Positions 1-64,000 of a stretch of 64,000 bases of DNA are shown here, piece after piece. The stretch spans positions 3,609,501 to 3,673,500 of the forward strand of contig NZ_CP020474.1 of assembly GCF_002080415.1 (NCBI RefSeq), given 5' to 3'. Position numbers and translations under genes: made by a program. The stretch is from Roseovarius mucosus. GTDB taxonomy: Bacteria; Pseudomonadota; Alphaproteobacteria; Rhodobacterales; Rhodobacteraceae. The notes beneath the pieces were generated by a model. It searched no databases. It saw only the letters and a program-made list of their open reading frames with translations, and was not told the origin of the DNA. Within the stretch, counting starts at the first letter, position 1; every line of letters begins with the position of its first letter.

Positions 1-24
1 CACGTTTCGATAGCCCGACAGCCA

Positions 25-60
25 TTTTCAACACCCCTTTAACACCCCCCTAAACACCCC
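25..60 (+). repeat. Tandem 12-bp repeats at prophage A right end
   Basis: Three near-identical units of about 12 bp (TTCAACACCCC, TTTAACACCCC, CTAAACACCCC) follow directly after the mom stop codon. The same array occurs after the mom remnant at 40859-40892 and, in degenerate form, at 42363-42386. Their place at the phage terminus suggests transposase or end-binding sites, but similar units also occur inside the genome upstream of start codons, so the role is unsettled. Confidence 0.6.
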
Positions 61-62
61 TC

Positions 63-1172
63 TCACTCCACATACCGAAACCCCTGCACGGCGCGAAAGT
101 GCCCGCCGTAGCCGGTCCCGGCGGGCTTGAGACCTTTGCGTGCCCGGGCGGCGGCGAGGGTCTTCATGCTGCGCTCCTTCGATTCGGCGTAGAGGATGGC
201 CGAGACCTGCGCCCAGAGGGGATCGCGGCGGAGCGCCGCGGCGAGGCCGGGGTGCGAGGTATGAAAGAGCATCGGCATCGGTTTGTCATAACGGTTCACG
301 CCGCGCCGCCAGAGGGCGCAGACCTCGTTGAGAAAGCGCAGGCCCAGCCCTGCGCCCTGCCACTCGGGCATCACGACAAGGCGACAGGCGCGACCCTCGA
401 CCAGCCCCGGCCGGGTGGAGACGGCGAGATGCGCCACGGGCGCGCCGTCGACGAAGCCCACGTAGTAATTCGCCGCGATCATGCGGGGCAGCTTCAGGTA
501 GTGATGCGGCTCAAAGGCGGGCCAGAAGGAGCCGTCTGTCTGGTGAATGTCCATGGCAATGCGCGGTGCCCGTCGAAGACGCCTCCAGCGGAACTCGGCC
601 CGGCGAGTGTCGATCACCCAATCGGGCTGTAGCCAGGACACCACGTCCTCGTGACAGGTGACGGCGACGAACTGGCCTTTGCCGCGCCGCCATGCCTTGG
701 CAAAGGCGGCCGCCCCGATCTGGGCCACGCGCCGGTCGATGGTCGAGGTGAACTCGTCGAGAATGGCAAAGCTCGGCCGCTCGGCCAGAATGCGCGCGAG
801 CTCAGCCCGGAATTGCTCGCCGGTCGAGAGGTGGCGGAATGGCCGCAGCCAGCTCGGCACCGTGCCAAGGCCCACGGCCGAGAGGGCCGCCGCCACGGCA
901 TCGAACGCGCCCTCCGGGTCAATTGCGTCGATCAGCGCGCCCTCGGGCCACGGGCGTGGATCAAGCTGCGCGCCAAAGGCCGCGCGGGCGAGGGAGGATT
1001 TGCCGCTGCCCGAGGGGCCGACGATGAGGCCGATCTGCCACGGACGGGCCAAGAGATCGGCCTCGACCTCGAGGCGGAAATCCGCGTCGCCCTCGACGTT
1101 GAAGAGGCTGGAGACTCGGGCCGCGCGATAGGTGTCCGGGATGGGGCTGGCGTGGTGAATGGCGAGCTTCAT
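63..1172 (-). CDS. mom: Mom-like DNA modification protein: ABC-type ATPase fused to GNAT domain
   Basis: The N-terminal half has a P-loop (GPSGSGKSS, about residues 52-60), an ABC-type signature (LSTGE, about 115), a Walker B (FAILDEFTS, about 135) and an H-loop histidine (VTCHED, about 174). The C-terminal half carries a GNAT acetyl-CoA signature (RLVVMPEWQGAGLG, about 264-277) in the context seen in Mu Mom, which makes an acetamido modification of adenine that protects phage DNA from restriction. It is the last gene before the phage end and lies behind com, as in Mu. The ATG at 1172 overlaps the upstream stop as ATGA; an in-frame ATG six codons earlier is less likely. The ATPase fusion is not present in Mu Mom. 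The modification chemistry is inferred. Confidence 0.8.
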   Translation of the reverse strand: MKLAIHHASPIPDTYRAARVSSLFNVEGDADFRLEVEADLLARPWQIGLIVGPSGSGKSSLARAAFGAQLDPRPWPEGALIDAIDPEGAFDAVAAALSAVGLGTVPSWLRPFRHLSTGEQFRAELARILAERPSFAILDEFTSTIDRRVAQIGAAAFAKAWRRGKGQFVAVTCHEDVVSWLQPDWVIDTRRAEFRWRRLRRAPRIAMDIHQTDGSFWPAFEPHHYLKLPRMIAANYYVGFVDGAPVAHLAVSTRPGLVEGRACRLVVMPEWQGAGLGLRFLNEVCALWRRGVNRYDKPMPMLFHTSHPGLAAALRRDPLWAQVSAILYAESKERSMKTLAAARARKGLKPAGTGYGGHFRAVQGFRYVE

Positions 1173-1351
1173 GTCACCACCACGCGGCATTTGAAGCCTT
1201 GGCGGCGCAGGCGGCCGAAGGCGTCCACTTGGGCCGCCTCGTCCTCGAGGAGGACAATGACGCCATATTGCCGCCGGTAGCGGGTGCCCTTGGGCAGGCC
1301 CGGCGCACCGGGCGGCAAGTCAGGTTTCGGGAGTGTGGTCGATCTGGCCAA
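1169..1351 (-). CDS. Small protein between com and mom
   Basis: This 60-residue protein is basic and has no motif I recognise; a short hydrophobic stretch (YGVIVLLEDE) sits mid-protein and the C-terminus ends FKCRVVVT. It overlaps the 3' end of com by about 30 nt and its TGA overlaps the mom ATG, so the three genes look translationally coupled. A nearly identical gene occurs at the same place in prophage B. Conservation and tight packing argue that it is real; it may take part in mom translation control or in the modification complex, but this is a guess. Confidence 0.65.
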   Translation of the reverse strand: MARSTTLPKPDLPPGAPGLPKGTRYRRQYGVIVLLEDEAAQVDAFGRLRRQGFKCRVVVT

Positions 1352-1538
1352 GTTTGGCTCCTTCTCTCTGCGCAGCGCGCTTTGGGGGAAGGGCTCTTGG
1401 CCTCAGGATATTCATCGCCCGGCAGCGCGGGCACTTGATCGAGACGCCGGATATTTGCGCGCCTCTCTCATATTTAAATAGCAAACGGCTGCAGGCGCAG
1501 CAACGCAGTTCTAGACCTTCCAAATCGAATCGCCTCAT
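1320..1538 (-). CDS. com: Com-like zinc-finger translational activator of mom
   Basis: This 72-residue protein has two CxxC pairs (CCAC near residue 13 and CPRC near residue 37) around a short beta-type segment. This is the layout of Mu Com, an RNA-binding zinc-finger protein that opens the stem-loop over the mom start so that mom is translated. The position upstream of mom matches Mu. The start ATG overlaps the stop of a 12-codon leader ORF. The acidic C-terminal tail is poorly conserved with prophage B. In Mu this operon is transcribed late from a promoter needing activator C and Dam methylation; I cannot identify the promoter here. Confidence 0.8.
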   Translation of the reverse strand: MRRFDLEGLELRCCACSRLLFKYERGAQISGVSIKCPRCRAMNILRPRALPPKRAAQREGAKLGQIDHTPET

Positions 1539-1573
1539 AAAGTCGCCGCCCCTTTGGGGCAGGGAGCGGCCAT
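1535..1573 (-). CDS. Twelve-codon leader peptide before com
   Basis: The mini-ORF encodes MAAPCPKGAATL and its TGA overlaps the com ATG as ATGA. Prophage B has the same mini-ORF with the sequence MAAPCPKGAVIL, although its com starts 15 nt later at a GTG. There is no clear Shine-Dalgarno sequence in front of it. Conservation of length, stop position and most codons between two otherwise diverging leaders suggests a translated or structural control element for com-mom. Confidence 0.5.
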   Translation of the reverse strand: MAAPCPKGAATL

Positions 1574-1611
1574 GAGGTTATGTCTGGTCGGCGGGGTTTC
1601 TGTTTGGCGAC
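1542..1611 (-). promoter_or_regulatory. Structured leader RNA of the com-mom operon
   Basis: In the transcript a hairpin GCCCC-AAA-GGGGC (1548-1560) is followed by GGCGAC, which can pair with GUCGCC 46 nt upstream (1606-1611). In prophage B the arms read GUCACC and GGUGAU, so one G-C pair is replaced by A-U and one G-C by G-U. The element ends a few bases before the com start and encloses the leader ORF, which is suitable for translational control. Confidence 0.5.
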
Positions 1612-1623
1612 TGTGCCCCGCGT

Positions 1624-1653
1624 CCCCGGGCGTATCTTCCTGAACGCTCGGGG
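1624..1653 (-). terminator. Hairpin between tail operon and com-mom
   Basis: The arms CCCCGGGCGT (1624-1633) and ACGCTCGGGG (1644-1653) pair with one mismatch around a 10-nt loop. There is no T-run. Prophage B has a stronger hairpin at the equivalent place. It may end transcription from the tail operon; the evidence is structural only. Confidence 0.35.
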
Positions 1654-1671
1654 CCTCCTGTGGTTTTGGGA

Positions 1672-2034
1672 TCAGAACCGCGCGGCGAGGCCTGCGACGC
1701 CCTCTGGCACCTCCGGCCAGAGCGGATCGTCGCCCGTCTCGATAGCGCGACGGCACTCGGCCTGCATCGCGGCCACCCATGCTTTCCAGCCCTGCGCCAA
1801 TTCCAGATCGCCCTCGATCAGACCGGACGCGGCCAGAGCATCCGCGCGGGGGCTGCCGCCCAAGACGGCCGCCATAAACACGATCCCGGCTTGGGCGATG
1901 TTCATCTGCGTGGTCTCTGAGCCGACAAACAAGATACGCGACCGGCAGTCGGTCTTGATCAAGGCGGCACGAGCAAAGTTGTCTGCTAGGGTCTTGGCCT
2001 CGGCGGTGACGGCTTGGGCGAAATCAATCTGCAT
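1672..2034 (-). CDS. Probable tail fibre assembly protein
   Basis: This 120-residue protein is the last gene of the tail operon, downstream of the fibre gene, where phages usually keep a fibre chaperone. It is rich in alanine and predicted helical, with no motif I can name; a WPEVPEGV segment lies near the C-terminus. I chose the ATG at 2034, which has GGAG about seven bases upstream and overlaps the preceding stop region, over a further upstream start. Prophage B has a different protein (44424-44867) in the same position, as expected for a host-range module. The function is inferred from position. Confidence 0.55.
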   Translation of the reverse strand: MQIDFAQAVTAEAKTLADNFARAALIKTDCRSRILFVGSETTQMNIAQAGIVFMAAVLGGSPRADALAASGLIEGDLELAQGWKAWVAAMQAECRRAIETGDDPLWPEVPEGVAGLAARF

Positions 2035-2341
2035 CGGGGGTCTCCAACTCATAGGGCGGCAGGGTCACGGGGCCGTTGCCCGTAAGGGTGAGGGGCGCGG
2101 GAAAGAGCGTTTCTTGCGGCGCGTTGGCCCCGTGCGGCAGCACGAGCGTGAGGCGCAGCGTGCCGCCCACACGCTCGACCGGGCCTGCGAACCAATCGCT
2201 TGCGATGGCCTCGCGCGGCAGGGTCGCGCCCTCGGGCAGCGGCGTGAAATCGAGCACCTCGCCATTAAGCGTGAGCGCATCGCCGGTGCGGCTTAGCGTG
2301 AGGGGCGTGTCGCGGCGGGTGGGGGAAAGGGTGATCTGCAT
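2024..2341 (-). CDS. Conserved phage protein downstream of the fibre
   Basis: The 105-residue product is short, beta-rich in appearance (alternating TLTLSRTGDALTLNGE near the N-terminus) and proline-rich at the C-terminus. It sits between the tail fibre and the probable fibre-assembly gene and overlaps the latter. No family is recognised with certainty. It may be an accessory fibre or tail-tip protein. Prophage B has an unrelated 140-residue protein here. Confidence 0.6.
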   Translation of the reverse strand: MQITLSPTRRDTPLTLSRTGDALTLNGEVLDFTPLPEGATLPREAIASDWFAGPVERVGGTLRLTLVLPHGANAPQETLFPAPLTLTGNGPVTLPPYELETPDAD

Positions 2342-2352
2342 GGGTGTCTCCT

Positions 2353-3465
2353 TTAGAACCAGCGGCCGGTGGCAATCAGATCAACAGTGCGATTGGCGGC
2401 AGCTTGCGTGGTGACGGCGGTCACGGCCCAAGGGCCGGATGTAGCATTTGGAGCACTGTGCGACGCGGCTCCAAAGGCCGAAGCGGCGTTTGGCATCGCG
2501 ACCAGTTTTGGCGCGCTGGCCGAAAGGAATTCCGCCGGAAACGTCCAGTTCTGCCCGCCGCTCCGAAACCCGCCCAAATAGGCGACGTTGATCGCGAGGT
2601 TGACCGTCAACGTATGCCAGCAAATCTGTGTACCATCTGCAAAGCGCACATAATCGCCATTGGCATTGCTGCCCCGCTCGATCACGGCCCCTGTAGGGAC
2701 GCCGCCGGATTGGCTCACGGTGCCGACGAGGTTGGCCCTTGTCGTGATCTCAGTCCAGGCGGACCAGACTGGGCCAACGGTATCCGTAAGGTGCCTCACA
2801 AAAATCTGGCTGCTGACCCCAAAGGCGATTTGCAAGAAGCCGCTGGCCCCCGAAGAGGCCAAGCGTGTCATGTGCAGGACGACGCCTGCTGAACTCGGTG
2901 CGCCGGTGGTCGTGCTAGCGTAGCGATGAAAGCCGGTTGTGGTCACGGTATCCAGAGATGCTGGGGACAAGATAGAAGAGGTTTCCCCAAGGCCGTGCGC
3001 CCGGTTCAGCAGCACCCGTCCCGCTGTGGCATCGGAAGGGGAGGATTGTTCAATCGTTGTCCGTGCCAAGAGCGCGCGTGCAGCTGGGGTCAGATCTGCC
3101 AGCGCCAACGTGCCCAAGCCGGTGAAGTAAGGCATTTTGTTCGCTGCCCCTTCCAAACCGGCAAGGCTCGTGAGGTTGCCAGAGCCGAGCGCTCCGACAA
3201 TCTGGTTGAGCGCCACGAGCGACCGCTCGCCCGCGTCGATCAGGCGGATCGAGTAGTTTGCCGATGCCTGTCCACCGCCGGGCCAAGCGCGGGCAAGGGT
3301 GATCGAGGTGGCGCTGTTGACCGAGGCAATCTCAACCGTGAGGCCCGCTGCGCGGAAATCGTCACCGGGCAGGATGCCGCCCGCGATCCAGTTGGTGCCC
3401 ACGCCTGTGACGGTCGTGCTGCCGTTGCTGACCGAGATGGTCCCCGTGGTATAGGTCGTCGTCAT
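2353..3465 (-). CDS. Tail fibre protein with pyocin-knob-like domain
   Basis: The 370-residue product starts with a repetitive beta-type segment rich in T, S, G and N (residues 1-80), as in virion-attachment parts of tail fibres. Residues about 170-240 contain TTGFHRYAS and VWSAWTEI, which resemble the pyocin knob domain of receptor-binding fibres. The C-terminal 90 residues include GTQICWHTL and resemble a fibre tip. It lies just downstream of the J-like tip protein. It most probably binds the host surface receptor. Prophage B has no separate copy; a similar knob is fused to its tip protein. Confidence 0.75.
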   Translation of the reverse strand: MTTTYTTGTISVSNGSTTVTGVGTNWIAGGILPGDDFRAAGLTVEIASVNSATSITLARAWPGGGQASANYSIRLIDAGERSLVALNQIVGALGSGNLTSLAGLEGAANKMPYFTGLGTLALADLTPAARALLARTTIEQSSPSDATAGRVLLNRAHGLGETSSILSPASLDTVTTTGFHRYASTTTGAPSSAGVVLHMTRLASSGASGFLQIAFGVSSQIFVRHLTDTVGPVWSAWTEITTRANLVGTVSQSGGVPTGAVIERGSNANGDYVRFADGTQICWHTLTVNLAINVAYLGGFRSGGQNWTFPAEFLSASAPKLVAMPNAASAFGAASHSAPNATSGPWAVTAVTTQAAANRTVDLIATGRWF

Positions 3466-3494
3466 CCCTCACTCCTTTGTTGATCGGGCCGCTG

Positions 3495-6400
3495 TCATGT
3501 GAATGCCGCCGTCGCTTTTTCTTCGGCGAACATCTGCGTTCCTTGCAAAACGTAGACGCCCTTCAGGCCACCGGGATGGGACCAGTAGCGCACCTGCAAT
3601 GTGTAAGTCGTGGAGGACGCCCCCGGCGTCGTGCGGTTCTTGAACATCAAGCCATCGAGAAGCTGCCTGCGCCCTACCTCGATCCGCTGCCGATAGATGA
3701 GGGTATCCGCCATCTGGACCCCGTTCCTCAGGACCCGGTATTCGACGTCCGCCCCAGCATCATCTGGGCTGAGGGACACCGCCTGAAACCGGACGTTCAG
3801 GATCATGTGACGCTCGCTGGGCAAGTTCCGATGCGCCGCAGTCAGCGTCAGAACGTCCTCAAAGTCGGTGGTGCTGGAGATCCCGAATGGGTCTTGCAGG
3901 GTCACGGCGCTGATCGCCCCAATCGCGTCGAGTGCAATCTTGTCGGTTAGGATTGACCCGCCAAGGATCAGATCCCCGTCCAAAACGAAATCGCCCGCCA
4001 CCTGTACATTGCCGTCGAGACGCAGATAGTCGCCGGACCAGCGACCGGTGATTGTCGCCCCCTCCACGGTCCCATCACTGACGCTGACCGCCTCAAAGAC
4101 GTTCTGCTCGTTCAGGCGCATGACAAAGCCCGCCGCAATCCCGTCTGCAGTGGCTTCGGCAAAGGCCGTGGCCTCGGCCAGTGCGGTCAGATCGCCGTAA
4201 TTGGCCGAGACGGTCTGATTGACGGCCGCAACCGCCTCCGCCTCCGTTACCTTGGCGGCCTCGACCGTGGAGACCCGCGCGAGCAGACCGGTCTCGGGGG
4301 TATTGAGAGCGCTCTCGACGGTGGTGGTGCGCGAGGCGAGGGAGGTTAGAGCGCCATCGATCTCGGAGACTTCAGCGGTTAGCAGGTCCAGCGCGTTTGC
4401 CGTCGCTAGCCCCGGAATGGCCGCCTGCACCAAGGTGACTGCCGCTGAGACGATCTGGATTTGATCCTCGGTCAGGTCGATCCGGGAATTGAGGTCCTGG
4501 GCCGCCTGCGCCACGACCTCGCGCGTTGCAATCCCGTCCAGTATTGCGCGGGCGGCTCCTTCGACGGACTGTGCGCCTGTGAGCTTGAGCCGGGAGCGCA
4601 CCGCGCGGGTGGAATTGGATTGCACCCGTTCGCCGTCCTCGAGCTGTTCGGCGCGCACAGTCAGTGTGTCCACGGCATCGCCGACCAGATTGAGGCCGGT
4701 TTCGAGGTCGGCAATCTCGCCGGTCAGCGCCGTGGTCGCGTCGGTCAGCGTGGCGACGCCTGCTTCGGTCTCGGTGACGCGGGCGTTGGTCTCGGTCAGC
4801 GCCTCCGCAGTGCCCGTGGCAAGCCCCTCCAAATCGGTCAGTTCGGAACCGAGCGCCGTGATATCCTCGGCCAGCGCCAGCCCCTGCGCGATGCGCGCCG
4901 CGCGCTCTGCGGTCAAATCGGCGCTTGAGGCTCCGGGGGCCGGGCGGCCAATCGCCAACCAGTCAATCTCGACGCTTGCGGGCAGGTCGAGGCGGACCCG
5001 GTCCACGGTGCCAGACCACGCCAGATCGACAGTGAGGAGCGCCACATCCTCCGCCCATTCCGGCTCGGCCACGTCGACGCGGCGCGCGGCGTCAAACGCC
5101 TGCCCCGAGGCGGCCCACCAGAATTGCGCGGCCCATGCTGGAACGCCACTGCGACGAAGCCGGGCGCGCAGCTGTCGATAGGCCTGCGTGGGGATCGCAA
5201 GACCAGCTGGCGAGATCGCGCCGCTGCCCGATGCGAGCGCAAGCCAACCGTCGGAGGTGACGCTTGGGGCGGTGGTGACGCCGGTCCACCCTTCGGCGTC
5301 TGCATCCCAATACCAGACTGCGGCGGCGTCGAACTGTGTGACCGTGCCCACGGAGAGGAGCGCAATCTGATTGGCCAGCGCGTCATCGCCGTCGATCCGC
5401 GCTTGGTCGACGGTCTGGGCAAGGGCCGCAATATCGCCGGTCGTGGTCTGGAGCGTCTGGACCGACTGCGCGATCTGCACCTGCCCGTCGGCCAGCACGG
5501 TGAGCGCTGCCGAGGCTTCGGCCCGTGCGCCCTCGATCTCCGCCACCAGTGCGGTGCGCACCTCGTCGCGCGCCAGAAAGTCCCGCGCGGCGGCCTCGAG
5601 CGCCAGTTGTGCAGAGGATTTAATGCGGTCCCGCGCGGCGCGAACGCCGCCTGCGACGGAAAGCACGTCCCCGGCGCGGGCCTGCGCCTCTGTCAGCAGC
5701 GCGCCGTCGAGCCGCGTCACATGCGGCACCTCCGGCACATCGTCCACGCCAATGGGGGCGATCACCTGCTCGATGCGGCCGAAAAGATCGGCGACGCTCG
5801 GCGGAATTCCATCCTCGCCAAGGTGTGCTTGGGTCAGGGCAAAGGCCGCGTCGAACTGGTCGCGCAGGGCATCGCTGAGGTCGGCCGCCGCCACCCGCAC
5901 ATCATCCGTGGTCACCCAAATCCAGGCCGACCAGATGCCCCGGCGATTGTCGGAGAGCGCCTTGGCGCGGACGCGCAGGTTGGTGAGTGGCGGCACAGGC
6001 TGGATGGTCGCAAGGCCCCGCTCGACATCGAGCACGGTGCCGCTCCAGACCTCTTCTTCGGTCTCGCGCTTTTGGCATTCGATGGCGATCCCCTTGATGG
6101 TATCGGCGATACCCGAGGCGTCCCAGAAGACGTCGACGGCGGCATGGGCGCGGGTGCCTTCTGCGTTCGTGACAGTGCGCGCGTCGGCATCAAAGAAGGG
6201 CAGGCCTGCGTCGTTGGGCACCGGGCGGGGCAGGATCGAGCTGCGGTCGGGGATCTCGAGCGCGGCGTCGATCTCGAAATCCTCCGGATCGCGTTCGCGC
6301 AGCGAGGCCACGACGGTCAGGCGGTGCAGATCGAGCACGATCTCGGTGACTTCAAAGAGCTTGTTCGCGTAGTCGTTCCACGCGCTGGTCACCGAGACGG

Positions 6401-7775
6401 TGTTGAGCGGGCGCAGTCCGGCATAATCGGGCGGCAGCGGCCAAGCGTGCCGCCGCCAGCGCCGGTGATCTTCGAGCGCGGATTTGGCCAGCTGTCCCCC
6501 CTGCGCGGCGTTGAAGACGGCGGGCAGGTCCATCTCGAAGTTACGCACAATGCCGTCTTCGGCTTGCCATGCGGGGTTGCTGATCTGCTCAAGCGGCACG
6601 CCGTTCCAGAGCGCGCCGGGCGAGACGTATTTGGCGGTGACGCGGTTGAAGATCTCGAGCAGTTCGGGAAACGGGTCTTTGGTGGCGGCATCCGTCACCA
6701 GAAGGTCGTCGTCGGTAATGCTGGCCACAGGGATATCGGGGGCGTCGACCTGAATGTAGAAGAAGCCGCCGAACTCGGCGATCTGCCCGTTGCAGGCGGC
6801 GAGCAGCTCGTCGATCACCTCGCCGGGCGTGTCCTCGGCGAATTTGATCTCATAGCCTGCCTCGTATTTCCGGCGGTCGCCAAGGTCGACGTCGCAGGCG
6901 TTCATGCCTGGCACCCAGTTCCAGCCGGGCAGGTCTTCGGCCTCGGCCTCGCCGCCCCAGACCGAGCCGTCATAAAGGCCAATGCCGCGAAGGATGTTGT
7001 AGATCTGGACCACCGGGTTGCGCGTGGGCTCCCAGGTGGTGGGATCGTCCCAGCGATGCGGCCCCGTGCCCCCGGCGGTGCTGTCGCGGCGCAGGTCGTA
7101 ATAGGGCACGCCGTTTTCCTCAAAGCGTTGCTCCGGCGCGCCATTGGGCCAGACCTTTGAACTCACCTCCATTGTAAGGATGGCGTAGGGAATGCCCCGC
7201 CCGATATGGGCCTCCGTCCAGGGCGTCTCGGGGTCCTCGGCATAGTTCGCAACCAGCGTCGGATCGGCGGCGGTCTGGGTGCCGTCATAGACCTTGATCC
7301 ATGCAAAATCTCGGCCGAGGTCGCGCTTGGCGATGAGCGGGAAGCCGTAGTCGGGATGCGCCTCTTCACCCAGTTCGGAATAGACGCCGTCCACCATCAC
7401 GCGGCTGAAGGCGGCACCGGGCAGGCCGCCCAACTCGATCACGGTCTGGTAATACTTGTTATTGGGGCCGTGGCTGTTGTGATAGATCAGATGCCCCTTG
7501 GTGGCGTAAAAGCCCGTGATCGTCGTTTCGCTTTCCAACTCGCCGCGTGTCGTCGCCGTGACTTGAAGACCGAAGGCCGTGTTGCGCCCACGCCGCGCGC
7601 GGCGTTGTTGCAGGATCGATAGGCCCACACCGGCAAAGAGGCGCAGGGCAAAAAGGGCCACAGCCTTGACCGTGATCCCGGCAAAGACAGCCGCCACGGC
7701 GGCGGCCACTGGCCCGGCCGAGGCAGGGGCGGCGGAGGCGAGTACGAGTGCCATGACCCATGCGAGCAGTCTCAT
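3495..7775 (-). CDS. Tail tip host-specificity protein, J-like
   Basis: The 1426-residue protein begins with a hydrophobic signal-like stretch (residues 1-60) followed by the conserved tip/hub region shared with prophage B, in which short blocks such as GTGPHRWDDPTTWEPTRNPV (about 225-245) can be matched. The middle has fibronectin-like beta domains and then a long alanine-, threonine- and glutamate-rich coiled-coil region (about 640-1180). The C-terminal 250 residues form a beta-rich central-fibre tip and differ from prophage B. It forms the end of the tail and probably contacts the host. It follows the NlpC-like gene with a 4-bp overlap. Confidence 0.85.
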   Translation of the reverse strand: MRLLAWVMALVLASAAPASAGPVAAAVAAVFAGITVKAVALFALRLFAGVGLSILQQRRARRGRNTAFGLQVTATTRGELESETTITGFYATKGHLIYHNSHGPNNKYYQTVIELGGLPGAAFSRVMVDGVYSELGEEAHPDYGFPLIAKRDLGRDFAWIKVYDGTQTAADPTLVANYAEDPETPWTEAHIGRGIPYAILTMEVSSKVWPNGAPEQRFEENGVPYYDLRRDSTAGGTGPHRWDDPTTWEPTRNPVVQIYNILRGIGLYDGSVWGGEAEAEDLPGWNWVPGMNACDVDLGDRRKYEAGYEIKFAEDTPGEVIDELLAACNGQIAEFGGFFYIQVDAPDIPVASITDDDLLVTDAATKDPFPELLEIFNRVTAKYVSPGALWNGVPLEQISNPAWQAEDGIVRNFEMDLPAVFNAAQGGQLAKSALEDHRRWRRHAWPLPPDYAGLRPLNTVSVTSAWNDYANKLFEVTEIVLDLHRLTVVASLRERDPEDFEIDAALEIPDRSSILPRPVPNDAGLPFFDADARTVTNAEGTRAHAAVDVFWDASGIADTIKGIAIECQKRETEEEVWSGTVLDVERGLATIQPVPPLTNLRVRAKALSDNRRGIWSAWIWVTTDDVRVAAADLSDALRDQFDAAFALTQAHLGEDGIPPSVADLFGRIEQVIAPIGVDDVPEVPHVTRLDGALLTEAQARAGDVLSVAGGVRAARDRIKSSAQLALEAAARDFLARDEVRTALVAEIEGARAEASAALTVLADGQVQIAQSVQTLQTTTGDIAALAQTVDQARIDGDDALANQIALLSVGTVTQFDAAAVWYWDADAEGWTGVTTAPSVTSDGWLALASGSGAISPAGLAIPTQAYRQLRARLRRSGVPAWAAQFWWAASGQAFDAARRVDVAEPEWAEDVALLTVDLAWSGTVDRVRLDLPASVEIDWLAIGRPAPGASSADLTAERAARIAQGLALAEDITALGSELTDLEGLATGTAEALTETNARVTETEAGVATLTDATTALTGEIADLETGLNLVGDAVDTLTVRAEQLEDGERVQSNSTRAVRSRLKLTGAQSVEGAARAILDGIATREVVAQAAQDLNSRIDLTEDQIQIVSAAVTLVQAAIPGLATANALDLLTAEVSEIDGALTSLASRTTTVESALNTPETGLLARVSTVEAAKVTEAEAVAAVNQTVSANYGDLTALAEATAFAEATADGIAAGFVMRLNEQNVFEAVSVSDGTVEGATITGRWSGDYLRLDGNVQVAGDFVLDGDLILGGSILTDKIALDAIGAISAVTLQDPFGISSTTDFEDVLTLTAAHRNLPSERHMILNVRFQAVSLSPDDAGADVEYRVLRNGVQMADTLIYRQRIEVGRRQLLDGLMFKNRTTPGASSTTYTLQVRYWSHPGGLKGVYVLQGTQMFAEEKATAAFT

Positions 7776-8173
7776 GGCCGGTAAATCCTGACGGCGCGGT
7801 TGAGTGGCACCGCGCCCAAGCCCCGCAGGGGACGCAGCACATGGATATGCCCCCCGCCGACGATGCCCATGGCCTCGTCACCCGCCTCAATTAGCACCAC
7901 GACGTCGCCCGCCTGTGCCTGCATCCAGCCCGCATCCGGCAACAGGATCGAGGCCAGAACCTCGGCAGGGGAGGCAAACCCGTCCGCCAAGAGAAGCGCG
8001 CGGCCTTCTTCTAAGGTGCGATATTGCCCGCGCCATTGCGCCGCCGGATCGGTGCCGGTCAGTTCTTCAATCCAGTCGGCTGCGAACATGGCGCAGTCGG
8101 AAAGGCTCGGGCGGAAAGGCTCTGCGCGCCGGGCATCGAGGAATTTCCGAAGGAGGCGTTCGCGTGTCATCAT
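7772..8173 (-). CDS. DUF6950/NlpC-like tail assembly peptidase
   Basis: This 133-residue protein has the block PSLSDCAMFAADWIEELTG near residue 25, typical of the DUF6950 family of NlpC/P60-like tail proteins, with the cysteine as possible nucleophile, and a glycine-histidine segment (GGGHIHVLRP) near the C-terminus. It is located between the minor tail genes and the J-like gene, like lambda gpK and the cell-wall peptidase of gene transfer agents. The ATG at 8173 overlaps the upstream stop (AATGATG); longer in-frame starts fall inside the preceding gene. It probably opens peptidoglycan or processes tail-tip proteins. Confidence 0.7.
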   Translation of the reverse strand: MMTRERLLRKFLDARRAEPFRPSLSDCAMFAADWIEELTGTDPAAQWRGQYRTLEEGRALLLADGFASPAEVLASILLPDAGWMQAQAGDVVVLIEAGDEAMGIVGGGHIHVLRPLRGLGAVPLNRAVRIYRP

Positions 8174-8826
8174 TTGCGGTCGCTCGGGTCGTTTTCGCGT
8201 ATGAAGGGGGGCGGCTGCTCGGTCACGACCGTCTCTTGACCCCATGGGATCGGGCGGTCGGCAATGCTGGCGGCATGTTCGCGGAAGCGGTCGGACGGGT
8301 CGCGCAGCCGCTGTGCCGCATCGGATTTGAAGAGCGGCTGGCGGAAGGTGAGTGGGCGCGTAGCCGAGGAAATCACCAGCTCTGTGCGAGACTGATCACC
8401 GAGTTTGGCCAAGGTCTCGGGTGCCGTCTCGAGCCGTCCTTTGATGACGCGCTGCGGGGTCCCGAGTGGCGCGCCGGTGTAGATATCGAGCGGCTGCGAC
8501 CAGACGCGCACCCGGGCCTGTGCGGCCTGATAAACCTGCAACGCCAGCTTGGCGGCATCGGTCATGGGCGGCAGGATCACGCGGTGGCGGCGCACCTCGA
8601 GGCCGATGCCTGCGCGGATTGGCGGCACCTCGATCACATTGCCCGCACCCAGAAAGAGATGGGTTTCGCCGTCGACGGTAAAGGTCTGGTGATCGTCCCC
8701 GGTCCAGAGGCCCATGGGCACGATCTCGCCCGTGACCCGGTCGCGCGGCTCGATCAGAACGAGGATATGGGCATCGGTGCCGCTGCGCTCGGCCAGCTGG
8801 TCCATTTGGGCAAGATCAAAGCTCAT
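8170..8826 (-). CDS. Minor tail protein upstream of the NlpC-like gene
   Basis: This 218-residue protein is matched in position and length by 49603-50304 of prophage B. Shared features are an N-terminal beta region, the block RVIKGRLETAP (about 122) and a C-terminal SDAAQRLRDPSDRFREHA that aligns with SDSAQRRINPADRGREYA in B. In siphophages of this type it occupies the place of lambda gpL or the GTA hub protein. It is likely a tail-tip hub subunit. It overlaps both neighbours by 4 bp, showing tight coupling. Confidence 0.7.
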   Translation of the reverse strand: MSFDLAQMDQLAERSGTDAHILVLIEPRDRVTGEIVPMGLWTGDDHQTFTVDGETHLFLGAGNVIEVPPIRAGIGLEVRRHRVILPPMTDAAKLALQVYQAAQARVRVWSQPLDIYTGAPLGTPQRVIKGRLETAPETLAKLGDQSRTELVISSATRPLTFRQPLFKSDAAQRLRDPSDRFREHAASIADRPIPWGQETVVTEQPPPFIRENDPSDRK

Positions 8827-9497
8827 ACTCCGCCCCCCAGCGTTTGCTGCCAGCTGAAGCTGCCGCCTTCGGTGCGCCGTGAGCGGCCCGGCCCCGGTTT
8901 GAAACTGAGCAGCTTTGCGCGCAGTTGCGGACGCTCAAGGATCACCGAGGCCCCGACCACCACGCCGGGGCGGATAAAGGGCGAGACCTCGAACCGGGCT
9001 GTGGCCCCGGTGCTATCCGCCGTGACTGTGGCGTTCATGATCCTGTGGACGGCGTAGCGGACGGGGCTCGCCAGATATTGAAAACCGATCTTCTGGCCCC
9101 GGCGCAGCGTGAAGTTCGGCGGCAGGCCCTGAAGGCTCAGTTCCCGATTGCCGGGGACAAGGCTCTTGATCGTGACCGGCTGTGCGGCCCAGTTGATGCC
9201 CCCCGGATAGGCAGGGTCTTGCGGCGCAAACTGGCGGCGGTCGTAGATCATGAAGGAAGCGCCCGGCTCGAGTAGGCTTTCGATCAGCGTATCTTGGGCG
9301 GCGATCACATCAGGCTCGGATTTGCCCAACACCACTTCGCCTTGCCAGAGCCGCGTGCCGCGCCGATGCACAATGACCTCGCCCCCGGCGGTGACCGAAT
9401 TGGTGCTTTCGCCGCTGAGGAAAAACGTGGCCTCCTCGATGCCCAGAAGGTCAAAGAAGGCCGAGACCGGAAGGGGCCAATCCTGTACCGCCATCAT
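8823..9497 (-). CDS. Minor tail protein, distal-tail type
   Basis: The 224-residue product follows the tape measure and precedes the hub protein, which is the usual place of the distal tail protein. Blocks such as LLEPGASFMIYDRRQFAPQDP (central) and a C-terminal region ending RRTEGGSFSWQQTLGGGV can be matched to the 222-residue protein of prophage B (GASFLVHDP, RSGRAEGAQFSFVQIVGV). It probably joins the tail tube to the tip. The assignment is by position and general similarity. Confidence 0.7.
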   Translation of the reverse strand: MMAVQDWPLPVSAFFDLLGIEEATFFLSGESTNSVTAGGEVIVHRRGTRLWQGEVVLGKSEPDVIAAQDTLIESLLEPGASFMIYDRRQFAPQDPAYPGGINWAAQPVTIKSLVPGNRELSLQGLPPNFTLRRGQKIGFQYLASPVRYAVHRIMNATVTADSTGATARFEVSPFIRPGVVVGASVILERPQLRAKLLSFKPGPGRSRRTEGGSFSWQQTLGGGV

Positions 9498-12298
9498 CCT
9501 CTCCCTAATGGATCGCGCCGGATCGCCTCGACCCGGCCCGGCAGTTGTTGCGCCGAGAAATCGTCAACCACCTCGATGGCCACGTCGCGCGCGCGCTCTT
9601 CGGCGACGACGCGGAAAAGCTCCGACGGCTCGATGCGCAGGCGCGTGACGCTATTGCTCTGCAGGCCTGCGCCGCCCGCCGTCCCGACTGCACCCCCCGC
9701 CTGCGCGGGCAGCGGCAGGCCGCCCCCGGCAAAGCCCGGGATGATCGCGCCTGCGTTCATGGCTTCGAGCAGCGCGCGATTGCGGGCTGTGGCCTCGGCC
9801 GTCATGATGAACTCCCCGGCGCTGACCAGCGCGGGGATCTTGTCGCCCCGGCCTGTGCCTGCGCCCAAGAGGAGGCCGGGGCGGGTGACGAGAGGATCGC
9901 CGCCAGCGGCGAAGCCGGGCAACCCGCCGTTTGCGAAGGACAGAAGCGAGCCGCCGGAGAAGAGACCAAAGAGATCGCCAAGCGCGCCGCCGCTGCCGCC
10001 CCCGCCGAAGATCCCGCCCAGAAGGCCGCTGCCGCCAAAGAGCCCGCCCAAAGGACCTGACCCGAGGATGAGCGCCTCCTTGGCCGCGCGCACGATCATG
10101 TCGCCGATGCCTTTCCAGACGTCCCGCAGGCTTTCGGCCTCGAGGAGCACGTCATCTACGGCGCGGCTGAATTCCTCCTTGCGCTCCAAGGCGACGCGCT
10201 CGTTTTCATGGGCCTCGACAAGGGCCTCTATCTCTTCGCGCTGTTTCGGTGTTGCGGCGGTGAGGCTCTCGCGTAGGCGGATCATCTCGCGTTGCACCGG
10301 GTCGCTTTCACGCAAGGCCTCGATCTCGCGCCGCTTGCTCTCGATCAGCCGGTCGAGCGCCTGTTGTTCGCGCAAGGTGGCATTGGTCGACGCGCCCCGC
10401 GCGCCGCTGGTGGACCGAGTGGGCCGGGCCAGTTCGTTGAGCCGGGCGGTCTCGCGCGCCAGTTCGACCACAGCGTCCCGGCGCGCGTTGAGGGCGTCGA
10501 CCGTTGGCAGATCACCGCTGGCCTCACCTCTGATGACGGCGGTTTCCCGGTCGAACCGCGCGCCCGCCAGTGCCCCCGCACGGCCCACCGGATCGTCGCG
10601 GAACTCCGCCCGGATACGGGCGTTCTCCAGTCCGACTTCGCCTTGGGACTGCAAGTCGAACATTGCGTCGACGGCTCCGCGCACTTCGGCTGAGAGCCGT
10701 GCTGCCTCGTCGGCCGCCGCGCGGATACTGCCCGACATGTCGCTCGTGGCGATCTCGAATGCAGCTTGAGCCGCCTCGCGCATGGCGTCTTTCGTCTCCA
10801 CGCTCGCGTCTGAGGCATCGGCCTCCGCAAGTGCGGCGTCGAGGGCGAACTGAGCGCGCAGGCGTGTCACGGCCGCGCTGTCCGCGCCATGCTGTGCGAT
10901 GGCCAATGCAATCGCATTCTGCTCGGTCATCGTTGAGAGCATGGCCTGCGCCGCCGCCTCGGCCTTGAGCTGCTCGCCGGTGGCTTTGGTCACCAAGTCG
11001 AGGAAGGTCAGCATTTCCTCGATCTGGCGGTTCCGCGCGGGGTCTTGGCTTTGAAGCTGGGCGACTTCGGCCAGACGTAGACGCATCTGAGCCAACGTAT
11101 CGAGCCGGGCCTTTTCAGCCTCCGAAACCTCGCCCGAGGCCTTTGCGGCGGCGCTGTAGCTTTCGATCAGCGCGTCGACGGCGGCAGCTTGTTCTTCAAC
11201 GGTGCCTTTGGCGGCCTCCTCTAGGGCGGCAAAATCGTTGAGAACGTCCTGGACAAGTTGACGGCTCCCGGCGCGCATCCGCCCAAAGAGGCCGCTGAGG
11301 TCAAGCTCGGACGCCAAGGTGGAAAGTGCCTGCCCTTCGGCCACGTCGAGCCCGCCGTCGACAGATTGCGGCAGGAGCTCGCGGTTGCGGTTGACGCGCC
11401 CAAAGTCGACGCCGGTCTCGCCCAGAAAGCTTCCAATATTGTCGCGCGTTTCACGGGCGACGGCACGCTTTTCAGCCTCGACGATCCGGTCAAGCAGATC
11501 TTGGGCGCGCTCGACGAAGCCTTCACCAAAGCGCTCGGCCAGTTCGAGCCGGGTGCCGGAGGCCTCGGCGATCTTGTCCTTCAGGCTGTCGATCCGGGTC
11601 TCCAGCGCCTCGACCGTATCTGCGAATGTCTCGCCCTCTTCAGAGGCGGACATGAACCAATTGACCACGGTCGCCGTCGCCGCCAATGCGGCGATGGTGA
11701 TCAGGTTGATCGGGCTCAGCATCGACAGGACCGCGCCCCCCAAGGCCCGGAACGCGCCCGCCGCTCCGAGCGGACCGATGACTTGGGTGATCTGGGTGCC
11801 CTGTTGAATGGCCAGCGTCAGCGGGTTTTGCCCCGCCGCCAGCATGACGAACACGTCATTGCCTTGTGCGACGAGGTTGCCCATCGAGCCTGCGGCGAGG
11901 CGATTGGCACCTGCCAATTGCTGGGCCGCCATCGTGCTGCGGGCAAAATCCGCGTTCAGGCTGTCTAGGGCGGCGTCATATTGCCGCGAGGTAAGCGCGC
12001 CGACCCTTTGAGCTGCATTTAGTTGTTCGAGCGCCGTTTCGTACCGTTTACTCGCCGCGAACAGTGGGTCGAACTGCGCGCGCAGCCGATCCTGTTCTTG
12101 GGCCAGCACATTCATGCTCTCTTCGGCGGATTTTGTCGTGCGCGCCACGATGTCCATGCCGCGCCCGATACCGACACCTTCAACTCCAAGCGCCCGAAGA
12201 TCCCTTGCCGCGCCGAGCGACGCCACGGCCAAGCTCCGCATCTGCGCCTTGGCCTGTTCGGTATCCATCAGGATTTCGCCCTGGACACGCAACGTCAT
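9494..12298 (-). CDS. Tail length tape measure protein
   Basis: The 934-residue protein has the tape-measure signature GNLVAQGNDVFVMLAAGQNP and AIQQGTQITQVIGPLGAAGA (about residues 135-180), followed by a hydrophobic segment (LSPINLITIAALAATATVVN) and a very long helical, coiled-coil region to about residue 750. The C-terminus is glycine-rich (GLFGGSGLLGGIFGGGGSGG) and ends in a region shared with prophage B. It sets the tail length and helps DNA entry. It starts next to the stop of the frameshifted chaperone extension. The prophage B homologue is 55 residues shorter and differs mainly near the N-terminus. Confidence 0.92.
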   Translation of the reverse strand: MTLRVQGEILMDTEQAKAQMRSLAVASLGAARDLRALGVEGVGIGRGMDIVARTTKSAEESMNVLAQEQDRLRAQFDPLFAASKRYETALEQLNAAQRVGALTSRQYDAALDSLNADFARSTMAAQQLAGANRLAAGSMGNLVAQGNDVFVMLAAGQNPLTLAIQQGTQITQVIGPLGAAGAFRALGGAVLSMLSPINLITIAALAATATVVNWFMSASEEGETFADTVEALETRIDSLKDKIAEASGTRLELAERFGEGFVERAQDLLDRIVEAEKRAVARETRDNIGSFLGETGVDFGRVNRNRELLPQSVDGGLDVAEGQALSTLASELDLSGLFGRMRAGSRQLVQDVLNDFAALEEAAKGTVEEQAAAVDALIESYSAAAKASGEVSEAEKARLDTLAQMRLRLAEVAQLQSQDPARNRQIEEMLTFLDLVTKATGEQLKAEAAAQAMLSTMTEQNAIALAIAQHGADSAAVTRLRAQFALDAALAEADASDASVETKDAMREAAQAAFEIATSDMSGSIRAAADEAARLSAEVRGAVDAMFDLQSQGEVGLENARIRAEFRDDPVGRAGALAGARFDRETAVIRGEASGDLPTVDALNARRDAVVELARETARLNELARPTRSTSGARGASTNATLREQQALDRLIESKRREIEALRESDPVQREMIRLRESLTAATPKQREEIEALVEAHENERVALERKEEFSRAVDDVLLEAESLRDVWKGIGDMIVRAAKEALILGSGPLGGLFGGSGLLGGIFGGGGSGGALGDLFGLFSGGSLLSFANGGLPGFAAGGDPLVTRPGLLLGAGTGRGDKIPALVSAGEFIMTAEATARNRALLEAMNAGAIIPGFAGGGLPLPAQAGGAVGTAGGAGLQSNSVTRLRIEPSELFRVVAEERARDVAIEVVDDFSAQQLPGRVEAIRRDPLGRG

Positions 12299-12299
12299 C

Positions 12300-12656
12300 T
12301 CAGCTCTCCCGCATCGCGGCCACGGCCGCGCCTTCGATCACCTGCACCTCGGCCCAAAGTGCGGGCGTGACCTTGATCCCGCTCATGCGCAGGCCCGCCC
12401 GCGCGGCCGTGTAGTCAAGGCCCACCACGCGGAAGCCCGCGAGCCCGGCCGAGACGGTGCGCCATTGATTGCAGACCGCGAGAAAGGCGCGCAGCGCCGG
12501 GACATTCTGCGGCCAGACACCAGAGCCGGAGCCGGACGGATCACGATTGAGCTGGCCCGGGTCGATCCCCCAGAAGGCTGCCTCGTCATCATGGTCGCGC
12601 CCCTCGTCATCCTCGATCAGGTCGCCGCGCGCCCATGCCCGCCCGGCCCATTTCAG
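12300..12656 (-). CDS. DUF1799-like T extension of the tail chaperone, reached by -1 frameshift
   Basis: In the -1 frame after the G-like chaperone lies an open frame of about 118 codons with no usable ATG at its beginning. Its product includes VWPQNVPALRAFLAVCNQWR and VVGLDYTAARAGLRMSGI, the pattern of DUF1799 tail chaperones, and it stops beside the tape-measure ATG. It is therefore expected as a G-T fusion. In lambda the T part binds the tape measure and recruits tail-tube subunits. The prophage B copy (53615-53971) is nearly identical. Confidence 0.75.
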   Translation of the reverse strand: MKWAGRAWARGDLIEDDEGRDHDDEAAFWGIDPGQLNRDPSGSGSGVWPQNVPALRAFLAVCNQWRTVSAGLAGFRVVGLDYTAARAGLRMSGIKVTPALWAEVQVIEGAAVAAMRES

Positions 12657-12982
12657 TTTTTTACCCGTTTCCCCATCAGCGCTGCGTAATAGGCGTTGAT
12701 CATCGCCACGCGGACGTAAGCCAGACCAATCAGCCGGTCGCGCAGCGCGTGGCTGTATGGCAGCGCGACACCTTTCTCGTCCTCGACGTCGTCAAAGCCC
12801 ACCACGGCCGCCGCCAGAAACTCCCGCTCGCCGCGCGAGGTGCGCATGTCGAAGGCCTCAATCTCCTCGTCGGGCAGCACGCGGAATGTGACCTGCATGT
12901 CTTGCAGCTCGTGGCCGCCGTTGGCGGGCACCTTGATCTCGACGCGGTGGGTGAAGGTCGGGGTCTGGTCGATCTTGAACAT
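12653..12982 (-). CDS. Tail assembly chaperone, G-like
   Basis: The 109-residue product is placed between tail tube and tape measure and ends at MGKRVKN-stop, just after a slippery heptamer. It is acidic and helical, with the segment RGEREFLAAAVVGFDDVEDE mid-protein. In lambda-type systems this G protein and its frameshifted GT form bind the tape measure during tail assembly. A 30-bp copy of the tandem repeat lies 14 bases upstream of its start codon, in both prophages. The start is fixed by conservation with prophage B. Confidence 0.8.
   Translation of the reverse strand: MFKIDQTPTFTHRVEIKVPANGGHELQDMQVTFRVLPDEEIEAFDMRTSRGEREFLAAAVVGFDDVEDEKGVALPYSHALRDRLIGLAYVRVAMINAYYAALMGKRVKN
12656..12662 (-). 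other. Slippery heptamer A AAA AAC for -1 frameshift
   Basis: The minus-strand codons GTA AAA AAC precede the TGA of the chaperone, so A-AAA-AAC is in the correct register for tandem slippage by -1. Reading then enters the DUF1799-like frame. The heptamer and the stop directly behind it are unchanged in prophage B (53971-53977). Confidence 0.75.
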
Positions 12983-12995
12983 GGGGGGAACTCTC

Positions 12996-13025
12996 TTTCA
13001 AAGGGGCGTTGAAGGGGGCGTTGAA
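12996..13025 (-). repeat. Internal tandem repeat before the tail chaperone
   Basis: On the minus strand this reads TTCAACGCCCCC-TTCAACGCCCC-TTTGAAA, two and a half units of the 12-bp repeat found at the phage right ends. It ends 14 nt upstream of the chaperone ATG, so it is in the 5' untranslated region. Prophage B has it at 54312-54341 with the same spacing. Confidence 0.6.
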
Positions 13026-13030
13026 CCGTC

Positions 13031-13966
13031 TCAGGTGAGCGTCATCGTCCACTGGTCGGCGGCGGTAGCGGTGGTGGGCAAGGGCACGAGGCGCAGCGGC
13101 CATTCCTTGCGGCCCTGTCCGTCCTCCAGCCCCTCTGGGCGCTGCATCTGGGCGCGCGGGGCCGCGATATTGACGATGTTCCCGGCCGTTTTGCCGTGCT
13201 CGATCTCGACCGCGACCTTCTCTTGGGTGGCGGCCATGGTGAACGGGTTGAAGGTGGCCAGCGCCACCGCGCGCACCCGCGCCTCGATGGTGTTTTCATG
13301 CCCGTCGAGCAGCACTTCCTCCTCGCCGATCAGGAACTGCGCCTCGATGCGGTTGGCGAGGGAGAGCTTGAAGTTGCGCATCACGAGCGGGGTCGCATCA
13401 ATCGTGAAGACGGGCGTGTTGGCATCCGAGGCCGCGAGCGGGTCGGGAATGCCGGTGAAATCCGCCGTGGGCACCGCCACGTCGGCCGGGGCCACATAGA
13501 GCGCGGTGAACTCGAATTCGATATAGGGAATGCCCGAGGCCGAGACGTCAAAGGCGGCGGTACCGCGCACGCCCACCATGGCGTAGAGCGTGCCGTCGAT
13601 ATTGAGATGCAGCGTCACGCTCTCGAGGTTCGAATAGACCCGGTTGTAAACCACGGAGGTGCCCACGGTCACGGTCTCGGCGCAGCCACAGGCGCGCAGG
13701 AGGCGGCCCCAGCGGGGCGCTGTCCCGGCGGTACCGGAGCCTGCCAGCTCGACCTTGAACGAGATGGTGCGGTGCAGATCGACCGGGATCGTGCCCGTTG
13801 GGCCGCCGTGCGGCGTGTCGAGATTGCGGTCGAGGTCTTGACCCTGCATCGGCGACAGGCGCACATCGGTGGCGAGGATCGCATCGCCTCCCGTGGGGGC
13901 AGCGTCGGTGCCATAGGTGGTCTCGAGCTTTGCGAGCAGGACCTTGCGTCTCCAGAGGCGGCTCAT
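13031..13966 (-). CDS. Major tail tube protein
   Basis: The 311-residue protein begins MSRLWRRKVLLAKLETTYGT, a start common to tail tube proteins of Mu-like siphophages, and is beta-rich through the centre (for example DLHRTISFKVELAGSGTAG near residue 62). It lies upstream of the G/GT chaperones and tape measure, which is the standard position. The copy in prophage B has the same length and is nearly identical. It polymerises around the tape measure to form the tail tube. The start overlaps the small upstream gene as ATGA. Confidence 0.88.
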   Translation of the reverse strand: MSRLWRRKVLLAKLETTYGTDAAPTGGDAILATDVRLSPMQGQDLDRNLDTPHGGPTGTIPVDLHRTISFKVELAGSGTAGTAPRWGRLLRACGCAETVTVGTSVVYNRVYSNLESVTLHLNIDGTLYAMVGVRGTAAFDVSASGIPYIEFEFTALYVAPADVAVPTADFTGIPDPLAASDANTPVFTIDATPLVMRNFKLSLANRIEAQFLIGEEEVLLDGHENTIEARVRAVALATFNPFTMAATQEKVAVEIEHGKTAGNIVNIAAPRAQMQRPEGLEDGQGRKEWPLRLVPLPTTATAADQWTMTLT

Positions 13967-14082
13967 TTATCAGCGTCCTTCTTTTCGGGTTTCGGCGCGG
14001 GCGCAGGCTTGGTCCCTGCGGGTTTGAGCGCGCCCTTGTCGTCGCGGGTGTAGGACCCGCCGGAGGTGGGGAGATTGGTCAT
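13963..14082 (-). CDS. Small basic protein upstream of the tail tube
   Basis: This 39-residue protein starts MTNLPTSGGSYTRDDKGALK and ends in a Lys-, Pro- and Ala-rich tail. Its ATG overlaps the preceding stop and its TGA overlaps the tail tube ATG, so it fills the gap exactly. Prophage B has a 35-residue version (55279-55386) with the first twenty residues unchanged and a shorter tail. The strict conservation and coupling show that it is translated. The role is unknown; it may be a tail joining or scaffold peptide. Confidence 0.7.
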   Translation of the reverse strand: MTNLPTSGGSYTRDDKGALKPAGTKPAPAPKPEKKDADK

Positions 14083-14513
14083 GAGAAGATCCTCAGTTGA
14101 TCGTCGATGGAGAAATCGAGCTGATAGGCGAGCACACCGGCCCCGCTGGACATGAGTTGACCACGCTCGAACCGGAAGACGCCGACCTCGTCGCCCGGTG
14201 CCCAGCCCGCCAAGGCGCGCACCACGCGCATCAGGAACTGGTCGATCTTGTCGAGGGAGGCGGCCCCGGTGCGGTCAAAGCTCTGCGCGAAGATAACCAC
14301 GCTGGTGCGGTGGGTCAGCATCTGGCTGAACACGCCTGACGCAGCATCCGGGCGGCTGCCCTGAATGCCAGAGGGAAAGACGTAAGCCGCGACCGACTGC
14401 GCGGGCAGCTTCTTGGAGCGGATCAGATCGACAAAGGCGCGCCCACCGTCGATCCGGCCGCCAAGCTCGGGCACCTCAGATGCGAGGCGGGTCATGACAT
14501 CGGTGATGGTCAT
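14079..14513 (-). CDS. Tail terminator-like protein
   Basis: The 144-residue protein lies between the virion morphogenesis protein and the tail tube, the site of tail completion/terminator proteins (lambda gpU type, Mu gp37 region). The pattern of an N-terminal helix, PELGGRIDGGRAFVDLIRSKK and a beta-rich C-terminus (FRFERGQLMSSGAGVLAYQL) fits that fold. It is nearly identical in prophage B. It probably caps the tail at the head-proximal end. Confidence 0.7.
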   Translation of the reverse strand: MTITDVMTRLASEVPELGGRIDGGRAFVDLIRSKKLPAQSVAAYVFPSGIQGSRPDAASGVFSQMLTHRTSVVIFAQSFDRTGAASLDKIDQFLMRVVRALAGWAPGDEVGVFRFERGQLMSSGAGVLAYQLDFSIDDQLRIFS

Positions 14514-15013
14514 GCAAAGACCTCGCGCAGATAGGCCTCGACCGTGTCCACGATGTCGGTCTCGTCCTTGTCGTCAAAGCCGAGGAATGGCCGGGCTGGG
14601 ATTTCGACCTGGTCGACCATGATGAATTGACCATTGGGCAGGGTGAAGGCGAGTTTGGCCGTGGCGTCATCGCCTGCGGCCTTGGGCTCGATGAACGCGC
14701 CGAACTGATGGGTGGGCGCGTAGGGCACGTTGGTGCCGATGCGCGCGGACTGGCTGTCGGCCTCAGTCACGATGCTGTCGCGCAGCCGTGTGCTGTCGAC
14801 CAGCGTCTTGCCGCCGAACTCCCGCGCGCGGTGCGAGATGGGCCACGCGATGCCGCCCGGTCCTTCACCCTTCTCGAACCGCTCCGAGACGGAAGTTTCC
14901 AGAACCGTCCCGATGTTCTGCATCAAAGGGGTGAGGTCGGACAACTGACGCAGCCCATTGGCGATGGCGTTGTCAAAGTCGAGACTGTCGAGGCTGACGG
15001 TGAGGGTGACCAT
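14510..15013 (-). CDS. Virion morphogenesis protein, Mu gpG-like
   Basis: The 167-residue product contains FEKGEGPGGIAWPISHRARE and LVDSTRLRDSIV followed by VPYAPTHQFG, the characteristic pattern of the phage virion morphogenesis family (Mu gpG, tail completion). I place the start at the ATG at 15013, because the longer reading frame only runs antisense-like through the upstream DUF1320 gene and because prophage B keeps the same start. It probably completes the neck or the tail attachment. Confidence 0.82.
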   Translation of the reverse strand: MVTLTVSLDSLDFDNAIANGLRQLSDLTPLMQNIGTVLETSVSERFEKGEGPGGIAWPISHRAREFGGKTLVDSTRLRDSIVTEADSQSARIGTNVPYAPTHQFGAFIEPKAAGDDATAKLAFTLPNGQFIMVDQVEIPARPFLGFDDKDETDIVDTVEAYLREVFA

Positions 15014-15014
15014 C

Positions 15015-15440
15015 TCAGAACCCCTTGAGGCTGTCGCGGCTGAAGGTGCCCGCTGGAGCGCTGATCTGCGGAAGCTGGGGATTGCCTCGGCCGGTGTCCT
15101 CGGGCGTCTCGTCGCCAAGCGAGGCCTCGCCCTTGCGCACTTGGCGCAAAAAGGCGACGGCGGCGTCATGGCCGTCTTTCGCCCCGTCAAAGGTGGCCGC
15201 TCGCGCGCCCAGAAGCCGATACCAGGCAATCGCGGCGGCATGCACGGTGAGTGCACGCGGCGGGTTGGCCGCAGTGTATAGCCCCGCGACATAGCTCTCG
15301 ACCAGGGCCACGGCATCGTCGACGGCTACTTGTAAAACGGCATTGTCGACGACGCCCGGCGTGCCATCGCGGGCGGTGATCTCGGCCAAAAAGCCCTCGC
15401 CGTAGCGGTCGATCATATCTTGTGGTGTGAGGTAAGGCAT
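15015..15440 (-). CDS. DUF1320 head-tail protein, Mu gp36-like
   Basis: The 141-residue protein starts MPYLTPQDMIDRYGEGFLAE, typical of DUF1320 (Mu gp36) connector proteins, and has the usual central block AVALVESYVAGLYTAA and C-terminal acidic tail. The ATG at 15440 overlaps the stop of the upstream Acb2-like gene as TGATG. The prophage B homologue has the same length. It likely forms part of the head-tail junction. Confidence 0.85.
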   Translation of the reverse strand: MPYLTPQDMIDRYGEGFLAEITARDGTPGVVDNAVLQVAVDDAVALVESYVAGLYTAANPPRALTVHAAAIAWYRLLGARAATFDGAKDGHDAAVAFLRQVRKGEASLGDETPEDTGRGNPQLPQISAPAGTFSRDSLKGF

Positions 15441-15667
15441 CAGCGTGTCAGCCCCTTGACGGCCCACATGACAGCCTCTTCGATCTTGGTGCGCGCAAGC
15501 GCGAACTCGCGCCCCTGCTCGCATGAAATCTCGGTAAGAAACGCATCCCCGATATCCTTGACGGCTGAGACCCGGCACGCCTCGGCGTCGTTCAAGGTGC
15601 GGGGGATATGGCGCACGGGGCTGTTCGCGACCCGGGCGTCATCAGTGCTTTTGAACGTCTCTGACAT
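15440..15667 (-). CDS. Acb2/Tad1-type cyclic-nucleotide sponge (anti-CBASS/anti-Thoeris candidate)
   Basis: This 75-residue helical protein has the pattern of the Acb2/Tad1 hairpin family: a basic N-terminal segment, RTLNDAEACRVSAVKDIG, then a helix ending ALARTKIEEAVMWAVKGLTR. The block TKIEEAVMWAVK is the hallmark of the family. Known members form oligomers that bind cyclic di- and trinucleotides or gcADPR and so silence CBASS or Thoeris defence. It is inserted upstream of DUF1320 and coupled to it by TGATG; prophage B has no gene here. Family membership is from memory of the motif; ligand specificity cannot be judged. Confidence 0.72.
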   Translation of the reverse strand: MSETFKSTDDARVANSPVRHIPRTLNDAEACRVSAVKDIGDAFLTEISCEQGREFALARTKIEEAVMWAVKGLTR

Positions 15668-15847
15668 GGGATGCGCCTCCGGCTCAGGGTGTTTCGGTGC
15701 CGGTCTCTCCCGGCTGTCACGTCCATTTCTCAGACGTTGCAGGCTCCAACTCGCGTGGGCCGCGCCTACTCGGATCGCCTCCGGCGGGGTCTGGTTGTCG
15801 CCCGATGTGCCCGTGAGGTTCGCGATTGATCCTTTCGCTCTGGAATT

Positions 15848-16204
15848 TCAGGAAGCCGCGCCTGCGGCGGCCTGCATCTCGGCCCAGACAGTGTCCCGCA
15901 CGGCGGCGGTGATCTGGTCGGCAAGGCCGGGGAGCGCGTCTTGCAGCGCCTTGACCTTGGGCTTGCCGCCTTTGTCGAAGGCGTCGCCCGGCAGGGCGTT
16001 GATGGCATTGGTCAAGGCCACGCGCAGCGCGTCGTCGAGGACAGGCGGCGGCGCGGTGTCGGCCCCGCCGTCGGTCTCTTCGATTGCGCCCAAGGCCAGA
16101 AGGCGCGCGATCTGCGCCGCGCTGCCGATCTCTTGCGCGGGGTGGGTCGATCCCGCCTCAAGCCGCGAGGCCGCGATCACAGTGCGTTTGATGAGATAGC
16201 TCAT
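15848..16204 (-). CDS. Conserved protein downstream of the capsid, FluMu-type
   Basis: The 118-residue protein begins MSYLIKRTVIAASRLEAGST and has an alanine-rich helical C-terminal half that ends WAEMQAAAGA. It follows the major capsid gene with a 4-bp overlap. Mu-like phages often carry a small protein with a FluMu-type N-terminal domain here. It could be a capsid accessory or join the capsid to the connector. The prophage B copy has equal length. A 180-bp noncoding stretch separates it from the Acb2-like gene, and I see no gene in it. Confidence 0.65.
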   Translation of the reverse strand: MSYLIKRTVIAASRLEAGSTHPAQEIGSAAQIARLLALGAIEETDGGADTAPPPVLDDALRVALTNAINALPGDAFDKGGKPKVKALQDALPGLADQITAAVRDTVWAEMQAAAGAAS

Positions 16205-17160
16205 GCTGCGTCCTCGATCAGATAGCCGGTGGCGGGGGCGGCGATGACCTCGCGGAGCTGCTCGCCCACGCGCAGGGTGGTGGCGCCTTTGAGGCCGACC
16301 TTGGGGTCGAAGAAACGCCCCGAGACGCGGCCGTCGAATTGCGCGGTCCAGCCCCATGCGGGGGCGGTGCCATCGGGTCCGGCCTGTGTGTTGCGGTGGA
16401 TGAGGGCGATATTGCCGCCCCAGACCTTCTCGAAGGCGGCCGTCTGACCTTTGCGCGCCGAGTTGATGTAGCTGTCGCCCACGAGGATCTCGGAAAGCTC
16501 GAAGAGCTCCGCCACCGCCTCGCGGCTGGCGCGGCCCTTGTCGCCCGAGGTCCGGTTGATGGCCTTCAGGATATCGGGATGGGTCGAGAGCGCCGTCCAG
16601 GCCTTGCGCCCCATCGCGGCCACATTGGGGCGCATGATGAAGGTCGCGTCGAGAGCGGCGGAGATCACGCCGATAGGGTCAGAGGTGGGATCGGTAAACT
16701 GGCCCGCGCCCGACAGCACCACCCGCTTGTCGGCGTCATAATTGGCCGCATCTTGCACCATGGCGGCCACGCGCTTTTCGCGGTCGAGCTGGATCAGATG
16801 GGTGAGACCCTCGACGGCACGGGCCTCGGGGTCAAAGGCCGAGTTGCCAGCGGCGCGGAGTGCCCGCGCGGCATCGATGTCGCGCTGCGGCACCACGTCG
16901 TCAAGACCGTAGTCCTTGACGGAGGAGGTGCGTTCTTCGCCGGTGAACTCGACCTGTTGGACCAGACCTTTGCGGCCCACTTCCGTGTCCGGCACGGTGA
17001 ACATCTGTTCGGGCGGATAAAAGGTCCATTTGAAATCCATCCCCATGACCGGCACGCGGGGCATCACCTGGTCGGCAATGAAGAAGATATCGGGGTTGCG
17101 GTAGTTGACGGCGATGGCGGTCAGGACCGGATCGACGACAAAGGGGGTGGGGGTGCTCAT
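16201..17160 (-). CDS. Major capsid protein
   Basis: The 319-residue protein contains PVLTAIAVNYRNPDIFFIAD near the N-terminus, DYGLDDVVPQRDID in the middle and ALSTHPDILKAINRTSGDKG, features of the major capsid proteins of Mu-like siphophages with an HK97-type fold. It follows the small decoration protein and the protease/scaffold gene, the normal order of head genes. The copy in prophage B is nearly identical (319 residues). It builds the icosahedral shell. Confidence 0.9.
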   Translation of the reverse strand: MSTPTPFVVDPVLTAIAVNYRNPDIFFIADQVMPRVPVMGMDFKWTFYPPEQMFTVPDTEVGRKGLVQQVEFTGEERTSSVKDYGLDDVVPQRDIDAARALRAAGNSAFDPEARAVEGLTHLIQLDREKRVAAMVQDAANYDADKRVVLSGAGQFTDPTSDPIGVISAALDATFIMRPNVAAMGRKAWTALSTHPDILKAINRTSGDKGRASREAVAELFELSEILVGDSYINSARKGQTAAFEKVWGGNIALIHRNTQAGPDGTAPAWGWTAQFDGRVSGRFFDPKVGLKGATTLRVGEQLREVIAAPATGYLIEDAA

Positions 17161-17179
17161 GGATCAGCGCTCCTAAGGA

Positions 17180-17545
17180 TCAGGTGACAGAGTGACGGGC
17201 AATGGCCACGTCGATGATGTCGCCAGCCACGCCCGCCTGCAGCGCGTAGCCGACGGCGATGTTTCCGGCCCCGGCGACGGCAGCTATGCCAAGGCCCACG
17301 CCGTTCGACGCGACGGGCGCACCGGCGGCAACCGTGCCCGCAAGCTCAAGCTCGGCCGAGCCGGACATGATCACGTCCTGAAGGTCGCCCGGTTTTGCGT
17401 CGAGCTGGTCCGAGATACCAATCGCGAGATTGGTCGCGGAGGCGGCCACAAGGATGCCACCGAGTGTGCCGAATTTAACGATCCGGCGGCCGGGCACCGC
17501 CGCCTCGGCGGGATAGGATTTGATGAACAGTCCGGGATTAGCCAT
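17180..17545 (-). CDS. Capsid decoration / cement protein
   Basis: The 121-residue product is glycine- and alanine-rich with segments such as GGILVAASATNLAIGISDQL and AGNIAVGYALQAGVAGDIID, which resemble DUF2190/capsid cement proteins. It sits between the scaffold and the capsid gene, where decoration proteins are usually encoded. I use the ATG at 17545, which overlaps the end of the protease gene and is the start kept in prophage B. It probably stabilises the shell. Confidence 0.7.
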   Translation of the reverse strand: MANPGLFIKSYPAEAAVPGRRIVKFGTLGGILVAASATNLAIGISDQLDAKPGDLQDVIMSGSAELELAGTVAAGAPVASNGVGLGIAAVAGAGNIAVGYALQAGVAGDIIDVAIARHSVT

Positions 17546-18014
17546 TGTCGCTCTCCATGGTTTCCTCGATCTGGCGCGCCGCCTCGGCAAAGCTCAGCGT
17601 GCGGCCCTCGGCCTCTGCGTCCTTGATCAGGCGCTTGGCGGCGGCGGTGATGTCGTCTGGCCCTTTGACCTGCGGCAGGGCATCCCCGCCCGCCCGCTCG
17701 CTGAAGTCGATCAGCGGCTTGGTCTGCTTTGAGAGCAGATCGCGGAACCACGCGCGCGGGCTGGCGCTCTTGCCTTCGGCAAAGGCCACCTCGTCTTGCG
17801 CGTCGAGGCTTTCCATGAACGCGGCCATCTCGTCCTTGAGGCCGGGGGCGATGCGCCCGTCCTTGACCAGGGCCTCGACCAGGGCGGCGTCCTCGGCGCG
17901 GCGCGTCTTGCTCAGGGCCTCGGCGAAGGCGGCTTCCTTAGCCTCAAGCGCGGCTGCGCGCGCATCGAGCGCGGCTTGGCGGTCTTCGGGGGTTTGCGTG
18001 TCCTTGCCGGACAT
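17538..18014 (-). CDS. Nested scaffold protein, Mu gpZ-like
   Basis: Within the protease gene, an ATG at 18014 (MSGKDTQTPEDRQAAL) is preceded by AAGGAGAG at proper spacing. Starting there gives 158 residues of charged helical sequence, the expected scaffold. In Mu the scaffold Z is made from the same kind of internal start in gene I. The Shine-Dalgarno sequence and start are unchanged in prophage B. Internal initiation is therefore likely. Confidence 0.65.
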   Translation of the reverse strand: MSGKDTQTPEDRQAALDARAAALEAKEAAFAEALSKTRRAEDAALVEALVKDGRIAPGLKDEMAAFMESLDAQDEVAFAEGKSASPRAWFRDLLSKQTKPLIDFSERAGGDALPQVKGPDDITAAAKRLIKDAEAEGRTLSFAEAARQIEETMESDNG

Positions 18015-18623
18015 GGCGGTCTCTCCTTTTTGGGGTTCGGCGAATGGGATTTGTGTGGTCTCGGGCGCGCCTGTGGCGTCGCGGAGTGCCTCTTGGCCTG
18101 CGGGGGTGCGTGCCCAGGACAGGACGGCGGCAATCGCGCCTTTCAGCGTGTCCGCGAAACTGGCGGCGGGCGCTCCCTCTTCCGAGAAGGCGATCTCCAA
18201 GGTCACAGCCTCGGCGTCCTCGGCGAACTCGGCCGCCTTGAGGCCCTTCACGGCGGGGGGCTGCGCGCCCAGAAAGCCCACGTGCTTCAGGTAATAGGTG
18301 CCGGGGGTCGGGTTTGCGGCAGACTGGGGAGGATAGAAGGAGGCGCTGATCCGCTTGAAGCGGCCCGCGCGCACCATCTCGGCGAAGGCAGGCTCCACCT
18401 GGTCGGGCTCGGCAAAAAGCTCCGCCCCTTCGGCGCGCAAGCGTTTGACCCAGCCGTAAGCCGGGGCATCGGTGCGAGGATGGCCCACGACAATGGGGGC
18501 CTCATGGAGGGCGGGATTATAGGCGGTGGCAATGCCCTCGACCTCGGCTTCGGAAAACTCGAAGCTCTGCCCGGAATGGGCGGTGTGGCGACCAGCGCGG
18601 AAGATGTGAAGCGGTTTTGTCAT
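17538..18623 (-). CDS. Head maturation protease, Mu gpI-like
   Basis: The 361-residue protein begins MTKPLHIFRAGRHTAHSGQS and has the Mu gpI pattern: PIVVGHPRTDAPAYGWVKRL (residues 45-65) and FKRISASFYPP (about 92-102), with the serines there as probable active-site residues, followed by a helical acidic scaffold half from about residue 200. It cuts scaffold and head proteins during maturation. It lies downstream of a conserved 300-bp noncoding stretch, so a late promoter may be located there. The prophage B homologue has the same length. Confidence 0.85.
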   Translation of the reverse strand: MTKPLHIFRAGRHTAHSGQSFEFSEAEVEGIATAYNPALHEAPIVVGHPRTDAPAYGWVKRLRAEGAELFAEPDQVEPAFAEMVRAGRFKRISASFYPPQSAANPTPGTYYLKHVGFLGAQPPAVKGLKAAEFAEDAEAVTLEIAFSEEGAPAASFADTLKGAIAAVLSWARTPAGQEALRDATGAPETTQIPFAEPQKGETAMSGKDTQTPEDRQAALDARAAALEAKEAAFAEALSKTRRAEDAALVEALVKDGRIAPGLKDEMAAFMESLDAQDEVAFAEGKSASPRAWFRDLLSKQTKPLIDFSERAGGDALPQVKGPDDITAAAKRLIKDAEAEGRTLSFAEAARQIEETMESDNG

Positions 18624-18920
18624 GACCCGACATTAAGCCGGGGCGACGGGCCAGATCAGATGAAGGGCTTCAGGGGAAGGGGGGCGCGCTGCGCGTGCCA
18701 CCTTGGGTCAGACTAGCGCCCTCTAAGGGCATGCGGCAAGCCCGGAATGCAAACGGCCCCAGAACGGCCCGCTGAGTGCGCTTCTGGCTCTGGCGGGGGT
18801 TGGGTCGCAAAATCCCCGATGGGGGTATTAAATGGGTATTTAATGAGGCGCTGAGAGGCCATTGCGTCTGGTGGGGTCGGTTGCAGGTGCACCTGCGGGG
18901 TCAAATAACCCCAAATTGCC
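18624..18920 (-). promoter_or_regulatory. Conserved noncoding stretch upstream of the protease gene
   Basis: About 300 bp without a convincing gene, strongly conserved with 59599-59896 of prophage B. It contains the inverted repeat ATTAAAT-GGGT-ATTTAAT (18827-18844), the palindrome GCAGGTGCACCTGC in this copy, and a GGGGT/ACCCC hairpin near 18896. In Mu a C-dependent late promoter (P_I) lies upstream of gene I, so an activator site and promoter are plausible here. A terminator for the upstream genes is also possible. Confidence 0.5.
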
Positions 18921-19142
18921 TCAGGATGCCGATTTGTCGATGAAGGACCGGAGAAGTGCGCGGCGCTCTTCGGGCGTCCTCTTGGGGCGGTCGAAATAGA
19001 CCCGAAGGTCTTCGCGGCGGACCGCGACCAGCTCTTCCTTGTCCGGATCTTCGTCGGGCAAGGCTTCGGCTTCACGCAATGCGGCCTCATAGGCCTCGCG
19101 GCTCCATTCGTCGGGGGGCTCAACCAGCAACGTTCGCATCAC
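18921..19142 (-). CDS. Small conserved acidic/basic protein downstream of gpF
   Basis: The 73-residue protein is highly charged and predicted helical, with EAYEAALREAEALPDEDPDK and RTPEERRALLRSFIDK. Prophage B has a similar 72-residue protein at 59897-60115 that keeps the first helix and the C-terminal block but has a different middle. It overlaps the F-like gene by 4 bp. The function is unknown. Confidence 0.65.
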   Translation of the reverse strand: MMRTLLVEPPDEWSREAYEAALREAEALPDEDPDKEELVAVRREDLRVYFDRPKRTPEERRALLRSFIDKSAS

Positions 19143-20470
19143 GCATCTCCGTTCATGGTCCTGACAATGGCGGCGGCAACAGCCCGGGCGGTCTCTTCTA
19201 TGCGTTGGCGAATTGCTCGTGTCCGCGCGCCAAGGCTCTCTTGATATAAGATCAGGCCCTGAGACTGCAAGACGTCGAGGACCGCGAGGCGCACCGCATG
19301 GTCGCGCTCTGTGTTGGTCAAGCCCGGGGCAAACTCGTCAATGAGTTCGGCCGCGACCTCCGCAAGTTCGCGCATGTTGCCACGGCTGGGCCTCAGCATC
19401 TGTGCCCGGAAAAGCGAGCCGTCGTGACCAACGGCAACGATTGATCGAACTTGGCGCTGGAACATGACCGCCATGTCATCCGGGCTGAGCGGTGCGGAAC
19501 TGGGGTGATTGTGCACGAGGCCGACACCCGTGCCGCTCTCCAGCCGCCCGATTATGGAGGAGGTCAGTCTGACGCGCTTAGGCTTACCCACGCTCCAGTC
19601 GATTTCTTCGCCGGTCCCCAGGTCGAACGCGCCAAGATGCTCACGCCCGTCGCCAAGGCCCATGAGCCGGGCGCGCATGGCAAAGCCAAGCTCGGTCGCT
19701 GCCGCCTGGGCTGAAAGCCCGGCCGATAGCCTCGCGTGGCGCGCGCCGAGGTCAAGCCACGCATGGCCCGGGTTGCCGTCCCACGCGGGATCGACCCCGA
19801 GTGCCGTGGCTTCGATCTCGCCGGTGCGACGGTTCAGGACCCCGCGCTCCTCCAGCTCGAAATCCTCTGTCACCTTGAGGCCGCGCCGCTCCAGCATGCC
19901 TTGCGAGAGTTGCTGGACCGTGCAGCCGCAGCGCCAGCCGTTGGGGGGAAAGATACGAAGCCATGCCGGGTGATCGACGGGCAGGATCACCTCGTGATAG
20001 ATCGCGTGTTCCTCGCGCTTGGTGTCGCGCTGGATCTGCACGTAGCGCAGGAAGGGAAAGGCGGCCTTGGTGCGTTGGATACGCGCCCATTTACCCGCAG
20101 CATGGGCCGCGCGCATATTGGCGTCGAAGATCACCCGCAGGCGGCGCGGCGAGCCAAGCCGGACATTCTTCATCTCGCCGGTCAGGGGATCGCGCTCCAT
20201 TCCGCTGCCCCACCAGCCGAGCCGTTTCAACTCGGGCTCGAGGTCATCCATGAAGCTGCCCATCGTGCCGCCATTGGCCAGCGCACGGTCGAGTGCCGCC
20301 CGGATCGTCTCCAGAACATCAGTCCGCATCGCCTTGGCGACAACGAAGTTGCTGGCATGTTCATTGCGCCAGACATCGCGGAAATCAAACCGCGCATCAG
20401 GCGGGGCGAGGCCCTTGGAGCGAAAGAACGACAGCGCGTCCTCAGGGCGCAGGCGCTGCAGGTCGATCAT
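19139..20470 (-). CDS. Minor head protein (Mu gpF / SPP1 gp7 family) with C-terminal JAB-type domain
   Basis: Residues 1-190 show the F/gp7 pattern, including VIFDANMRAAHAAGKW (113-128) and a CGC cluster (181-183); this minor head protein assembles with the portal. Residues about 290-360 carry GLVHNHPSSAPLSPDDM, with H320, H322, S329 and D332 arranged like the zinc ligands of JAB/RadC-type (JAMM) domains. The spacing is one residue shorter than in RadC. The last 80 residues are helical and differ most from prophage B. A virion-borne JAB peptidase could process head proteins or remove ubiquitin-like tags; that is speculative. Confidence 0.8.
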   Translation of the reverse strand: MIDLQRLRPEDALSFFRSKGLAPPDARFDFRDVWRNEHASNFVVAKAMRTDVLETIRAALDRALANGGTMGSFMDDLEPELKRLGWWGSGMERDPLTGEMKNVRLGSPRRLRVIFDANMRAAHAAGKWARIQRTKAAFPFLRYVQIQRDTKREEHAIYHEVILPVDHPAWLRIFPPNGWRCGCTVQQLSQGMLERRGLKVTEDFELEERGVLNRRTGEIEATALGVDPAWDGNPGHAWLDLGARHARLSAGLSAQAAATELGFAMRARLMGLGDGREHLGAFDLGTGEEIDWSVGKPKRVRLTSSIIGRLESGTGVGLVHNHPSSAPLSPDDMAVMFQRQVRSIVAVGHDGSLFRAQMLRPSRGNMRELAEVAAELIDEFAPGLTNTERDHAVRLAVLDVLQSQGLILYQESLGARTRAIRQRIEETARAVAAAIVRTMNGDA

Positions 20471-22017
20471 GGGGCCAAGGACCCGGGCAGGCTGTCCGAC
20501 CCATCTGGTGTTTCGCTGTCATCCACCACGGCCCCCAGCTCGCCCGCGAGACGCGCGGCGAAACTGGCCTCGGTCAGTAGATCAGTCATCGCTTGTCCGT
20601 CGCTTGGTGCGGCCGCCAAGGCGTCGAGACGGGCGCGCAGCGCCTCAAGCGTGGTGCCCGGTGCGACGCCACCCAGAAGGGCCGCGATATCTGCGAATAG
20701 CGGCTCGGCGGCCGTCTCGGCATGGCCCTCGGCGATGATCTCCGCCGCGAGTGCATCGAGCGCGCTCTCATGGCGATGCTCGGCAAAACCGGCCTCGGGC
20801 GGGTTCTCACCAGGTTGTGTTGGGTCGGGAGGGGCCGCGCGCTCATACCCGTCGCCATAGGTCTCCTTGACACGGTCCTCGGACATGCGCCAGCCCATGC
20901 GGTGCAGCTTCTCGTCGCGGTCCACGGCGGCGGTTGTATCCTCCGGGTCTTCCATCTTGCGCCAGACCCTTGGCGGCGTTACGCCGGGGAAGTTGAACTC
21001 GGAAAGCTGCGCCACCGGCCCTTCGTTGAAGGACTGGCAGACGAGATCCGCGTCTGACTTCTTGACGGCGTCGCCCACGTCATCATGCACCTCGGCCTGC
21101 GACCGGCTGGAGCCATTGTCGGTGGTCATGGTCTGCGACAGCACGATTTTCGAGATTGCGGCATCCATCGTGTCGTGCAGCTTCTGGTAATCCAGAGAAC
21201 TGGCACCCGAGGGCGCGGACAAAAGCTCAATATCCATGCCCTCGGGGATGATGATCCCGGCCTCCGAGCGGATGGCCATCACGGCCTCGAGCAGCTTCTT
21301 CTGTTCCGCTTCGGTGGCTTGCGAGGGATACTTGCCCCGCGCGGTCGGCATGCCGAATTTGTCGAGGGCGATCAGCCAGAGCTTCAGCCCATTGCGCTTG
21401 AACCAGACCGGCCAATAGAGCCAATGCGCGAGGCCAAGCCCATAAGGCTCGTCGTCGTGATCCGCCCCGGTCGAGAACACCCAGAACTTCTCGGGCGGCA
21501 TTTCCTCTCCGGTCAGCATATTGGAGAGGGTCAAAAGGCGCAGGCCGCAATTCTCGTCAAAGCGAAACCGTACCCGGTCGCGCACGCGGATTTCCTCCCA
21601 GCCCCAGAGCCGCCCGTCGCGGCGATACATCTGCTCGGCGACGGAATAGCCATAAAAGAGGCCCCAGAGCATCTTCTCGGTCAGGCGGTCGAACTTCATG
21701 GCCGAAAGCTCGTCGCGCAGCCAGTCGGCGGCGCGTTTGCCCGCCGCCGTGTCCTCGCCCGGCACCACCTCCCATTCCCGGCTGGTGACGGCCGAGATGC
21801 GCTGCGTCATGACCGATTTGACCTGCGGATCGGTCAGGATCGGCTTGTAGATGTCAAAACTGCCACCGCCGCGCGTGCGCAGGATCGGGTCCGTTGGTTC
21901 GAGCAGCGGGCCGATCCATGGCCGGGTGATATCGCGACCGTTCTGGATGCCCGAAAGCTCCATCGGGTTGCGCAGCCGTACCGAGCGCAGCCGCATGGTG
22001 CTGGTCTTTCTAGCCAT
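20467..22017 (-). CDS. Portal protein, DUF935 (Mu gp29-like)
   Basis: The 516-residue protein has DUF935 landmarks: RGGGSFDIYKPILTDPQVKS (about 45-65), an LLWGLFYGYS-like block, EKFWVFSTGADHDDEPYGLG, and NGSSRSQAEVHDDV (about 290). It forms the dodecameric portal at the head vertex. I place the start at ATG 22017, which has GGAGG about eight bases upstream; the longer frame extends back into the terminase gene. The C-terminal 120 residues are acidic and alanine-rich. The prophage B copy aligns along its whole length. Confidence 0.9.
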   Translation of the reverse strand: MARKTSTMRLRSVRLRNPMELSGIQNGRDITRPWIGPLLEPTDPILRTRGGGSFDIYKPILTDPQVKSVMTQRISAVTSREWEVVPGEDTAAGKRAADWLRDELSAMKFDRLTEKMLWGLFYGYSVAEQMYRRDGRLWGWEEIRVRDRVRFRFDENCGLRLLTLSNMLTGEEMPPEKFWVFSTGADHDDEPYGLGLAHWLYWPVWFKRNGLKLWLIALDKFGMPTARGKYPSQATEAEQKKLLEAVMAIRSEAGIIIPEGMDIELLSAPSGASSLDYQKLHDTMDAAISKIVLSQTMTTDNGSSRSQAEVHDDVGDAVKKSDADLVCQSFNEGPVAQLSEFNFPGVTPPRVWRKMEDPEDTTAAVDRDEKLHRMGWRMSEDRVKETYGDGYERAAPPDPTQPGENPPEAGFAEHRHESALDALAAEIIAEGHAETAAEPLFADIAALLGGVAPGTTLEALRARLDALAAAPSDGQAMTDLLTEASFAARLAGELGAVVDDSETPDGSDSLPGSLAP

Positions 22018-23683
22018 CCGGGAACCCTCCAAAATCCAGAACTCCGCCACCTCGGGCAAAGCCCATGCGCCGCCCGCCCAAAGGGCTGATGAAGTCCTCG
22101 GCCGTCAGAGCGGTGCGCCGCCCGGTCGATTGAAACTCCATGGGCACCACGTCCTGATTGCTCGCATGCCAGGCGAGCGCGCCTGCGATGGCGCTGTCGC
22201 CATGCCGGTCGAGACCGTCCGAGCCTTTGAAGCGGAAGTTCTCGGGCACGCGAATGATGCCGTTTGTGTATTGCAGCGCCTGATGGTCGCGCAGCACGTC
22301 CTCATGGGCGGGCAGAACGATGGTGCGATCCGAGAAGGCTTCGATATAGGGCGGCATCTCCAGCTCGTACCATGCCCTCGTGAATGAGACCTCGACGATC
22401 CGCGCGCCGTAGCGTTGGGCCGCGACCTCGGCGAGATAGGCCCCGTTGCCGGTGCGGTCCATCGCGCCCTTTTGGAAATTGGGCAGGCGGTCGAGCAGCC
22501 AGAAGAGCACGTCGCGCTGCTGGTCAAAGGGGATATTGCGCAGCTCGACAATGAGCTTGGTGCGCCGGGTGAGATCGACGCCCTGCTCGAGAATGATGAT
22601 GTCGGTGGCATCGCCCGAGCGCGCAAAGTCCTCGCCCATGAAATGCGGGCGCGTTCGGTCGAGGGTTTTAAGCACCGGTTCAAGGTGGGTTTTACACCAG
22701 GCTTCAGCGGCGGCCTTGCGGACGGGTTCGTCGGCATTCTTGAAGCTGTCGGGCTGCGTCCAGCGATGGAACGGGATGCCCTGCGCCATGCAGGCCTCGA
22801 TTTGGACGCGGGTCAGGGCCGCGCCTTCCATCTCGGCGGGTTCCGCATCAAGCTCTTGGCGCATCGCGGCCTCGCGCGCGCCGTAAGCCCGGCGCACAGT
22901 GGCCTCCCACGCGGCCTCGGCCTCTGGCGTCCAGGTCTTGCCCTGCATCATGCAGACGCGTTTATAAAGCCCGTTGGCGACCGCGTCGCTGAATGTGTAG
23001 CGATGCACCGCAAAGCCGTTCTTGCCCGCGCGCGCCTCGCGGATCAGCTCGTTGAAGGCATTGAGATAACCGTTATGGGTCGAGATGATCCGGACCTTGC
23101 CGCCCCAGATCAGCATTGCGTTCACGGCGTCGATCACCTCGCGCACGTCCTTGTGGAACGCGGCCTCGTCGATCACCACGGTGCCCTGAAGGCCCCGGAT
23201 ATTGGCGGGGTTGGAGCTGAGCGCCTCGACGCGGAACCCGGAGGCAAAGCGCACGCGGTAGGCCGAGATGAACTTGGTGGTGCCGTCGGGCTGTTGATCC
23301 TCGAAGAGAAACTCCTCGATAGGGTGCGCCGCCCCCGCGATCACCCGCGCGAAATGCGCCACATAGCCAATGGCCTCGCGGCCCTTATCCTTGGTGTCGC
23401 CGATGTAAAAGCAGTTCTGCCCGCCCGCACCGCGCGCGGCGGCGGCAATGAGGGCGCAGCCCAGCATCTCGGCAAAGGTGATGCCGGTGCGGCGACCCTT
23501 CTCGCAGACCTTGAGATCGCTCTCGTCGGCCAGCCAAGAGCGTTGATGTTCCATCAGGATGCCGTCTGCCAGCGGATCGAGGCTCTCGGGGATCTCCGAG
23601 CCGCGCGGCAATTCCTCGGGGAGCGCGTCCGGGTCGCGGGTGAGGACGGGGGCGGTCACGGCTGGCCCTGCTCGATTTGCCAA
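22010..23683 (-). CDS. Terminase large subunit, Mu gp28-like
   Basis: The 557-residue protein carries an ATPase P-loop-like segment CEKGRRTGIT (60-69) and Walker B GTVVIDEAAF (167-176), then motif III IISTHNGY. The C-terminal nuclease half has GEDFARSGDATDIIILEQG and the acidic GDSAIAGALAW block. It cuts and pumps phage DNA into heads, in Mu by a headful mechanism starting at the left end. It overlaps the portal gene. The partial copy in prophage B is highly similar over the shared part. Confidence 0.92.
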   Translation of the reverse strand: MANRAGPAVTAPVLTRDPDALPEELPRGSEIPESLDPLADGILMEHQRSWLADESDLKVCEKGRRTGITFAEMLGCALIAAAARGAGGQNCFYIGDTKDKGREAIGYVAHFARVIAGAAHPIEEFLFEDQQPDGTTKFISAYRVRFASGFRVEALSSNPANIRGLQGTVVIDEAAFHKDVREVIDAVNAMLIWGGKVRIISTHNGYLNAFNELIREARAGKNGFAVHRYTFSDAVANGLYKRVCMMQGKTWTPEAEAAWEATVRRAYGAREAAMRQELDAEPAEMEGAALTRVQIEACMAQGIPFHRWTQPDSFKNADEPVRKAAAEAWCKTHLEPVLKTLDRTRPHFMGEDFARSGDATDIIILEQGVDLTRRTKLIVELRNIPFDQQRDVLFWLLDRLPNFQKGAMDRTGNGAYLAEVAAQRYGARIVEVSFTRAWYELEMPPYIEAFSDRTIVLPAHEDVLRDHQALQYTNGIIRVPENFRFKGSDGLDRHGDSAIAGALAWHASNQDVVPMEFQSTGRRTALTAEDFISPLGGRRMGFARGGGVLDFGGFPDG

Positions 23684-23850
23684 CCTTTACCGGCGAGCGA
23701 TTTGAACAGCAGCACTGCGATCTGAAGATCGACAGTGAGCCGGAGGCCCGGCGACGAACTTTTTTTCTGAACCGCGTCACGCATTGCAGCCGCTTCGGTT
23801 GCAACCCAGCTCCCGGTTTTGCCGTCCGGGCTTTTCCATCGAAAGGCCAT
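23656..23850 (-). CDS. Small phage protein before terminase
   Basis: The 64-residue product starts MAFRWKSPDGKTGSWVATEA and is otherwise unremarkable: basic with a C-terminal LQIAVLLFKSLAGKGWQIEQ. It overlaps the terminase start by 28 nt and its ATG is next to the stop of the membrane protein gene, so it belongs to the same transcript. No family is recognised. Confidence 0.55.
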   Translation of the reverse strand: MAFRWKSPDGKTGSWVATEAAAMRDAVQKKSSSPGLRLTVDLQIAVLLFKSLAGKGWQIEQGQP

Positions 23851-24140
23851 TAGCGCCGCTCCCGTTCTTTCCTGAGCAGGCGCCAATTGTTCAGGGCCAC
23901 GCCGCCGGTGATCGCGGCGAGCAGCATGATCCAGTGCTCTTGTCCCAGCCACGTGAGCAGAATGCCAGCGGCCAGCGCCACGCCGAGTTTGACGGCCCAC
24001 CAGTTGCCGGTCAGCCCCATGAGGCGGGCCATGAGCGGGTTGGCCTCGACCAGCCCGCCGCGCAGGGCCGCGCGCGTGGTCGCCACGTCGGCGAATTGCG
24101 CCAGCAGATAAACAGCCCAGATGAAAACCAGATCAGACAT
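23850..24140 (-). CDS. DUF5658-like small membrane protein
   Basis: The 96-residue protein has three predicted membrane segments (residues 3-20, about 48-65 and 68-84), with ADVATTRAALRGGLVEANPL between the first and second, a pattern of DUF5658-type membrane proteins. The C-terminus is arginine-rich and cytoplasmic. It is located between DUF6527 and the terminase. A holin-like or envelope-modifying role is possible, but a clear holin exists at 25879-26451. The function is unknown. Confidence 0.65.
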   Translation of the reverse strand: MSDLVFIWAVYLLAQFADVATTRAALRGGLVEANPLMARLMGLTGNWWAVKLGVALAAGILLTWLGQEHWIMLLAAITGGVALNNWRLLRKERERR

Positions 24141-24436
24141 CAGGCAACCTCCCAGTAGCCATCGCGCAGCCAGCCATGCCAGCCGCAACGCAGTTGATTG
24201 ACCGACGGTGTGAGCGTCGGCTCGGACAAGGACCCGTCCCATTCCCAGCTCGGGCTGGACGCGGGCTTGCCGCGCAGGCCGATGATGATCCGGCTCGGAC
24301 CTTCGCAGCCGCAGGGGCAGTAAAACCAAAAGGACGCGGCGTCGGGGCCACCTTGGGTCAGGTCGATGTGGAAACTGCCCGGCAGCTTTTGCCGCCGGAA
24401 CTCGGCCGGGTTGGGGAATTCGATGGCGCGGATCAT
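24140..24436 (-). CDS. DUF6527 family protein
   Basis: The 98-residue protein shows the DUF6527 pattern: FWFYCPCGCEGPS (about 37-49), SWEWDGSLSEPTLTPSV (about 63-79) and CGWHGWLRDG (about 85-94). The cysteines probably bind zinc. DUF6527 proteins are common in phages; relatives are also found beside bacterial ubiquitin-like conjugation genes, where a protease role has been proposed as far as I recall. I chose the ATG at 24436 because it overlaps the preceding stop. Its role in the phage is unknown. Confidence 0.75.
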   Translation of the reverse strand: MIRAIEFPNPAEFRRQKLPGSFHIDLTQGGPDAASFWFYCPCGCEGPSRIIIGLRGKPASSPSWEWDGSLSEPTLTPSVNQLRCGWHGWLRDGYWEVA

Positions 24437-24672
24437 GGGCGCGCCTCGGCAATCCAGACCAGATAGGGCTGATCCCGCCACCATGCGACGGTGCAGTGAA
24501 GGCCCAGATGCGTGATGCGCTCCCTGCGCCCGAACAGGAATATCCGCACACGGCGGGACAAGGGCGCGCGACGCCAGTTGTGGTCACCAACCATCACCTT
24601 CCCTCCGGTCGAGAGGTCCTTGGACGGTATTCCCGCGAGGTCATCCATTGCTGTCGGTATCAATTCATCCAC
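24433..24672 (-). CDS. Hypothetical protein paired with DUF6527
   Basis: The 79-residue product contains SKDLSTGGKVMVGDHNWRRA and ends HCTVAWWRDQPYLVWIAEARP. It is basic and beta-like. It overlaps DUF6527 by 4 bp and the small terminase gene by 8 bp, which suggests it is translated with both. I recognise no family. A partner role with DUF6527 is possible because of the tight coupling. Confidence 0.55.
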   Translation of the reverse strand: MDELIPTAMDDLAGIPSKDLSTGGKVMVGDHNWRRAPLSRRVRIFLFGRRERITHLGLHCTVAWWRDQPYLVWIAEARP

Positions 24673-25237
24673 CGCGCACCCCCAGAAACTCGCGCTTGAG
24701 CTTGTCGATGATGCCGCTGCTTAGGCCCAGCTCATCGCGGGCGCTGTCCAGTGCCTCGACGGCATTGGCGCGCTCTTCGGCGGCGATGCGGGCGCGTTCC
24801 TTGACCATCAGCTGCTCGCGGATGCCCGCGCTCGACATGATGTCCTTCATCATCTTTCCGAGGAAATGCAGCTCGCGCGGGTCGATGTCCTCGCCCTCCT
24901 TGGTCATCTGCGATTTCAGGACCTTGAAGGCCACGCTTGTCATCATCTGGAAAAGAACGCGGTGCCGGTCGGCCTCCTCCGAGAGGTCATTGTCGGCCAG
25001 CCATTGCTGCGCCCAGGCACCGGCCTCGTCCTGGAGTTTGACGAATTGCTCATACTCCTGCCCATAGGCATGCAGGGCGCTCTTGCCGATGCGCAGCTCG
25101 AGCCCGTCTTCCGCGAGGCGGAAGTTCAATTCCTCGGCCAGCTCCTCGTAGCCGTGAAAACCCTTGGCTTTCCACCAGTCATGCAGCCACTGGCGCAACT
25201 CGGGCGGCAAGAGCTCAACCTTACGGGGCGGGGGCAT
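24665..25237 (-). CDS. Terminase small subunit, DUF3486 (Mu gp27-like)
   Basis: The 190-residue protein starts MPPPRKVELLPPELRQWLHD, the typical beginning of DUF3486 proteins, with a helix-turn-helix-like region (GYEELAEELNFRLAEDGL) followed by long helices. It probably recognises phage DNA at packaging start. I used ATG 25237, two bases before the next gene's stop; an upstream in-frame extension overlaps the gp26-like gene and is not expected. It sits with gp25/gp26-like genes exactly as in Mu. Confidence 0.85.
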   Translation of the reverse strand: MPPPRKVELLPPELRQWLHDWWKAKGFHGYEELAEELNFRLAEDGLELRIGKSALHAYGQEYEQFVKLQDEAGAWAQQWLADNDLSEEADRHRVLFQMMTSVAFKVLKSQMTKEGEDIDPRELHFLGKMMKDIMSSAGIREQLMVKERARIAAEERANAVEALDSARDELGLSSGIIDKLKREFLGVRGG

Positions 25238-25238
25238 G

Positions 25239-25541
25239 TCAGAGCCTCCGCGCGCTTGGACGCTGGATATCCGGATGAACGGCCTCGCCGCGCGCGACCT
25301 CGATGCCGCGCCGGGTGGCCTCGGCAATGACAAAGTCGCCATGGTCGGCGACGGTGACCATGCCCACTTCCTGCAGCCATGCCAGTTCGGTGGTCACCTG
25401 GTCGAAGGTGGAGCCCACGCCCACGCCATTGAGCACGTCGCGCAGGATCGAGGCATTGGCCGTATAGCCCGAAACCTGCTCGAGATGGCGCAGGATCGCG
25501 AGGCGGCGGTGTTTGCGCAAGGTTGCCTGATAATCGCTCAC
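25239..25541 (-). CDS. Mu gp26-like protein with winged-helix character
   Basis: The 100-residue product (MSDYQATLRKHRRLAILRHL) matches the small phage proteins found between gp25 and gp27 in Mu-like phages. The arrangement of three helices and a short wing (ATELAWLQEVGMVTVADHGD region) looks like a winged helix. It may assist terminase or regulate late genes. The assignment rests on context and the opening motif. Confidence 0.72.
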   Translation of the reverse strand: MSDYQATLRKHRRLAILRHLEQVSGYTANASILRDVLNGVGVGSTFDQVTTELAWLQEVGMVTVADHGDFVIAEATRRGIEVARGEAVHPDIQRPSARRL

Positions 25542-25882
25542 TTCTTGCCTCCATCGAGCAGGTGTTGTTCGTGGCGGGATACGATGGCCTCCAGCCGCGC
25601 GGTGATCATGGCGTTGCCCTCCATGACGGCGGCCATCTTCTCCATCGATCCGGTTTGTCGGACCAGCTCGAGCTGGAGCGCGTGCATGTCATCCTTGCCC
25701 GGCATGTTCTGCACCGCCTGTTCGAGCCGCGAGATGCGCGCCTCGTGTCGGTCCATGCGCTCGTGACCCGCCTCGAGCTTTTTATCGAGGTCTTTGCGGC
25801 GGGTGGCCACGAAGGTGTAGAAGGCGACCAGCATCGGGAAGATGACGCCGAGCCCTTTCCAGAAGAGGTCCCAATCCATCAT
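25538..25882 (-). CDS. DUF2730 membrane/coiled-coil protein, Mu gp25-like
   Basis: The 114-residue protein has one N-terminal membrane segment (FWKGLGVIFPMLVAFYTFVA) followed by a charged coiled coil, as in DUF2730. It lies between the holin and the gp26-like gene, as in Mu. In Mu relatives such proteins have been proposed as spanin- or lysis-related or packaging accessory proteins; neither is established for this one. Confidence 0.75.
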   Translation of the reverse strand: MMDWDLFWKGLGVIFPMLVAFYTFVATRRKDLDKKLEAGHERMDRHEARISRLEQAVQNMPGKDDMHALQLELVRQTGSMEKMAAVMEGNAMITARLEAIVSRHEQHLLDGGKK

Positions 25883-26451
25883 GCCGTGCGCTTCCAGTCG
25901 TCGAGCGCTGGATTGTCTGTCACGTCCACGGCGGCCAAGGTGATCTCGGCATCCGGCCCTGTATCGGCCGCCCCCGGGCTGTCGGCGCGCAGCGCCCGCA
26001 ATTGGGCGACGCTGTGCGCCACTTGTGGGGCCTGTGCGATGATCCGCGCGGCCTCTTTTTGCATCGCGGTTCCCCGGAACTTATGCAGCTCGCGCGCGCC
26101 GAAGTAGAAGGCAACAATGGCCCCCATCAGCGCCCAGAGCGGTTCGGGCACGAGGGCGAGGCCGGTCATCCGCTCCGCAAACCAGATCGGGTCGGACATG
26201 GCCGACCAGAAGAGGAAAATGCAGCCAAAGGCCATGGCCGGGCGCGGCAAGCGGTTGAGACCGTCCACGAACTGGCCCCAAAGGCCCTGCGCGCCGGTGA
26301 ACTCAGCCGCCATCTGGCTCAGCGCCGCCTGCTGAAACGCGGCCTCGCGCATATCCGCCTTTTCGGCATTGGGCCGAAAGACCTCTGCCGTCTCGGCAAT
26401 GACATTGCGCCCGCCGCCAAAGAGCGCGCCCAGAAATCGGATCAGCCCCAT
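25879..26451 (-). CDS. Holin, three-membrane-segment type
   Basis: The 190-residue product has an amphipathic N-terminal region and hydrophobic segments at about residues 1-12, 70-88 (PAMAFGCIFLFWSAM) and 104-118 (ALMGAIVAFYFGA). This layout, next to a GH108 endolysin, fits the holin family common in alphaproteobacterial phages. It would form the membrane lesion that releases the endolysin. It overlaps the endolysin gene by 10 bp. Confidence 0.75.
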   Translation of the reverse strand: MGLIRFLGALFGGGRNVIAETAEVFRPNAEKADMREAAFQQAALSQMAAEFTGAQGLWGQFVDGLNRLPRPAMAFGCIFLFWSAMSDPIWFAERMTGLALVPEPLWALMGAIVAFYFGARELHKFRGTAMQKEAARIIAQAPQVAHSVAQLRALRADSPGAADTGPDAEITLAAVDVTDNPALDDWKRTA

Positions 26452-27053
26452 GATGCCACCCTCTCTTTGAAATCTGCGTCCGTCATGCGGTAGCGCGCTG
26501 ACATGAATTCCTCGGCGCGCCTGATCCAGCCGCCTTTGCCGCCTGAGCGGGCGCGTGCGAACTTGCGGCTTGCAGGCCGCGCATCGGCGAGGCGGAAATA
26601 GTAGTTGCGCCGGGCAATCGCGTAGGCGTCGGCGATATGGGCGGGGGCCGCGTCATGGGCGGCCTCAACCGCGCGCAAGGTGGCCGGGCCAATCACGCCG
26701 TCGACAGTCGCCGGGAAACCCATTTCGGTGACGAGGCGCTGCAGGATTTTCACGGCATTGGAGCCTGCGTTGACCTGCATGTCAAAGACGCTCGCCTGCA
26801 GCGCCTCGGGCAGTTCCGCGATGCGGGGCCGCACGAAATAGTGCTCGATGAAGATCTCGACGGCGCGGGCGCGGGTCATGAGGCGCACGTCGGCCACGTC
26901 CACGTCGCCATCCCGGTCGAGATCAAGGCCCAAGCTGCGCATGGTGTGGATCGTGATGCCAAAATTGGTGGCCCCGCCGGGATCAGCGGGGTCATTCACA
27001 AAGCCGCCTTCGCGGGCGACAATCTCTTCGGCAATGGTTCGGACTGTTTGCAT
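26442..27053 (-). CDS. Endolysin, GH108 N-acetylmuramidase
   Basis: The 203-residue enzyme has the GH108 motif EEIVAREGGFVNDPADPGGA near the N-terminus (catalytic Glu in REGG) and TNFGIT. A C-terminal peptidoglycan-binding-like region includes VDGVIGPATLRAVEA. It cleaves the glycan strands of the host wall. No signal peptide is seen, so release would depend on the holin just downstream. A hairpin enclosing the Shine-Dalgarno sequence lies directly upstream. Confidence 0.88.
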   Translation of the reverse strand: MQTVRTIAEEIVAREGGFVNDPADPGGATNFGITIHTMRSLGLDLDRDGDVDVADVRLMTRARAVEIFIEHYFVRPRIAELPEALQASVFDMQVNAGSNAVKILQRLVTEMGFPATVDGVIGPATLRAVEAAHDAAPAHIADAYAIARRNYYFRLADARPASRKFARARSGGKGGWIRRAEEFMSARYRMTDADFKERVASWG

Positions 27054-27057
27054 GGGT

Positions 27058-27087
27058 GCCCCCCTTTCCCGTCAGGATAAAGGGGGC
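27058..27087 (-). promoter_or_regulatory. Hairpin over the endolysin ribosome binding site
   Basis: In the transcript GCCCCCTTT pairs with AAAGGGGGGC across an 11-nt loop, and the 3' arm is the purine-rich Shine-Dalgarno region five bases before the endolysin ATG. The hairpin could limit endolysin translation or act as a weak terminator after the Mor-like gene. This is structural inference. Confidence 0.4.
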
Positions 27088-27095
27088 GGCATGGC

Positions 27096-27485
27096 TTATT
27101 CAGATGAAGCCTTTCGCATGACCTGGAGGAGGGGTGGTTCTTCCTCCTCTGCCAGCTCTGCCTTGACCTGCAAAACGCGGCGGGCGGTCACGCCGAAACG
27201 GTTGGCCAGTTCATTGACCGGCGTATCCGGGGCCTCGCGCAGGGCTTGTTTGAGGCCCTCCCGGGCCTGAGCGCGCCCCGAGGGCACGTCCAGATATTCG
27301 CCAGCGTAGCGGGCGGAAATCCATCTGGCAATATCCCGGCCCGCCAGCGTCACGAGGAGGCTGTCGGCAAGGCGAGTGCCGGGCACATAAAGCCGCATGC
27401 CGCCTGCGCGAGACAGGAAACGCTCGACCGGGGCCTCGCCCAGATCGGCGCGTATCTCGTCGATCCAAGACGGCTCACGCTCCAT
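27096..27485 (-). CDS. Mor/C-type transcription activator
   Basis: The 129-residue product has the Mor/C layout: an N-terminal dimerisation part (AGGMRLYVPGTRLADSL), a central SARYAGEYLDVPSG block and a C-terminal helix-turn-helix (VNELANRFGVTARRVLQVKAE). In Mu, Mor activates the middle promoter and C the late promoters. Only one such gene is seen, so it may do both jobs. Its place between GemA and the lysis genes matches Mu. It would drive lysis, head, tail and com-mom transcription. Confidence 0.82.
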   Translation of the reverse strand: MEREPSWIDEIRADLGEAPVERFLSRAGGMRLYVPGTRLADSLLVTLAGRDIARWISARYAGEYLDVPSGRAQAREGLKQALREAPDTPVNELANRFGVTARRVLQVKAELAEEEEPPLLQVMRKASSE

Positions 27486-27726
27486 GGGGAGGCTTCCTGC
27501 GTCGCCGCCCCGGAGGCGGCGTGTGCTGCCGGGTCACGGTCACAACGCAACCGCCCTCGATCCTGTAGACGAACCCGCCGCTGATCACGCCGCAGGCTCC
27601 GGCCTCGAGACCTTGATCCACCACGCGCCCGATCTCGCGGCGCACCGCGTCGATATCCACGCCCTTGACCCGCTCGAGATAGCGGATCACGGCATGGTCA
27701 GAGGCGGGGTGGCGGGGCTTTTTCAC
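27475..27726 (-). CDS. Small conserved early phage protein
   Basis: The 83-residue product starts at a GTG whose bases overlap the GemA stop (GTGA). It begins MKKPRHPASDHAVIRYLERV, has a central beta-like GVISGGFVYRIEGGCVVTVT and ends with a run of arginines. Its 3' end overlaps the Mor-like start. Proteins with the DHAVIRYLERV opening are seen in other Mu-like phages, but I know no function for them. Confidence 0.65.
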   Translation of the reverse strand: MKKPRHPASDHAVIRYLERVKGVDIDAVRREIGRVVDQGLEAGACGVISGGFVYRIEGGCVVTVTRQHTPPPGRRRRKPPHGA

Positions 27727-28175
27727 CGGCGGTGATCCTCCCAGTCGAAGTCGATGTTCTGCCGATGGCCCCACGTTTTGAGGGCCTGAATGACAGCGTC
27801 GATCTGTTCCCACTCGCGCAGCATGTCGACATCGGCAGGGACCGATCCCCAGACAGCGCCGAACCGCGCGCGGATGAACTTGTTGAGCCCGGCGCGAGAA
27901 GGATCGCGCAGCGCGCCCGACTGGCCGAGCTTGCGCCAAAGCACATGGATCATGCGCAGATCGGCGCGCGGTGCGGACTTGTGGCGCGGGTTGTGGGGCT
28001 TGTCCTCGAACCCGGCTTGCTTCAGCCGGTTGACGATCAGCCGCAACTCGCCGTCGTTCATGTCGCGCAAAGACGCCTTGCCGGTGACGCTGACCTGCAA
28101 GTCGCGGCGCGCGTCCTCGTCGAGGCCCAACTGGCGGCAGGCCGCGAAGATGAGCTTGTGAAGTGCGTGGTTCAT
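27723..28175 (-). CDS. gemA: GemA-like regulator, DUF1018 (Mu gp16)
   Basis: The 150-residue protein begins MNHALHKLIFAACRQLGLDE and contains ARRDLQVSVTGKASLRDMND, the DUF1018 signature. In Mu GemA affects expression of host genes and DNA superhelicity. The ATG at 28175 overlaps the ASCH gene's stop; an earlier in-frame start inside that gene is unlikely. It belongs to the late-early block with Mor, as in Mu. Confidence 0.82.
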   Translation of the reverse strand: MNHALHKLIFAACRQLGLDEDARRDLQVSVTGKASLRDMNDGELRLIVNRLKQAGFEDKPHNPRHKSAPRADLRMIHVLWRKLGQSGALRDPSRAGLNKFIRARFGAVWGSVPADVDMLREWEQIDAVIQALKTWGHRQNIDFDWEDHRR

Positions 28176-28588
28176 GCGGTGGCCTCCGCACTCTCGTCCG
28201 GGTACCAACAGATCAGCGCCCCGTTGAAATACTCGACGTCACCATGGGCGCGTGCCCAGAACCCCGACATGTCCGCAATGTCCGAGAACCCGTCCTGACG
28301 CGCAAACTTGTCCAGATCCGCGACCTGCGTCCAACGTCCGGATGACCAAGTGCCAATCTCGACCTCGACAATACTGCGCGCGCTCAGACGGATCGAGATT
28401 GGCAGCACCACCGTGCAGAACGGGTCAGGGATGATTTTCATGCAATGGCGCGTCCGCATGCCCGTGAACAGCTGGAGTTTCTCACCCGGGCGCGCATGCC
28501 GTTTGCGCGGCAGTCGGATGGTCTGGCGCTTGGTGCCCGCGAGGATCTGCGGTGCAAAGCGCTTCTGGAAGGAGTAGGCGACCATCAT
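28172..28588 (-). CDS. ASCH domain protein
   Basis: The 138-residue protein has the ASCH opening, here AYSFQKRFAPQILAGTKRQT followed by IR, with HARPGEKLQLFTGMRTRHC soon after. ASCH domains resemble PUA and bind RNA or modified nucleotides. Genes of this sort are frequent in alphaproteobacterial Mu-like phages near gemA. It could act on RNA or a nucleoside, but no substrate is known. It may start at either of two adjacent ATGs. Confidence 0.75.
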   Translation of the reverse strand: MMVAYSFQKRFAPQILAGTKRQTIRLPRKRHARPGEKLQLFTGMRTRHCMKIIPDPFCTVVLPISIRLSARSIVEVEIGTWSSGRWTQVADLDKFARQDGFSDIADMSGFWARAHGDVEYFNGALICWYPDESAEATA

Positions 28589-28613
28589 GGCAACCTTTCT
28601 TGCAGGGCGCGGT

Positions 28614-28874
28614 TCATGCCAGCGTCATCCCGAGCGCTTGCGCGTACATCTCAAGAACCGCCTGTTCCTCGGCGACGTCGTTGATGTCGCGCTTGCGCAG
28701 GGCGATGATCTTGCGCATCACGGCGGTGTCGTAGCCGCGCCCTTTGGCCTCGGCCATCAGCTCTTTTTGCTGCTCCGAAAGATCCTTCTTCTCCGCTTCA
28801 AGGTGCTCCCACCGCTCGATAAACTGGCGCAACTCTTCTGCCGTGACGCGGTAATTCTGATCATTGGTCGTCAT
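28614..28874 (-). CDS. GapR-family DNA-binding protein, DUF2312
   Basis: The 86-residue protein shows the DUF2312 pattern: AEELRQFIERWEHLEAEKKD, then DLSEQQKELMAEAKGRGYDT and KIIALRKRD. In Caulobacter GapR is an essential chromosome-structuring protein that binds overtwisted AT-rich DNA and helps topoisomerases. Here it is encoded by the phage within the early/replication block beside gemA, so it may help transposition or replication, or compete with the host protein. Confidence 0.85.
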   Translation of the reverse strand: MTTNDQNYRVTAEELRQFIERWEHLEAEKKDLSEQQKELMAEAKGRGYDTAVMRKIIALRKRDINDVAEEQAVLEMYAQALGMTLA

Positions 28875-28877
28875 GGG

Positions 28878-29087
28878 TCACTCCTCCTCTTCTGCGTCAA
28901 CAAGCGACGTCACGCAGACGGGTTGATGGTCGATCTCGCATTCAATGGCGCGCTCGCACTCGGGGCAGGTATGACGGCCGGACCCGATATTGCCCAAATC
29001 GTGATAGCAGCCCGGGCAGGTCCAATAGTCATCCCTCCCCGCGTTGGCGCATGTGTCGGCAAAAGGCTCATAGCTCGGACGGCTCAT
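28878..29087 (-). CDS. Small zinc-ribbon protein
   Basis: The 69-residue product has CxxC pairs (WTCPGCYHDLG and HTCPECERAIEC) typical of a zinc ribbon, with an acidic C-terminal tail ending EEEE. It lies in the early operon next to GapR and overlaps its upstream neighbour. It probably binds nucleic acid or protein; the role is unknown. Confidence 0.65.
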   Translation of the reverse strand: MSRPSYEPFADTCANAGRDDYWTCPGCYHDLGNIGSGRHTCPECERAIECEIDHQPVCVTSLVDAEEEE

Positions 29088-29323
29088 AGCGCGCTCTCCA
29101 GATAGCGGGTGACCGCGCCGTGAAGCTGGGTGCGGTCCTCATCCTCGCCGGGCATGGCCTCGATCAGGAGCCGCATGGCGTCGGCCAAGATCGAGAGCGT
29201 GTCGCCCGTCACAATGTTACCATGGGGGAACGGTCCGCCCTCCCGCGCAGCCTCGATCAAATCGAAGGTGGCGCTGGCGGTATGTTCCGCTGCGGCGAGC
29301 AGCTTGTTGACGATCTCTTCCAT
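29084..29323 (-). CDS. Hypothetical helical early protein
   Basis: The 79-residue protein is acidic and helical (MEEIVNKLLAAAEHTASATF; LSILADAMRLLIEAMPGEDE). It is in the early operon with a 4-bp overlap to the zinc-ribbon gene. I do not recognise a family. Confidence 0.6.
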   Translation of the reverse strand: MEEIVNKLLAAAEHTASATFDLIEAAREGGPFPHGNIVTGDTLSILADAMRLLIEAMPGEDEDRTQLHGAVTRYLESAL

Positions 29324-29335
29324 CTCTCTGAACTC

Positions 29336-29515
29336 CTATTGAAGCGCTAAGACGACAAGGGCCGTGCCCAGCAGGCTGAAAAATGGTGCGGCAATGGAGG
29401 TCGCCGTCGCCTTATCTAACTCGCCCTTGTCAAGCTGCTGGCCGCACAATGCGGCGACCATCAGCGCCAGCAGACGGAAGACGACCCCGGCCATAATGAT
29501 TAGAACGGCGCTCAT
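29336..29515 (-). CDS. Small two-segment membrane protein
   Basis: The 59-residue product starts MSAVLIIMAGVVFRLLALMV and has a second hydrophobic stretch (APFFSLLGTALVVLAL) at the end, separated by a short charged loop. I use the ATG at 29515; the longer frame overlaps DUF3164 entirely out of context. Such small membrane proteins occur in Mu early regions. Function unknown. Confidence 0.55.
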   Translation of the reverse strand: MSAVLIIMAGVVFRLLALMVAALCGQQLDKGELDKATATSIAAPFFSLLGTALVVLALQ

Positions 29516-29519
29516 CCCC

Positions 29520-30170
29520 TCACACCTTCGCAAGATCGAGAACCACCGTCTGCCACGGGGCCTCTGTGTTGGGGCGGTGCTTGACGCGCACATACGTAGC
29601 CTTGCCCACTACCCGCATGGCGTCGCGGATGGCGTCCATCGCCCGGTTCCACCGCGCGTCGGCGATGTCGAGCCGCAGGAGCATGAAGATTTCGGCGCGG
29701 TTGATCTGGCCTTCTTTGTCGGTGTTGAAGGCGCGCGTCACGATGGCCTGAATTTCCGGGCGACTGTCAGCGGACCATTCATTGAGGCATTCGTCGATGA
29801 GGCCCTTGGCGATCTGCAACTCGGGGCCGAAGTCCACCCGGTCCTGCACTTGGACCTGCACCTGAAAGAGCCCGTCATAGGTGGTCAGCGTCTTGTTGCC
29901 CTTGGCCCCGCCGACGGTGGTCCCATACTCCTGCGCGAGGATTGCCTCGAAATCCGAAATGTCGTCGAAGGTGTGTTCCTTGAAGCGGCGGAGCTGGTCG
30001 CTGAGGGCCAGCGCATATCCGGCGATCTTGCGCACCTGTTCGTCTTGCAACTGGTCTTGCGGGCGCACGAGATCAAGCGGCACTTCGCGGCCCTTGGCGT
30101 CGACCATCTTGCGGCGGCCGTTCTCCTCTATGATGCCTGACGGCACCGGATGGGGGGTGAATGCAGACAT
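29520..30170 (-). CDS. DUF3164 protein
   Basis: The 216-residue protein contains GRRKMVDAKGREVPLDLV and the block YGTTVGGAKGNKTLTTYDGL, which are typical of DUF3164, a family tied to Mu-like replication regions downstream of MuB. The second half is helical with NEWSADSRPEIQAIVTRAF. The ATG at 30170 is preceded by AGGAGAG and, just upstream, by a copy of the tandem repeat (30181-30200). It may act in transposition or DNA protection; the function is not established. Confidence 0.8.
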   Translation of the reverse strand: MSAFTPHPVPSGIIEENGRRKMVDAKGREVPLDLVRPQDQLQDEQVRKIAGYALALSDQLRRFKEHTFDDISDFEAILAQEYGTTVGGAKGNKTLTTYDGLFQVQVQVQDRVDFGPELQIAKGLIDECLNEWSADSRPEIQAIVTRAFNTDKEGQINRAEIFMLLRLDIADARWNRAMDAIRDAMRVVGKATYVRVKHRPNTEAPWQTVVLDLAKV

Positions 30171-30171
30171 T

Positions 30172-30372
30172 TTACTCTCCTGTTGAAGGGGGTGTTGAAA
30201 GCAGGCTTGGACCCACACCATGGAGCGCGCAGACGGCGGCCATGGCGGCGATCTCGTCCATTGAGCAAAGCGTGCTGCCGCGCGGGCCAAGCAGGTCCAC
30301 CTTAGCTACTCCCGAGGCTGCAAGGCGCAGCATCTCGTCGGGACTCCAGCGGCAGATTTCGGGGGCGTTCAT
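30172..30372 (-). CDS. Small early protein whose C-terminus spans the tandem repeat
   Basis: This 66-residue protein (MNAPEICRWSPDEMLRLAAS) ends in LLSTPPSTGE, which is the translation of the TTCAACACCCCC repeat. It stops one base before the DUF3164 start and overlaps the next upstream gene. No family is recognised. It may be an early regulator. Confidence 0.55.
   Translation of the reverse strand: MNAPEICRWSPDEMLRLAASGVAKVDLLGPRGSTLCSMDEIAAMAAVCALHGVGPSLLSTPPSTGE
30181..30200 (-). repeat. Internal tandem repeat before DUF3164
   Basis: On the minus strand the bases read TTTCAACACCCCCTTCAACA, nearly two units of the phage-end repeat. It lies 10 nt upstream of the DUF3164 ATG, just before its ribosome binding site, and is inside the 3' end of the preceding gene. 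Confidence 0.55.
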
Positions 30373-30719
30373 TGTCCTGTCTCCTTGTCGTCGAGAATGG
30401 CGTCGATCAGATTGTCGCGGATCACGACGTCGAGGATGCGGACGGCGAGCGCCTTGGTTTCCATCCCGCGCGCGATGGCATGCGGCTCGAGCGCGGCGCG
30501 GGTCTCGGCGTTGAGCCTTGTCAGCTGTGCACCTTGAGGCCCGCAGGGTTTGCCCGGCCGAACCGGTGGAAAAGTGACCCCGTGGCGGCGCAGGTAGTGC
30601 AGCACGGAGTGGACGCGCTGCGTCGTGACCCCGAGGCGGCGCGCGATCTCTGAGGCCGGTACCGCCTGCGCCGCAAGCTCCGTCACCGGTACATCAAGGC
30701 TGTCGTCATGCCGCGTCAT
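30369..30719 (-). CDS. Helix-turn-helix early protein
   Basis: The 116-residue product has a clear helix-turn-helix (QAVPASEIARRLGVTTQRVHSV, about 18-39) followed by a basic linker and a C-terminal part (ALEPHAIARGMETKALAVRI) resembling a ribbon-helix-helix-type dimerisation element. It probably binds DNA in the early operon. Overlaps with both neighbours show translational coupling. Confidence 0.68.
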   Translation of the reverse strand: MTRHDDSLDVPVTELAAQAVPASEIARRLGVTTQRVHSVLHYLRRHGVTFPPVRPGKPCGPQGAQLTRLNAETRAALEPHAIARGMETKALAVRILDVVIRDNLIDAILDDKETGQ

Positions 30720-31080
30720 CGTCGGCCCCCTTGTGGATGGGGCAGCGATTGCAGGCGCGGTACATGGAGACGCTGAGCGAGTTCACATTCTCGAACTGCG
30801 CCGCCTTGCCGCGCCAGCGCCGGCAGACCTGTTTGCCGATCTCGCCCAAGGCGGGGCAGTCGACCACTTCGCGCATGAAATGCCCGCGCACGAGGTCCTC
30901 GACGATGCCGGTATCGGCGGGATAGCGGTTGCGCAGAATGTTCGACACGAGGGTCGCGCTGCGCTCCATCTTGACCGCGACCTTGTTCTGGCTGGTCTCG
31001 TCGCAGGCCCGCGCCAAGGCGGCCACCCAATCGGGCAGGTCCTCGCCCCAGAAGGTGCGGGCGGTGTCGAGCGCACTCAT
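30706..31080 (-). CDS. Putative DNA-binding protein with C-terminal Cys cluster
   Basis: The 124-residue product has an HTH-like N-terminal half (NKVAVKMERSATLVSNILRN) and four cysteines in the C-terminal half (VDCPALGEIGKQVCRRW and ACNRCPIHKG), which could bind a metal. Proteins of this shape occur between MuB and the DUF3164 gene in related Rhodobacteraceae phages. It may regulate transposition. Function unproved. Confidence 0.65.
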   Translation of the reverse strand: MSALDTARTFWGEDLPDWVAALARACDETSQNKVAVKMERSATLVSNILRNRYPADTGIVEDLVRGHFMREVVDCPALGEIGKQVCRRWRGKAAQFENVNSLSVSMYRACNRCPIHKGADDDAA

Positions 31081-31607
31081 GCCGCACCGCCTTTCGCCGG
31101 GCTGAAATCGCCGGTGTTGGGATCGAGAATGCCCGCCAGGCGCACCGGCTTGGGCGCGCGCGGGCCGGTATCCTCGACAATCTGGTAAAGCGCTTCACGG
31201 CGGCCGGGAATGGCAGTCTGCCTCACTTTCAAGTGGTTTGAGGCCAAGAGTTGGCGGCAATATGCGCGGGCCTTTTCGACAGTCACTTCGACGCCTCCAG
31301 CATTGGCATGCGCGGCAACGTCTGTCGGGTTGAAGTGGCGCAGAAGGCGCATGGCGCGCCACATATTGCCCTCGGGTGTTGCCTCGCCAGAGACAGGCTG
31401 GGGGCCGGGCAGGGGTAGGTGGCAGGGGCTATACCAGCGCTTGCCGTTGCGCCCGATCCGCGACACGCGGATTTGTCCTGCATCCGCCCAGTGTCGGATA
31501 TAGCGAACGGCAGTCTCGCGGCTGCAGCCAAGTCGAGAGACTTCGGCCCAGTCGAACTCCTCGAGGTTTTTAACCTCGGCCCACATCTGCGCAAAAAGAT
31601 CGCTCAT
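31077..31607 (-). CDS. Winged-helix early protein
   Basis: The 176-residue protein opens with a winged-helix-like segment (FDWAEVSRLGCSRETAVRYI and KRWYSPCHLP) and contains a second similar one (NPTDVAAHANAGGVEVTVEK). It is positioned directly after MuB with a 4-bp overlap. It probably binds DNA. It could act as a regulator of early transcription. Confidence 0.65.
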   Translation of the reverse strand: MSDLFAQMWAEVKNLEEFDWAEVSRLGCSRETAVRYIRHWADAGQIRVSRIGRNGKRWYSPCHLPLPGPQPVSGEATPEGNMWRAMRLLRHFNPTDVAAHANAGGVEVTVEKARAYCRQLLASNHLKVRQTAIPGRREALYQIVEDTGPRAPKPVRLAGILDPNTGDFSPAKGGAA

Positions 31608-32401
31608 GCCCGCGCCGCCTTTCCTGCTGGCCCAAGTGGCACAACAGTCTCAGGACTGCGCGCCGCCGCCGGGCGAAAATCATCAACCCGCCGGACGGCT
31701 GGGGGCTGCCCTGTGTCGAAGGCTCGATTAGCCCAAAGCTGGAGGTCGACAGAGCGCTGCCCTCGGCCCTTGGCCAACTCCTTGGCACGGGCGAGGTTGG
31801 TGGCTACCCGCCGCATCGAGCCGCCCGACGCTTCCACAATGGCCTCGAGCAGATCAGAGGCCACGTCGACACCTGAAGCGTAGATCGGGACGAGTTTCTG
31901 TGCGTCCGTAAGGTTGCAGGCGAGGGCAGGTTCCCATGCGAGCTGCAAACTGTGGATGTTCTCCCAGCGGGTCAGGTCTTGTGGCAATTTTTCCTCGCCG
32001 ACGAGGATCAGCGTACCTTGCGAGCCTTTGTAGATATCGCGCACCAGCTCAATCATTCGCTTTCGCAGGAGGTTCTGCGCATCGTCGATAATGAGCGGAC
32101 GGTCGGTTCGTGCCAAATGCGCGGAGATCGCATCGGCCATGTGCGTGACCCGTCGCATTGGTGGCAGGCCAATCTCATGCATTATTTTTTGCACAAGGTC
32201 TGTCGGCGTCCAGTAGTCTTTCACTTCAACGAAATATGCCTGATACTCGTTGGCCGCGACCGTCACGGCGGTGGTCTTGCCCCAGCCGGAGGGTCCATAG
32301 AACGTGGCCATGCCGGGTAGGCCAAAGGCGCGGGACTGGACGCGCTCGACGAGGCCGATCAGCGCTGCGACGTTTCGCAGGGGCGCAATGGAAGGTGTCA
32401 T
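31604..32401 (-). CDS. MuB-like AAA+ transposition ATPase
   Basis: The 265-residue protein has Walker A GPSGWGKT (36-43) and Walker B PLIIDDAQNL (102-111) with a conserved block LILVGEEKLPQDL that follows. MuB binds target DNA, delivers it to MuA and enforces target immunity. It is shorter than Mu B (312 residues), mainly at the N-terminus, where the usual helix-turn-helix of Mu B is missing. It lies 18 bp after MuA. Confidence 0.88.
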   Translation of the reverse strand: MTPSIAPLRNVAALIGLVERVQSRAFGLPGMATFYGPSGWGKTTAVTVAANEYQAYFVEVKDYWTPTDLVQKIMHEIGLPPMRRVTHMADAISAHLARTDRPLIIDDAQNLLRKRMIELVRDIYKGSQGTLILVGEEKLPQDLTRWENIHSLQLAWEPALACNLTDAQKLVPIYASGVDVASDLLEAIVEASGGSMRRVATNLARAKELAKGRGQRSVDLQLWANRAFDTGQPPAVRRVDDFRPAAARSPETVVPLGPAGKAARA

Positions 32402-32419
32402 GCTGCTCTCCTTTTCTTG

Positions 32420-34543
32420 TTACTCTTGGGCACCGAAGCGGCGCTCCATGCGCAGCTGGGTGCGGTAGTCGGAACTCTGTTGGTAGTCGGCCAGCCAATC
32501 GGCCTGCGCCTGCGTCAGCGTCTCGCCCTCCGCCTGCGCGGTCTCGAGGGCGCGGGCACGCAGAAAAAGGGCCTTGGGATCGTCTTCATCGACCTCAACG
32601 GGGCGGGCGCGATGCTCGGCGAGGCGCGTCACGCGGGCCTCAAGCGCTGCTTCGCGCTCTTTCTCCTCGGCGCTCTGCGCGCGCCGCCGTTTGGGGGCGG
32701 CCTTGTGCGGCGTCACAAGCTGATGAACTTGCGCCTCGGGCAGGGGGTCGTCTGCCGCCAGCCCCGAGGCTGCGCGCACCCGGGCGGCCACCTCGGCCGC
32801 CGTCAACTCGCGCGCGGCCTTGGCCTCATCGCGCTGCGCACGCATCCATGTCTTGCGCTTTCGGTTGTGATCGCGTGCGGCCTCAACGTCGCGGAACTTG
32901 GCGTCCTTGAGACATTTGGCATGGCCGAGGTACCGGCCCGCCAGATCATAAACCTCGAGACCGGCTGTCAAATCATCCGCGTCGAACCGCGCAACCACCT
33001 TCTCGCCTGCGATCCGGTACATCCACTCTGACCAGTATTCCGTGTCGTAGAGCTTCAGAGCGCCGTTGCTGGTCTTGGCCCGCACACCCTCGGCGCGCAG
33101 GAGCCAGAGACGCAGTTGTTCGTCCGTCGCGCGCTTGATCGTGGCGCGCGCATAGCCCTCGTTGAACACCTCATTAAACGACCGTCCCATGGCCACTTCG
33201 CTGCGCCGCCCGGGGCGGGCGTTGTGATGCGCGAGTTCGTCCTCTAAGACGAGGCGGAACTCCTCGAGCGGGATGGCGCGGGTGCCGTAATCCTCGGGCT
33301 TGGCGTCCGGTTTGTTGCCGGTATAGGCCCCGTCAAAGGCGGGATGCTTGGCCACCCGGTCGCAGAGGTCGCGAAACGCGCGCTCGATGGGCTTGGATTG
33401 CCCCGAATAGGGTGTGGCCCAATGTATTTCGACGCCCAAGAGCGGAAGGAGGCCGGGAATATCCTCGTCGGTGATCTTGAAGCGGAACCGGGTCGGCGTG
33501 CCGCCTGTCATCGCCTTGGCCGCGAACTCCCGGCCGTTGTCGATCAGAACCGACTGTGGGATGCCATAGGTCCGGATCAGGTCGCCGGTGACCAGCTGCA
33601 CCGTGTGGCTGTTCGCCGTCGGCGACAGGCGCCAAGCCAAGAGCTTGCCGGAATAGACGTCCGACCAGACCATCATCTGCGGTCGCACGGGCTTGTCGTA
33701 GCCCGGCCACGACACAAAGACGTCGAACTTGTGATAGTCGCCCTGGACGCATTCGAGCGGGGCCATGAACGCCTTGCTGCGAACCTGCGCAGGATAAAGG
33801 CGGCGCAGCGCTTCCTCGCCCTTGCGCATGAAAATCTCCGTGGGTACCGAGACGCTGGCCTTGAGCCAACGGCGCACCTGATGGAGAGGCGGCACGGCGC
33901 TGTTGCGCCGCTCTGAGGTCCAGACGCGCACGGCACGGTCATAGCAACTGGTGAGAGAGGGTTGCGACAGGCGCAGCCAGTCGCTGCGCACAAGTGACAG
34001 AAACGCAGGGTCTATGTCATCCCGCCGGGCGGGGGAGCGCCGCAGCGCGCGCCCGTCGATCAGGTAAGCCAGCCGGTCGGCCCGGGCGACGCCCTCGACC
34101 TGCCCGAGGTAATTCCAGAGGGATTTGTCAGACCGCTCCAGCTTGCGCGCGACCTCGCGCACGGCCGCCGAGCGGGTCAGCCCGGCCCCTTCCAGCAATT
34201 CGACCTCGGCAATAGCCCCAAGCCGCGCCTCGGCCTCGGCGCGCGCCTTGTCGCCCGCCGCCGCATAGCGCTCCCATGCCTCGCCAGTCCCGGGCTTATC
34301 CGCCGGAGCCGCGACCAGACCGGCGCTGAGCCGCATCCGGGCGCGCAGAGGCAAGATGCTCCAGTGATACTCGACGCCGCCGCCGACCCCCTTACGCCGC
34401 CGGACCTTTCCGGGGTGCCGTGCCCAGCCCTCGCGCACCGCCAGATCGTTGACCTTGCGCTTTGTGCCGGGCAGGTCGGGCAATCCGGCCTCGGCCAGCT
34501 CGGCGGCAGACCACCACTCTTGCGCAGGGGCGGGTCCAGTCAT
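32420..34543 (-). CDS. MuA-like DDE transposase
   Basis: The 707-residue protein has an N-terminal Mu-type DNA-binding domain (residues 1-70), further end-binding helix-turn-helix regions to about 230, and a catalytic core with D269 (VQGDYHKFD), D335 (LIDNGREF) and E387 (KPIERAF), the same spacing as MuA D269, D336 and E392. The Mu-type C-terminal core (about 440-560) is followed by a charged helical tail that would contact MuB. It cuts and joins phage ends for integration and replicative transposition. All catalytic residues are intact. Confidence 0.95.
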   Translation of the reverse strand: MTGPAPAQEWWSAAELAEAGLPDLPGTKRKVNDLAVREGWARHPGKVRRRKGVGGGVEYHWSILPLRARMRLSAGLVAAPADKPGTGEAWERYAAAGDKARAEAEARLGAIAEVELLEGAGLTRSAAVREVARKLERSDKSLWNYLGQVEGVARADRLAYLIDGRALRRSPARRDDIDPAFLSLVRSDWLRLSQPSLTSCYDRAVRVWTSERRNSAVPPLHQVRRWLKASVSVPTEIFMRKGEEALRRLYPAQVRSKAFMAPLECVQGDYHKFDVFVSWPGYDKPVRPQMMVWSDVYSGKLLAWRLSPTANSHTVQLVTGDLIRTYGIPQSVLIDNGREFAAKAMTGGTPTRFRFKITDEDIPGLLPLLGVEIHWATPYSGQSKPIERAFRDLCDRVAKHPAFDGAYTGNKPDAKPEDYGTRAIPLEEFRLVLEDELAHHNARPGRRSEVAMGRSFNEVFNEGYARATIKRATDEQLRLWLLRAEGVRAKTSNGALKLYDTEYWSEWMYRIAGEKVVARFDADDLTAGLEVYDLAGRYLGHAKCLKDAKFRDVEAARDHNRKRKTWMRAQRDEAKAARELTAAEVAARVRAASGLAADDPLPEAQVHQLVTPHKAAPKRRRAQSAEEKEREAALEARVTRLAEHRARPVEVDEDDPKALFLRARALETAQAEGETLTQAQADWLADYQQSSDYRTQLRMERRFGAQE

Positions 34544-35394
34544 GCCGCGTCCCCTTGGTCAATCTCGCCGAACAGCGCCGCAACCTCTGCGCCGCGCTCC
34601 TCGAGAAACGCCATGCGCTCCCGCTTGCCCGCACGGTCCCATGCGTCCATGAGGCGCGCGAGGGTGGCGTCTTTTGGGCTGGCCGGGGCCGGTGCCTCAC
34701 CGCGCGCGGCGCGGTACGCCTCGCGTGCGGCTTTGACCGTTTTTGCCCGCCCGGCTGATAGTTCTTCTACAACGAAACCTCGTTCCTCGGCCTCGCCCAT
34801 TTTGCCGATATCAATCAGGTCCATCACCTCGACCCGCTTTGGAGCGGCACGAAGGCGCTCTATCTCTTTGCGCCGTAGGAGACTGCCTGCGCGCACGAAG
34901 TTGCGAACGTGGCGCTCGCTGAGGCCGAGATTTTCCGCAACGCTTTCGGCAAAGGATGCGACGGAAATCATTTCCGCCGTATCCCATCGCTTGGATGCAA
35001 GGCCCGCCCCGGTCGCCGCTTTAGCCTCCGGGTGCAGCCGTTCATAGGCCGACTTGCGTTCAGCCAAAAACAACGCCAGATCGACCGGGATAAGGGGCTG
35101 ACTGGCAAGGTTGCCGTCGATCTCCATCATTCTGGCTTCGGCGTCGTTGCAGCGAAAGAGATCAACGGGGACCACCGTCTCGCCAAGTTCTTGCATCGCG
35201 GTCAAACGGTGCAGTCCCTCGACTAGATAATCGCCGTCCTTCTTACGCCGCACCCATATTTTGCCACGAAAACCGCTCTGGCGGATCGACGCCTTCAGGC
35301 TCTCGACATGCTTGCGCGACACATTCCGCAACCGGTCTTCGACCTTGATCGCTTCAATCGGCAGTTCGGTGATTGTGGAAAGGTGCTCAATCAT
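34540..35394 (-). CDS. ParB/Srx-like protein upstream of MuA
   Basis: The 284-residue protein has a ParB N-terminal domain: EAIKVEDRLRNVSRKHVESL, then SIRQSGFRGKIWVRRKK and DYLVEGLHRLTAMQEL (GLHR in place of the usual GxHR box). A helix-turn-helix follows (SFAESVAENLGLSERHVRNF). ParB-like proteins precede MuA in many Mu-like phages of alphaproteobacteria. It may regulate the ends or transposition. It overlaps the transposase gene by 4 bp. Confidence 0.8.
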   Translation of the reverse strand: MIEHLSTITELPIEAIKVEDRLRNVSRKHVESLKASIRQSGFRGKIWVRRKKDGDYLVEGLHRLTAMQELGETVVPVDLFRCNDAEARMMEIDGNLASQPLIPVDLALFLAERKSAYERLHPEAKAATGAGLASKRWDTAEMISVASFAESVAENLGLSERHVRNFVRAGSLLRRKEIERLRAAPKRVEVMDLIDIGKMGEAEERGFVVEELSAGRAKTVKAAREAYRAARGEAPAPASPKDATLARLMDAWDRAGKRERMAFLEERGAEVAALFGEIDQGDAA

Positions 35395-35615
35395 TCTGGG
35401 GCCTTCGTCATTGTGTAGCGGCAGATCAGCCGGTCGGCTTTGCGCTCGCGGGTGCAGAGGATCTCCGCCCCGTTGGCGCGCAATTCGGAAATGCAGCTGT
35501 TCACCGCCACCACATGCGCCCGCCGCACGATCTCGCGCGTGGTGTGCGGGCGGCCATCCTTGAGGACGGCAAGCACCCGTTGCAGGCGGGGCGAGGTGAG
35601 CGGCGCGTGATGCAT
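35391..35615 (-). CDS. Small winged-helix protein
   Basis: The 74-residue product starts MHHAPLTSPRLQRVLAVLKD and includes GRPHTTREIVRRAHVVAVNS, CISELRANGAEILCTRE, a compact winged helix of the kind used for regulatory proteins in early phage operons. It overlaps the ParB-like gene. The start at 35615 also overlaps the next upstream stop. Confidence 0.68.
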   Translation of the reverse strand: MHHAPLTSPRLQRVLAVLKDGRPHTTREIVRRAHVVAVNSCISELRANGAEILCTRERKADRLICRYTMTKAPE

Positions 35616-35875
35616 CAGCCCACCATCTGGGCGTCGAGCCCGGCGCAATTGGTGCGGCAGTTGCCGCACATGCGGTGCCCGGGTCCCGTTGACCAGAACT
35701 CGGTGCCGCAGGTCAGGCAGGGGCGGTTGCGAGCGTGCTTGGCCTTGAGAGCCTCGTCCTGCATTCGGTCTTGGGCGCGCAGCGCGATATCACGATTGCT
35801 GAACGCGCCGGACACGCGCTCCTTGCCACGGAAAACGGCGTAGCCGTCGCCCCATCTTTGAACATGCAGGTCCAT
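35615..35875 (-). CDS. Zinc-ribbon early protein
   Basis: The 86-residue product has CxxC pairs (RPCLTCGTEFW and HRMCGNCRTNC) at the C-terminus and a charged N-terminal part (MDLHVQRWGDGYAVFRGKER). It is probably a small zinc-binding regulator. Neighbouring genes overlap by a few bases, so it is co-translated. No specific family is named. Confidence 0.65.
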   Translation of the reverse strand: MDLHVQRWGDGYAVFRGKERVSGAFSNRDIALRAQDRMQDEALKAKHARNRPCLTCGTEFWSTGPGHRMCGNCRTNCAGLDAQMVG

Positions 35876-35880
35876 TTCGC

Positions 35881-36069
35881 TCACCTCCCGAAACTCGCGA
35901 CGGCGAAGAGCAGGACGAACAGCGCCACAGCCCCCACCACATCGCCGATGACAGAAAAAACGCCCCGGCCGGAGCAAGCAGACTGGGCACAGCCGGGGCG
36001 CAGGAGCCGCGCAGCGCACAGGCCAGCACGCGCGCGGAGACGAAACTTATGGGCAAGGCGGCGGATCAT
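35881..36069 (-). CDS. Small single-segment membrane protein
   Basis: The 62-residue product has a basic, cysteine-containing N-terminal part (MIRRLAHKFRLRARAGLCAA) and one membrane segment near the C-terminus (VIGDVVGAVALFVLLFAVAS). It follows the 71-codon gene with a 4-bp overlap. Role unknown. Confidence 0.5.
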   Translation of the reverse strand: MIRRLAHKFRLRARAGLCAARLLRPGCAQSACSGRGVFSVIGDVVGAVALFVLLFAVASFGR

Positions 36070-36278
36070 CGCGAACGCTCCCGGATGAAATCCGCCTTGC
36101 GGATCGACAGGTGATGATCCGCAGCCAAGCGGCTCAGGCGCATCAGCGGCAACGCGCAGCGCGGTTCGTCGATGTCGCGCACCAACTGCAGGGCCAGCGC
36201 GACGCGCAGCGCCTGCGGAATGGCCGCGATCTCGTCCTGCAACTGCCCGGCGTCGGGAATGAGATCGGATAACCGCAT
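36066..36278 (-). CDS. Small early protein
   Basis: The 70-residue protein (MRLSDLIPDAGQLQDEIAAI) is helical, basic at the C-terminus (RKADFIRERSR). The ATG at 36278 overlaps the stop of the preceding membrane-protein gene (TGATG); a GTG one codon earlier is the alternative. A tandem-repeat copy lies 15 nt upstream of the start. No family recognised. Confidence 0.55.
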   Translation of the reverse strand: MRLSDLIPDAGQLQDEIAAIPQALRVALALQLVRDIDEPRCALPLMRLSRLAADHHLSIRKADFIRERSR

Positions 36279-36448
36279 CACATTGAATCCTGTGTTGAAG
36301 GGGGTGTTTCAGGGGCGGCACCTCGGCCCAGAACAGCGACGGACAGGCCTGCGGCGACCACGGCCCAGAAGATGAGGGCAAAGAGGAAGGCTATGGCGAG
36401 GCCGCTACCCGGAGGCAGGCGACGTTCGGGTGCGGGGCGCGGGCTCAT
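36278..36448 (-). CDS. Small single-segment membrane protein ending in the tandem repeat
   Basis: This 56-residue ORF starts MSPRPAPERRLPPGSG, has one hydrophobic segment (LAIAFLFALIFWAVVAAGLS) and ends ETPPSTQDSM, where the repeat TTCAACACCCCC-like bases encode TPPST. Its stop overlaps the next start. The same coding of a repeat as a C-terminal TPPST also occurs in 30172-30372. Function unknown. Confidence 0.5.
   Translation of the reverse strand: MSPRPAPERRLPPGSGLAIAFLFALIFWAVVAAGLSVAVLGRGAAPETPPSTQDSM
36293..36315 (-). repeat. Internal tandem repeat in the early operon
   Basis: On the minus strand CCCCTGAAACACCCCCTTCAACA contains two repeat units. It is 15 nt upstream of the ATG at 36278, the third such site placed directly before a start codon in prophage A. 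Confidence 0.55.
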
Positions 36449-36538
36449 GCGGCACCCCCGGTTGCGCGGACGAGGCTCGACACCCCGCCCGCGCGCGCCC
36501 TACCATCGTCGCTACCAACAAACCGACGGAGGGAACCC

Positions 36539-36958
36539 TTGGAAAACGAATGGATGACGCAGGACATATTCGACGGACAGCCGCTGATACTCATGCCGGT
36601 CGCGCGCTTCGCCTCAGACCTTGAATTAATCTGGAGAAGCGTCGGCACTACGCGCTTACCGCACCCGGCACCCGACGACGTTGAATGGGAGGACATCGTC
36701 AAGCGGCTCATTCCTGACCACCCGTCATATATCGGAAGCCGAGATTGGCTCCGCTCATACTCCGAGCGGGACCGGGCGGCTCTGGGTTACACAGCCAACA
36801 GGCTTTGGCATCTGACCCAGCGGCTGGGCATTCACCCGAACGGTGCGCCTGACCCAGAATGGGTGTTGGCACATTCTGATTGGAGAGCGCGAATGAGCCT
36901 GTGTCTTGGTGCAGGAGTGATCCCATTTGCGTGGGTTCGTCTGACTGACGCTCTTTGA
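36539..36958 (+). CDS. Plus-strand moron inside the early operon
   Basis: The 139-residue protein starts at a TTG with GGAGGG eight bases upstream; an ATG three codons in is an alternative. It contains several tryptophans (DWLRSYSERDRAALGYTANR, EWVLAHSDWRARM) and no motif I recognise. It is antisense to the early operon and covers the 3' part of the minus-strand ORF 36708-37154. This is the arrangement of a moron expressed from its own signals, perhaps in the lysogen. Superinfection exclusion or defence are possible, but nothing in the sequence shows either. Confidence 0.6.
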   Translation: MENEWMTQDIFDGQPLILMPVARFASDLELIWRSVGTTRLPHPAPDDVEWEDIVKRLIPDHPSYIGSRDWLRSYSERDRAALGYTANRLWHLTQRLGIHPNGAPDPEWVLAHSDWRARMSLCLGAGVIPFAWVRLTDAL

Positions 36959-37154
36959 CCCGGACGGAGCGGAAGACTGGTGTCACCTCGGCACCCTGCG
37001 GGAGCCGTGACGCCTTGAACTCGCGCGCAATCCGGCGCACGGCCCCGACGTCGTAAAACTCGAAGGCCTCACAGCCAAGCTCCTCGCGCGTGGGGCGCGC
37101 AGGACGCCCAAGCTCCGGGCAGATCATCAGGGCAAGGCGGCGGCGGATGCTCAT
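36708..37154 (-). pseudogene. Early gene probably disrupted by the plus-strand moron
   Basis: The N-terminal 65 residues (MSIRRRLALMICPELGRPAR, then ELGCEAFEFYDVGAVRRIAR) look like a normal small early protein. From about 36955 on, the frame runs antisense to the plus-strand gene 36539-36958 and its sequence loses protein-like character. The moron probably replaced the original 3' end. The remaining protein may still be made, since it overlaps the Ner-like gene by 4 bp. Confidence 0.5.
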
Positions 37155-37396
37155 GCGGCGTCCTCCTGATTGGCGGAAGGTCGAGGGATGTCGCGGGGCC
37201 ATTCAAGGTCGGTGGGCCAGTTGTCAGAGAACCATTCCGCGACTTTTTGGGCGGTCTTTGTGCGGCAGTCGTAGCCCCCGATTAGCCGCAAGAAGAACTT
37301 GCCGTCGTTCACTGCGTAAACGCCTAGCGTCGAAACCTTGAGGCCAGTGTGGCTCGAATAGCTACTGGCCAGTGCCTGGATTTGTTCGGAATTCAT
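37151..37396 (-). CDS. Ner/Cro-like early regulator
   Basis: The 81-residue product (MNSEQIQALASSYSSHTGLK) has LKVSTLGVYAVNDGKFFLRL and ends with a WPTDLEWPRDIPRP segment, features of small DNA-binding proteins that stand first in the early operon of rhodobacterial Mu-like phages. It is divergent from the repressor, the position of ner in Mu. I chose the ATG at 37396, since an upstream start would run through an operator-like repeat. Confidence 0.6.
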   Translation of the reverse strand: MNSEQIQALASSYSSHTGLKVSTLGVYAVNDGKFFLRLIGGYDCRTKTAQKVAEWFSDNWPTDLEWPRDIPRPSANQEDAA

Positions 37397-37409
37397 GCTC
37401 GCGCCCTTA

Positions 37410-37483
37410 TTTGGCATTTGCCCAACTATAATTTAGGGAAATGCCAAATTGCAAGCATTTTTTTATTAGGGCATTTGCCCAAA
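37410..37483. promoter_or_regulatory. Early switch region with three operator-like repeats
   Basis: Between the divergent Ner-like and repressor genes are TTTGGCATTTGCCCAA (37410-37425), its inverted relative GGGAAATGCCAAAT (37436-37449) and AGGGCATTTGCCCAAA (37468-37483). They share GGCATTTGCCC, an almost perfect palindrome. The region is AT-rich compared with its surroundings. These are the probable sites for the repressor and/or Ner-like protein, overlapping the early and repressor promoters. Confidence 0.7.
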
Positions 37484-37501
37484 ATGGATTAAGGGAGCGT
37501 T

Positions 37502-38158
37502 ATGGACTTTGGATCTCTAGTGCTTGCACGGCTCGAGGAGCTGGGAGAAAATGTGAATAGCTTTGAGGCCAAGTGCGGCTGGCCTCAAGGCTACCTCCGG
37601 GCTGTTGTCAGAAACGACGAGAAGCGAACAAGGCCCAATCTGGAGCGGGCTAAGGAGATCGCCGAGGCGCTCGACCTTGACTTCTACATTGGGCCAAAGC
37701 GGGAGACCGGAACGGTCTACACCACCCAGATCGACCACGAAGATTTCGCGGCGATCCCGCGCGTCGATGCGCGGCTTGCGGCAGGGGCCGGGGCTTTAAA
37801 CGGAGAAGTCAGCCTTCAGGGCGCACTTGCGTTTCGCCAGGACTGGCTGCGCGAGCGGGGCATCTCCCCGGCACAAGCTTGCCTTCTTACCGTTGCCGGT
37901 GACAGCATGTCGCCCACTCTGCACGACGGCGACCTCGTCATGATCGACGAGCGCCGCACCACAGTTCGAAATCGCCACGTCTACGCCTTCGTCGACGTCG
38001 ACGGCAGCGCCCGCGTCAAGCGCGTCGAATTGGTACCCGACCAGCTGATCATCCTGACATCTGACAATGCCGCCCACCCGACCGAAACACGAACCGGCCC
38101 GGACATGAACCGCCTGCGCATCCTCGGCGAGATTGTCTGGTCGGCGCATGCCTGGTAG
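37502..38158 (+). CDS. Lysogeny repressor, S24/LexA-like
   Basis: The 218-residue protein has an N-terminal HTH-type region (residues 1-60), a linker with Ala-Gly cleavage-type sites (ARLAAGAGAL, about 90-99) and an S24 peptidase domain with S135 (GDSMSPTL) and K173 (RVKRVEL). Such repressors cut themselves when RecA is activated, so induction by DNA damage is likely. Mu's own repressor is not of this type. It is transcribed away from the early operon. Confidence 0.88.
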   Translation: MDFGSLVLARLEELGENVNSFEAKCGWPQGYLRAVVRNDEKRTRPNLERAKEIAEALDLDFYIGPKRETGTVYTTQIDHEDFAAIPRVDARLAAGAGALNGEVSLQGALAFRQDWLRERGISPAQACLLTVAGDSMSPTLHDGDLVMIDERRTTVRNRHVYAFVDVDGSARVKRVELVPDQLIILTSDNAAHPTETRTGPDMNRLRILGEIVWSAHAW

Positions 38159-38212
38159 GCCAATCCCTTTAGGCACCGGCCTCGCACGAAGATCCTGAAT
38201 AGGAGGTTTACG

Positions 38213-38695
38213 ATGAAAGCTCCCACTATGCCTGCCGCGCTCATCGCTACTTTTACATTGGCCTGCTTTGGCTGCGGCCCTTTTTTTAGTGTCGCCACGC
38301 CAGCTCTAGCCCAGAGCGCCGCGAGCCAACAAGAAAGTTACAGTGACATCCAGAAGCGGCTGAAGACCCAACGCCAAGAGCACCAGATGAACGAGCAACG
38401 AAGGCTCTTTAAAGAAAGACAGGATCGATTTTGTAAAGAGGTCGACCTAAGGGCGAGCCTTTCCATTTCTGCTCGGCAGTTCGGAAAGATGACCGTTGAG
38501 CAGGCGTTGGAGGAGTACGTCGGCCCAAGCTACGCTTATAACAAAGGGCAGCGCAGCGTTCATGAGGCTATCATTTGGGACGCGTTTAGTGTTCCCGTGG
38601 CTTATCAGAACGGCTCGGTTCCTTCGCATGTTTTGAGCGACTTTACCGACAAGTGGGTTGGGTTATGCGAGCGCGGCGAGCTTGGCTGGCCCTGA
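38213..38695 (+). CDS. Secreted protein, probable lysogenic conversion gene
   Basis: The 160-residue product has a signal peptide (MKAPTMPAALIATFTLACFG, with LA-Q cleavage around residue 34), a charged helical stretch rich in Q, R and K (residues 40-75) and a C-terminal part with SVPVAYQNGSVPSHVL. AGGAGG lies eight bases before the ATG. It follows the repressor on the plus strand, where cargo genes for the lysogen often lie. It would act in the periplasm. No family is recognised. Confidence 0.6.
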   Translation: MKAPTMPAALIATFTLACFGCGPFFSVATPALAQSAASQQESYSDIQKRLKTQRQEHQMNEQRRLFKERQDRFCKEVDLRASLSISARQFGKMTVEQALEEYVGPSYAYNKGQRSVHEAIIWDAFSVPVAYQNGSVPSHVLSDFTDKWVGLCERGELGWP

Positions 38696-38710
38696 TACCA
38701 CGCCAAAAAA

Positions 38711-38797
38711 CGCGTCCCACTTCCCTTTGCTCTTCAGCCTAGGCCGAGAATGGCTATATTATTGATATTAATAGATTAAACATGTAAGTGGGACGCG
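38711..38797. repeat. Twelve-bp inverted repeat downstream of the secreted protein
   Basis: CGCGTCCCACTT (38711-38722) is repeated as AAGTGGGACGCG (38786-38797). The 63-bp interval is AT-rich and includes TTAATAGATTAAA. The spacing is long for a terminator, so a protein-binding pair is possible. Confidence 0.5.
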
Positions 38798-38981
38798 GAA
38801 TAAGAACTGGGCGGACTTGGTCCCAGTTCCGGACCCCTCAAGTGCCTTGATATGGCCTTCTGAACACCCCTGAAAGGGCCGTTTAAACCCTGTTTTAATG
38901 GGGTTTGGCCGCTTTCTGGCGCTTCCCTCGCCCGCGCCCCTCGTCAGCGCCTTTTTTGCCCTATCGGCCCTATTTTGCCCT

Positions 38982-39161
38982 TTCACTGCAAACTTCGCGT
39001 ACCGCCGAGTTGTCCGCCCGATTATCCCGCCAAAGCCCTTATTTCATTGGCCTATCCGGCAAAGTCCGGCGTCAGTTCGGTTCTTCCGGCATCACTGTAA
39101 ACTAATGTGTAACCCTACAGCGTGACAGCGAAGTTTGCAGTGAATTACAGTGAAGTTTACA
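38982..39161. repeat. CTGYAAACTTC repeat array, probable transposase-binding left end
   Basis: TCACTGCAAACTTCGC at 38982-38997 is repeated as the perfect inverted copy GCGAAGTTTGCAGTGA at 39127-39142. Further copies are TCACTGTAAACT at 39091 and, on the minus strand, TGTAAACTTCACTG from 39161 to 39148. The last begins with 5'-TG on the strand reading inward, as Mu-type termini do. Two sites in each orientation recall the L1-L3 sites of Mu. Confidence 0.5.
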
Positions 39162-39384
39162 GCAACGCGATTTTGGAAATGACCGAGTCGAGCGTCACTT
39201 TGGACATTAGCTCTAGCCTGGCCCTTTGATTTCGTCACGGTTTGTTCGGGATTCAGAGGTCACGGTCAAAAGACAATTGTCGCCATTGATCTTGCGCTAA
39301 AGTGAAGCCCCCGCCCAAATCCCACTATTGCGTCAACGAACTGCTCTTCTTAGGCTACCGGTGATAGCAGCAGGTGATACCCGA

Positions 39385-40761
39385 ATGGATTATTACACAA
39401 TTGGCGTGCTGGTTTGGTTTTTATCAGCACCGCTTTTTTTCATCCTCTTCCTTATTTTCAGATCGAAGCTCCGGTCGACACGTAAGCAGATGATTGACCT
39501 TGAGGCGTCGACCCAGCGCGTTCGGGAACAGGCCGACGCAAATGTGAAGGCGTCTGACGAAAAATACAGCTGGATAACCTCGCGAGAAAAAGAAATTGAA
39601 CGCTTAGAGGCCAGTGCATCGCAACTGCGCAAAGACATTGATGAGTTGCGCACCTCATACAAGGATAAGAAGTCGACTTTTGATCGGCTACGGCAAGAGG
39701 TCGCCTTATACGACGAACGGATAGCTTTCGCGGAACTTGGCGTCTATGAGCCCCATTTCGACTTCGGAGATTCTGAGGTTTTCAGGACCGCAATCAACGA
39801 AGTCCGTGAAAAGCAGAAGGCCATGGTATCAGCCAAAATGGCGACGGCCTGTCCGACTGATTGGACCGTGGACGGTAGCAAGTCCAAGGGAGCCGCGATG
39901 ATCAATCGTCAGACTCGATTGACCCTGCGCGCGTTCAACAGTGAATGCGACGCCGCAATAGCGAACGCTCGCTGGAACAACGTAAACGCCATGGAGAAGC
40001 GTATCTTGAACGCGGAGAAGCAAATCAACGCGGCCAATGCCTCTATGAACCTGACCATTCGCGGGGAGTATGTTGCTTTGAAGCTTGATGAGCTGCATCT
40101 GACCCACGAGTACCGCGAACAGCAGAAGCGCGAGAGGGACGAGCGGGCAGAAAGTGCGCGGCTGGACCGAGAGGAGAAAAAGCTCCAAGCTGAAGCCGCC
40201 GCCGCAGCCGCCGAAGAGAAAAAGTACCAAGAGATGCTTGATAAGGCACGGCAGGAAGTAGGCGTTGATGAGGAAAGAATCGTAGAACTAGAGCGCGCAT
40301 TGGCTGAGGCCCACGAGAAGACAGAACGGGCAAAATCCATGGCGGAAATGACGAAGTCTGGGTATGTCTACATCATCTCGAACGTCGGTAGCTTTGGTGA
40401 AGACGTTGTCAAAATCGGATTGACCAGAAGGCTCGATCCAGACGACCGGGTGCGTGAGCTTGGAGATGCAAGCGTACCGTTTCTGTTTGACACTCATGCC
40501 ATGATTTATTCTGAAGAAGCTCCGGCTCTCGAGGCCGCTTTGCATCGGGAATTTGAAGAAAGACGTGTAAACGCCGCAAACATGCGCAAAGAGTTCTTCC
40601 GGGTTTCTCTCGAGGAGGTCGAAGAGGCGGTGAAGCGCCTTGCCACGGGCGCAGAGTTTTTCAAGGATCGCGAGGCACAGGAGTGGCACGAGACCTTGTG
40701 GCGCAGGAAGCAGCTATTGTCTGCCCAAGGAACCGCCGAGGCGTTGCCTGATAATATCTAA
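39385..40761 (+). CDS. Membrane-anchored DUF4041/T5orf172 (GIY-YIG-like) protein
   Basis: The 458-residue protein starts MDYYTIGVLVWFLSAPLFFI, a single N-terminal membrane segment, followed by a long coiled coil (about 30-90), a DUF4041-type middle and another coiled coil (about 230-315). The last 120 residues have GYVYIISNVGSFGEDVVKIG, then LTRRLDPDDRVRELGDASVP and LEAALHREFEERRVN, the T5orf172 form of the GIY-YIG fold. I prefer the ATG at 39385 with AGGTGAT upstream. Codon use is less GC-rich than in the prophages. A nuclease or defence role is possible but not shown. Confidence 0.75.
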   Translation: MDYYTIGVLVWFLSAPLFFILFLIFRSKLRSTRKQMIDLEASTQRVREQADANVKASDEKYSWITSREKEIERLEASASQLRKDIDELRTSYKDKKSTFDRLRQEVALYDERIAFAELGVYEPHFDFGDSEVFRTAINEVREKQKAMVSAKMATACPTDWTVDGSKSKGAAMINRQTRLTLRAFNSECDAAIANARWNNVNAMEKRILNAEKQINAANASMNLTIRGEYVALKLDELHLTHEYREQQKRERDERAESARLDREEKKLQAEAAAAAAEEKKYQEMLDKARQEVGVDEERIVELERALAEAHEKTERAKSMAEMTKSGYVYIISNVGSFGEDVVKIGLTRRLDPDDRVRELGDASVPFLFDTHAMIYSEEAPALEAALHREFEERRVNAANMRKEFFRVSLEEVEEAVKRLATGAEFFKDREAQEWHETLWRRKQLLSAQGTAEALPDNI

Positions 40762-41122
40762 CGAGAACCATTAAAAAAATCGAAGTCAACCGTGACCGCG
40801 TCTAAAGAAATTCCTTGAGGTATCCTAATTCGCCAACGTTCGACGGCCGAACCTCATCTTTTCAACGCCCCTTTAACACCCCGCTAAACACCTCCCTCAC
40901 TCCACATACCGAAACCCCTGCACGGCGCGGGAATGTCCCATATGCGCAGGAGGCGGGCTTTGCAAAGGTGGGATCTTGGCACCGAAGCCGACCTTCGTGA
41001 CAGCGCAGCGAATGACGGGTCGGAGCCCATTGTGCTGGATGCTGCGTTTTGCACCAACGACTGTTTTCGCAACAACAATTGAGAAGCAGGTGCGTAACGG
41101 ACAAGAAAACTCCGGAAACACA
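40762..41122. other. Intergenic DNA holding a phage right-end remnant
   Basis: No gene of its own is visible. Bases 40859-40930 match the right end of prophage A (repeat array plus the last 13 or so codons of mom). After it the homology is lost and unrelated sequence continues to 41122. The part from 40762 to 40858 has no recognised feature. Confidence 0.6.
40859..40930 (-). pseudogene. mom 3' end and right-end repeats, third copy
   Basis: The bases encode the last residues RAVQGFRYVE and stop of mom (40897-40926) followed by the repeat array CTTTTCAACGCCCC-TTTAACACCCC-GCTAAACACC. The array matches the prophage A end (25-60) better than that of prophage B (42363-42386). It is either a remnant of a third phage or the true right end of prophage B, with the next 1.4 kb as inserted cargo. 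Confidence 0.7.
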
Positions 41123-42016
41123 TTAAAAGCGGAAGTCACGTCCCTTTTTCTTTGCCTTCTGACGAAGATCGGATACTCTTTTGCGGCTCTCTTCTGTTAA
41201 TTCATTGTCAACTTCTGTGAGAGCGGCATTGATCGTTTTCTTCTCGATCAGTAACTCTTTTAGTAAATTGTTTAATGCGATATCGATTTCGTGAAAGCAC
41301 GCGAAGACCGACTGATAGCATTCCGAAGCTGGATCTGAATAGTATTGATATTCAACTCCATCAACTTCAATGCTCTCCACCGTTATCTCGGGTTTATCGA
41401 GCTTTTCGAGCTCAACGCTCTCCTTCCAGGTTGCATTGTCGTAAAGAGCAGACGTAGTGCCAGGAAAAAATGTGTAAGGATTGAATTTTGCGGCATCTTC
41501 CAGCTCGAACATCAAGGCTTCGAGCTTCAGTGGAAGATTAGTGGTACTTCTGAGTTTCATGATCTCGTAGTGGAAGTTCTTCCTAGTCAGAATATTCTCT
41601 ATGAATTGCCTCTCAAAACCAAAGGGCGATGGATAGTATTCAACAAATCTAGGTATATAGTCACCATGATCGCCTGCCCACTTTTCTTGGAAAAACGGAA
41701 CTCTTGAATAAAGCTCATCTTTAATTTGGAGGACTGGAATCAACGCATTTTCCAAATCGCTTCTCATTAAAACCAAACTCTCTCTAGTCGCGGCCAAAGA
41801 CTGGCGTCGGGTCTCAATGACCTGCCGAGCAGCGTACCAAATTGCAATCACGGTAAATATGGCTGCAAGGGGATTTATCCAACTTCGCAGGCAGATAACT
41901 GGGCTCTCGTCGGCAACACAGAAATAGCTATGGAGAGAAGACGCGTAAAGCCAGGCCGCAAACAAAAGTACTACGCTGCCCAACGAAACAGCGCATAGGA
42001 TGAAAAGTTGTTTCAT
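41123..42016 (-). CDS. Membrane protein of unknown function
   Basis: The 297-residue protein has two N-terminal membrane segments (about 3-22 and 48-68, LAAIFTVIAIWYAARQVIET) and a large cytoplasmic part with several acidic and aromatic stretches, ending in a basic coiled coil (SRKRVSDLRQKAKKKGRDFR). The ATG at 42016 has AAGGGA upstream. Base composition is clearly more AT-rich than in the phage genes, so it was probably acquired from elsewhere. It lies between two phage right ends, as if it were cargo. No family is recognised. Confidence 0.65.
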   Translation of the reverse strand: MKQLFILCAVSLGSVVLLFAAWLYASSLHSYFCVADESPVICLRSWINPLAAIFTVIAIWYAARQVIETRRQSLAATRESLVLMRSDLENALIPVLQIKDELYSRVPFFQEKWAGDHGDYIPRFVEYYPSPFGFERQFIENILTRKNFHYEIMKLRSTTNLPLKLEALMFELEDAAKFNPYTFFPGTTSALYDNATWKESVELEKLDKPEITVESIEVDGVEYQYYSDPASECYQSVFACFHEIDIALNNLLKELLIEKKTINAALTEVDNELTEESRKRVSDLRQKAKKKGRDFRF

Positions 42017-42362
42017 ACGTTTAGAGTCCCTTTTGCCTTCCACCAACCGTTGGCCAGAGTTGCCGATGGATACTGAGACGTCAATTGCTTGGTGTGCATT
42101 CCTCTGCAGGATCGCCTCGGGCAGCCAATGCTGCCATCAACTAACTCCCCGAAGTGTCCTAGGGCTTTCAATGGATGCCGTTCACCATTGCCGGGTAGCA
42201 ATTTACGAGCGGTCATTGTTCTTAACAAGATCAGCGACCTCATCGTCCGCATCCTACCAGTTCGTGGCCCCCGCGGTGAATGTCAGCTATCGCAAATTCG
42301 CGTCTGGGACCGTGGGTCCGCTTCGGGCTGACATCGGTCATTAACTAGGAACATGAGGGGCA
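42017..42362. other. Gene-free stretch beside prophage B mom end
   Basis: About 345 bp with no convincing gene. It includes ATGTCAGC (42282-42289) repeated inverted as GCTGACAT (about 42326-42333) around CGCAAATTCGCG. I see no clear phage terminus or target duplication. Confidence 0.4.
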
Positions 42363-42386
42363 GGTTTAACCCCCCTTAAACACCCC
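42363..42386 (+). repeat. Degenerate right-end repeats beside prophage B mom
   Basis: GGTTTAACCCCCCTTAAACACCCC corresponds to the array at 25-60 but lacks the outer TTTTCAAC unit and is altered in the middle. This raises doubt that it still serves as the active end. Confidence 0.55.
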
Positions 42387-42387
42387 C

Positions 42388-43497
42388 TCACTCCACATAC
42401 CGAAACCCCTGCACGGCGCGGAAATGGCCGCCATAGCCAGTCCCGGCGGGCTTCAGGCCGCGACGCGCCCGGGCAGCGGCGAGGGTCTTCATGCTGCGTT
42501 CCTTGGACTGGGCGTAGAGGATGGCGGAGACCTGCGCCCAGAGGGGATCGCGGCGGAGCGCTGCGGCGAGGCCGGGGTGCGAGGTGTGAAAGAGCATCGG
42601 CATCGGTTTGTCGTAGCGGTTCACGCCGCGCCGCCAGAGGGCGCAGACCTCGTTGAGAAAGCGCAGGCCCAGCCCCGCGCCTTGCCACTCGGGCATGACG
42701 ACAAGGCGACAGGCGCGGCCCTCGACCAGCCCCGGCCGGGTCGAGACGGCGAGATGCGCCACGGGCGCGCCATCGACGAAACCCACGTAGTAATTGGCCG
42801 CGATCATGCGGGGCAGCTTCAGGTAGTGATGCGGCTCAAAGGCGGGCCAGAAGGAGCCGTCCGTCTGGTGAATGTCCATGGCAATGCGCGGTGCCCGTCG
42901 AAGACGCCTCCAGCGGAACTCGGCGCGGCGGGTGTCGATCACCCAATCGGGCTGTAGCCATGACACCACGTCCTCGTGACAGGTGACGGCGACGAACTGG
43001 CCTTTGCCGCGCCGCCACGCCTTGGCAAACGCGGCGGCCCCGATCTGGGCCACGCGCCGGTCGATGGTCGAGGTGAACTCGTCGAGAATGGCAAAGCTCG
43101 GCCGCTCTGCCAGAATGCGCGCCAACTCAGCCCGGAATTGCTCGCCGGTCGAGAGATGGTGGAAGGGGCGCAGCCAGCTCGGCACGGTGCCAAGGCCCAC
43201 GGCGGAGAGGGCCGCCGCGACGGCATCGAATGCGCCCTCGGGATCAATCGCGTCGATCAGCGCGCCCTCGGGCCACGGACGTGGATCAAGCTGCGCGCCA
43301 AAGGCCGCGCGGGCAAGCGAGGATTTGCCGCTGCCCGAGGGGCCGACAATGAGGCCGATCTGCCACGGCCGGGCCAAGAGATCGGCCTCGACCTCGAGGC
43401 GGAAATCCGCGTCGCCCTCGACGTTGAAGAGGCTGGAGACCCGGGCCGCGCGGTAGGTGTCCGGGATGGGGCTAGGGTGGTGGATGGCGAGCTTCAT
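42388..43497 (-). CDS. mom: Mom-like ABC-ATPase/GNAT fusion, prophage B copy
   Basis: This copy has the same Walker A, LSTGE signature, Walker B, H-loop histidine and GNAT motif as the prophage A protein and differs by only a few residues (for example HHPSPIPD for HHASPIPD near the start and AQSKERS for AESKERS near the end). The ATG at 43497 overlaps the upstream small gene's stop. The near-identity over the whole length suggests strong selection on the modification gene. Confidence 0.8.
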   Translation of the reverse strand: MKLAIHHPSPIPDTYRAARVSSLFNVEGDADFRLEVEADLLARPWQIGLIVGPSGSGKSSLARAAFGAQLDPRPWPEGALIDAIDPEGAFDAVAAALSAVGLGTVPSWLRPFHHLSTGEQFRAELARILAERPSFAILDEFTSTIDRRVAQIGAAAFAKAWRRGKGQFVAVTCHEDVVSWLQPDWVIDTRRAEFRWRRLRRAPRIAMDIHQTDGSFWPAFEPHHYLKLPRMIAANYYVGFVDGAPVAHLAVSTRPGLVEGRACRLVVMPEWQGAGLGLRFLNEVCALWRRGVNRYDKPMPMLFHTSHPGLAAALRRDPLWAQVSAILYAQSKERSMKTLAAARARRGLKPAGTGYGGHFRAVQGFRYVE

Positions 43498-43676
43498 GTC
43501 ACCACCACGCGGCATTTGAAGCCCTGACGGCGCAGGCGGCCAAAGGCATCCACTTGGGCGGCCTCGTCCTCGAGCAGGACAATGACGCCATATTGCCGCC
43601 GGTAGCGGGTGCCCTTGGGCAGGCCCGGCGCACCGGGCGGCAGCTCAGGTTTCGGGAGGGTGGACGATCTTGCCAA
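43494..43676 (-). CDS. Small protein between com and mom, prophage B copy
   Basis: The 60-residue protein differs from its prophage A counterpart in only two positions near the N-terminus (MARSSTLPKPELPPG in place of MARSTTLPKPDLPPG). It overlaps com and mom in the same way. Such conservation argues that the product itself matters for the com-mom system. Confidence 0.65.
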   Translation of the reverse strand: MARSSTLPKPELPPGAPGLPKGTRYRRQYGVIVLLEDEAAQVDAFGRLRRQGFKCRVVVT

Positions 43677-43848
43677 GTTTGGCTCCTTCTCTTAGCGCAT
43701 CGCGCTTTGGGGGAAGGGCTCTTGGCCTCGGTGTGTTCATGGCCCGGCATCTTGGGCACTTGATCGAGATGCCGGATATCCGCGCGCCTCTCGAAAACTT
43801 GAATAACAAACGGCCACATGCGCAGCAACGGGCATCTCGATCTTCCAC
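43645..43848 (-). CDS. com: Com-like zinc-finger protein, prophage B copy
   Basis: The 67-residue protein (MEDRDARCCACGRLLFKFSR) keeps both CxxC pairs of Com. Here the ATG at the end of the leader ORF is followed two codons later by a stop, so the start must be the GTG at 43848. The N-terminus and the basic middle differ from prophage A, while the zinc-binding core and PRPRALPPKR block are shared. Confidence 0.75.
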   Translation of the reverse strand: MEDRDARCCACGRLLFKFSRGARISGISIKCPRCRAMNTPRPRALPPKRDALREGAKLGKIVHPPET

Positions 43849-43859
43849 TTAGAATCACC

Positions 43860-43898
43860 TCATAAGATCACCGCCCCCTTGGGGCAGGGAGCGGCCAT
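43860..43898 (-). CDS. Twelve-codon leader peptide before com, prophage B copy
   Basis: The mini-ORF encodes MAAPCPKGAVIL and ends in ATGA like its counterpart at 1535-1573. Since com of this prophage does not use that ATG, the retained overlap suggests that the leader itself or its RNA structure is under selection. Confidence 0.45.
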   Translation of the reverse strand: MAAPCPKGAVIL

Positions 43899-43935
43899 GA
43901 GGTCTGTCTGGTCGGCGGGGTTTCTGTTTGGTGAC
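43867..43935 (-). promoter_or_regulatory. Structured leader RNA of com-mom, prophage B copy
   Basis: GUCACC (43930-43935) can pair with GGUGAU (43867-43872), next to hairpin GCCCC-AAG-GGGGC (43873-43885). Compared with prophage A the arms differ by a compensated change, which supports the pairing. Confidence 0.5.
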
Positions 43936-43946
43936 GTGGCCCCGTG

Positions 43947-43981
43947 CCCTAGGGCGCGTTCCAGAAGCGCGCGCCCTAGGG
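43947..43981. terminator. Strong hairpin, prophage B
   Basis: CCCTAGGGCGCG (43947-43958) pairs perfectly with CGCGCCCTAGGG (43970-43981) around an 11-nt loop. No T-run follows. It lies at the place of the weaker prophage A hairpin, between the tail operon and com-mom. Confidence 0.5.
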
Positions 43982-44302
43982 TCTCTCTCTAGCGCCACAG
44001 TGGGGCCAGCGGCCGGTGTGGTTCGCCAGTTTCGCGCGGGGCAATCGGCCATTCCAGATGAAGGATTTCCGAGGGTCCCACGGCCCCTTGTGCTGTTTGA
44101 GCCCTTTGGCGCTGCCAATCTCTGAGCGGGCCGCCGGAGACACACGTATCTCGCCACGATGTGAACGGGAGTGAGGCCTTATGCGGCCCCGCGGACCTCG
44201 ACCCTGACCACAGAATCGCCCATTGGTGCCGCGGCTCTCCTCCGAGCTTGGGGCGATGATTTGTTGTGTTGGTCGGCGGGGCCCTGCGTTTTGCATCCCC
44301 GT

Positions 44303-44335
44303 GCCTCGGGACGTGCCCTCCCTGCGTCCCGAGGC
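44303..44335. terminator. Second strong hairpin, prophage B
   Basis: GCCTCGGGACG (44303-44313) pairs perfectly with CGTCCCGAGGC (44325-44335) around an 11-nt loop. It lies about 90 bp downstream of the last tail gene and may end the tail transcript. Confidence 0.5.
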
Positions 44336-44423
44336 CCCCATGGAGGCAGGCCTATAAGGGTCACCAATGGTCTGCGGCATAATCCGCCTGCATCGGGTCC
44401 ATGGCCAGCAGCGCAGTCAGGAC

Positions 44424-44867
44424 TTAGCTGTCGAACTCTGCTATTTCAGCCTCGAACTGCCCGAGCGCATCGTCAGTATCCGTTACAGATTGCGACAGGC
44501 TAATGGCCTGGATCGTTTCGATCCGCGCCTTTTCCAATTGAGCGCCAATGTCTCTCCACTGGGCCGCCAGATTCAGAAACACTTGGGCCACTTCGTATGC
44601 GCTGCTGCCTGTAGATCCGACTTCTCCGGCAATAAATGGATAGTCTTGTTCCCAGCCTGCCACCGTGTTTGGTTCGGGTGTTGCTGCGACGTACGCCAAG
44701 GCCTCGGCTTCCTTGGCCATGTAGATCATGGATTGACCCGCAATCGACGTGATGAACCTCGACCTGATCTGATCCATTCTCTTGTTGACGGCATCCTTGG
44801 CTTTAGCCTTGCAAACGTTCAGTTCGCGCGCTTTGCTCACATCGGAGCGGGACAATATGCGTGTCAT
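44424..44867 (-). CDS. Probable tail fibre assembly protein, prophage B
   Basis: The 147-residue helical protein contains RFITSIAGQSMIYMAKEAEA and a C-terminal helix with LEKARIETIQAISLSQS. Its position as last gene of the tail operon suggests a fibre or tail-tip assembly role, as for the unrelated gene 1672-2034 of prophage A. The region is less GC-rich than the rest of the phage, in keeping with exchange of host-range genes. Confidence 0.6.
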   Translation of the reverse strand: MTRILSRSDVSKARELNVCKAKAKDAVNKRMDQIRSRFITSIAGQSMIYMAKEAEALAYVAATPEPNTVAGWEQDYPFIAGEVGSTGSSAYEVAQVFLNLAAQWRDIGAQLEKARIETIQAISLSQSVTDTDDALGQFEAEIAEFDS

Positions 44868-45286
44868 TCAATCATTACCTCGGCAAATGTTGGAACATGG
44901 GGAAATGGTGCTTCGACCTCGACCCGGTATGTTCCGGGGTCAATAAATTCAAATGCCTCCTCGTGATCATCGGTTTCGGCAATGATTGTTGCCATGACTT
45001 CTTGACCAGTTTGATCAAATACATTGATCGTCGTTCCTTCGGAGCATGACGGAACAATTATCTTGCCATCACTTGAATAAGGTTGGGGCGACTTTGGTCT
45101 TGAAACAAGGATACCTTCGACAAGCATCATGTTACTCAGCTCATAAAGGGTCACCGGAACGGGTGTTTGAATCTCGCCGTCGCTTGGCTGATCGACCACA
45201 ACCCTCATAAATCCCTCGGGTTGACCGCTGGTAGAAACTGCTTCCTGGACAATGCCCTGTTCGTTCAATTTCACAAAATATCCCAT
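44864..45286 (-). CDS. Tail accessory protein, prophage B
   Basis: The 140-residue acidic protein begins MGYFVKLNEQGIVQEAVSTS and has two probable beta domains, the second with EGTTINVFDQTGQEVMATI. It is coupled to both neighbours (4-bp overlap downstream). It has no relative in prophage A. It may be a tip or fibre cofactor. No family is certain. Confidence 0.6.
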   Translation of the reverse strand: MGYFVKLNEQGIVQEAVSTSGQPEGFMRVVVDQPSDGEIQTPVPVTLYELSNMMLVEGILVSRPKSPQPYSSDGKIIVPSCSEGTTINVFDQTGQEVMATIIAETDDHEEAFEFIDPGTYRVEVEAPFPHVPTFAEVMIE

Positions 45287-45287
45287 G

Positions 45288-48200
45288 TTACCTCCTTACT
45301 GCCCTTAGACTAATAGCTGCGTTTCTCAGGCAGTTTTGGGTTGTTGACAAACCTCCAGTCGGAAAATCATAGGCCGTCAAAAGACGAAGCTGGACGCTGT
45401 CCGCATTGTAAATGCGATTGGTTACAAAGTGTCTTTGAGTGTAAGTTGCCCCAATACCGCCGATAGCATAGCCACTATTGTAAAGGTTCGCCCAAGCGCT
45501 CCAAGAGCCCGCAAAGTTGATCCGTTCTTGTAACAGGAATGCGGTGTTCACAACCCGGCCATCAAAAGCCGATGTTCCTGCTGGCCTATGTTCAAAGAAG
45601 GTACCAATTGTGTACATTGACTCTGGTGTGGCGTCTCCGGACGAAAGTGTGGTCAGGCAGTGAACTGAGTTATGTGCAACGTGCTGAGCGGCCGTGCTAA
45701 GTGCAGTTCCCCCATCAGAAACAGAGCCTTCGACAAGCGAAGATCGAACGATCAGACTGTTGAACTCGGCATTACCGTTTTTGTTGATCTGCCATCCCAT
45801 AGAACCGGCAGAAAAATCATCAGATTGAAGAGCATCACCAAAGAGAGCCAGACCAGCGGCCGCGAAACTTCCAGTGTTGATATGATTGGATTGAATTTCG
45901 CCATCAACAATCAGCTTTCCAGTATTCATGCGGCGCACCATGACGCCACCTATGTAGCAGTTGGTGGTGCCGTTGTTGCCTTTGATCAGACGAATGCGCG
46001 CGAACTTGAAGCCCGCCGGAACATTGATCGCGCCCTCGACCTTCGTGATGGAGGTAGAGGAGACGGCCCCAATATTCGCGAAGATGTAGTCGGTTCCGTT
46101 CACGCCGGAAAAGGTCGGGTTTCTGGACAACTGCAGGTCCGCATAAACGTTGCCTGTTCCGGCGACGATCCGTGCAAAATAACGGAAATAGAGGGCTTCC
46201 CCTTCACCGTTCAACTCAATCGTAAAGAGGCTGTTGGATACGGTGTAGGTCGTGCCCACCCCTTGCAAGCGCGCAAGGTTGGTGGATCCCCAGCTCGTGA
46301 TGGCAGAGGTCGTGATCCAGTCGACGCCAGCAGGGTTGGACCATGCGGAATGATCATCAAAATTGGCGTCGACATTCAGGTTGTCGAAGGACCCGATGGC
46401 CATATTCCGCGCGCGCACGGCGTTGGCCGCCAATTGATCCGCGCCAATGGCGCCTGCCGCGATGGAGGCGGCCGTGAATTGCCCCACCACGTCGGTGCTG
46501 GCAACCGAGGCGACATAGGCCGTACCGTTCCAGCGATAGATTTTGCCGCCAAACGCGACCAGCTCAGTCGATTTGACCGTGGGCAGAGACCCCACAACCG
46601 TGACCGGCTCCAGACCCGCCGCAAAGCTCGTCGCGTCAATCAGCCCTTGAAGTGCCTCCTGATTGATCACGTCGCCCGCCGCGCGCGCGGTGGCCGTCAC
46701 CCTCGCAGACCAGCCTGATTTGTTGCCCGAGGTGTCGACCGCGCGCACCCAATAGTTCAGGGTCTGGCCCCCTGTCAGGTTCTGGCTGATAAATTGCGGC
46801 GTGGTGGTGATATAGGTCGGCACAGTGCTGACGCCCGGAGCCGTGGCCGACACCCGCTCGACGATCTCATAGCGCGACAGATCGCTTTCGGTGTTGGCGG
46901 TCCACTTGACCCAGATGCCCTCGAACATCCCCTCGGCAGAGATGCCGCTCGGGACGGCGGGCGGTATCGTATCGACAGCCGCCGTGATGCCAACCGCTGC
47001 CGACCAAGCCGACTTGGTGCCAATCGCCGACACCGCGCGCACGCGCATCGAAAACACCGATCCCGGCACCCCATCGCGAGACCACGCAGGCCCTCCGGCC
47101 GGAAAGATCGTCTCGGTCCCGCCCGTGGTGACCCCCACCTCGTAACTGGCCGCATTCGCAACAGCACCCCAGACTGCGGAGACCCGCGAGAGGGCGTCGG
47201 CGACCAGCACCGTTGCCAGTGCCAGCCCCGTCGGCACAGTCACGGTGGTGAGTGCGGGATCAAGATCGACGCCGGTCATGCGCAGGTCGGGCGTGGTCAC
47301 GCTCAGCCATGGCGACCAGGCGGTCGGGGCATCCGCCACGTAGCGGGCGCGCACCTCGTATTCCGTGGCGGCGATCAGATCGCCGCGCACCAGCACGCGG
47401 CCACCTTCCACCGGCTTGATCCCCTCGGCGATGAGCTCCTGCGTGGCCCGGACGCGGACCTCATAGCGCAGGTTTCGGATCGACGGGAACGCATCGTCAA
47501 CCGTCCAGGTCAGCAGGATTGCCGGGCGGCGAGCATTGCCCGCATCGTCAGACAGATCAAAGGCCGCAACAGACAGCGCCACGACCGCAGGGGTGGGCGG
47601 CGTTTGCCCGTTGGTCGGCAGAGGGGCTGCGACTTCAAGCTCCGGCTTGATCGCAACGTCGCCCGCCTCGCGCTCGCGCACGGTCACGACCTGCAAGAGC
47701 GTGTCGGGTCGGTCCTCGACCTCGATCACCTCGAACATTTTGCTGGTGTAACCAAAGGTCTCGGAGGTGAAGCTGATCGAATCCAGCGGCTCAACTAGGG
47801 CAAAGGACGGCGGCAGCGTCATCTGATGGGTGCGAAACCGTCGCCCGTCCAGCAGATAGGCGTTCAAGAGTTGCTGCGCCTGCGCCTTGACGCTTACGGC
47901 TGGCAGGCCAAGGCTGGATACGCGCTGACGGCCATCCTCGGCCACCCAATCCTCATTGAGGATCAGATCGGCGTCCCGACCTTCCCAAATGTCGTTTGGC
48001 TCAACATAGGTGCCGGTGATGCCGTTGGTCACGGTGTCGAACGCCGGGAACGGTGTCAGCACAGACCCTTCCGTGATTACGAAATCCGCGTCGGTCACAT
48101 GCAGGACCGGGGCGGCGGGCGCACCCACGCGCACCCGGAACACCCCACCAAACTCGCTCATCTGGGCAAAGCTGGCGCGGTTCATTTCCTCGATCACATC

Positions 48201-49226
48201 GACGGGCTCCATTTCCTCGACGTTGATCTCGAACCCGGCCACGTATTGCTTGCGCCCGCCGACATCGACGTCGCACTCGTTCATGGCGGCGAACCAGTTA
48301 TCAAGCGGCAAATCCTCTGCGTCGACCCGCCCGCCCCAGATATCGCCGGTGGGCAGGGTGATGCCGCGCATAACGTTGTAATTGATCACTATCGGGTTTT
48401 CGGTCCACTCCCACGTGGTCGGATCATCCCAACGATGCGCGCCAGAGCCGCCCACGGTCGTATCCTTGCGCGGATCATAGAGCTTGATGCCCTGCACCTC
48501 GAAACGCACCGAGGGCAGGCCCTGATAGATCTCGGGATCAAGCGCGAACTCCAGCACAGCATAGGCCGTGCCGCGCAGGACGTGATCGGTTGTCCAAGGG
48601 CGATCAACGTGGTGTTCGTAATAGTGCACCAGAGGCTCGGCGGCGGTGGTCTGGGTGCCGTCATAGAACCACAGCCACGCGGTCGGATCGGTATCATCCT
48701 GCCGGAACGCTGTCAGGATGCGGCGGCCAGACCCGGTAAACACTTCATTGAATGGCCCCGCGCTATCTGCGGGCGCTTCGATGTCGGAGTATTTCCCGTT
48801 GATCACGATCCGCCCGGTCAGGCCAGTGACGGGAACATTCGAGACCTCAAGAATGTAAGTCAGGATGCCGTTGTTCTTGAACCGGGAATAGGCGGGTGCG
48901 ACCGCGTGACCCTCGACGGCGTAGGTGCCCACCACGAACTTGGCGGGCGTGACATCGCCGGTGGTGGTCTGCTCTGTCTGGATGCCCTGGCCGTTCACCT
49001 TCGGCTTCTTGGCGAAGGCTTGGCTCAGCAGCGACAGGCCCGCGCCGACGATGATCCGCGTCGCAAAAGCCCCGAGCGCGCCGAACCCGGCCGCAATTGC
49101 AGCAAAGGTGCCAGCTCCCGCGCTCGATGCGGCCAGAGCGATGGCAATCGCAGACGAAATCGGCTCGGCCAAAGCTCCGCTCGGCGCTGCGATGAATGCC
49201 GCGAGGATCGCAAAGAAGAGGATCAT
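45288..49226 (-). CDS. Tail tip protein, J-like, with FN3-like domains and a C-terminal knob
   Basis: The 1312-residue protein has a hydrophobic N-terminus (residues 1-80) and a hub part with GSGAHRWDDPTTWEWTENP (about 270) shared with the prophage A protein. Fibronectin-like domains are seen at about 530-850 (IRNLRYEVRVRATQELIAE; LSRYEIVERVSATAPG). After a linker comes a carbohydrate-binding-like beta domain (about 930-1080) and a final knob-type region with TAFLLQERINFAGSWSAWA. It thus joins in one chain what prophage A divides between tip and fibre. It most likely recognises a different receptor. Confidence 0.85.
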   Translation of the reverse strand: MILFFAILAAFIAAPSGALAEPISSAIAIALAASSAGAGTFAAIAAGFGALGAFATRIIVGAGLSLLSQAFAKKPKVNGQGIQTEQTTTGDVTPAKFVVGTYAVEGHAVAPAYSRFKNNGILTYILEVSNVPVTGLTGRIVINGKYSDIEAPADSAGPFNEVFTGSGRRILTAFRQDDTDPTAWLWFYDGTQTTAAEPLVHYYEHHVDRPWTTDHVLRGTAYAVLEFALDPEIYQGLPSVRFEVQGIKLYDPRKDTTVGGSGAHRWDDPTTWEWTENPIVINYNVMRGITLPTGDIWGGRVDAEDLPLDNWFAAMNECDVDVGGRKQYVAGFEINVEEMEPVDVIEEMNRASFAQMSEFGGVFRVRVGAPAAPVLHVTDADFVITEGSVLTPFPAFDTVTNGITGTYVEPNDIWEGRDADLILNEDWVAEDGRQRVSSLGLPAVSVKAQAQQLLNAYLLDGRRFRTHQMTLPPSFALVEPLDSISFTSETFGYTSKMFEVIEVEDRPDTLLQVVTVREREAGDVAIKPELEVAAPLPTNGQTPPTPAVVALSVAAFDLSDDAGNARRPAILLTWTVDDAFPSIRNLRYEVRVRATQELIAEGIKPVEGGRVLVRGDLIAATEYEVRARYVADAPTAWSPWLSVTTPDLRMTGVDLDPALTTVTVPTGLALATVLVADALSRVSAVWGAVANAASYEVGVTTGGTETIFPAGGPAWSRDGVPGSVFSMRVRAVSAIGTKSAWSAAVGITAAVDTIPPAVPSGISAEGMFEGIWVKWTANTESDLSRYEIVERVSATAPGVSTVPTYITTTPQFISQNLTGGQTLNYWVRAVDTSGNKSGWSARVTATARAAGDVINQEALQGLIDATSFAAGLEPVTVVGSLPTVKSTELVAFGGKIYRWNGTAYVASVASTDVVGQFTAASIAAGAIGADQLAANAVRARNMAIGSFDNLNVDANFDDHSAWSNPAGVDWITTSAITSWGSTNLARLQGVGTTYTVSNSLFTIELNGEGEALYFRYFARIVAGTGNVYADLQLSRNPTFSGVNGTDYIFANIGAVSSTSITKVEGAINVPAGFKFARIRLIKGNNGTTNCYIGGVMVRRMNTGKLIVDGEIQSNHINTGSFAAAGLALFGDALQSDDFSAGSMGWQINKNGNAEFNSLIVRSSLVEGSVSDGGTALSTAAQHVAHNSVHCLTTLSSGDATPESMYTIGTFFEHRPAGTSAFDGRVVNTAFLLQERINFAGSWSAWANLYNSGYAIGGIGATYTQRHFVTNRIYNADSVQLRLLTAYDFPTGGLSTTQNCLRNAAISLRAVRR

Positions 49227-49606
49227 ATCTGGAAGGCCCTCTCCGCTTTGAGGCGGGACAGATGCCCCAGCCCGTCAGGCCGCAGCACGAACACGCGGTC
49301 ACTGGCAAAGATGCCCATGGCGCTGCCCTCGCACACCGCCAGATCGCCGACCTGTGCCATGGCGGGCGGGATCTCCGGGAAGAGGCTCGCGATGTAATCG
49401 ACATGGCTGGCAAAGCCGTCTTGGGCCATCACGCGGGTGAGGCCTGCCATGCTGCGATAGCGCCCGCGCCACCGCTCGCCGTGATCGACGCCGGTCGCGA
49501 CCTTCACCCACCCGGCCACATACATGCCGCAGTCGTGGCTGCCGGGCCGAAACCGCTTGGCCCGCACGGCGTCGAGATAATCGATCAATCGTATTGCCCG
49601 GCTCAT
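49223..49606 (-). CDS. DUF6950/NlpC-like tail assembly peptidase, prophage B
   Basis: The 127-residue protein contains FRPGSHDCGMYVAGWVKVAT with the probable catalytic cysteine, as in the prophage A protein (133 residues), and a similar C-terminal part (VFVLRPDGLGHLSRL). It is clearly more divergent than head genes. It overlaps its neighbours by 4 bp on both sides. Confidence 0.7.
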   Translation of the reverse strand: MSRAIRLIDYLDAVRAKRFRPGSHDCGMYVAGWVKVATGVDHGERWRGRYRSMAGLTRVMAQDGFASHVDYIASLFPEIPPAMAQVGDLAVCEGSAMGIFASDRVFVLRPDGLGHLSRLKAERAFQI

Positions 49607-50304
49607 CCGCGATTGTCTCCGCTGCCCGAAAAGCCGCCTGTGCGGTCATCTGCCGTTGGCGTGGCAGGCACGGTTGCCGTCGGCGGCGGTGTTCCGTTCT
49701 GTGATTTGCCAGCCCCCCAGAACACCGGCACCGCACCGGAGACGGCCGCATATTCCCGGCCCCGATCCGCCGGGTTGATGCGCCGTTGTGCCGAGTCCGA
49801 TTTCTTGAGGGCTAGCGTGCGGGTCAGGGCGCGGGCGGCGCTGGCCACGGTCATTTCGATTTCGGCGCTCTGGCCCTCGGCCGCGCGCGGCAAGGGCATC
49901 TCCTCGACCGACCCCTTGATCACGCGCACAGGCACGCCCACCTGCACGGCCTTGACCGGATCGAAGAACACGCGATGCACCTCAACGGGTGCGCCAAGCA
50001 GATGATAGGTGTTCAACAGGTTCAGAACCGTGGCCGGGATGCCCGAAAACCGGATCGTGTGCATGCGCACGTTCAGACCCACCTCGCCCCGGATCGGATC
50101 AAGCCCCAGCAGCGACCCGGCAGCGGCATAGCTGCGCGCCTCTGCGCCCACCGTGAACTGGCGCACATCGAGGCCGTTCCAAAACCCTGCCGCCTCGATC
50201 AGTCCCGTGTCGCGTCGCCGGGGCTGGACCCAGACCAGATGCCGGGTAATGACGCCGGTGAGGCTGGCGAGCATGGCCTCCGTGGCGGTGCCGTAGTCGC
50301 GCAT
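49603..50304 (-). CDS. Minor tail hub-like protein, prophage B
   Basis: The 233-residue protein starts MRDYGTATEAMLASLTGVIT and corresponds to 8170-8826 of prophage A, with the shared blocks RVIKGSVEEMP and SDSAQRRINPADRGREYA. I use ATG 50304, directly after the preceding stop; an upstream extension would lie inside the previous gene. The C-terminal tail is proline-, glycine- and threonine-rich. Confidence 0.7.
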   Translation of the reverse strand: MRDYGTATEAMLASLTGVITRHLVWVQPRRRDTGLIEAAGFWNGLDVRQFTVGAEARSYAAAGSLLGLDPIRGEVGLNVRMHTIRFSGIPATVLNLLNTYHLLGAPVEVHRVFFDPVKAVQVGVPVRVIKGSVEEMPLPRAAEGQSAEIEMTVASAARALTRTLALKKSDSAQRRINPADRGREYAAVSGAVPVFWGAGKSQNGTPPPTATVPATPTADDRTGGFSGSGDNRG

Positions 50305-50305
50305 C

Positions 50306-50974
50306 TCAAACCCCCACGATCTGCACGAAAGAAAACTGCGCGCCTTCGGCCCTGCCAGAGCGATGCGCGCCGTAGGCCGGATTTGGTTCAAGCCGCGCCT
50401 TGATCACGGGCTTGATCAGCGTCACGGGGTCACTGACGACAACGCCGGGCTGAATGGGCGGCGTCACCTGAAGCCAGTCGGTCGTGCCGAGCGGGCCCGA
50501 CTGAATATCGCTCACAACGCGGTGCAGGGCATAGCGGGTGGGGTTGCTGCCATATTGCCAGCCAATGAAATCGCCGCCGCGAAGCCAGTATTGGCTCGGC
50601 ATGCCTTGCAGCTTGACCATCCGCGCATCGTTCGCGTCGAGCTGCGCAATCGTTGGCGTGGCCGCGCCGAGGATTGTCCCGGCCGGATCATCTGCCGGGT
50701 GCGTCTTGACCGGATCATGAACGAGAAACGATGCGCCCGGGGTATTGAGCACGGACAAGAGCGCGTCGATCCGGGCTGCGTCCGAGCGGTTGTTGGTGGG
50801 GGGAAGAGAAAACGATCCGCGCCAGTTGCTCTCGCCTGTCTGGGCAGGGAGCGGCACACCGCCCGCCGTGCGGTCGATCTGCATGGGCGTGTTGATATAA
50901 AATTCCGAGACCGAGATTTTCAATCTGGCCTGAAACTCCGCGAATGAAAGCGGGAATGCGAGCGGGTCTGCCAT
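50306..50974 (-). CDS. Minor tail protein, distal-tail type, prophage B
   Basis: The 222-residue product matches 8823-9497 of prophage A in position, length and blocks such as NTPGASFLVHDPVKTHP and NPTRYALHRVVSD. It is about as divergent as the other tip genes, showing that the swap of the host-range module begins at about the end of the tape measure gene. Confidence 0.7.
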   Translation of the reverse strand: MADPLAFPLSFAEFQARLKISVSEFYINTPMQIDRTAGGVPLPAQTGESNWRGSFSLPPTNNRSDAARIDALLSVLNTPGASFLVHDPVKTHPADDPAGTILGAATPTIAQLDANDARMVKLQGMPSQYWLRGGDFIGWQYGSNPTRYALHRVVSDIQSGPLGTTDWLQVTPPIQPGVVVSDPVTLIKPVIKARLEPNPAYGAHRSGRAEGAQFSFVQIVGV

Positions 50975-53613
50975 TAGCCGCGCCTCTTGGGGTCTTTGTT
51001 GATCCGGTCGACGGCTTGCGGCAGGCCGTCGCGCATGAATTGCTTTATGCCCATCTTCGTGACTTCAATCGCCATGTCGCGCGCGCGCTCTTCGATCACG
51101 GCGTGGAAAAGCTCGGATGGCTCGATGCGCAGGCGCGTAACGCCATTGCCCTGCGCGCCCGCACCGCCCGCCGCCGAGGCAGCACCCCCGGCCCGCGCGG
51201 CCAAGGGCAGGCCGCCTCCGGCGAAGCCCGGGATGATGGCCCCGGCATTCATGGCCTCGAGCAGCGTGCGGTTGCGGGCTGTAGCCTCGGCCGTCATGAT
51301 GAATTCCCCGGCGCTGACCAGAGCGGGGATCTTGTCGCCCCGGCCCGTGCCCGCACCCAAAAGGATGCCAGGGCGGCTGACGAGAGGATCGCCGCCGCTG
51401 GCAAAGCCGGGCAGGGCGGCGGCGGGCAGGCCGCCGTTTGCGAAGGGCAGGGACGAGCTGCCGGAAAAGAGGCCAAAGAGACCGCCGAGCGCGCCGCCAT
51501 TGCCGCCGCCGAAGATCCCGCTCAGGAATCCTCCGCCGCCGCTGCCGCCAAAGAGGCCCGAGAGTGGACCGGTGCCGAGGATCAGAGCTTCCTTGGCCGC
51601 GCGGATGATCATGTCGCCAATGCCCTCCCAGACATCCCGCAGGCTTTCGGCCTCGAGCAGTACGTCGTCGACGGAGCGGCCGAATTCCTCCTTGCGCTCC
51701 AAGGCCACGCGCTCGTTTTCATGGGCCGCGATAAGGGCCTCGATCTCTTCGCGCTGCTTTGGCGTCGCGGCGGTCAGGCGTTCGCGCAGGCGGATCAACT
51801 CGCGCTGCACCGGGTCGCTCTCGCGCAGGGCCTCGATCTCGCGCCGCTTGCTCTCGATCAGGCGGTCGAGCGCCTGCTGTTCGCGCAGGGTCTCGTTGGT
51901 CGATCCGCCCCGCGCGCCGCTGGTGGAGCGCACGGGCCGGGCGAGTTCATTGAGACGCGCGGTTTCCCGGGCCAGTTCGACCACGGCGTCCCGGCGCGCG
52001 TTGAGGGCGTCGACCGTCGCCAGATCCCCGCTGGCCTCGCCCCTTATGACGGCGGTTTCCCGGTCGAACCGCGCCCCTGCCAAGGCTCCGGCGCGGCCAA
52101 TCGGATCGTCGCGGAACTCTGCCCGGATGCGGGCGTTCTCAAGCCCCACTTCGCCCTGGGACTGTAGGTCAGCCATCGCGTCGACCGCGCCGCGCACTTC
52201 GGCCGCAAGGCGCGAGGCTTCGTCGGCGGCCGCGCGGATGCCGCCGGAAATGTCGCTCGTGGCGATCTCGAATGCGGCTTGTGCCGCCTCGCGCAGGGCG
52301 TCTTTGGTCTCCACGCTTGCGTCCGAGGCATCGGCCTCCGCAAGTGCGGCATTGAGGGCGAACTGGGCGCGCAGGCGTGTCACGGCGGCGCTGTCCGCGC
52401 CATGCTGTGCGATGGCCTCTGCAATCGCATTCTGCTCAAGCATCGTCGAGAGCAAGGCCTGCGCGGCGGCCTCGGCCTTCAATTGCTCGCCGGTGGCCTT
52501 GGTTACCAGTTCGAGGAAGGCAAGCATTTCCTCATTCTGGCGGTTTTGCGCCGGGTCTTGGGATTGAAGCTCGGCGACCTCGGCCAGCCGAAGGCGCATC
52601 TGATCCAGCGTGTCGAGGCGCGCCTGCTCCGCCTCCGAGATCTCGCCCGAGGCCTCTGCCGCGCGCGTGTAGCTTTCGATCAACGCGTCAACGGCGGCGG
52701 CTTGTTCTTCGACCGTGCCTTGGGCCGCTTCTTGTAACCCGACGAGGTCGGCCAGAACGTCATTGATCAGGCTTCGGCTCTCTCGGCGCGCACGGCCGAA
52801 GAAGATGTTACCCAGGTCGAATTCCTGCGCAAGCCGCACTTGGTCGCCGCTGTCCGGGCGGGGCAGGTTGATATTGCCCTCTTCAAGAAAGCTGGTGATC
52901 CCAGCCGCCGCCTCACGCTGCGCCGCGCGCTTTTCGGCCTCGACGATCCGATCGAGGATGTTTTGCGCGCGCTCGACGAAGCCTTCGCCGAAGCGCTCGG
53001 CCAATTCGAGGCGCGTGGCCGAGGCCTCCGTGATCTTGTCGCGCAGGCTGTCGATGCGGGTCTCGAGCGCCTCGACGGTATCGGCAAAACTCTCGCCCTC
53101 GTCAGAAGCGGAGGTGAACCAGTTGACCAAGGCCGCCGTTGCCGCCAGCGCGCCGATGGTGATCAGATTGATCGGGCTCAGCATCGACAAGACAGCGCCG
53201 CGTAAGGCCCGGAACGCCCCCGCAGCCCCAAGCGGCCCGATCACCTGAGTGATTTGCGTGCCCTGCTGAATGGCGAGCTGAAATGGGTTTTGTCCCGCAG
53301 CCAGCATGACAAGCACATCATTGCCCTGCGAGACGAGATTGCCCATCGATCCGGCGGCGAGGCGGGTTGCGCCGGACAATTTCTGGGTTGCAGCAGCGTT
53401 GACATCCGCGGCGGCGCTGGCCGTCGTGAGACCCGTCGCCGAGGTCCGCGCTGCGGTCCCGAGTTGCCCCACCCCGCGCGCGGCCGCAGCACCTTGGGTG
53501 CCCACGCCGCGAATGTCTTGAGCCGCCCCCTTGGCGGCGGTGCCGGTGGCCTGCAGCTCCGCCTTCGCCTGATCGGCGTCCATCAGGATTTCGCCCTGGA
53601 CACGCAATGTCAT
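50974..53613 (-). CDS. Tail length tape measure protein, prophage B
   Basis: The 879-residue protein has the same signature (GNLVSQGNDVLVMLAAGQNP, QLAIQQGTQITQVIGPLGAA) and helical body as in prophage A, and a glycine-rich C-terminal region. It is 55 residues shorter. The N-terminal 70 residues are Ala-, Gly- and Thr-rich (KGAAQDIRGVGTQGAAAARG) and unlike the helical start of the prophage A protein. The tail of phage B should be slightly shorter. Confidence 0.92.
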   Translation of the reverse strand: MTLRVQGEILMDADQAKAELQATGTAAKGAAQDIRGVGTQGAAAARGVGQLGTAARTSATGLTTASAAADVNAAATQKLSGATRLAAGSMGNLVSQGNDVLVMLAAGQNPFQLAIQQGTQITQVIGPLGAAGAFRALRGAVLSMLSPINLITIGALAATAALVNWFTSASDEGESFADTVEALETRIDSLRDKITEASATRLELAERFGEGFVERAQNILDRIVEAEKRAAQREAAAGITSFLEEGNINLPRPDSGDQVRLAQEFDLGNIFFGRARRESRSLINDVLADLVGLQEAAQGTVEEQAAAVDALIESYTRAAEASGEISEAEQARLDTLDQMRLRLAEVAELQSQDPAQNRQNEEMLAFLELVTKATGEQLKAEAAAQALLSTMLEQNAIAEAIAQHGADSAAVTRLRAQFALNAALAEADASDASVETKDALREAAQAAFEIATSDISGGIRAAADEASRLAAEVRGAVDAMADLQSQGEVGLENARIRAEFRDDPIGRAGALAGARFDRETAVIRGEASGDLATVDALNARRDAVVELARETARLNELARPVRSTSGARGGSTNETLREQQALDRLIESKRREIEALRESDPVQRELIRLRERLTAATPKQREEIEALIAAHENERVALERKEEFGRSVDDVLLEAESLRDVWEGIGDMIIRAAKEALILGTGPLSGLFGGSGGGGFLSGIFGGGNGGALGGLFGLFSGSSSLPFANGGLPAAALPGFASGGDPLVSRPGILLGAGTGRGDKIPALVSAGEFIMTAEATARNRTLLEAMNAGAIIPGFAGGGLPLAARAGGAASAAGGAGAQGNGVTRLRIEPSELFHAVIEERARDMAIEVTKMGIKQFMRDGLPQAVDRINKDPKRRG

Positions 53614-53614
53614 C

Positions 53615-53971
53615 TCAGCTCTCCCGCATCGCGGCCACGGCCGCGCCTTCGATCACCTGCACCTCGGCCCAAAGCTCGGGCGTGATCCGGACGCCGCTCA
53701 TGCGCAGCCCCGCCCGTGCGGCCGTGTAGTCGAGGCCCACCACGCGGAACCCTGCGAGCCCGGCCGAGACGGTGCGCCACTGGTTGCAGACCGCGAGGAA
53801 GGCGCGCACGGCAGGGACATTCTGCGGCCAAACGCCAGAGCCGGGGCCGGACGGATCACGACTGAGCTGGCCCGGGTCGATCCCCCAGAAGGCTGCCTCG
53901 TCGTCATGGTCGCGCCCCTCGTCATCGCCGATCAGGTCGCCGCGCGCCCATGCCCGCCCGGCCCATTTCAG
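53615..53971 (-). CDS. DUF1799-like T extension by -1 frameshift, prophage B
   Basis: The frame entered after the slippery heptamer at 53971-53977 encodes about 118 residues with the same DUF1799-like blocks as in prophage A (ALRAFLAVCNQWRTVSAGLA, VVGLDYTAARAGLRMSGV). The only ATG-type starts are far inside. Preservation of both frames across the overlap supports the fusion product. Confidence 0.75.
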   Translation of the reverse strand: MKWAGRAWARGDLIGDDEGRDHDDEAAFWGIDPGQLSRDPSGPGSGVWPQNVPAVRAFLAVCNQWRTVSAGLAGFRVVGLDYTAARAGLRMSGVRITPELWAEVQVIEGAAVAAMRES

Positions 53972-54297
53972 TTTTTTACCCGCTTCCCCATGATCGCCGC
54001 GTAATAGGCGTTGATCATCGCCACGCGGACGTAAGCCAGACCAATCAACCGGTCGCGCAGGGCGTGGCTGTAGGGCAGCTTCGCGCCTTTCTCGTCCTCG
54101 ACGTCGTCAAAGTCTTGAACCACGGCCCCCAGAAACTCCCGCTCGCCGCGCGCGGTGCGCATGTCGAAGCCTTCGACCTCCGCGTCGGGCAGCACACGGA
54201 AGGTGACCTGCATATCCTGCACCTCGTGGCCGCCGTCGGAGGGCACCTTGATCTCCACGCGGTGCGTGAAGGTCGGGGTTTGGTCGATCTTGAACAT
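53968..54297 (-). CDS. Tail assembly chaperone, G-like, prophage B
   Basis: The 109-residue product has the same length as in prophage A and differs mostly by conservative changes (EVEGFDMRTARGEREFLGAV). It ends MGKRVKN before the shared slippery site. A repeat copy lies 14 bases upstream of its start (54312-54341). Confidence 0.8.
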   Translation of the reverse strand: MFKIDQTPTFTHRVEIKVPSDGGHEVQDMQVTFRVLPDAEVEGFDMRTARGEREFLGAVVQDFDDVEDEKGAKLPYSHALRDRLIGLAYVRVAMINAYYAAIMGKRVKN

Positions 54298-54311
54298 GGG
54301 CGTGATCTCTC

Positions 54312-54341
54312 TTTCAAAGGGGTGTTGAAGGGGGCGTTGAA
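54312..54341 (-). repeat. Internal tandem repeat before the tail chaperone, prophage B
   Basis: The minus strand reads TTCAACGCCCCC-TTCAACACCCC-TTTGAAA, the same as at 12996-13025 but for one base. The distance of 14 nt to the start codon is also kept. Confidence 0.6.
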
Positions 54342-54346
54342 CTGGC

Positions 54347-55282
54347 TCAGGTGAGGGTCATCACCCACTGGTCGGCGGCGGTGGCGGTGGTGGGCAGCGG
54401 CACGAGGCGCAGCGGCCATTCCTTGCGACCCTGTCCATCCTCGAGACCTTCGGGGCGCTGCATCTGCGCATTGGGGGCCGCGATGTTGACGATGTTTCCG
54501 GCGGCCTTGCCGTGCTCGATCTCGACGGGCACCTTGGCTTGGGTGGCGGCCATGGCGAAGGGATCGAACGCGGCCAGCGCCACGGCCCGCACCCGCGCCT
54601 CGATGGTGTTCTCGTGCCCGTCGAGGATCACTTCCTCCTCGCCGATCAGAAACTGCGGCTCGATGCGGTTGGCGAGGGTCAGCTTGAAACTGCGCATCAC
54701 CAGCGCGGTGCCGCCAATTGTGAAGACCGGCGTGTTGGTGGTGGAGGCGGCCAGCGGATCGGGAATGCCGGTGAAATCCGCCGTGGGCACCGCCACGTCG
54801 GCCGGGGCCACGTAGAGCGCGGTGAACTCGAACTCGATATAGGGAATGCCCGAGGCCGAGACGTCAAAGGCGGCGGTACCCCGCACGCCCACCATGGCAT
54901 AGAGCGTGCCGCCGATATTGAGGTGTAGCGTGACGCTCTCGAGGTTCGAATAGACGCGGTTGTAGACCACGGAGGTGCCCGGCGTCACGGTCTCGGCGCT
55001 ACCACAAGCGCGCAGGAGGCATCCCCAACGGGGCGCGGTCCCGGCTGTGCCGGAGCCTGCCAGTTCGACCTTGAACGAGATCGTGCGGTGCAGATCGACC
55101 GGGATCGTGCCGGTGGGGCCGCCATGAGGCGTGTCGAGATTGCGGTCGAGGTCCTGACCCTGCATGGGCGACAGGCGCACATCGTTGGCGAGGATTGCGT
55201 CGCCGCCGGTGGGGGCAGCATCGGTGCCATAGGTGGCCTCGAGCTTCGCGAGCAAGACCTTGCGTCTCCAGAGCAGGCTCAT
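54347..55282 (-). CDS. Major tail tube protein, prophage B
   Basis: The 311-residue protein is nearly identical to 13031-13966 of prophage A (MSLLWRRKVLLAKLEATYGT at the start). Differences are scattered conservative changes. It forms the tail tube. The start overlaps the small upstream gene as ATGA. Confidence 0.88.
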   Translation of the reverse strand: MSLLWRRKVLLAKLEATYGTDAAPTGGDAILANDVRLSPMQGQDLDRNLDTPHGGPTGTIPVDLHRTISFKVELAGSGTAGTAPRWGCLLRACGSAETVTPGTSVVYNRVYSNLESVTLHLNIGGTLYAMVGVRGTAAFDVSASGIPYIEFEFTALYVAPADVAVPTADFTGIPDPLAASTTNTPVFTIGGTALVMRSFKLTLANRIEPQFLIGEEEVILDGHENTIEARVRAVALAAFDPFAMAATQAKVPVEIEHGKAAGNIVNIAAPNAQMQRPEGLEDGQGRKEWPLRLVPLPTTATAADQWVMTLT

Positions 55283-55386
55283 TTCTCGGCATCCTTTTTC
55301 TGGGGTTTCGGGGTGGGCGCGGCCCGCTTCAGCGCGCCCTTGTCGTCGCGGGTGTAAGACCCGCCGGAGGTGGGGAGATTGGTCAT
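55279..55386 (-). CDS. Small basic protein upstream of the tail tube, prophage B
   Basis: The 35-residue product (MTNLPTSGGSYTRDDKGALK followed by a basic tail RAAPTPKPQKKDAEK) is four residues shorter than its prophage A counterpart. Both ends overlap neighbouring genes by 4 bp. In-frame shortening of the tail supports coding. Confidence 0.7.
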   Translation of the reverse strand: MTNLPTSGGSYTRDDKGALKRAAPTPKPQKKDAEK

Positions 55387-55817
55387 GTGAAGATCCTCAG
55401 TTGATCGTCGATGGAGAAATCGAGCTGATAGGCGAGCACACCGGCCCCGCTGGACACGAGATGCCCGCGTTCGAACCGGAAGACGCCGACCTCGTCGCCC
55501 GGTGCCCAGCCCGCCAAGGCGCGCACCACGCGCATCAGGAACTGGTCGATCTTGTCGAGGGAGGCGGCCCCGGTGCGGTCAAAGCTCTGCGCGAAGATCA
55601 CCACGCTCGTGCGGTGGGTCAGCATCTGGCTGAAGACGCCCGAGGCGGCGTCGGGGCGGCTGCCCTGAATGCCGGAGGGAAAGACATAGGCCGCGACCGA
55701 TTGCGCGGGCAGCTTCTTGGAGCGGATCAGATCGACAAAGGCGCGGCCCCCGTCGATACGACCGCCAAGCTCGGGCACCTGCGCCTCGATCCGGGTCATG
55801 ACATCGTTGATGGTCAT
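55383..55817 (-). CDS. Tail terminator-like protein, prophage B
   Basis: The 144-residue protein is nearly identical to 14079-14513, with changes mainly near the N-terminus (MTINDVMTRIEAQVPELGGR). It is placed between the virion morphogenesis protein and the tail tube. The role is inferred from position, as for the first copy. Confidence 0.7.
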   Translation of the reverse strand: MTINDVMTRIEAQVPELGGRIDGGRAFVDLIRSKKLPAQSVAAYVFPSGIQGSRPDAASGVFSQMLTHRTSVVIFAQSFDRTGAASLDKIDQFLMRVVRALAGWAPGDEVGVFRFERGHLVSSGAGVLAYQLDFSIDDQLRIFT

Positions 55818-56311
55818 GCGAAGACCTCGCGCAGATAGGCCTCGACGGTGCCCGCGATGTCGGTCTCGTCCTTGTCGTCAAAGCCCAGAAAGGGCCGGGC
55901 CGGGATTTCGACCTGGTCGACCATGATGAATTGGCCATTGGGGAGGGTGAAGGCCAGCTTTGCGGCGGCGTCCGCGCCGGTCGGCTCGATGAAGGCTCCG
56001 AACTGATGCGTGGCGGCATAGGGCACATTGGTGCCGATGCGCGCGGAAAAGCTATCGGCCTCTGTCACGATGCTGTCGCGCAGGCGTGTGCTGTCGACCA
56101 GCGTCTTGCCGCCGGATTCGCGCGCGCGATGCGAGATGGGCCAAACGATGCCGCCCGGACCTTCACTCTTCTCGAACCGCTCGGAGACGGAGGTTTCCAG
56201 AACGGTGCCGATGCGGCGCATCAAAGGGGTGAGGTCGGACAAATAGCGCAGGCCATTGGCGACGGCGCTGTCAAAGTCGAGACTGTCGAGGCTGACGGTG
56301 AGGGTGACCAT
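55814..56311 (-). CDS. Virion morphogenesis protein, Mu gpG-like, prophage B
   Basis: The 165-residue product has the same family blocks as the prophage A copy (GPGGIVWPISHRARESGGKT; VPYAATHQFG). It is two residues shorter in the loop after EPTGAD. The start at 56311 is two bases before the DUF1320 stop. Confidence 0.82.
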   Translation of the reverse strand: MVTLTVSLDSLDFDSAVANGLRYLSDLTPLMRRIGTVLETSVSERFEKSEGPGGIVWPISHRARESGGKTLVDSTRLRDSIVTEADSFSARIGTNVPYAATHQFGAFIEPTGADAAAKLAFTLPNGQFIMVDQVEIPARPFLGFDDKDETDIAGTVEAYLREVFA

Positions 56312-56312
56312 C

Positions 56313-56738
56313 TCAGAACCCCTTGAGGCTGTCGCGGCTGAAGGTGGCCTGCGGCGCGCTGATCTGCGGCAGCTGTGGATTGCCGGGGCCGGTATCGGCG
56401 GGCGTCTCGTCGCCGAGCGAGGCCTCGCCCCGGCGCACCTCGCGCAAGAAGCTGAGGGCGGCGTCATAGCCTTCCTTGGCCCCGTCATAGGCGGCGGCCC
56501 GCGCGCCCAAGAGGCGATGCCAGGCAATCGCGGCGGCGTGCATCGTGAGCGCGCGCGGGGGGGTGTCTGCGTTGTAAAGCCCCGCGACATAGCTTTCGGT
56601 GACCGACACGGCATCGTCGATGGCCACTTGCAGAACGCCCATATCCACGACGCCGGGCGCTGCGCCCTGTGCCGTGATCTCAGCCAAAAAGCCCTCGCCG
56701 TAGCGGTCGATCATATCCTGTGCGCTGAGATAGGGCAT
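56313..56738 (-). CDS. DUF1320 head-tail protein, prophage B
   Basis: The 141-residue product starts MPYLSAQDMIDRYGEGFLAE and matches 15015-15440. Unlike prophage A there is no Acb2/Tad1-like gene in front of it; only about 85 bp of noncoding DNA separate it from the FluMu-type protein gene. Confidence 0.85.
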   Translation of the reverse strand: MPYLSAQDMIDRYGEGFLAEITAQGAAPGVVDMGVLQVAIDDAVSVTESYVAGLYNADTPPRALTMHAAAIAWHRLLGARAAAYDGAKEGYDAALSFLREVRRGEASLGDETPADTGPGNPQLPQISAPQATFSRDSLKGF

Positions 56739-56822
56739 GTCCGCCTCCGGCTTGGGTGTAGGGGTGCCGGTCTCTCCCGGCTGTCACGCCTGATCCTTGG
56801 CGGCGTCCCCTTGGGGGTATTC

Positions 56823-57179
56823 TCAGGAACCCGCGCCAGCGGCGGCCTGCATCTCGGCCCAGACCGCATCCCGCACACCGGCGGTGATCTGGTCGCCGAG
56901 GCCCGGGGCTGCGTCCTGCAACGCCTTGACGCGTGGCTTGCCGCTCTTGTCGAAGGCGTCGCCCGGCAGGGCTTTGACGGCCTCGCTCAAGGCCACGCGC
57001 AGCGCGTCGTCGAGGACAGGCGGCGGCGCGGTGTCAGCCCCTCCGTCAGTCTCTTCGATTGCGCCCAGGGCCAGAAGGCGCGCGATCTGCGCCGCGCTGC
57101 CGATCTCTTGCGCGGGGTGGGTCGATCCCGCCTCAAGCCGCGAGGCCGCGATCACGGTGCGTTTGATGAGATAGCTCAT
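56823..57179 (-). CDS. Conserved protein downstream of the capsid, FluMu-type, prophage B
   Basis: The 118-residue product is the same length as 15848-16204 and identical in the first 60 residues or so (MSYLIKRTVIAASRLEAGST). Changes concentrate in the C-terminal helix. It overlaps the capsid gene by 4 bp. Confidence 0.65.
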   Translation of the reverse strand: MSYLIKRTVIAASRLEAGSTHPAQEIGSAAQIARLLALGAIEETDGGADTAPPPVLDDALRVALSEAVKALPGDAFDKSGKPRVKALQDAAPGLGDQITAGVRDAVWAEMQAAAGAGS

Positions 57180-58135
57180 GCTGCGTCCTCGATCAGATAC
57201 CCGGTGGCGGGGGCGGCGATGACTTCGCGGAGCTGCTCGCCCACACGCAGGGTGGTGGCGCCTTTAAGGCCCACTTTGGGATCGAAGAAACGCCCCGAGA
57301 CGCGGCCGTCGAATTGCGCGGTCCAGCCCCAAGCAGGGGCGGTACCATCCGGACCGGCCTGTGTGTTGCGGTGGAGGAGGGCGATATTGCCGCCCCAGAC
57401 CTTCTCGAAGGCCGCCGTCTGACCCTTGCGGGCGGCGTTGATATAGCTGTCGCCCACGAGGATTTCCGACAGCTCGAAGAGCTCGGCCACAGCCTCGCGG
57501 CTGGCGCGGCCCTTGTCGCCCGAGGTTCGGTTGATCGCCTTCAGGATATCGGGATGGGTCGAGAGCGCGGTCCAGGCCTTGCGTCCCATGGCGGCCACGT
57601 TGGGGCGCATGATGAAGGTGGCATCAAGGGCGGCAGAGATCACACCGATGGGGTCGGACGCAGAATCGGAGAACTGACCCGCGCCGGACAGCACCACCTT
57701 CTTGTCCGCGTCATAATTGGCCGCATCCTGCACCATGGCGGCCACGCGCTTTTCGCGGTCGAGCTGGATCAGATGGGTAAGGCCCTCTACGGCGCGCGCC
57801 TCGGGATCGAAGGCCGAGTTGCCAGCGGCGCGGAGCGCCCGGGCGGCCTCGATGTCACGCTGCGGCACCACGTCGTCGAGACCGTAGTCCTTGACCGAGG
57901 AGGTCTTTTCTTCGCCGGTGAACTCGACCTGTTGGACCAGACCTTTGCGGCCCACTTCCGTATTGGGCACGGTGAACATCTGTTCAGGCGGATAATAGGT
58001 CCATTTGAAATCCATCCCCATGACCGGCACGCGCGGCATGACCTGATCGGCGATGAAGGAGATATCGGGGTTGCGGTAGTTGACGGCGATGGCGGTCAGA
58101 ACCGGATCGACGACAAAGGGGGTGGGGGTGCTCAT
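57176..58135 (-). CDS. Major capsid protein, prophage B
   Basis: The 319-residue protein differs from 16201-17160 at only about a dozen positions (for example NPDISFIAD for NPDIFFIAD and KWTYYPP for KWTFYPP). The two phages should form nearly identical capsids. Mixed particles would be conceivable if both were induced together. Confidence 0.9.
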   Translation of the reverse strand: MSTPTPFVVDPVLTAIAVNYRNPDISFIADQVMPRVPVMGMDFKWTYYPPEQMFTVPNTEVGRKGLVQQVEFTGEEKTSSVKDYGLDDVVPQRDIEAARALRAAGNSAFDPEARAVEGLTHLIQLDREKRVAAMVQDAANYDADKKVVLSGAGQFSDSASDPIGVISAALDATFIMRPNVAAMGRKAWTALSTHPDILKAINRTSGDKGRASREAVAELFELSEILVGDSYINAARKGQTAAFEKVWGGNIALLHRNTQAGPDGTAPAWGWTAQFDGRVSGRFFDPKVGLKGATTLRVGEQLREVIAAPATGYLIEDAA

Positions 58136-58154
58136 GGATCAGCGCTCCTAAAGA

Positions 58155-58520
58155 TCAGGTGACGGAGTGACGGGCAATCGCCACGTCGATGATGTCGCCA
58201 GCCACGCCCGCCTGCAGCGCGTAGCCGACGGCGATGTTTCCGGCCCCGGCAGCGGCGGCGACGCCAAGGCCCGAGGCGTCCGACGCGATGGGCGCACCGG
58301 CGGCAACCGTGCCCGCAAGCTCGAGCTCGGCCGAGCCGGACATGATCACGTCCTGAAGGTCGCCCGGCTTTGCGTCGAGCTGGTCCGAGATGCCAATCGC
58401 GAGATTGGTCGCGGCGGCGGCCACGAGGATGCCGCCCGCCGCACCGAACTTGACGATCCGGCGACCGGGCACCGCCGCTTCGGCGGTGTAGGATTTGATG
58501 AACGCTCCGGGGTTAGGCAT
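58155..58520 (-). CDS. Capsid decoration / cement protein, prophage B
   Basis: The 121-residue product (MPNPGAFIKSYTAEAAVPGR) corresponds to 17180-17545, with the same Gly/Ala-rich pattern. The ATG at 58520 overlaps the protease gene end. It likely decorates the shell. Confidence 0.7.
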   Translation of the reverse strand: MPNPGAFIKSYTAEAAVPGRRIVKFGAAGGILVAAAATNLAIGISDQLDAKPGDLQDVIMSGSAELELAGTVAAGAPIASDASGLGVAAAAGAGNIAVGYALQAGVAGDIIDVAIARHSVT

Positions 58521-58989
58521 TGTCGGCCTCCATGGTTTCCTCGATCTGGCGCGCAGCCTCGGCAAAGCTCAGCGTGCGGCCCTCGGCCTCTGCGTCCTTG
58601 ATCAGGCGCTTGGCGGCGGCGGTGATGTCGTCTGACCCTTTGACCTGCGGCGGGGTGGCACCGCCCGCCCGCTCGCTGAAGTCGATCAGCGGCTTGGTCT
58701 GCTTTGAGAGCAGATCGCGGAACCACGCGCGCGGGCTGGCGCTCTTGCCTTCGGCAAAGGCCACCTCGTCTTGCGCGTCGAGGCTTTCCATGAACGCGGC
58801 AAGCTCGTCCTTGAGGCCGGGTGCGATGCGGCCGTCCTTGACCAGGGCCTCGACCAGGGCGGCATCCTCGGCGCGGCGCGTCTTGTTCAGGGCCTCGGCG
58901 AAGGCGGCTTCCTTCGCGTCGAGTTCGGCCGCGCGCGCATCGAGCGCGGCTTGGCGGTCTTCGGGGGTTTGCGTGTCCTTGCCGGACAT
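58513..58989 (-). CDS. Nested scaffold protein, Mu gpZ-like, prophage B
   Basis: The internal ATG at 58989 with AAGGAGAG in front is conserved with prophage A. It gives a 158-residue helical protein starting MSGKDTQTPEDRQAALDARA. Retention of the start and the ribosome binding site supports separate synthesis of the scaffold. Confidence 0.65.
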   Translation of the reverse strand: MSGKDTQTPEDRQAALDARAAELDAKEAAFAEALNKTRRAEDAALVEALVKDGRIAPGLKDELAAFMESLDAQDEVAFAEGKSASPRAWFRDLLSKQTKPLIDFSERAGGATPPQVKGSDDITAAAKRLIKDAEAEGRTLSFAEAARQIEETMEADNA

Positions 58990-59598
58990 GGCGGTCTCTC
59001 CTTTTTGGGGTTCGGCGAATGGGGTTTGCGCGGTCTCAGGCGCGCCTGCGGCGTCGCGGAGCGCCTCTTGGCCTGCGGGGGTGCGTGCCCAGGACAGGAC
59101 GGCGGCAATCGCGCCTTTCAGGGCGTCCGCGAAACTGGCGGCGGGCGCGTCCTCTTCCGAGAAGGCGATCTCGAGGGTCACGACCTCGGCGTCCTCGGCG
59201 AACTCGGCCGCCTTGAGGCCCTTCACGGCGGGGGGCTGTGCGCCCAGAAACCCCACATGCTTCAGGTAATAGGTGCCGGGGGTCGGGTTCGCGGCGGATT
59301 GAGGAGGATAGAACGAGGCGCTGATCCGCTTGAAGCGGCCCGCGCGCACCATCTCGGCGAAGGCAGGCTCCACCTGGTCAGGCTCTGCAAAAAGCTCGGC
59401 CCCGTCGGCGCGCAAGCGTTTGACCCAGCCATAGGCCGGGGCATCGGTGCGAGGATGGCCCACGACAATGGGGGCCTCATGGAGGGCGGGATCATAGGCG
59501 GCGGCGATGCCCTCGACCTCGGCTTCGGAAAACTCGAAGCTCTGCCCGGATTGGGCGGTGTGGCGGCCAGCGCGGAAGATGTGAAGCGGTTTTGTCAT
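58513..59598 (-). CDS. Head maturation protease, Mu gpI-like, prophage B
   Basis: The 361-residue product matches 17538-18623 along its entire length, including PIVVGHPRTDAPAYGWVKRL and RFKRISASFYPP. It is followed on the coding strand by the nested scaffold region and lies downstream of the conserved noncoding stretch. Confidence 0.85.
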   Translation of the reverse strand: MTKPLHIFRAGRHTAQSGQSFEFSEAEVEGIAAAYDPALHEAPIVVGHPRTDAPAYGWVKRLRADGAELFAEPDQVEPAFAEMVRAGRFKRISASFYPPQSAANPTPGTYYLKHVGFLGAQPPAVKGLKAAEFAEDAEVVTLEIAFSEEDAPAASFADALKGAIAAVLSWARTPAGQEALRDAAGAPETAQTPFAEPQKGETAMSGKDTQTPEDRQAALDARAAELDAKEAAFAEALNKTRRAEDAALVEALVKDGRIAPGLKDELAAFMESLDAQDEVAFAEGKSASPRAWFRDLLSKQTKPLIDFSERAGGATPPQVKGSDDITAAAKRLIKDAEAEGRTLSFAEAARQIEETMEADNA

Positions 59599-59896
59599 GA
59601 CCCGACATTAAGCCGGGGCGACGGGCCAGATCAGATGAAGGGCTTCAGGGGAAAGGGTGGGGCGCTGCGCGTGCCGCCTTGGGTGAGACTAGCGCCCTCT
59701 GAGGGCAGGCGGCAAGCCCGGAATGCAAACGGCCCCAGAACGGCCCGCTGAGTGCGCTTCCGGCTCTGGCGGGGGTTGGGTCGCAAAATCGCCGAGGGGG
59801 GTATTAAATGGGTATTTAATGAGGCGCTGAGAGGCCATTGCGTCTGGCGGGGTCGGTTGCAGGTGCGCCCGCGCGGTCAAACAGCCCCAAATTGCC
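59599..59896 (-). promoter_or_regulatory. Conserved noncoding stretch upstream of the protease gene, prophage B
   Basis: It contains the same ATTAAAT-GGGT-ATTTAAT element (59803-59820) as prophage A and is otherwise highly similar, apart from loss of the GCAGGTGCACCTGC palindrome. No gene is convincing here. A late promoter or processing signal is the best guess. Confidence 0.5.
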
Positions 59897-60115
59897 TCAG
59901 GATGCCGGTTTGTCGATGAAGGACCGGAGGAGTGCGCGGCGCTCTTCGGGGGTGCGCCGGGGGGAGGGGCCGAACATGATTTCTAGCTGTTTTTTGCGCG
60001 CGGCGACAATCTCGGCTTTGTCCGGATCGTCGTCGGGCAGAGCCTCGGCGTCGCGCAGCGCGTCTTCGTAATCCTGGCGCGAGGAGCCTTGGGGTTCGGT
60101 CAAGAGATAAGCCAA
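59897..60115 (-). CDS. Small charged protein downstream of gpF, prophage B
   Basis: The 72-residue product (MAYLLTEPQGSSRQDYEDAL) shares the helix with EALPDDDPDK and the C-terminal RTPEERRALLRSFIDKPAS with 18921-19142, while the middle has diverged (KKQLEIMFGPSPR). Function unknown. Confidence 0.65.
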   Translation of the reverse strand: MAYLLTEPQGSSRQDYEDALRDAEALPDDDPDKAEIVAARKKQLEIMFGPSPRRTPEERRALLRSFIDKPAS

Positions 60116-60118
60116 GTC

Positions 60119-61444
60119 TCACTCCTCCAGCATCTCGGTGATTGCGCGGACAACCTCTGCAACCGGGCCTCCCACTCTCTGGCGAACTTCAAGGGCGCGC
60201 GCACCGGGGCTGTCCGAATATAGGATCAGCCCTTGCGCGCGCAACACCTCGAGAACAATCAGGCGGATCGCAGTATCTCGGTCCGCCCGGTCCAGATCCG
60301 GCGCGATCTCGTCGAGCATTTCCCCCGCGACGTCCTGAAACCCCACGACGTTAACCCGCGCGGACGACAGACGCACGGCCCTGTAGAGCGACCCGTCATG
60401 GCCCACCGCCAGAATGGAGGTGACGCGCCGCTCGAACATCGTGGCGAGGTCTTGCGGGCTGAGAGGCGCAGAACTGGGATGATTGTGCACAAGGCCAATC
60501 TCTTGCCCGTCGCGCAGGCGTTGCGTGACCTCCGGCCCGAGGCGCACCCGGTCAGCACCCCCCACGCTCCAGTCGATTTCCTCGCCAGTCCGCAGATTGA
60601 ACGCGCCAAGATGCTCGCGCCCGTCGCCAAGGCCCATAAGCCGGGCGCGCATGGCAAAGCCAAGCTCGGTTGCCGCCGCCGGGGCGGAAAGCCCGGTCGA
60701 TATCCCTGCATGGCGCGCGCCGAGGTCAAGCCAAGCATGGCCCGCGTTGCTATCCCATGCCGGATCGACCCCAAGCGCCGTGGGTTCAATCTCGCCGGTG
60801 CGACGGTTCAAGACCCCGCGCTCCTCCAGCTCGAAATCCTCTGTCACCTTCAGGCCGCCCCGGTCGATCATGCCTTGGGAGAGTTGCTGGACCGTGCAGC
60901 CGCACCGCCAGCCGTTGGGGGGAAAGATACGAAGCCATGCCGGGTGATCGACGGGCAGGATCAGGTCGTGATAGCGCGCGTGGTCCTCGCGCTTGGTGTC
61001 GCGCTGGATCTGGACGTAGCGCAGGAAGGGGAAGGCCGCCTTGGTGCGTTGAATGCGTGCCCATTTGCCCGCAGCATGGGCTGCGCGCATATTGGCGTCG
61101 AAGATCACCCGCAGGCGGCGGGGCGAGCCAAGCTGGACGTTCTTCAACTCGCCGGTCAGGGGATCGCGCTCTGTGGCGCTGCCCCACCAGCCAAGCCGTT
61201 TCAACTCGGGCTCGAGGTCATCCATGAAGCTGCTGAGCGTGCCGCCATTGGCCAGCGCCCGGTCGAGCGCCCCACGGATCGTCTCGAGCACGTCAGTTCG
61301 CATCGCCTTGGCGACAACGAAATTGCTGGCGTGCTCATTGCGCCAGACGTCGCGGAAATCGAACCGCGCATCGGGCGGGGCGAGGCCTTTGGAGCGAAAG
61401 AAGGACAGCGCATCCTCGGGGCGCAGGCGCTGCAGGTCGATCAT
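60119..61444 (-). CDS. Minor head protein (Mu gpF) with C-terminal JAB-type domain, prophage B
   Basis: The 441-residue protein matches 19139-20470 closely over the F domain, including the CGC cluster, and keeps GLVHNHPSSAPLSPQDL with the His, His, Ser and Asp positions of the JAB-type motif. The surroundings of the motif and the C-terminal 90 residues differ much more, so the putative metal site is conserved within a fast-changing domain. Confidence 0.8.
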   Translation of the reverse strand: MIDLQRLRPEDALSFFRSKGLAPPDARFDFRDVWRNEHASNFVVAKAMRTDVLETIRGALDRALANGGTLSSFMDDLEPELKRLGWWGSATERDPLTGELKNVQLGSPRRLRVIFDANMRAAHAAGKWARIQRTKAAFPFLRYVQIQRDTKREDHARYHDLILPVDHPAWLRIFPPNGWRCGCTVQQLSQGMIDRGGLKVTEDFELEERGVLNRRTGEIEPTALGVDPAWDSNAGHAWLDLGARHAGISTGLSAPAAATELGFAMRARLMGLGDGREHLGAFNLRTGEEIDWSVGGADRVRLGPEVTQRLRDGQEIGLVHNHPSSAPLSPQDLATMFERRVTSILAVGHDGSLYRAVRLSSARVNVVGFQDVAGEMLDEIAPDLDRADRDTAIRLIVLEVLRAQGLILYSDSPGARALEVRQRVGGPVAEVVRAITEMLEE

Positions 61445-62991
61445 GGGGCCACGGAGCCGGGCAGGGTGTCCGACCCATCTGTTGCCTCGCTGTCGTCCAC
61501 CACGGCCCCCAGTTCACCCGCCAGACGCGCGGCAAAACTGGCCTCGGTCAGCAGATCAGTCATCGCTTGTCCGTCGCTCGGTGCGGCCGCCAAGGCGTCG
61601 AGACGGGCGCGCAGCGCCTCAAGCGTGGTGCCCGGTGCGATGCTGCCCAGAAGGGCCGCGATATCTGCGAATAGCGGCTCGACGGCCGTCTCGGCATGAC
61701 CCTCCGCGATGATCTCGGCCGCAAGCCTGTCGAGCGCGCTCTCATGGCGATGCTCGGCGAAACCGGCCTCGGGCGGGTTCTCACCAGGTGGGGTAGGGTC
61801 GGGAGGTGCTGTGCGCTCATAGCCGTCACCATAGATTTCCTTTACGCGATCCTCAGTCATCTGCCAGCCGATGCGATGCAGCTTCTCATCGCGGTCGACG
61901 GCGGCGGTTGTATCCTCCGGGTCTTCCATCTTGCGCCAGACCCTCGGCGGCGCAACACCGGGAAAGTTGAATTCACACAATCGTGCGACAGGCCCCTCGT
62001 TGAAGGATTGGCAGACGAGATCGGCATCGGATTTCTTGACCGCGTCGCCCACGTCGTCATGCACCTCGGCCTGAGACCGGCTGGAGCCATTGTCGGTGGT
62101 CATGGTCTGCGACAGCACGATTTTCGAGATGGCGGCATCCATCGTGTCGTGCAGCTTCTGGTAATCAAGAGAGCTGGCACCTGCGGGTGCAGATAAAAGC
62201 TCGATATCCATGCCCTCGGGGATGATGATCCCGGCCTCCGAGCGGATGGCCAGAACCGCCTCGAGCAGGGTCTTTTGCTCTTCCTCCGTCGCCTGCGCGG
62301 GATATTTGCCGCGCGCGGTCGGCATGCCGAATTTGTCGAGGGCGATGAGCCAGAGCTTCAGACCGTTGCGCTTGAACCAGACCGGCCAATAGAGCCAATG
62401 CGCGAGACCCAGCCCGTAAGGCTCGTCGTCGTGATCAGCCCCTGTCGAGAAGACCCAGAACTTCTCGGGCGGCATTTCCTCGCCGGTCAGCATGTTTGAG
62501 AGGGTCAAAAGGCGCAACCCGCAATCCTCGTCAAAGCGAAACCGCACCCGGTCGCGCACGCGGATTTCTTCCCAGCCCCAGAGCCGCCCGTCGCGCCGAT
62601 ACATCTGTTCGGCGACGGAATAGCCATAGAAGAGGCCCCAGAGCATTTTCTCGGTCAGGCGGTCGAATTTCAGGCCCGCGAGTTCCTCCCGCAGCCAGTC
62701 GGCCGCGCGCTTGCCTGCCGCCGTGTCCTCGCCCGGTACCACCTCCCATTCCCGGCTGGTCACGGCCGAGATGCGTTGCGTCATCACCGATTTGACCTGC
62801 GGGTCTGTCAGGATGGGCTTGTAGATGTCGAAACTGCCGCCGCCCCGTGTGCGCAGGATCGGATCTGTCGGCTCGAGCAGCGGGCCGATCCACGGACGGG
62901 TGATGTCACGCCCGCCCTGAATGCCCGCGAGCTCCATCGGGTTGCGCATCCGCACCGACCGCAGCCGCATGGTGCTGGTCTTTCTCGCCAT
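61441..62991 (-). CDS. Portal protein, DUF935 (Mu gp29-like), prophage B
   Basis: The 516-residue protein is nearly identical to the prophage A portal, from MARKTSTMRLRSVRMRNPME to the acidic C-terminus. I use the ATG at 62991, consistent with the choice in A. It forms the head vertex through which DNA passes. Confidence 0.9.
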   Translation of the reverse strand: MARKTSTMRLRSVRMRNPMELAGIQGGRDITRPWIGPLLEPTDPILRTRGGGSFDIYKPILTDPQVKSVMTQRISAVTSREWEVVPGEDTAAGKRAADWLREELAGLKFDRLTEKMLWGLFYGYSVAEQMYRRDGRLWGWEEIRVRDRVRFRFDEDCGLRLLTLSNMLTGEEMPPEKFWVFSTGADHDDEPYGLGLAHWLYWPVWFKRNGLKLWLIALDKFGMPTARGKYPAQATEEEQKTLLEAVLAIRSEAGIIIPEGMDIELLSAPAGASSLDYQKLHDTMDAAISKIVLSQTMTTDNGSSRSQAEVHDDVGDAVKKSDADLVCQSFNEGPVARLCEFNFPGVAPPRVWRKMEDPEDTTAAVDRDEKLHRIGWQMTEDRVKEIYGDGYERTAPPDPTPPGENPPEAGFAEHRHESALDRLAAEIIAEGHAETAVEPLFADIAALLGSIAPGTTLEALRARLDALAAAPSDGQAMTDLLTEASFAARLAGELGAVVDDSEATDGSDTLPGSVAP

Positions 62992-62992
62992 C

Positions 62993-64000
62993 TCAGAATC
63001 CTCCGAAATCCAAGCCACCCCGGCCCCGGGCAAAGCCCATGCGCCGCCCGCCCAAGGGGCTGGTGAAGTCTTGAGCCGTCAAAGCGGTGCGCGGCCCGGT
63101 CGATTGAAACTCCATCGGCACCACGTCCTGATTGCTCGCATACCAGGCGAGCGCGCCTGCAATGGCGCTGTCGCCGTGCCGGTCGAGCCCGTCTGAGCCC
63201 TTGAAGCGGAAATTCTCGGGCACGCGGATGATGCCGTTTGTGTATTGCAGCGCCTGGTGGTCGCGCAGCACGTCCTCATGGGCGGGCAGAACGATGGTGC
63301 GATCCGAGAAAGCCTCGATATAGGGGGGCATCTCGAGCTCGTACCATTGGCGCGTGAAGGAGACTTCGACGATCCGCTCGCCGTAGCGTTGGGCCGCGAC
63401 CTCGGCGAGATAGGCCCCATTGCCGGTGCGGTCCATCGCGCCCTTGTAGAAATTAGGCAGCCGGTCGAGCAGCCAGAAGAGCACATCACGCTGCTGATCG
63501 AAGGGGATGTTGCGCAGCTCGACAATGAGCTTGGTGCGCCGCGTGAGATCGACGCCCTGCTCGAGAATGATGATGTCGGTGGCGTCGCCTGAGCGCGCAA
63601 AGTCCTCGCCCATGAAATGCGGGCGGGTTGGGTCGAGGGTTTTAAGCACCGGTTCAAGGTGGGTTTTACACCAGGCTTCAGCAGCGGCCTTGCGCACGGG
63701 TTCGTCGGCGTTCTTGAAGCTGTCGGGCTGCGTCCAGCGATGGAACGGGATGCCCTTGGCCATGCAGGCCTCGATCTGCACGCGGGTGAGGGCCGCGCCT
63801 TCCATCTCGGCCGGTTCCGCATCAAGCTCCTGGCGCATGGCGGCCTCGCGCGCGCCGTAAGCGCGGCGCACGGTGGCCTCCCACGCGGCCTCGGCTTCCG
63901 GCGTCCAGGTCTTGCCCTGCATCATGCAGACGCGTTTATAGAGCCCGTTGGCGACCGCGTCGCCGAAGGTGTAGCGATGCACCGCAAAGCCGTTCTTGCC
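62993..64000 (-). CDS. Terminase large subunit, Mu gp28-like, partial
   Basis: The window contains the C-terminal 335 or so residues; the N-terminal ATPase part lies beyond 64000. The nuclease half matches the prophage A enzyme nearly residue for residue (MGEDFARSGDATDIIILEQG; GDSAIAGALAWYASNQDVVP). The C-terminus differs slightly (GFARGRGGLDFGGF). Confidence 0.9.
   Translation of the reverse strand, partial: GKNGFAVHRYTFGDAVANGLYKRVCMMQGKTWTPEAEAAWEATVRRAYGAREAAMRQELDAEPAEMEGAALTRVQIEACMAKGIPFHRWTQPDSFKNADEPVRKAAAEAWCKTHLEPVLKTLDPTRPHFMGEDFARSGDATDIIILEQGVDLTRRTKLIVELRNIPFDQQRDVLFWLLDRLPNFYKGAMDRTGNGAYLAEVAAQRYGERIVEVSFTRQWYELEMPPYIEAFSDRTIVLPAHEDVLRDHQALQYTNGIIRVPENFRFKGSDGLDRHGDSAIAGALAWYASNQDVVPMEFQSTGPRTALTAQDFTSPLGGRRMGFARGRGGLDFGGF

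Follow-up and report, generated by a model that had tools for sequence, protein, structure and literature searches.

The window (the whole 64,000-nucleotide stretch of Roseovarius mucosus DNA that was analyzed; positions are counted from its first letter) overlaps two Mu-like prophages, A and B, both on the minus strand (Table 1). MuA homologues were found in 174 phage records, including Mu itself, and together with the MuB family phrog_296 they identified the transposase A and B genes. The transposase of A was 62.5% identical to that of phage vB_ThpS-P1. As in Mu, the termini have the form TG...CA (TGTAG...CTACA) and are flanked by a 5-bp target duplication, which was CCCCG in an R. mucosus prophage (CCCCG followed by TGTAGGGTTACAC on the left flank, GTCACGCTACA followed by CCCCG on the right) and CACGC in A. 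Prophage A spans approximately window positions -1538 to 39119. Prophage B spans approximately 39120 to 81094, is interrupted by A near its right terminus, and has an ambiguous target duplication of 5 to 8 bp. The terminal clusters consist of direct repeats of 10 to 12 bp with the core CTGYAAACTTC. The sequence AAAATCGCGTTGCTG was considered as a left terminus or a right-left junction and was rejected, being the right-terminal repeat cluster.

Table 1. Features of prophages A and B in the window
Feature	Position	Strand	
Right array of A; follows immediately on the stop region of the last late gene and borders the right cargo slot on its inner side	25..62	-	
Last late gene of A, 375 aa, phrog_11143, ABC_tran-like and acetyltransferase-like parts	63..1190	-	
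Internal site 1 (A), TTCAACGCCCCCTTCAACGCCCCTTTGAAAGAGAG, before the tail-chaperone-like gene 12653-12982	12996..13025	-	
Internal site 2 (A), TTCAACACCCCCTTCAAC, just before AGGAGA and the start of the DUF3164 gene (29520-30170)	30181..30200	-	
Internal site 3 (A), TGAAACACCCCCTTCAAC, before a small early gene with its start at 36281 or 36278	36293..36315	-	
Left cargo gene of A, 160 aa, without Pfam match	38213..38695	+	
Left array of A, about 0.2 kb inside the left terminus	38877..38908	-	
Left terminus of A, TGTAGGGTTACAC...GTTTACAGTG	39092..39119	-	
Right-terminal repeat cluster of B, split by the insertion of A (CACGC)	39120..39175	-	
Right-slot cargo gene of B, T5orf172 domain, PD-Lambda-1 match (E 1e-163)	39328..40761	+	
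Duplicate array (C), located in the cargo of B and accompanied by about 35 nt from the 3' end of the last late gene	40859..40898	-	
Right-slot cargo gene of B, 307 aa, without family match	41123..42046	-	
Right array of B	42363..42389	-	
Internal site 1 (B), before gene 53968-54297	54312..54341	-	

Several further observations concern the surroundings of the termini. An incoming copy seems to enter the right terminus of one already resident: A interrupts the last bases of the right terminus of B (39092-39175), and additional sites of this kind were seen in L020 (approximately 17260-17353) and L338 (approximately 390-520). Seven of 13 distinct left termini (A, B, L080, L097, L137, L146, and L250) come immediately after right-terminal repeat sequence, one (L254) is doubtful, and five do not. 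Mu shows immunity to self-insertion, the opposite of insertion into a resident right terminus. Past the right terminus of A (L356, approximately window -1540 to -1620; also L338) lies a ladder of right-terminus fragments, and after it comes the leader of a gene that by eye resembles an acyl-CoA dehydrogenase gene; a similar ladder accompanies a second R. mucosus cluster located at this leader. A gutted element, D (17300-20000 of L020 and 1-3100 of L021, corresponding to window positions of about 81100-86900), is made up of right-terminal repeats, cargo, an array with about 95 nt of the end of the late gene, and a stretch resembling the inner left end, and it lacks the phage genes found in A and B. 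A 129-aa protein encoded at 27096-27485 gave a weak match, below the curated cut-off, to the Mor transcription activator family and may act as a middle or late regulator. For vB_ThpS-P1 and vB_PeaS-P1 (KT381864 and KT381865; PMC5488378), the deposited records start in or just beyond the right-terminal repeats (L027 1-170 and L028 1-70), which bears on the statement, in the part of that paper cited here, that these phages carry no variable host DNA.

Definition and specificity of the repeat

The preliminary description had listed a 12-bp tandem unit, TTCAACRCCCC, at seven places. The motif was present at each of them, although the unit as typed has 11 nt. With at most one mismatch allowed, it matched the window 13 times versus 2.39 expected, and the maximum in 100 dinucleotide shuffles was 6. 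Pairs of TTNAAC spaced 10 to 13 bp apart occurred 10 times in 90.5 kb (the window plus adjoining chromosome, covering the two prophages); 100 block shuffles of single bases gave 0.27 such pairs on average and never more than 2. Two pairs of the 10, those at 33162 and 71558, belong to a coding repeat of the transposase gene and were excluded as evidence. The core of the repeat is the palindromic TTNAA, recurring each 11 to 12 bp: the right-hand arrays have the shorter period, 11 bp, and the internal sites the longer, 12 bp. Equal density in unrelated host DNA, or a lack of conservation in related phages, had been named beforehand as outcomes that would refute the proposed signal, and neither was found. 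The array was kept in relatives, and all seven occurrences of the C-rich two-unit array in the 4.38-Mb genome fell inside one prophage cluster (3,609,527-3,693,426), with no matches in the same genome for the reversed-motif control. A looser form of the array, with any spacer, was frequent in host genomes (40 of 40), and the specificity therefore resides in the core together with its C-rich spacer.

A scan for arrays yielded 47, of which 17 had a candidate start no more than 25 nt away; three of these 17 were the transposase coding repeat, and the others were mostly copies of one homologous site, site 2. Among ten controls with permuted motifs, the counts were 3, 4, 0, 0, 0, 0, 1, 0, 0, and 1 arrays, none of them near a start, and the variant TTGAAC gave 10 arrays, two of them near a start. 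The repeat is real and phage specific. A coding origin was rejected, as site 1 and the right and left arrays are noncoding, though sites 2 and 3 are coding. CtrA sites have the form TTAA-N7-TTAA, and the alphaproteobacterial LexA box has the form GTTC-N7-GTTC. CtrA sites (the cores TTCAA and TTGAA do not fit), a LexA box (GTTG does not fit), and Rho sites (the arrays are too short) were all rejected. The ParB-like gene of relatives has, toward its 3' end, in-frame GTTAAA/GTTGAA repeats spaced at 12 bp and encoding VKDPVEE-like sequence (for example, L155 at 5692, L152 at 5757, and L148 at 4074); these may be coding or a further array, and they were excluded as evidence for the arrays.

Arrays in the outer phage regions

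Three of the seven copies had been described as right ends of the phage DNA, a view that was abandoned once the true termini were located elsewhere. The termini are other sequences, cargo of 1.5 kb in A and 3.2 kb in B lies between the right array and the terminal repeats, and the copy at 40859 is the duplicate inside the cargo of B. The array at 42363 consists of the units TTTAAC and TTAAAC. Beyond the late gene, an array was found in all 14 loci with sequence there, in four distinct forms; the remaining 5 of the 19 right-hand loci end before the array position. Twelve right arrays, hand-picked for looking like arrays, contained 27 TTNAA cores versus 1.1 expected, spaced 11 bp apart in 10 cases and 12 bp in three. 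TTCAAC is in the sense orientation in the right array of vB_ThpS-P1 and antisense in A to D.

A, B, and L338 carry different genes in the interval that separates the terminal repeats from the last late gene, which identifies this interval as an accessory slot. It was nearly empty in R. mucosus copy 1 (about 24 nt) and, unlike in A and B, in vB_ThpS-P1, where the right array is only about 11 nt from the terminal repeats and almost no right cargo is present. Five of the 13 slot proteins tested, a set that excludes the late gene at 63-1190, strongly matched catalogued or candidate anti-phage systems. In addition to the PD-Lambda-1 match in Table 1, the right slot of A encodes a RelA/SpoT-domain protein matching PDC-S33 (E 2e-92), the left side of B encodes a metallophosphatase/NTPase-domain protein matching PDC-S60 (E 4e-101), and L338 encodes an NsnA match (E 1e-63) beside a HEPN protein. 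A match to cll was found in L067 (E 4e-19), and the array-adjoining proteins of L062 and L063 had no strong defence match; no right terminus was seen in these three loci, and the proteins next to their arrays may be host DNA. In five right-hand forms (B, D, L066, L075, and the second R. mucosus copy), about 45 nt past the array were still common, so that the switch to differing sequence lies past the array. These approximately 45 nt (AATGATCGGTGTCAGCCCGAAGCGG, phage strand) are alike beside five right arrays despite the differing cargo beyond, and similar stretches were located at window positions 42318-42360, at 60-110 of L021, and in L066, L075, and L338; within the genome of the window, an exact 18-mer of this stretch occurred only at B and D.

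On the left side, the regions of 14 phages contained 47 TTNAA sequences versus 9.4 expected. The form CAAACCCY-TTNAA...TTNAA was common to 12 of the 14, and L225 and vB_ThpS-P1 had their cores in another form. Beside the left array, at 38690-38860, GTCCCACTT...AAGTGGGACGCG is followed by a T-run; similar sequences occur in many relatives and appear terminator-like by eye.

Internal arrays at gene starts

The copies at 12996 and 54312 are one site in two related prophages, which leaves three different internal sites in the window. They lie over the translation-start regions of the tail gene, the DUF3164 gene, and the early gene, and the Shine-Dalgarno sequence comes after the last unit, with the motif 5' of AGGAGA at site 2. 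Site 3 has one perfect unit and one imperfect unit (TGAAAC). The distance of 10 to 15 nt to a start codon that had been claimed for every internal copy was correct for site 2 (11 nt) and site 3 (12 or 15 nt, for GTG or ATG), whereas at site 1 the value of 14 nt requires TTTGAA to be accepted as a third unit, and measuring from the second TTCAAC gives 25 nt. The uniform strand relation was borne out, as all internal copies share one orientation, which is opposite to that of the right-hand arrays. The reading of the repeat as TPPST at gene ends also held, by eye, at the end of the upstream gene at site 2 (STPPST) and site 3 (TPPST).

Fifty-three DUF3164 loci were examined out of 160 fetched, many of them near-duplicates; 25 had an array at the start, two of these in a degenerate form (L099 and L101), and 28 had none. 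The array was also present in L137, L139, and L158, with 64% identity in the DUF3164 protein, and the DUF3164 protein of B is 61% identical to that of A. The array at this gene persists down to about 61 to 64% protein identity. Units in the opposite orientation were found at the DUF3164 start in L238, L256, and L274, the first two being from one sample, and an opposite-orientation array precedes another gene in L352. In all array-bearing loci shown, the distance from array to start at site 2 was constant at 11 to 12 nt, and in 17 distinct leaders AGGAGA beside TTCAAC was invariant, with AAC-A in 16; the C-rich spacer was as invariant as the Shine-Dalgarno sequence and the core. None of 25 genes tested tracked the presence of site 2, and a model of the DUF3164 protein gave no informative fold match. 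Site 1 was present in 32 of 52 tail loci, all with at least 91% identity, and absent from 20, two of them at 82 to 84% identity (another 3 of 55 loci end inside the gene and were left out). In RNA folding of a hand-chosen list of 51 starts, the internal starts ranked 8, 9, 11, and 12 in accessibility, with energies of -3.1 to -13.4 versus a median of -20.9. A search of Rfam gave no family match in the window.

Identity breaks around the arrays

In an alignment of A with B, identity immediately beyond the array at site 2 dropped to 24 identical columns per 50, down from 48; at the right array it started at 40, fell to 27, and continued at 17 to 24. No identity break was found at site 1 in the tail gene, and the breaks around site 3 fell about 140 columns before and about 110 columns after the array, not at the array itself. 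The breakpoint data cover a single pair, in which two of the four arrays showed a break, together with loci chosen around site 2. At this site the switch went both ways: A and B were 90% identical upstream and 57% downstream, and A and L099 were 61% and 85% identical, respectively. Among 22 loci chosen around site 2 (L092 was left out), 28 of 210 pairs had both flanks diverged (upstream <60%, downstream <70%), and their array segment averaged 79% identity versus 56% upstream and 61% downstream. Extra sequence was present between the array and the DUF3164 gene in L090 and L091. The relatives are partly metagenomic contigs.

Discussion

The best reading of these data, which we put forward tentatively, is a phased protein-binding array that may have become, secondarily, a joint for the exchange of modules. 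Such an array would consist of putative protein-binding sites with the core TTNAA, one per helical turn (11 to 12 bp), and occurs in a family of Mu-like phages of the Rhodobacterales. A conserved phage protein would bind the arrays and insulate or repress the adjoining gene block, somewhat like a stoperator system, and a short, conserved sequence placed between modules would provide homology for the exchange of cargo and alleles. A protein on one face of the DNA is favored because of the phase, the palindromic core, the tolerance of either orientation, and the placement outside genes, and the role as a joint is favored because of the switching and duplication at the arrays. The same reading is weakened by the lack of a gene tracking site 2 among those tested, by the DUF3164 loci without an array, by the absence of a break at site 1, by the displaced breaks at site 3, and by the five right-hand forms that switch past the array. 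Of the earlier proposal that one signal links DNA ends with gene starts, the part that survives is that the array is common to the outer phage regions and to gene starts; the DNA ends themselves are unmarked by it. A broader version, in which a single phage DNA-binding protein would read all arrays, insulate the end slots, and control a few starts, with the arrays as standard joints for defence genes, appears doubtful.

Among the alternatives, a function of the internal copies in the mRNA ranks next and is unlikely. A G-poor, open leader 5' of the Shine-Dalgarno sequence could aid ribosome loading, or the copies could be the operator of an RNA-binding regulator, with the right and left arrays representing a separate use of a similar sequence. 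This explanation of the internal copies fits the fixed distance to the Shine-Dalgarno sequence, the invariant spacer and AGGAGA context at site 2, and the accessible leaders; however, the same phased motif lies outside genes at both phage ends, units at the DUF3164 starts of three relatives are in the opposite orientation, and the search of Rfam found no family match in the window. Somewhat less probable again is a pure linker, a short boundary sequence read by no protein and kept because phages recombine there. The switches at the right array and site 2, the extra sequence in L090 and L091, and the duplication of the array with the late-gene end inside cargo are what such a linker would predict, but it leaves the phase of 11 to 12 bp, maintained with varying spacers and orientations, without explanation, and likewise sites 1 and 3, where identity does not break at the array. 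The arrays could also be accessory binding sites for the transposase that take part in end recognition, which we consider improbable. In favor of this, arrays occur on the inner side of each terminus, and direct repeats of 10 to 12 bp also make up the terminal clusters; yet the terminal repeats have a different core, internal copies would be superfluous, and in A and B the intervening cargo leaves the right array and the right terminus in no fixed geometry. The phased DNA array with a role as a joint thus stands first in this ranking.

The stoperators of cluster A mycobacteriophages (L5 and relatives), as described in the portion of PMC9283540 cited here, are likewise short phage-specific sites scattered genome-wide in short intergenic gaps, and like the internal arrays they have one orientation relative to transcription. 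Each stoperator is a single asymmetric 13-bp site that a monomer of the immunity repressor binds, and a genome contains more than 20 of them, whereas the present sites are phased arrays of tandem units and occur only a few times in each genome. Although the arrays of A and B are alike, the two repressor genes match at only 71% over 504 nt, and the palindromes beside these genes look different by eye, an indirect hint that the immunity repressor does not bind the arrays. The start-associated sequence (SAS) of cluster K mycobacteriophages, according to the cited part of PMC3203893, is also a repeated phage-specific motif at translation starts, mostly in one orientation and absent or nearly absent from the host. 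It is, however, the ribosome-binding site itself, 3 to 7 bp from the starts of many genes, while the present array is 5' of the Shine-Dalgarno sequence and occurs at three kinds of gene as well as outside genes on the right and left. The accessory-gene regions (RGPs, or morons) of Pseudomonas Mu-like phages similarly hold variable genes in fixed slots; their flanking sequences were inspected, and the section of PMC4378225 cited here reports no common recombinase target or flank sequence, in contrast to the array that marks the inner edge of the right slot in our phages. Phage vB_ThpS-P1 resembles A in its gene order, terminal repeats, and TTNAA cores on the right and left, but a search with up to two mismatches found no internal two-unit array in it.

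These results bear on the question of how temperate phages acquire accessory genes, including defence genes. A defined, conserved, phage-specific sequence lies at the edge of a slot and at the point where DUF3164 alleles are exchanged, which brings the question within reach of tests on a single short DNA element. If the arrays also act as operators, they would constitute a genome-wide control signal of Mu-like phages, of which our literature searches found no description. Overall, an array placed at the edge of a slot that is able to hold antiviral defence genes may help to explain how these phages control and trade their genes.
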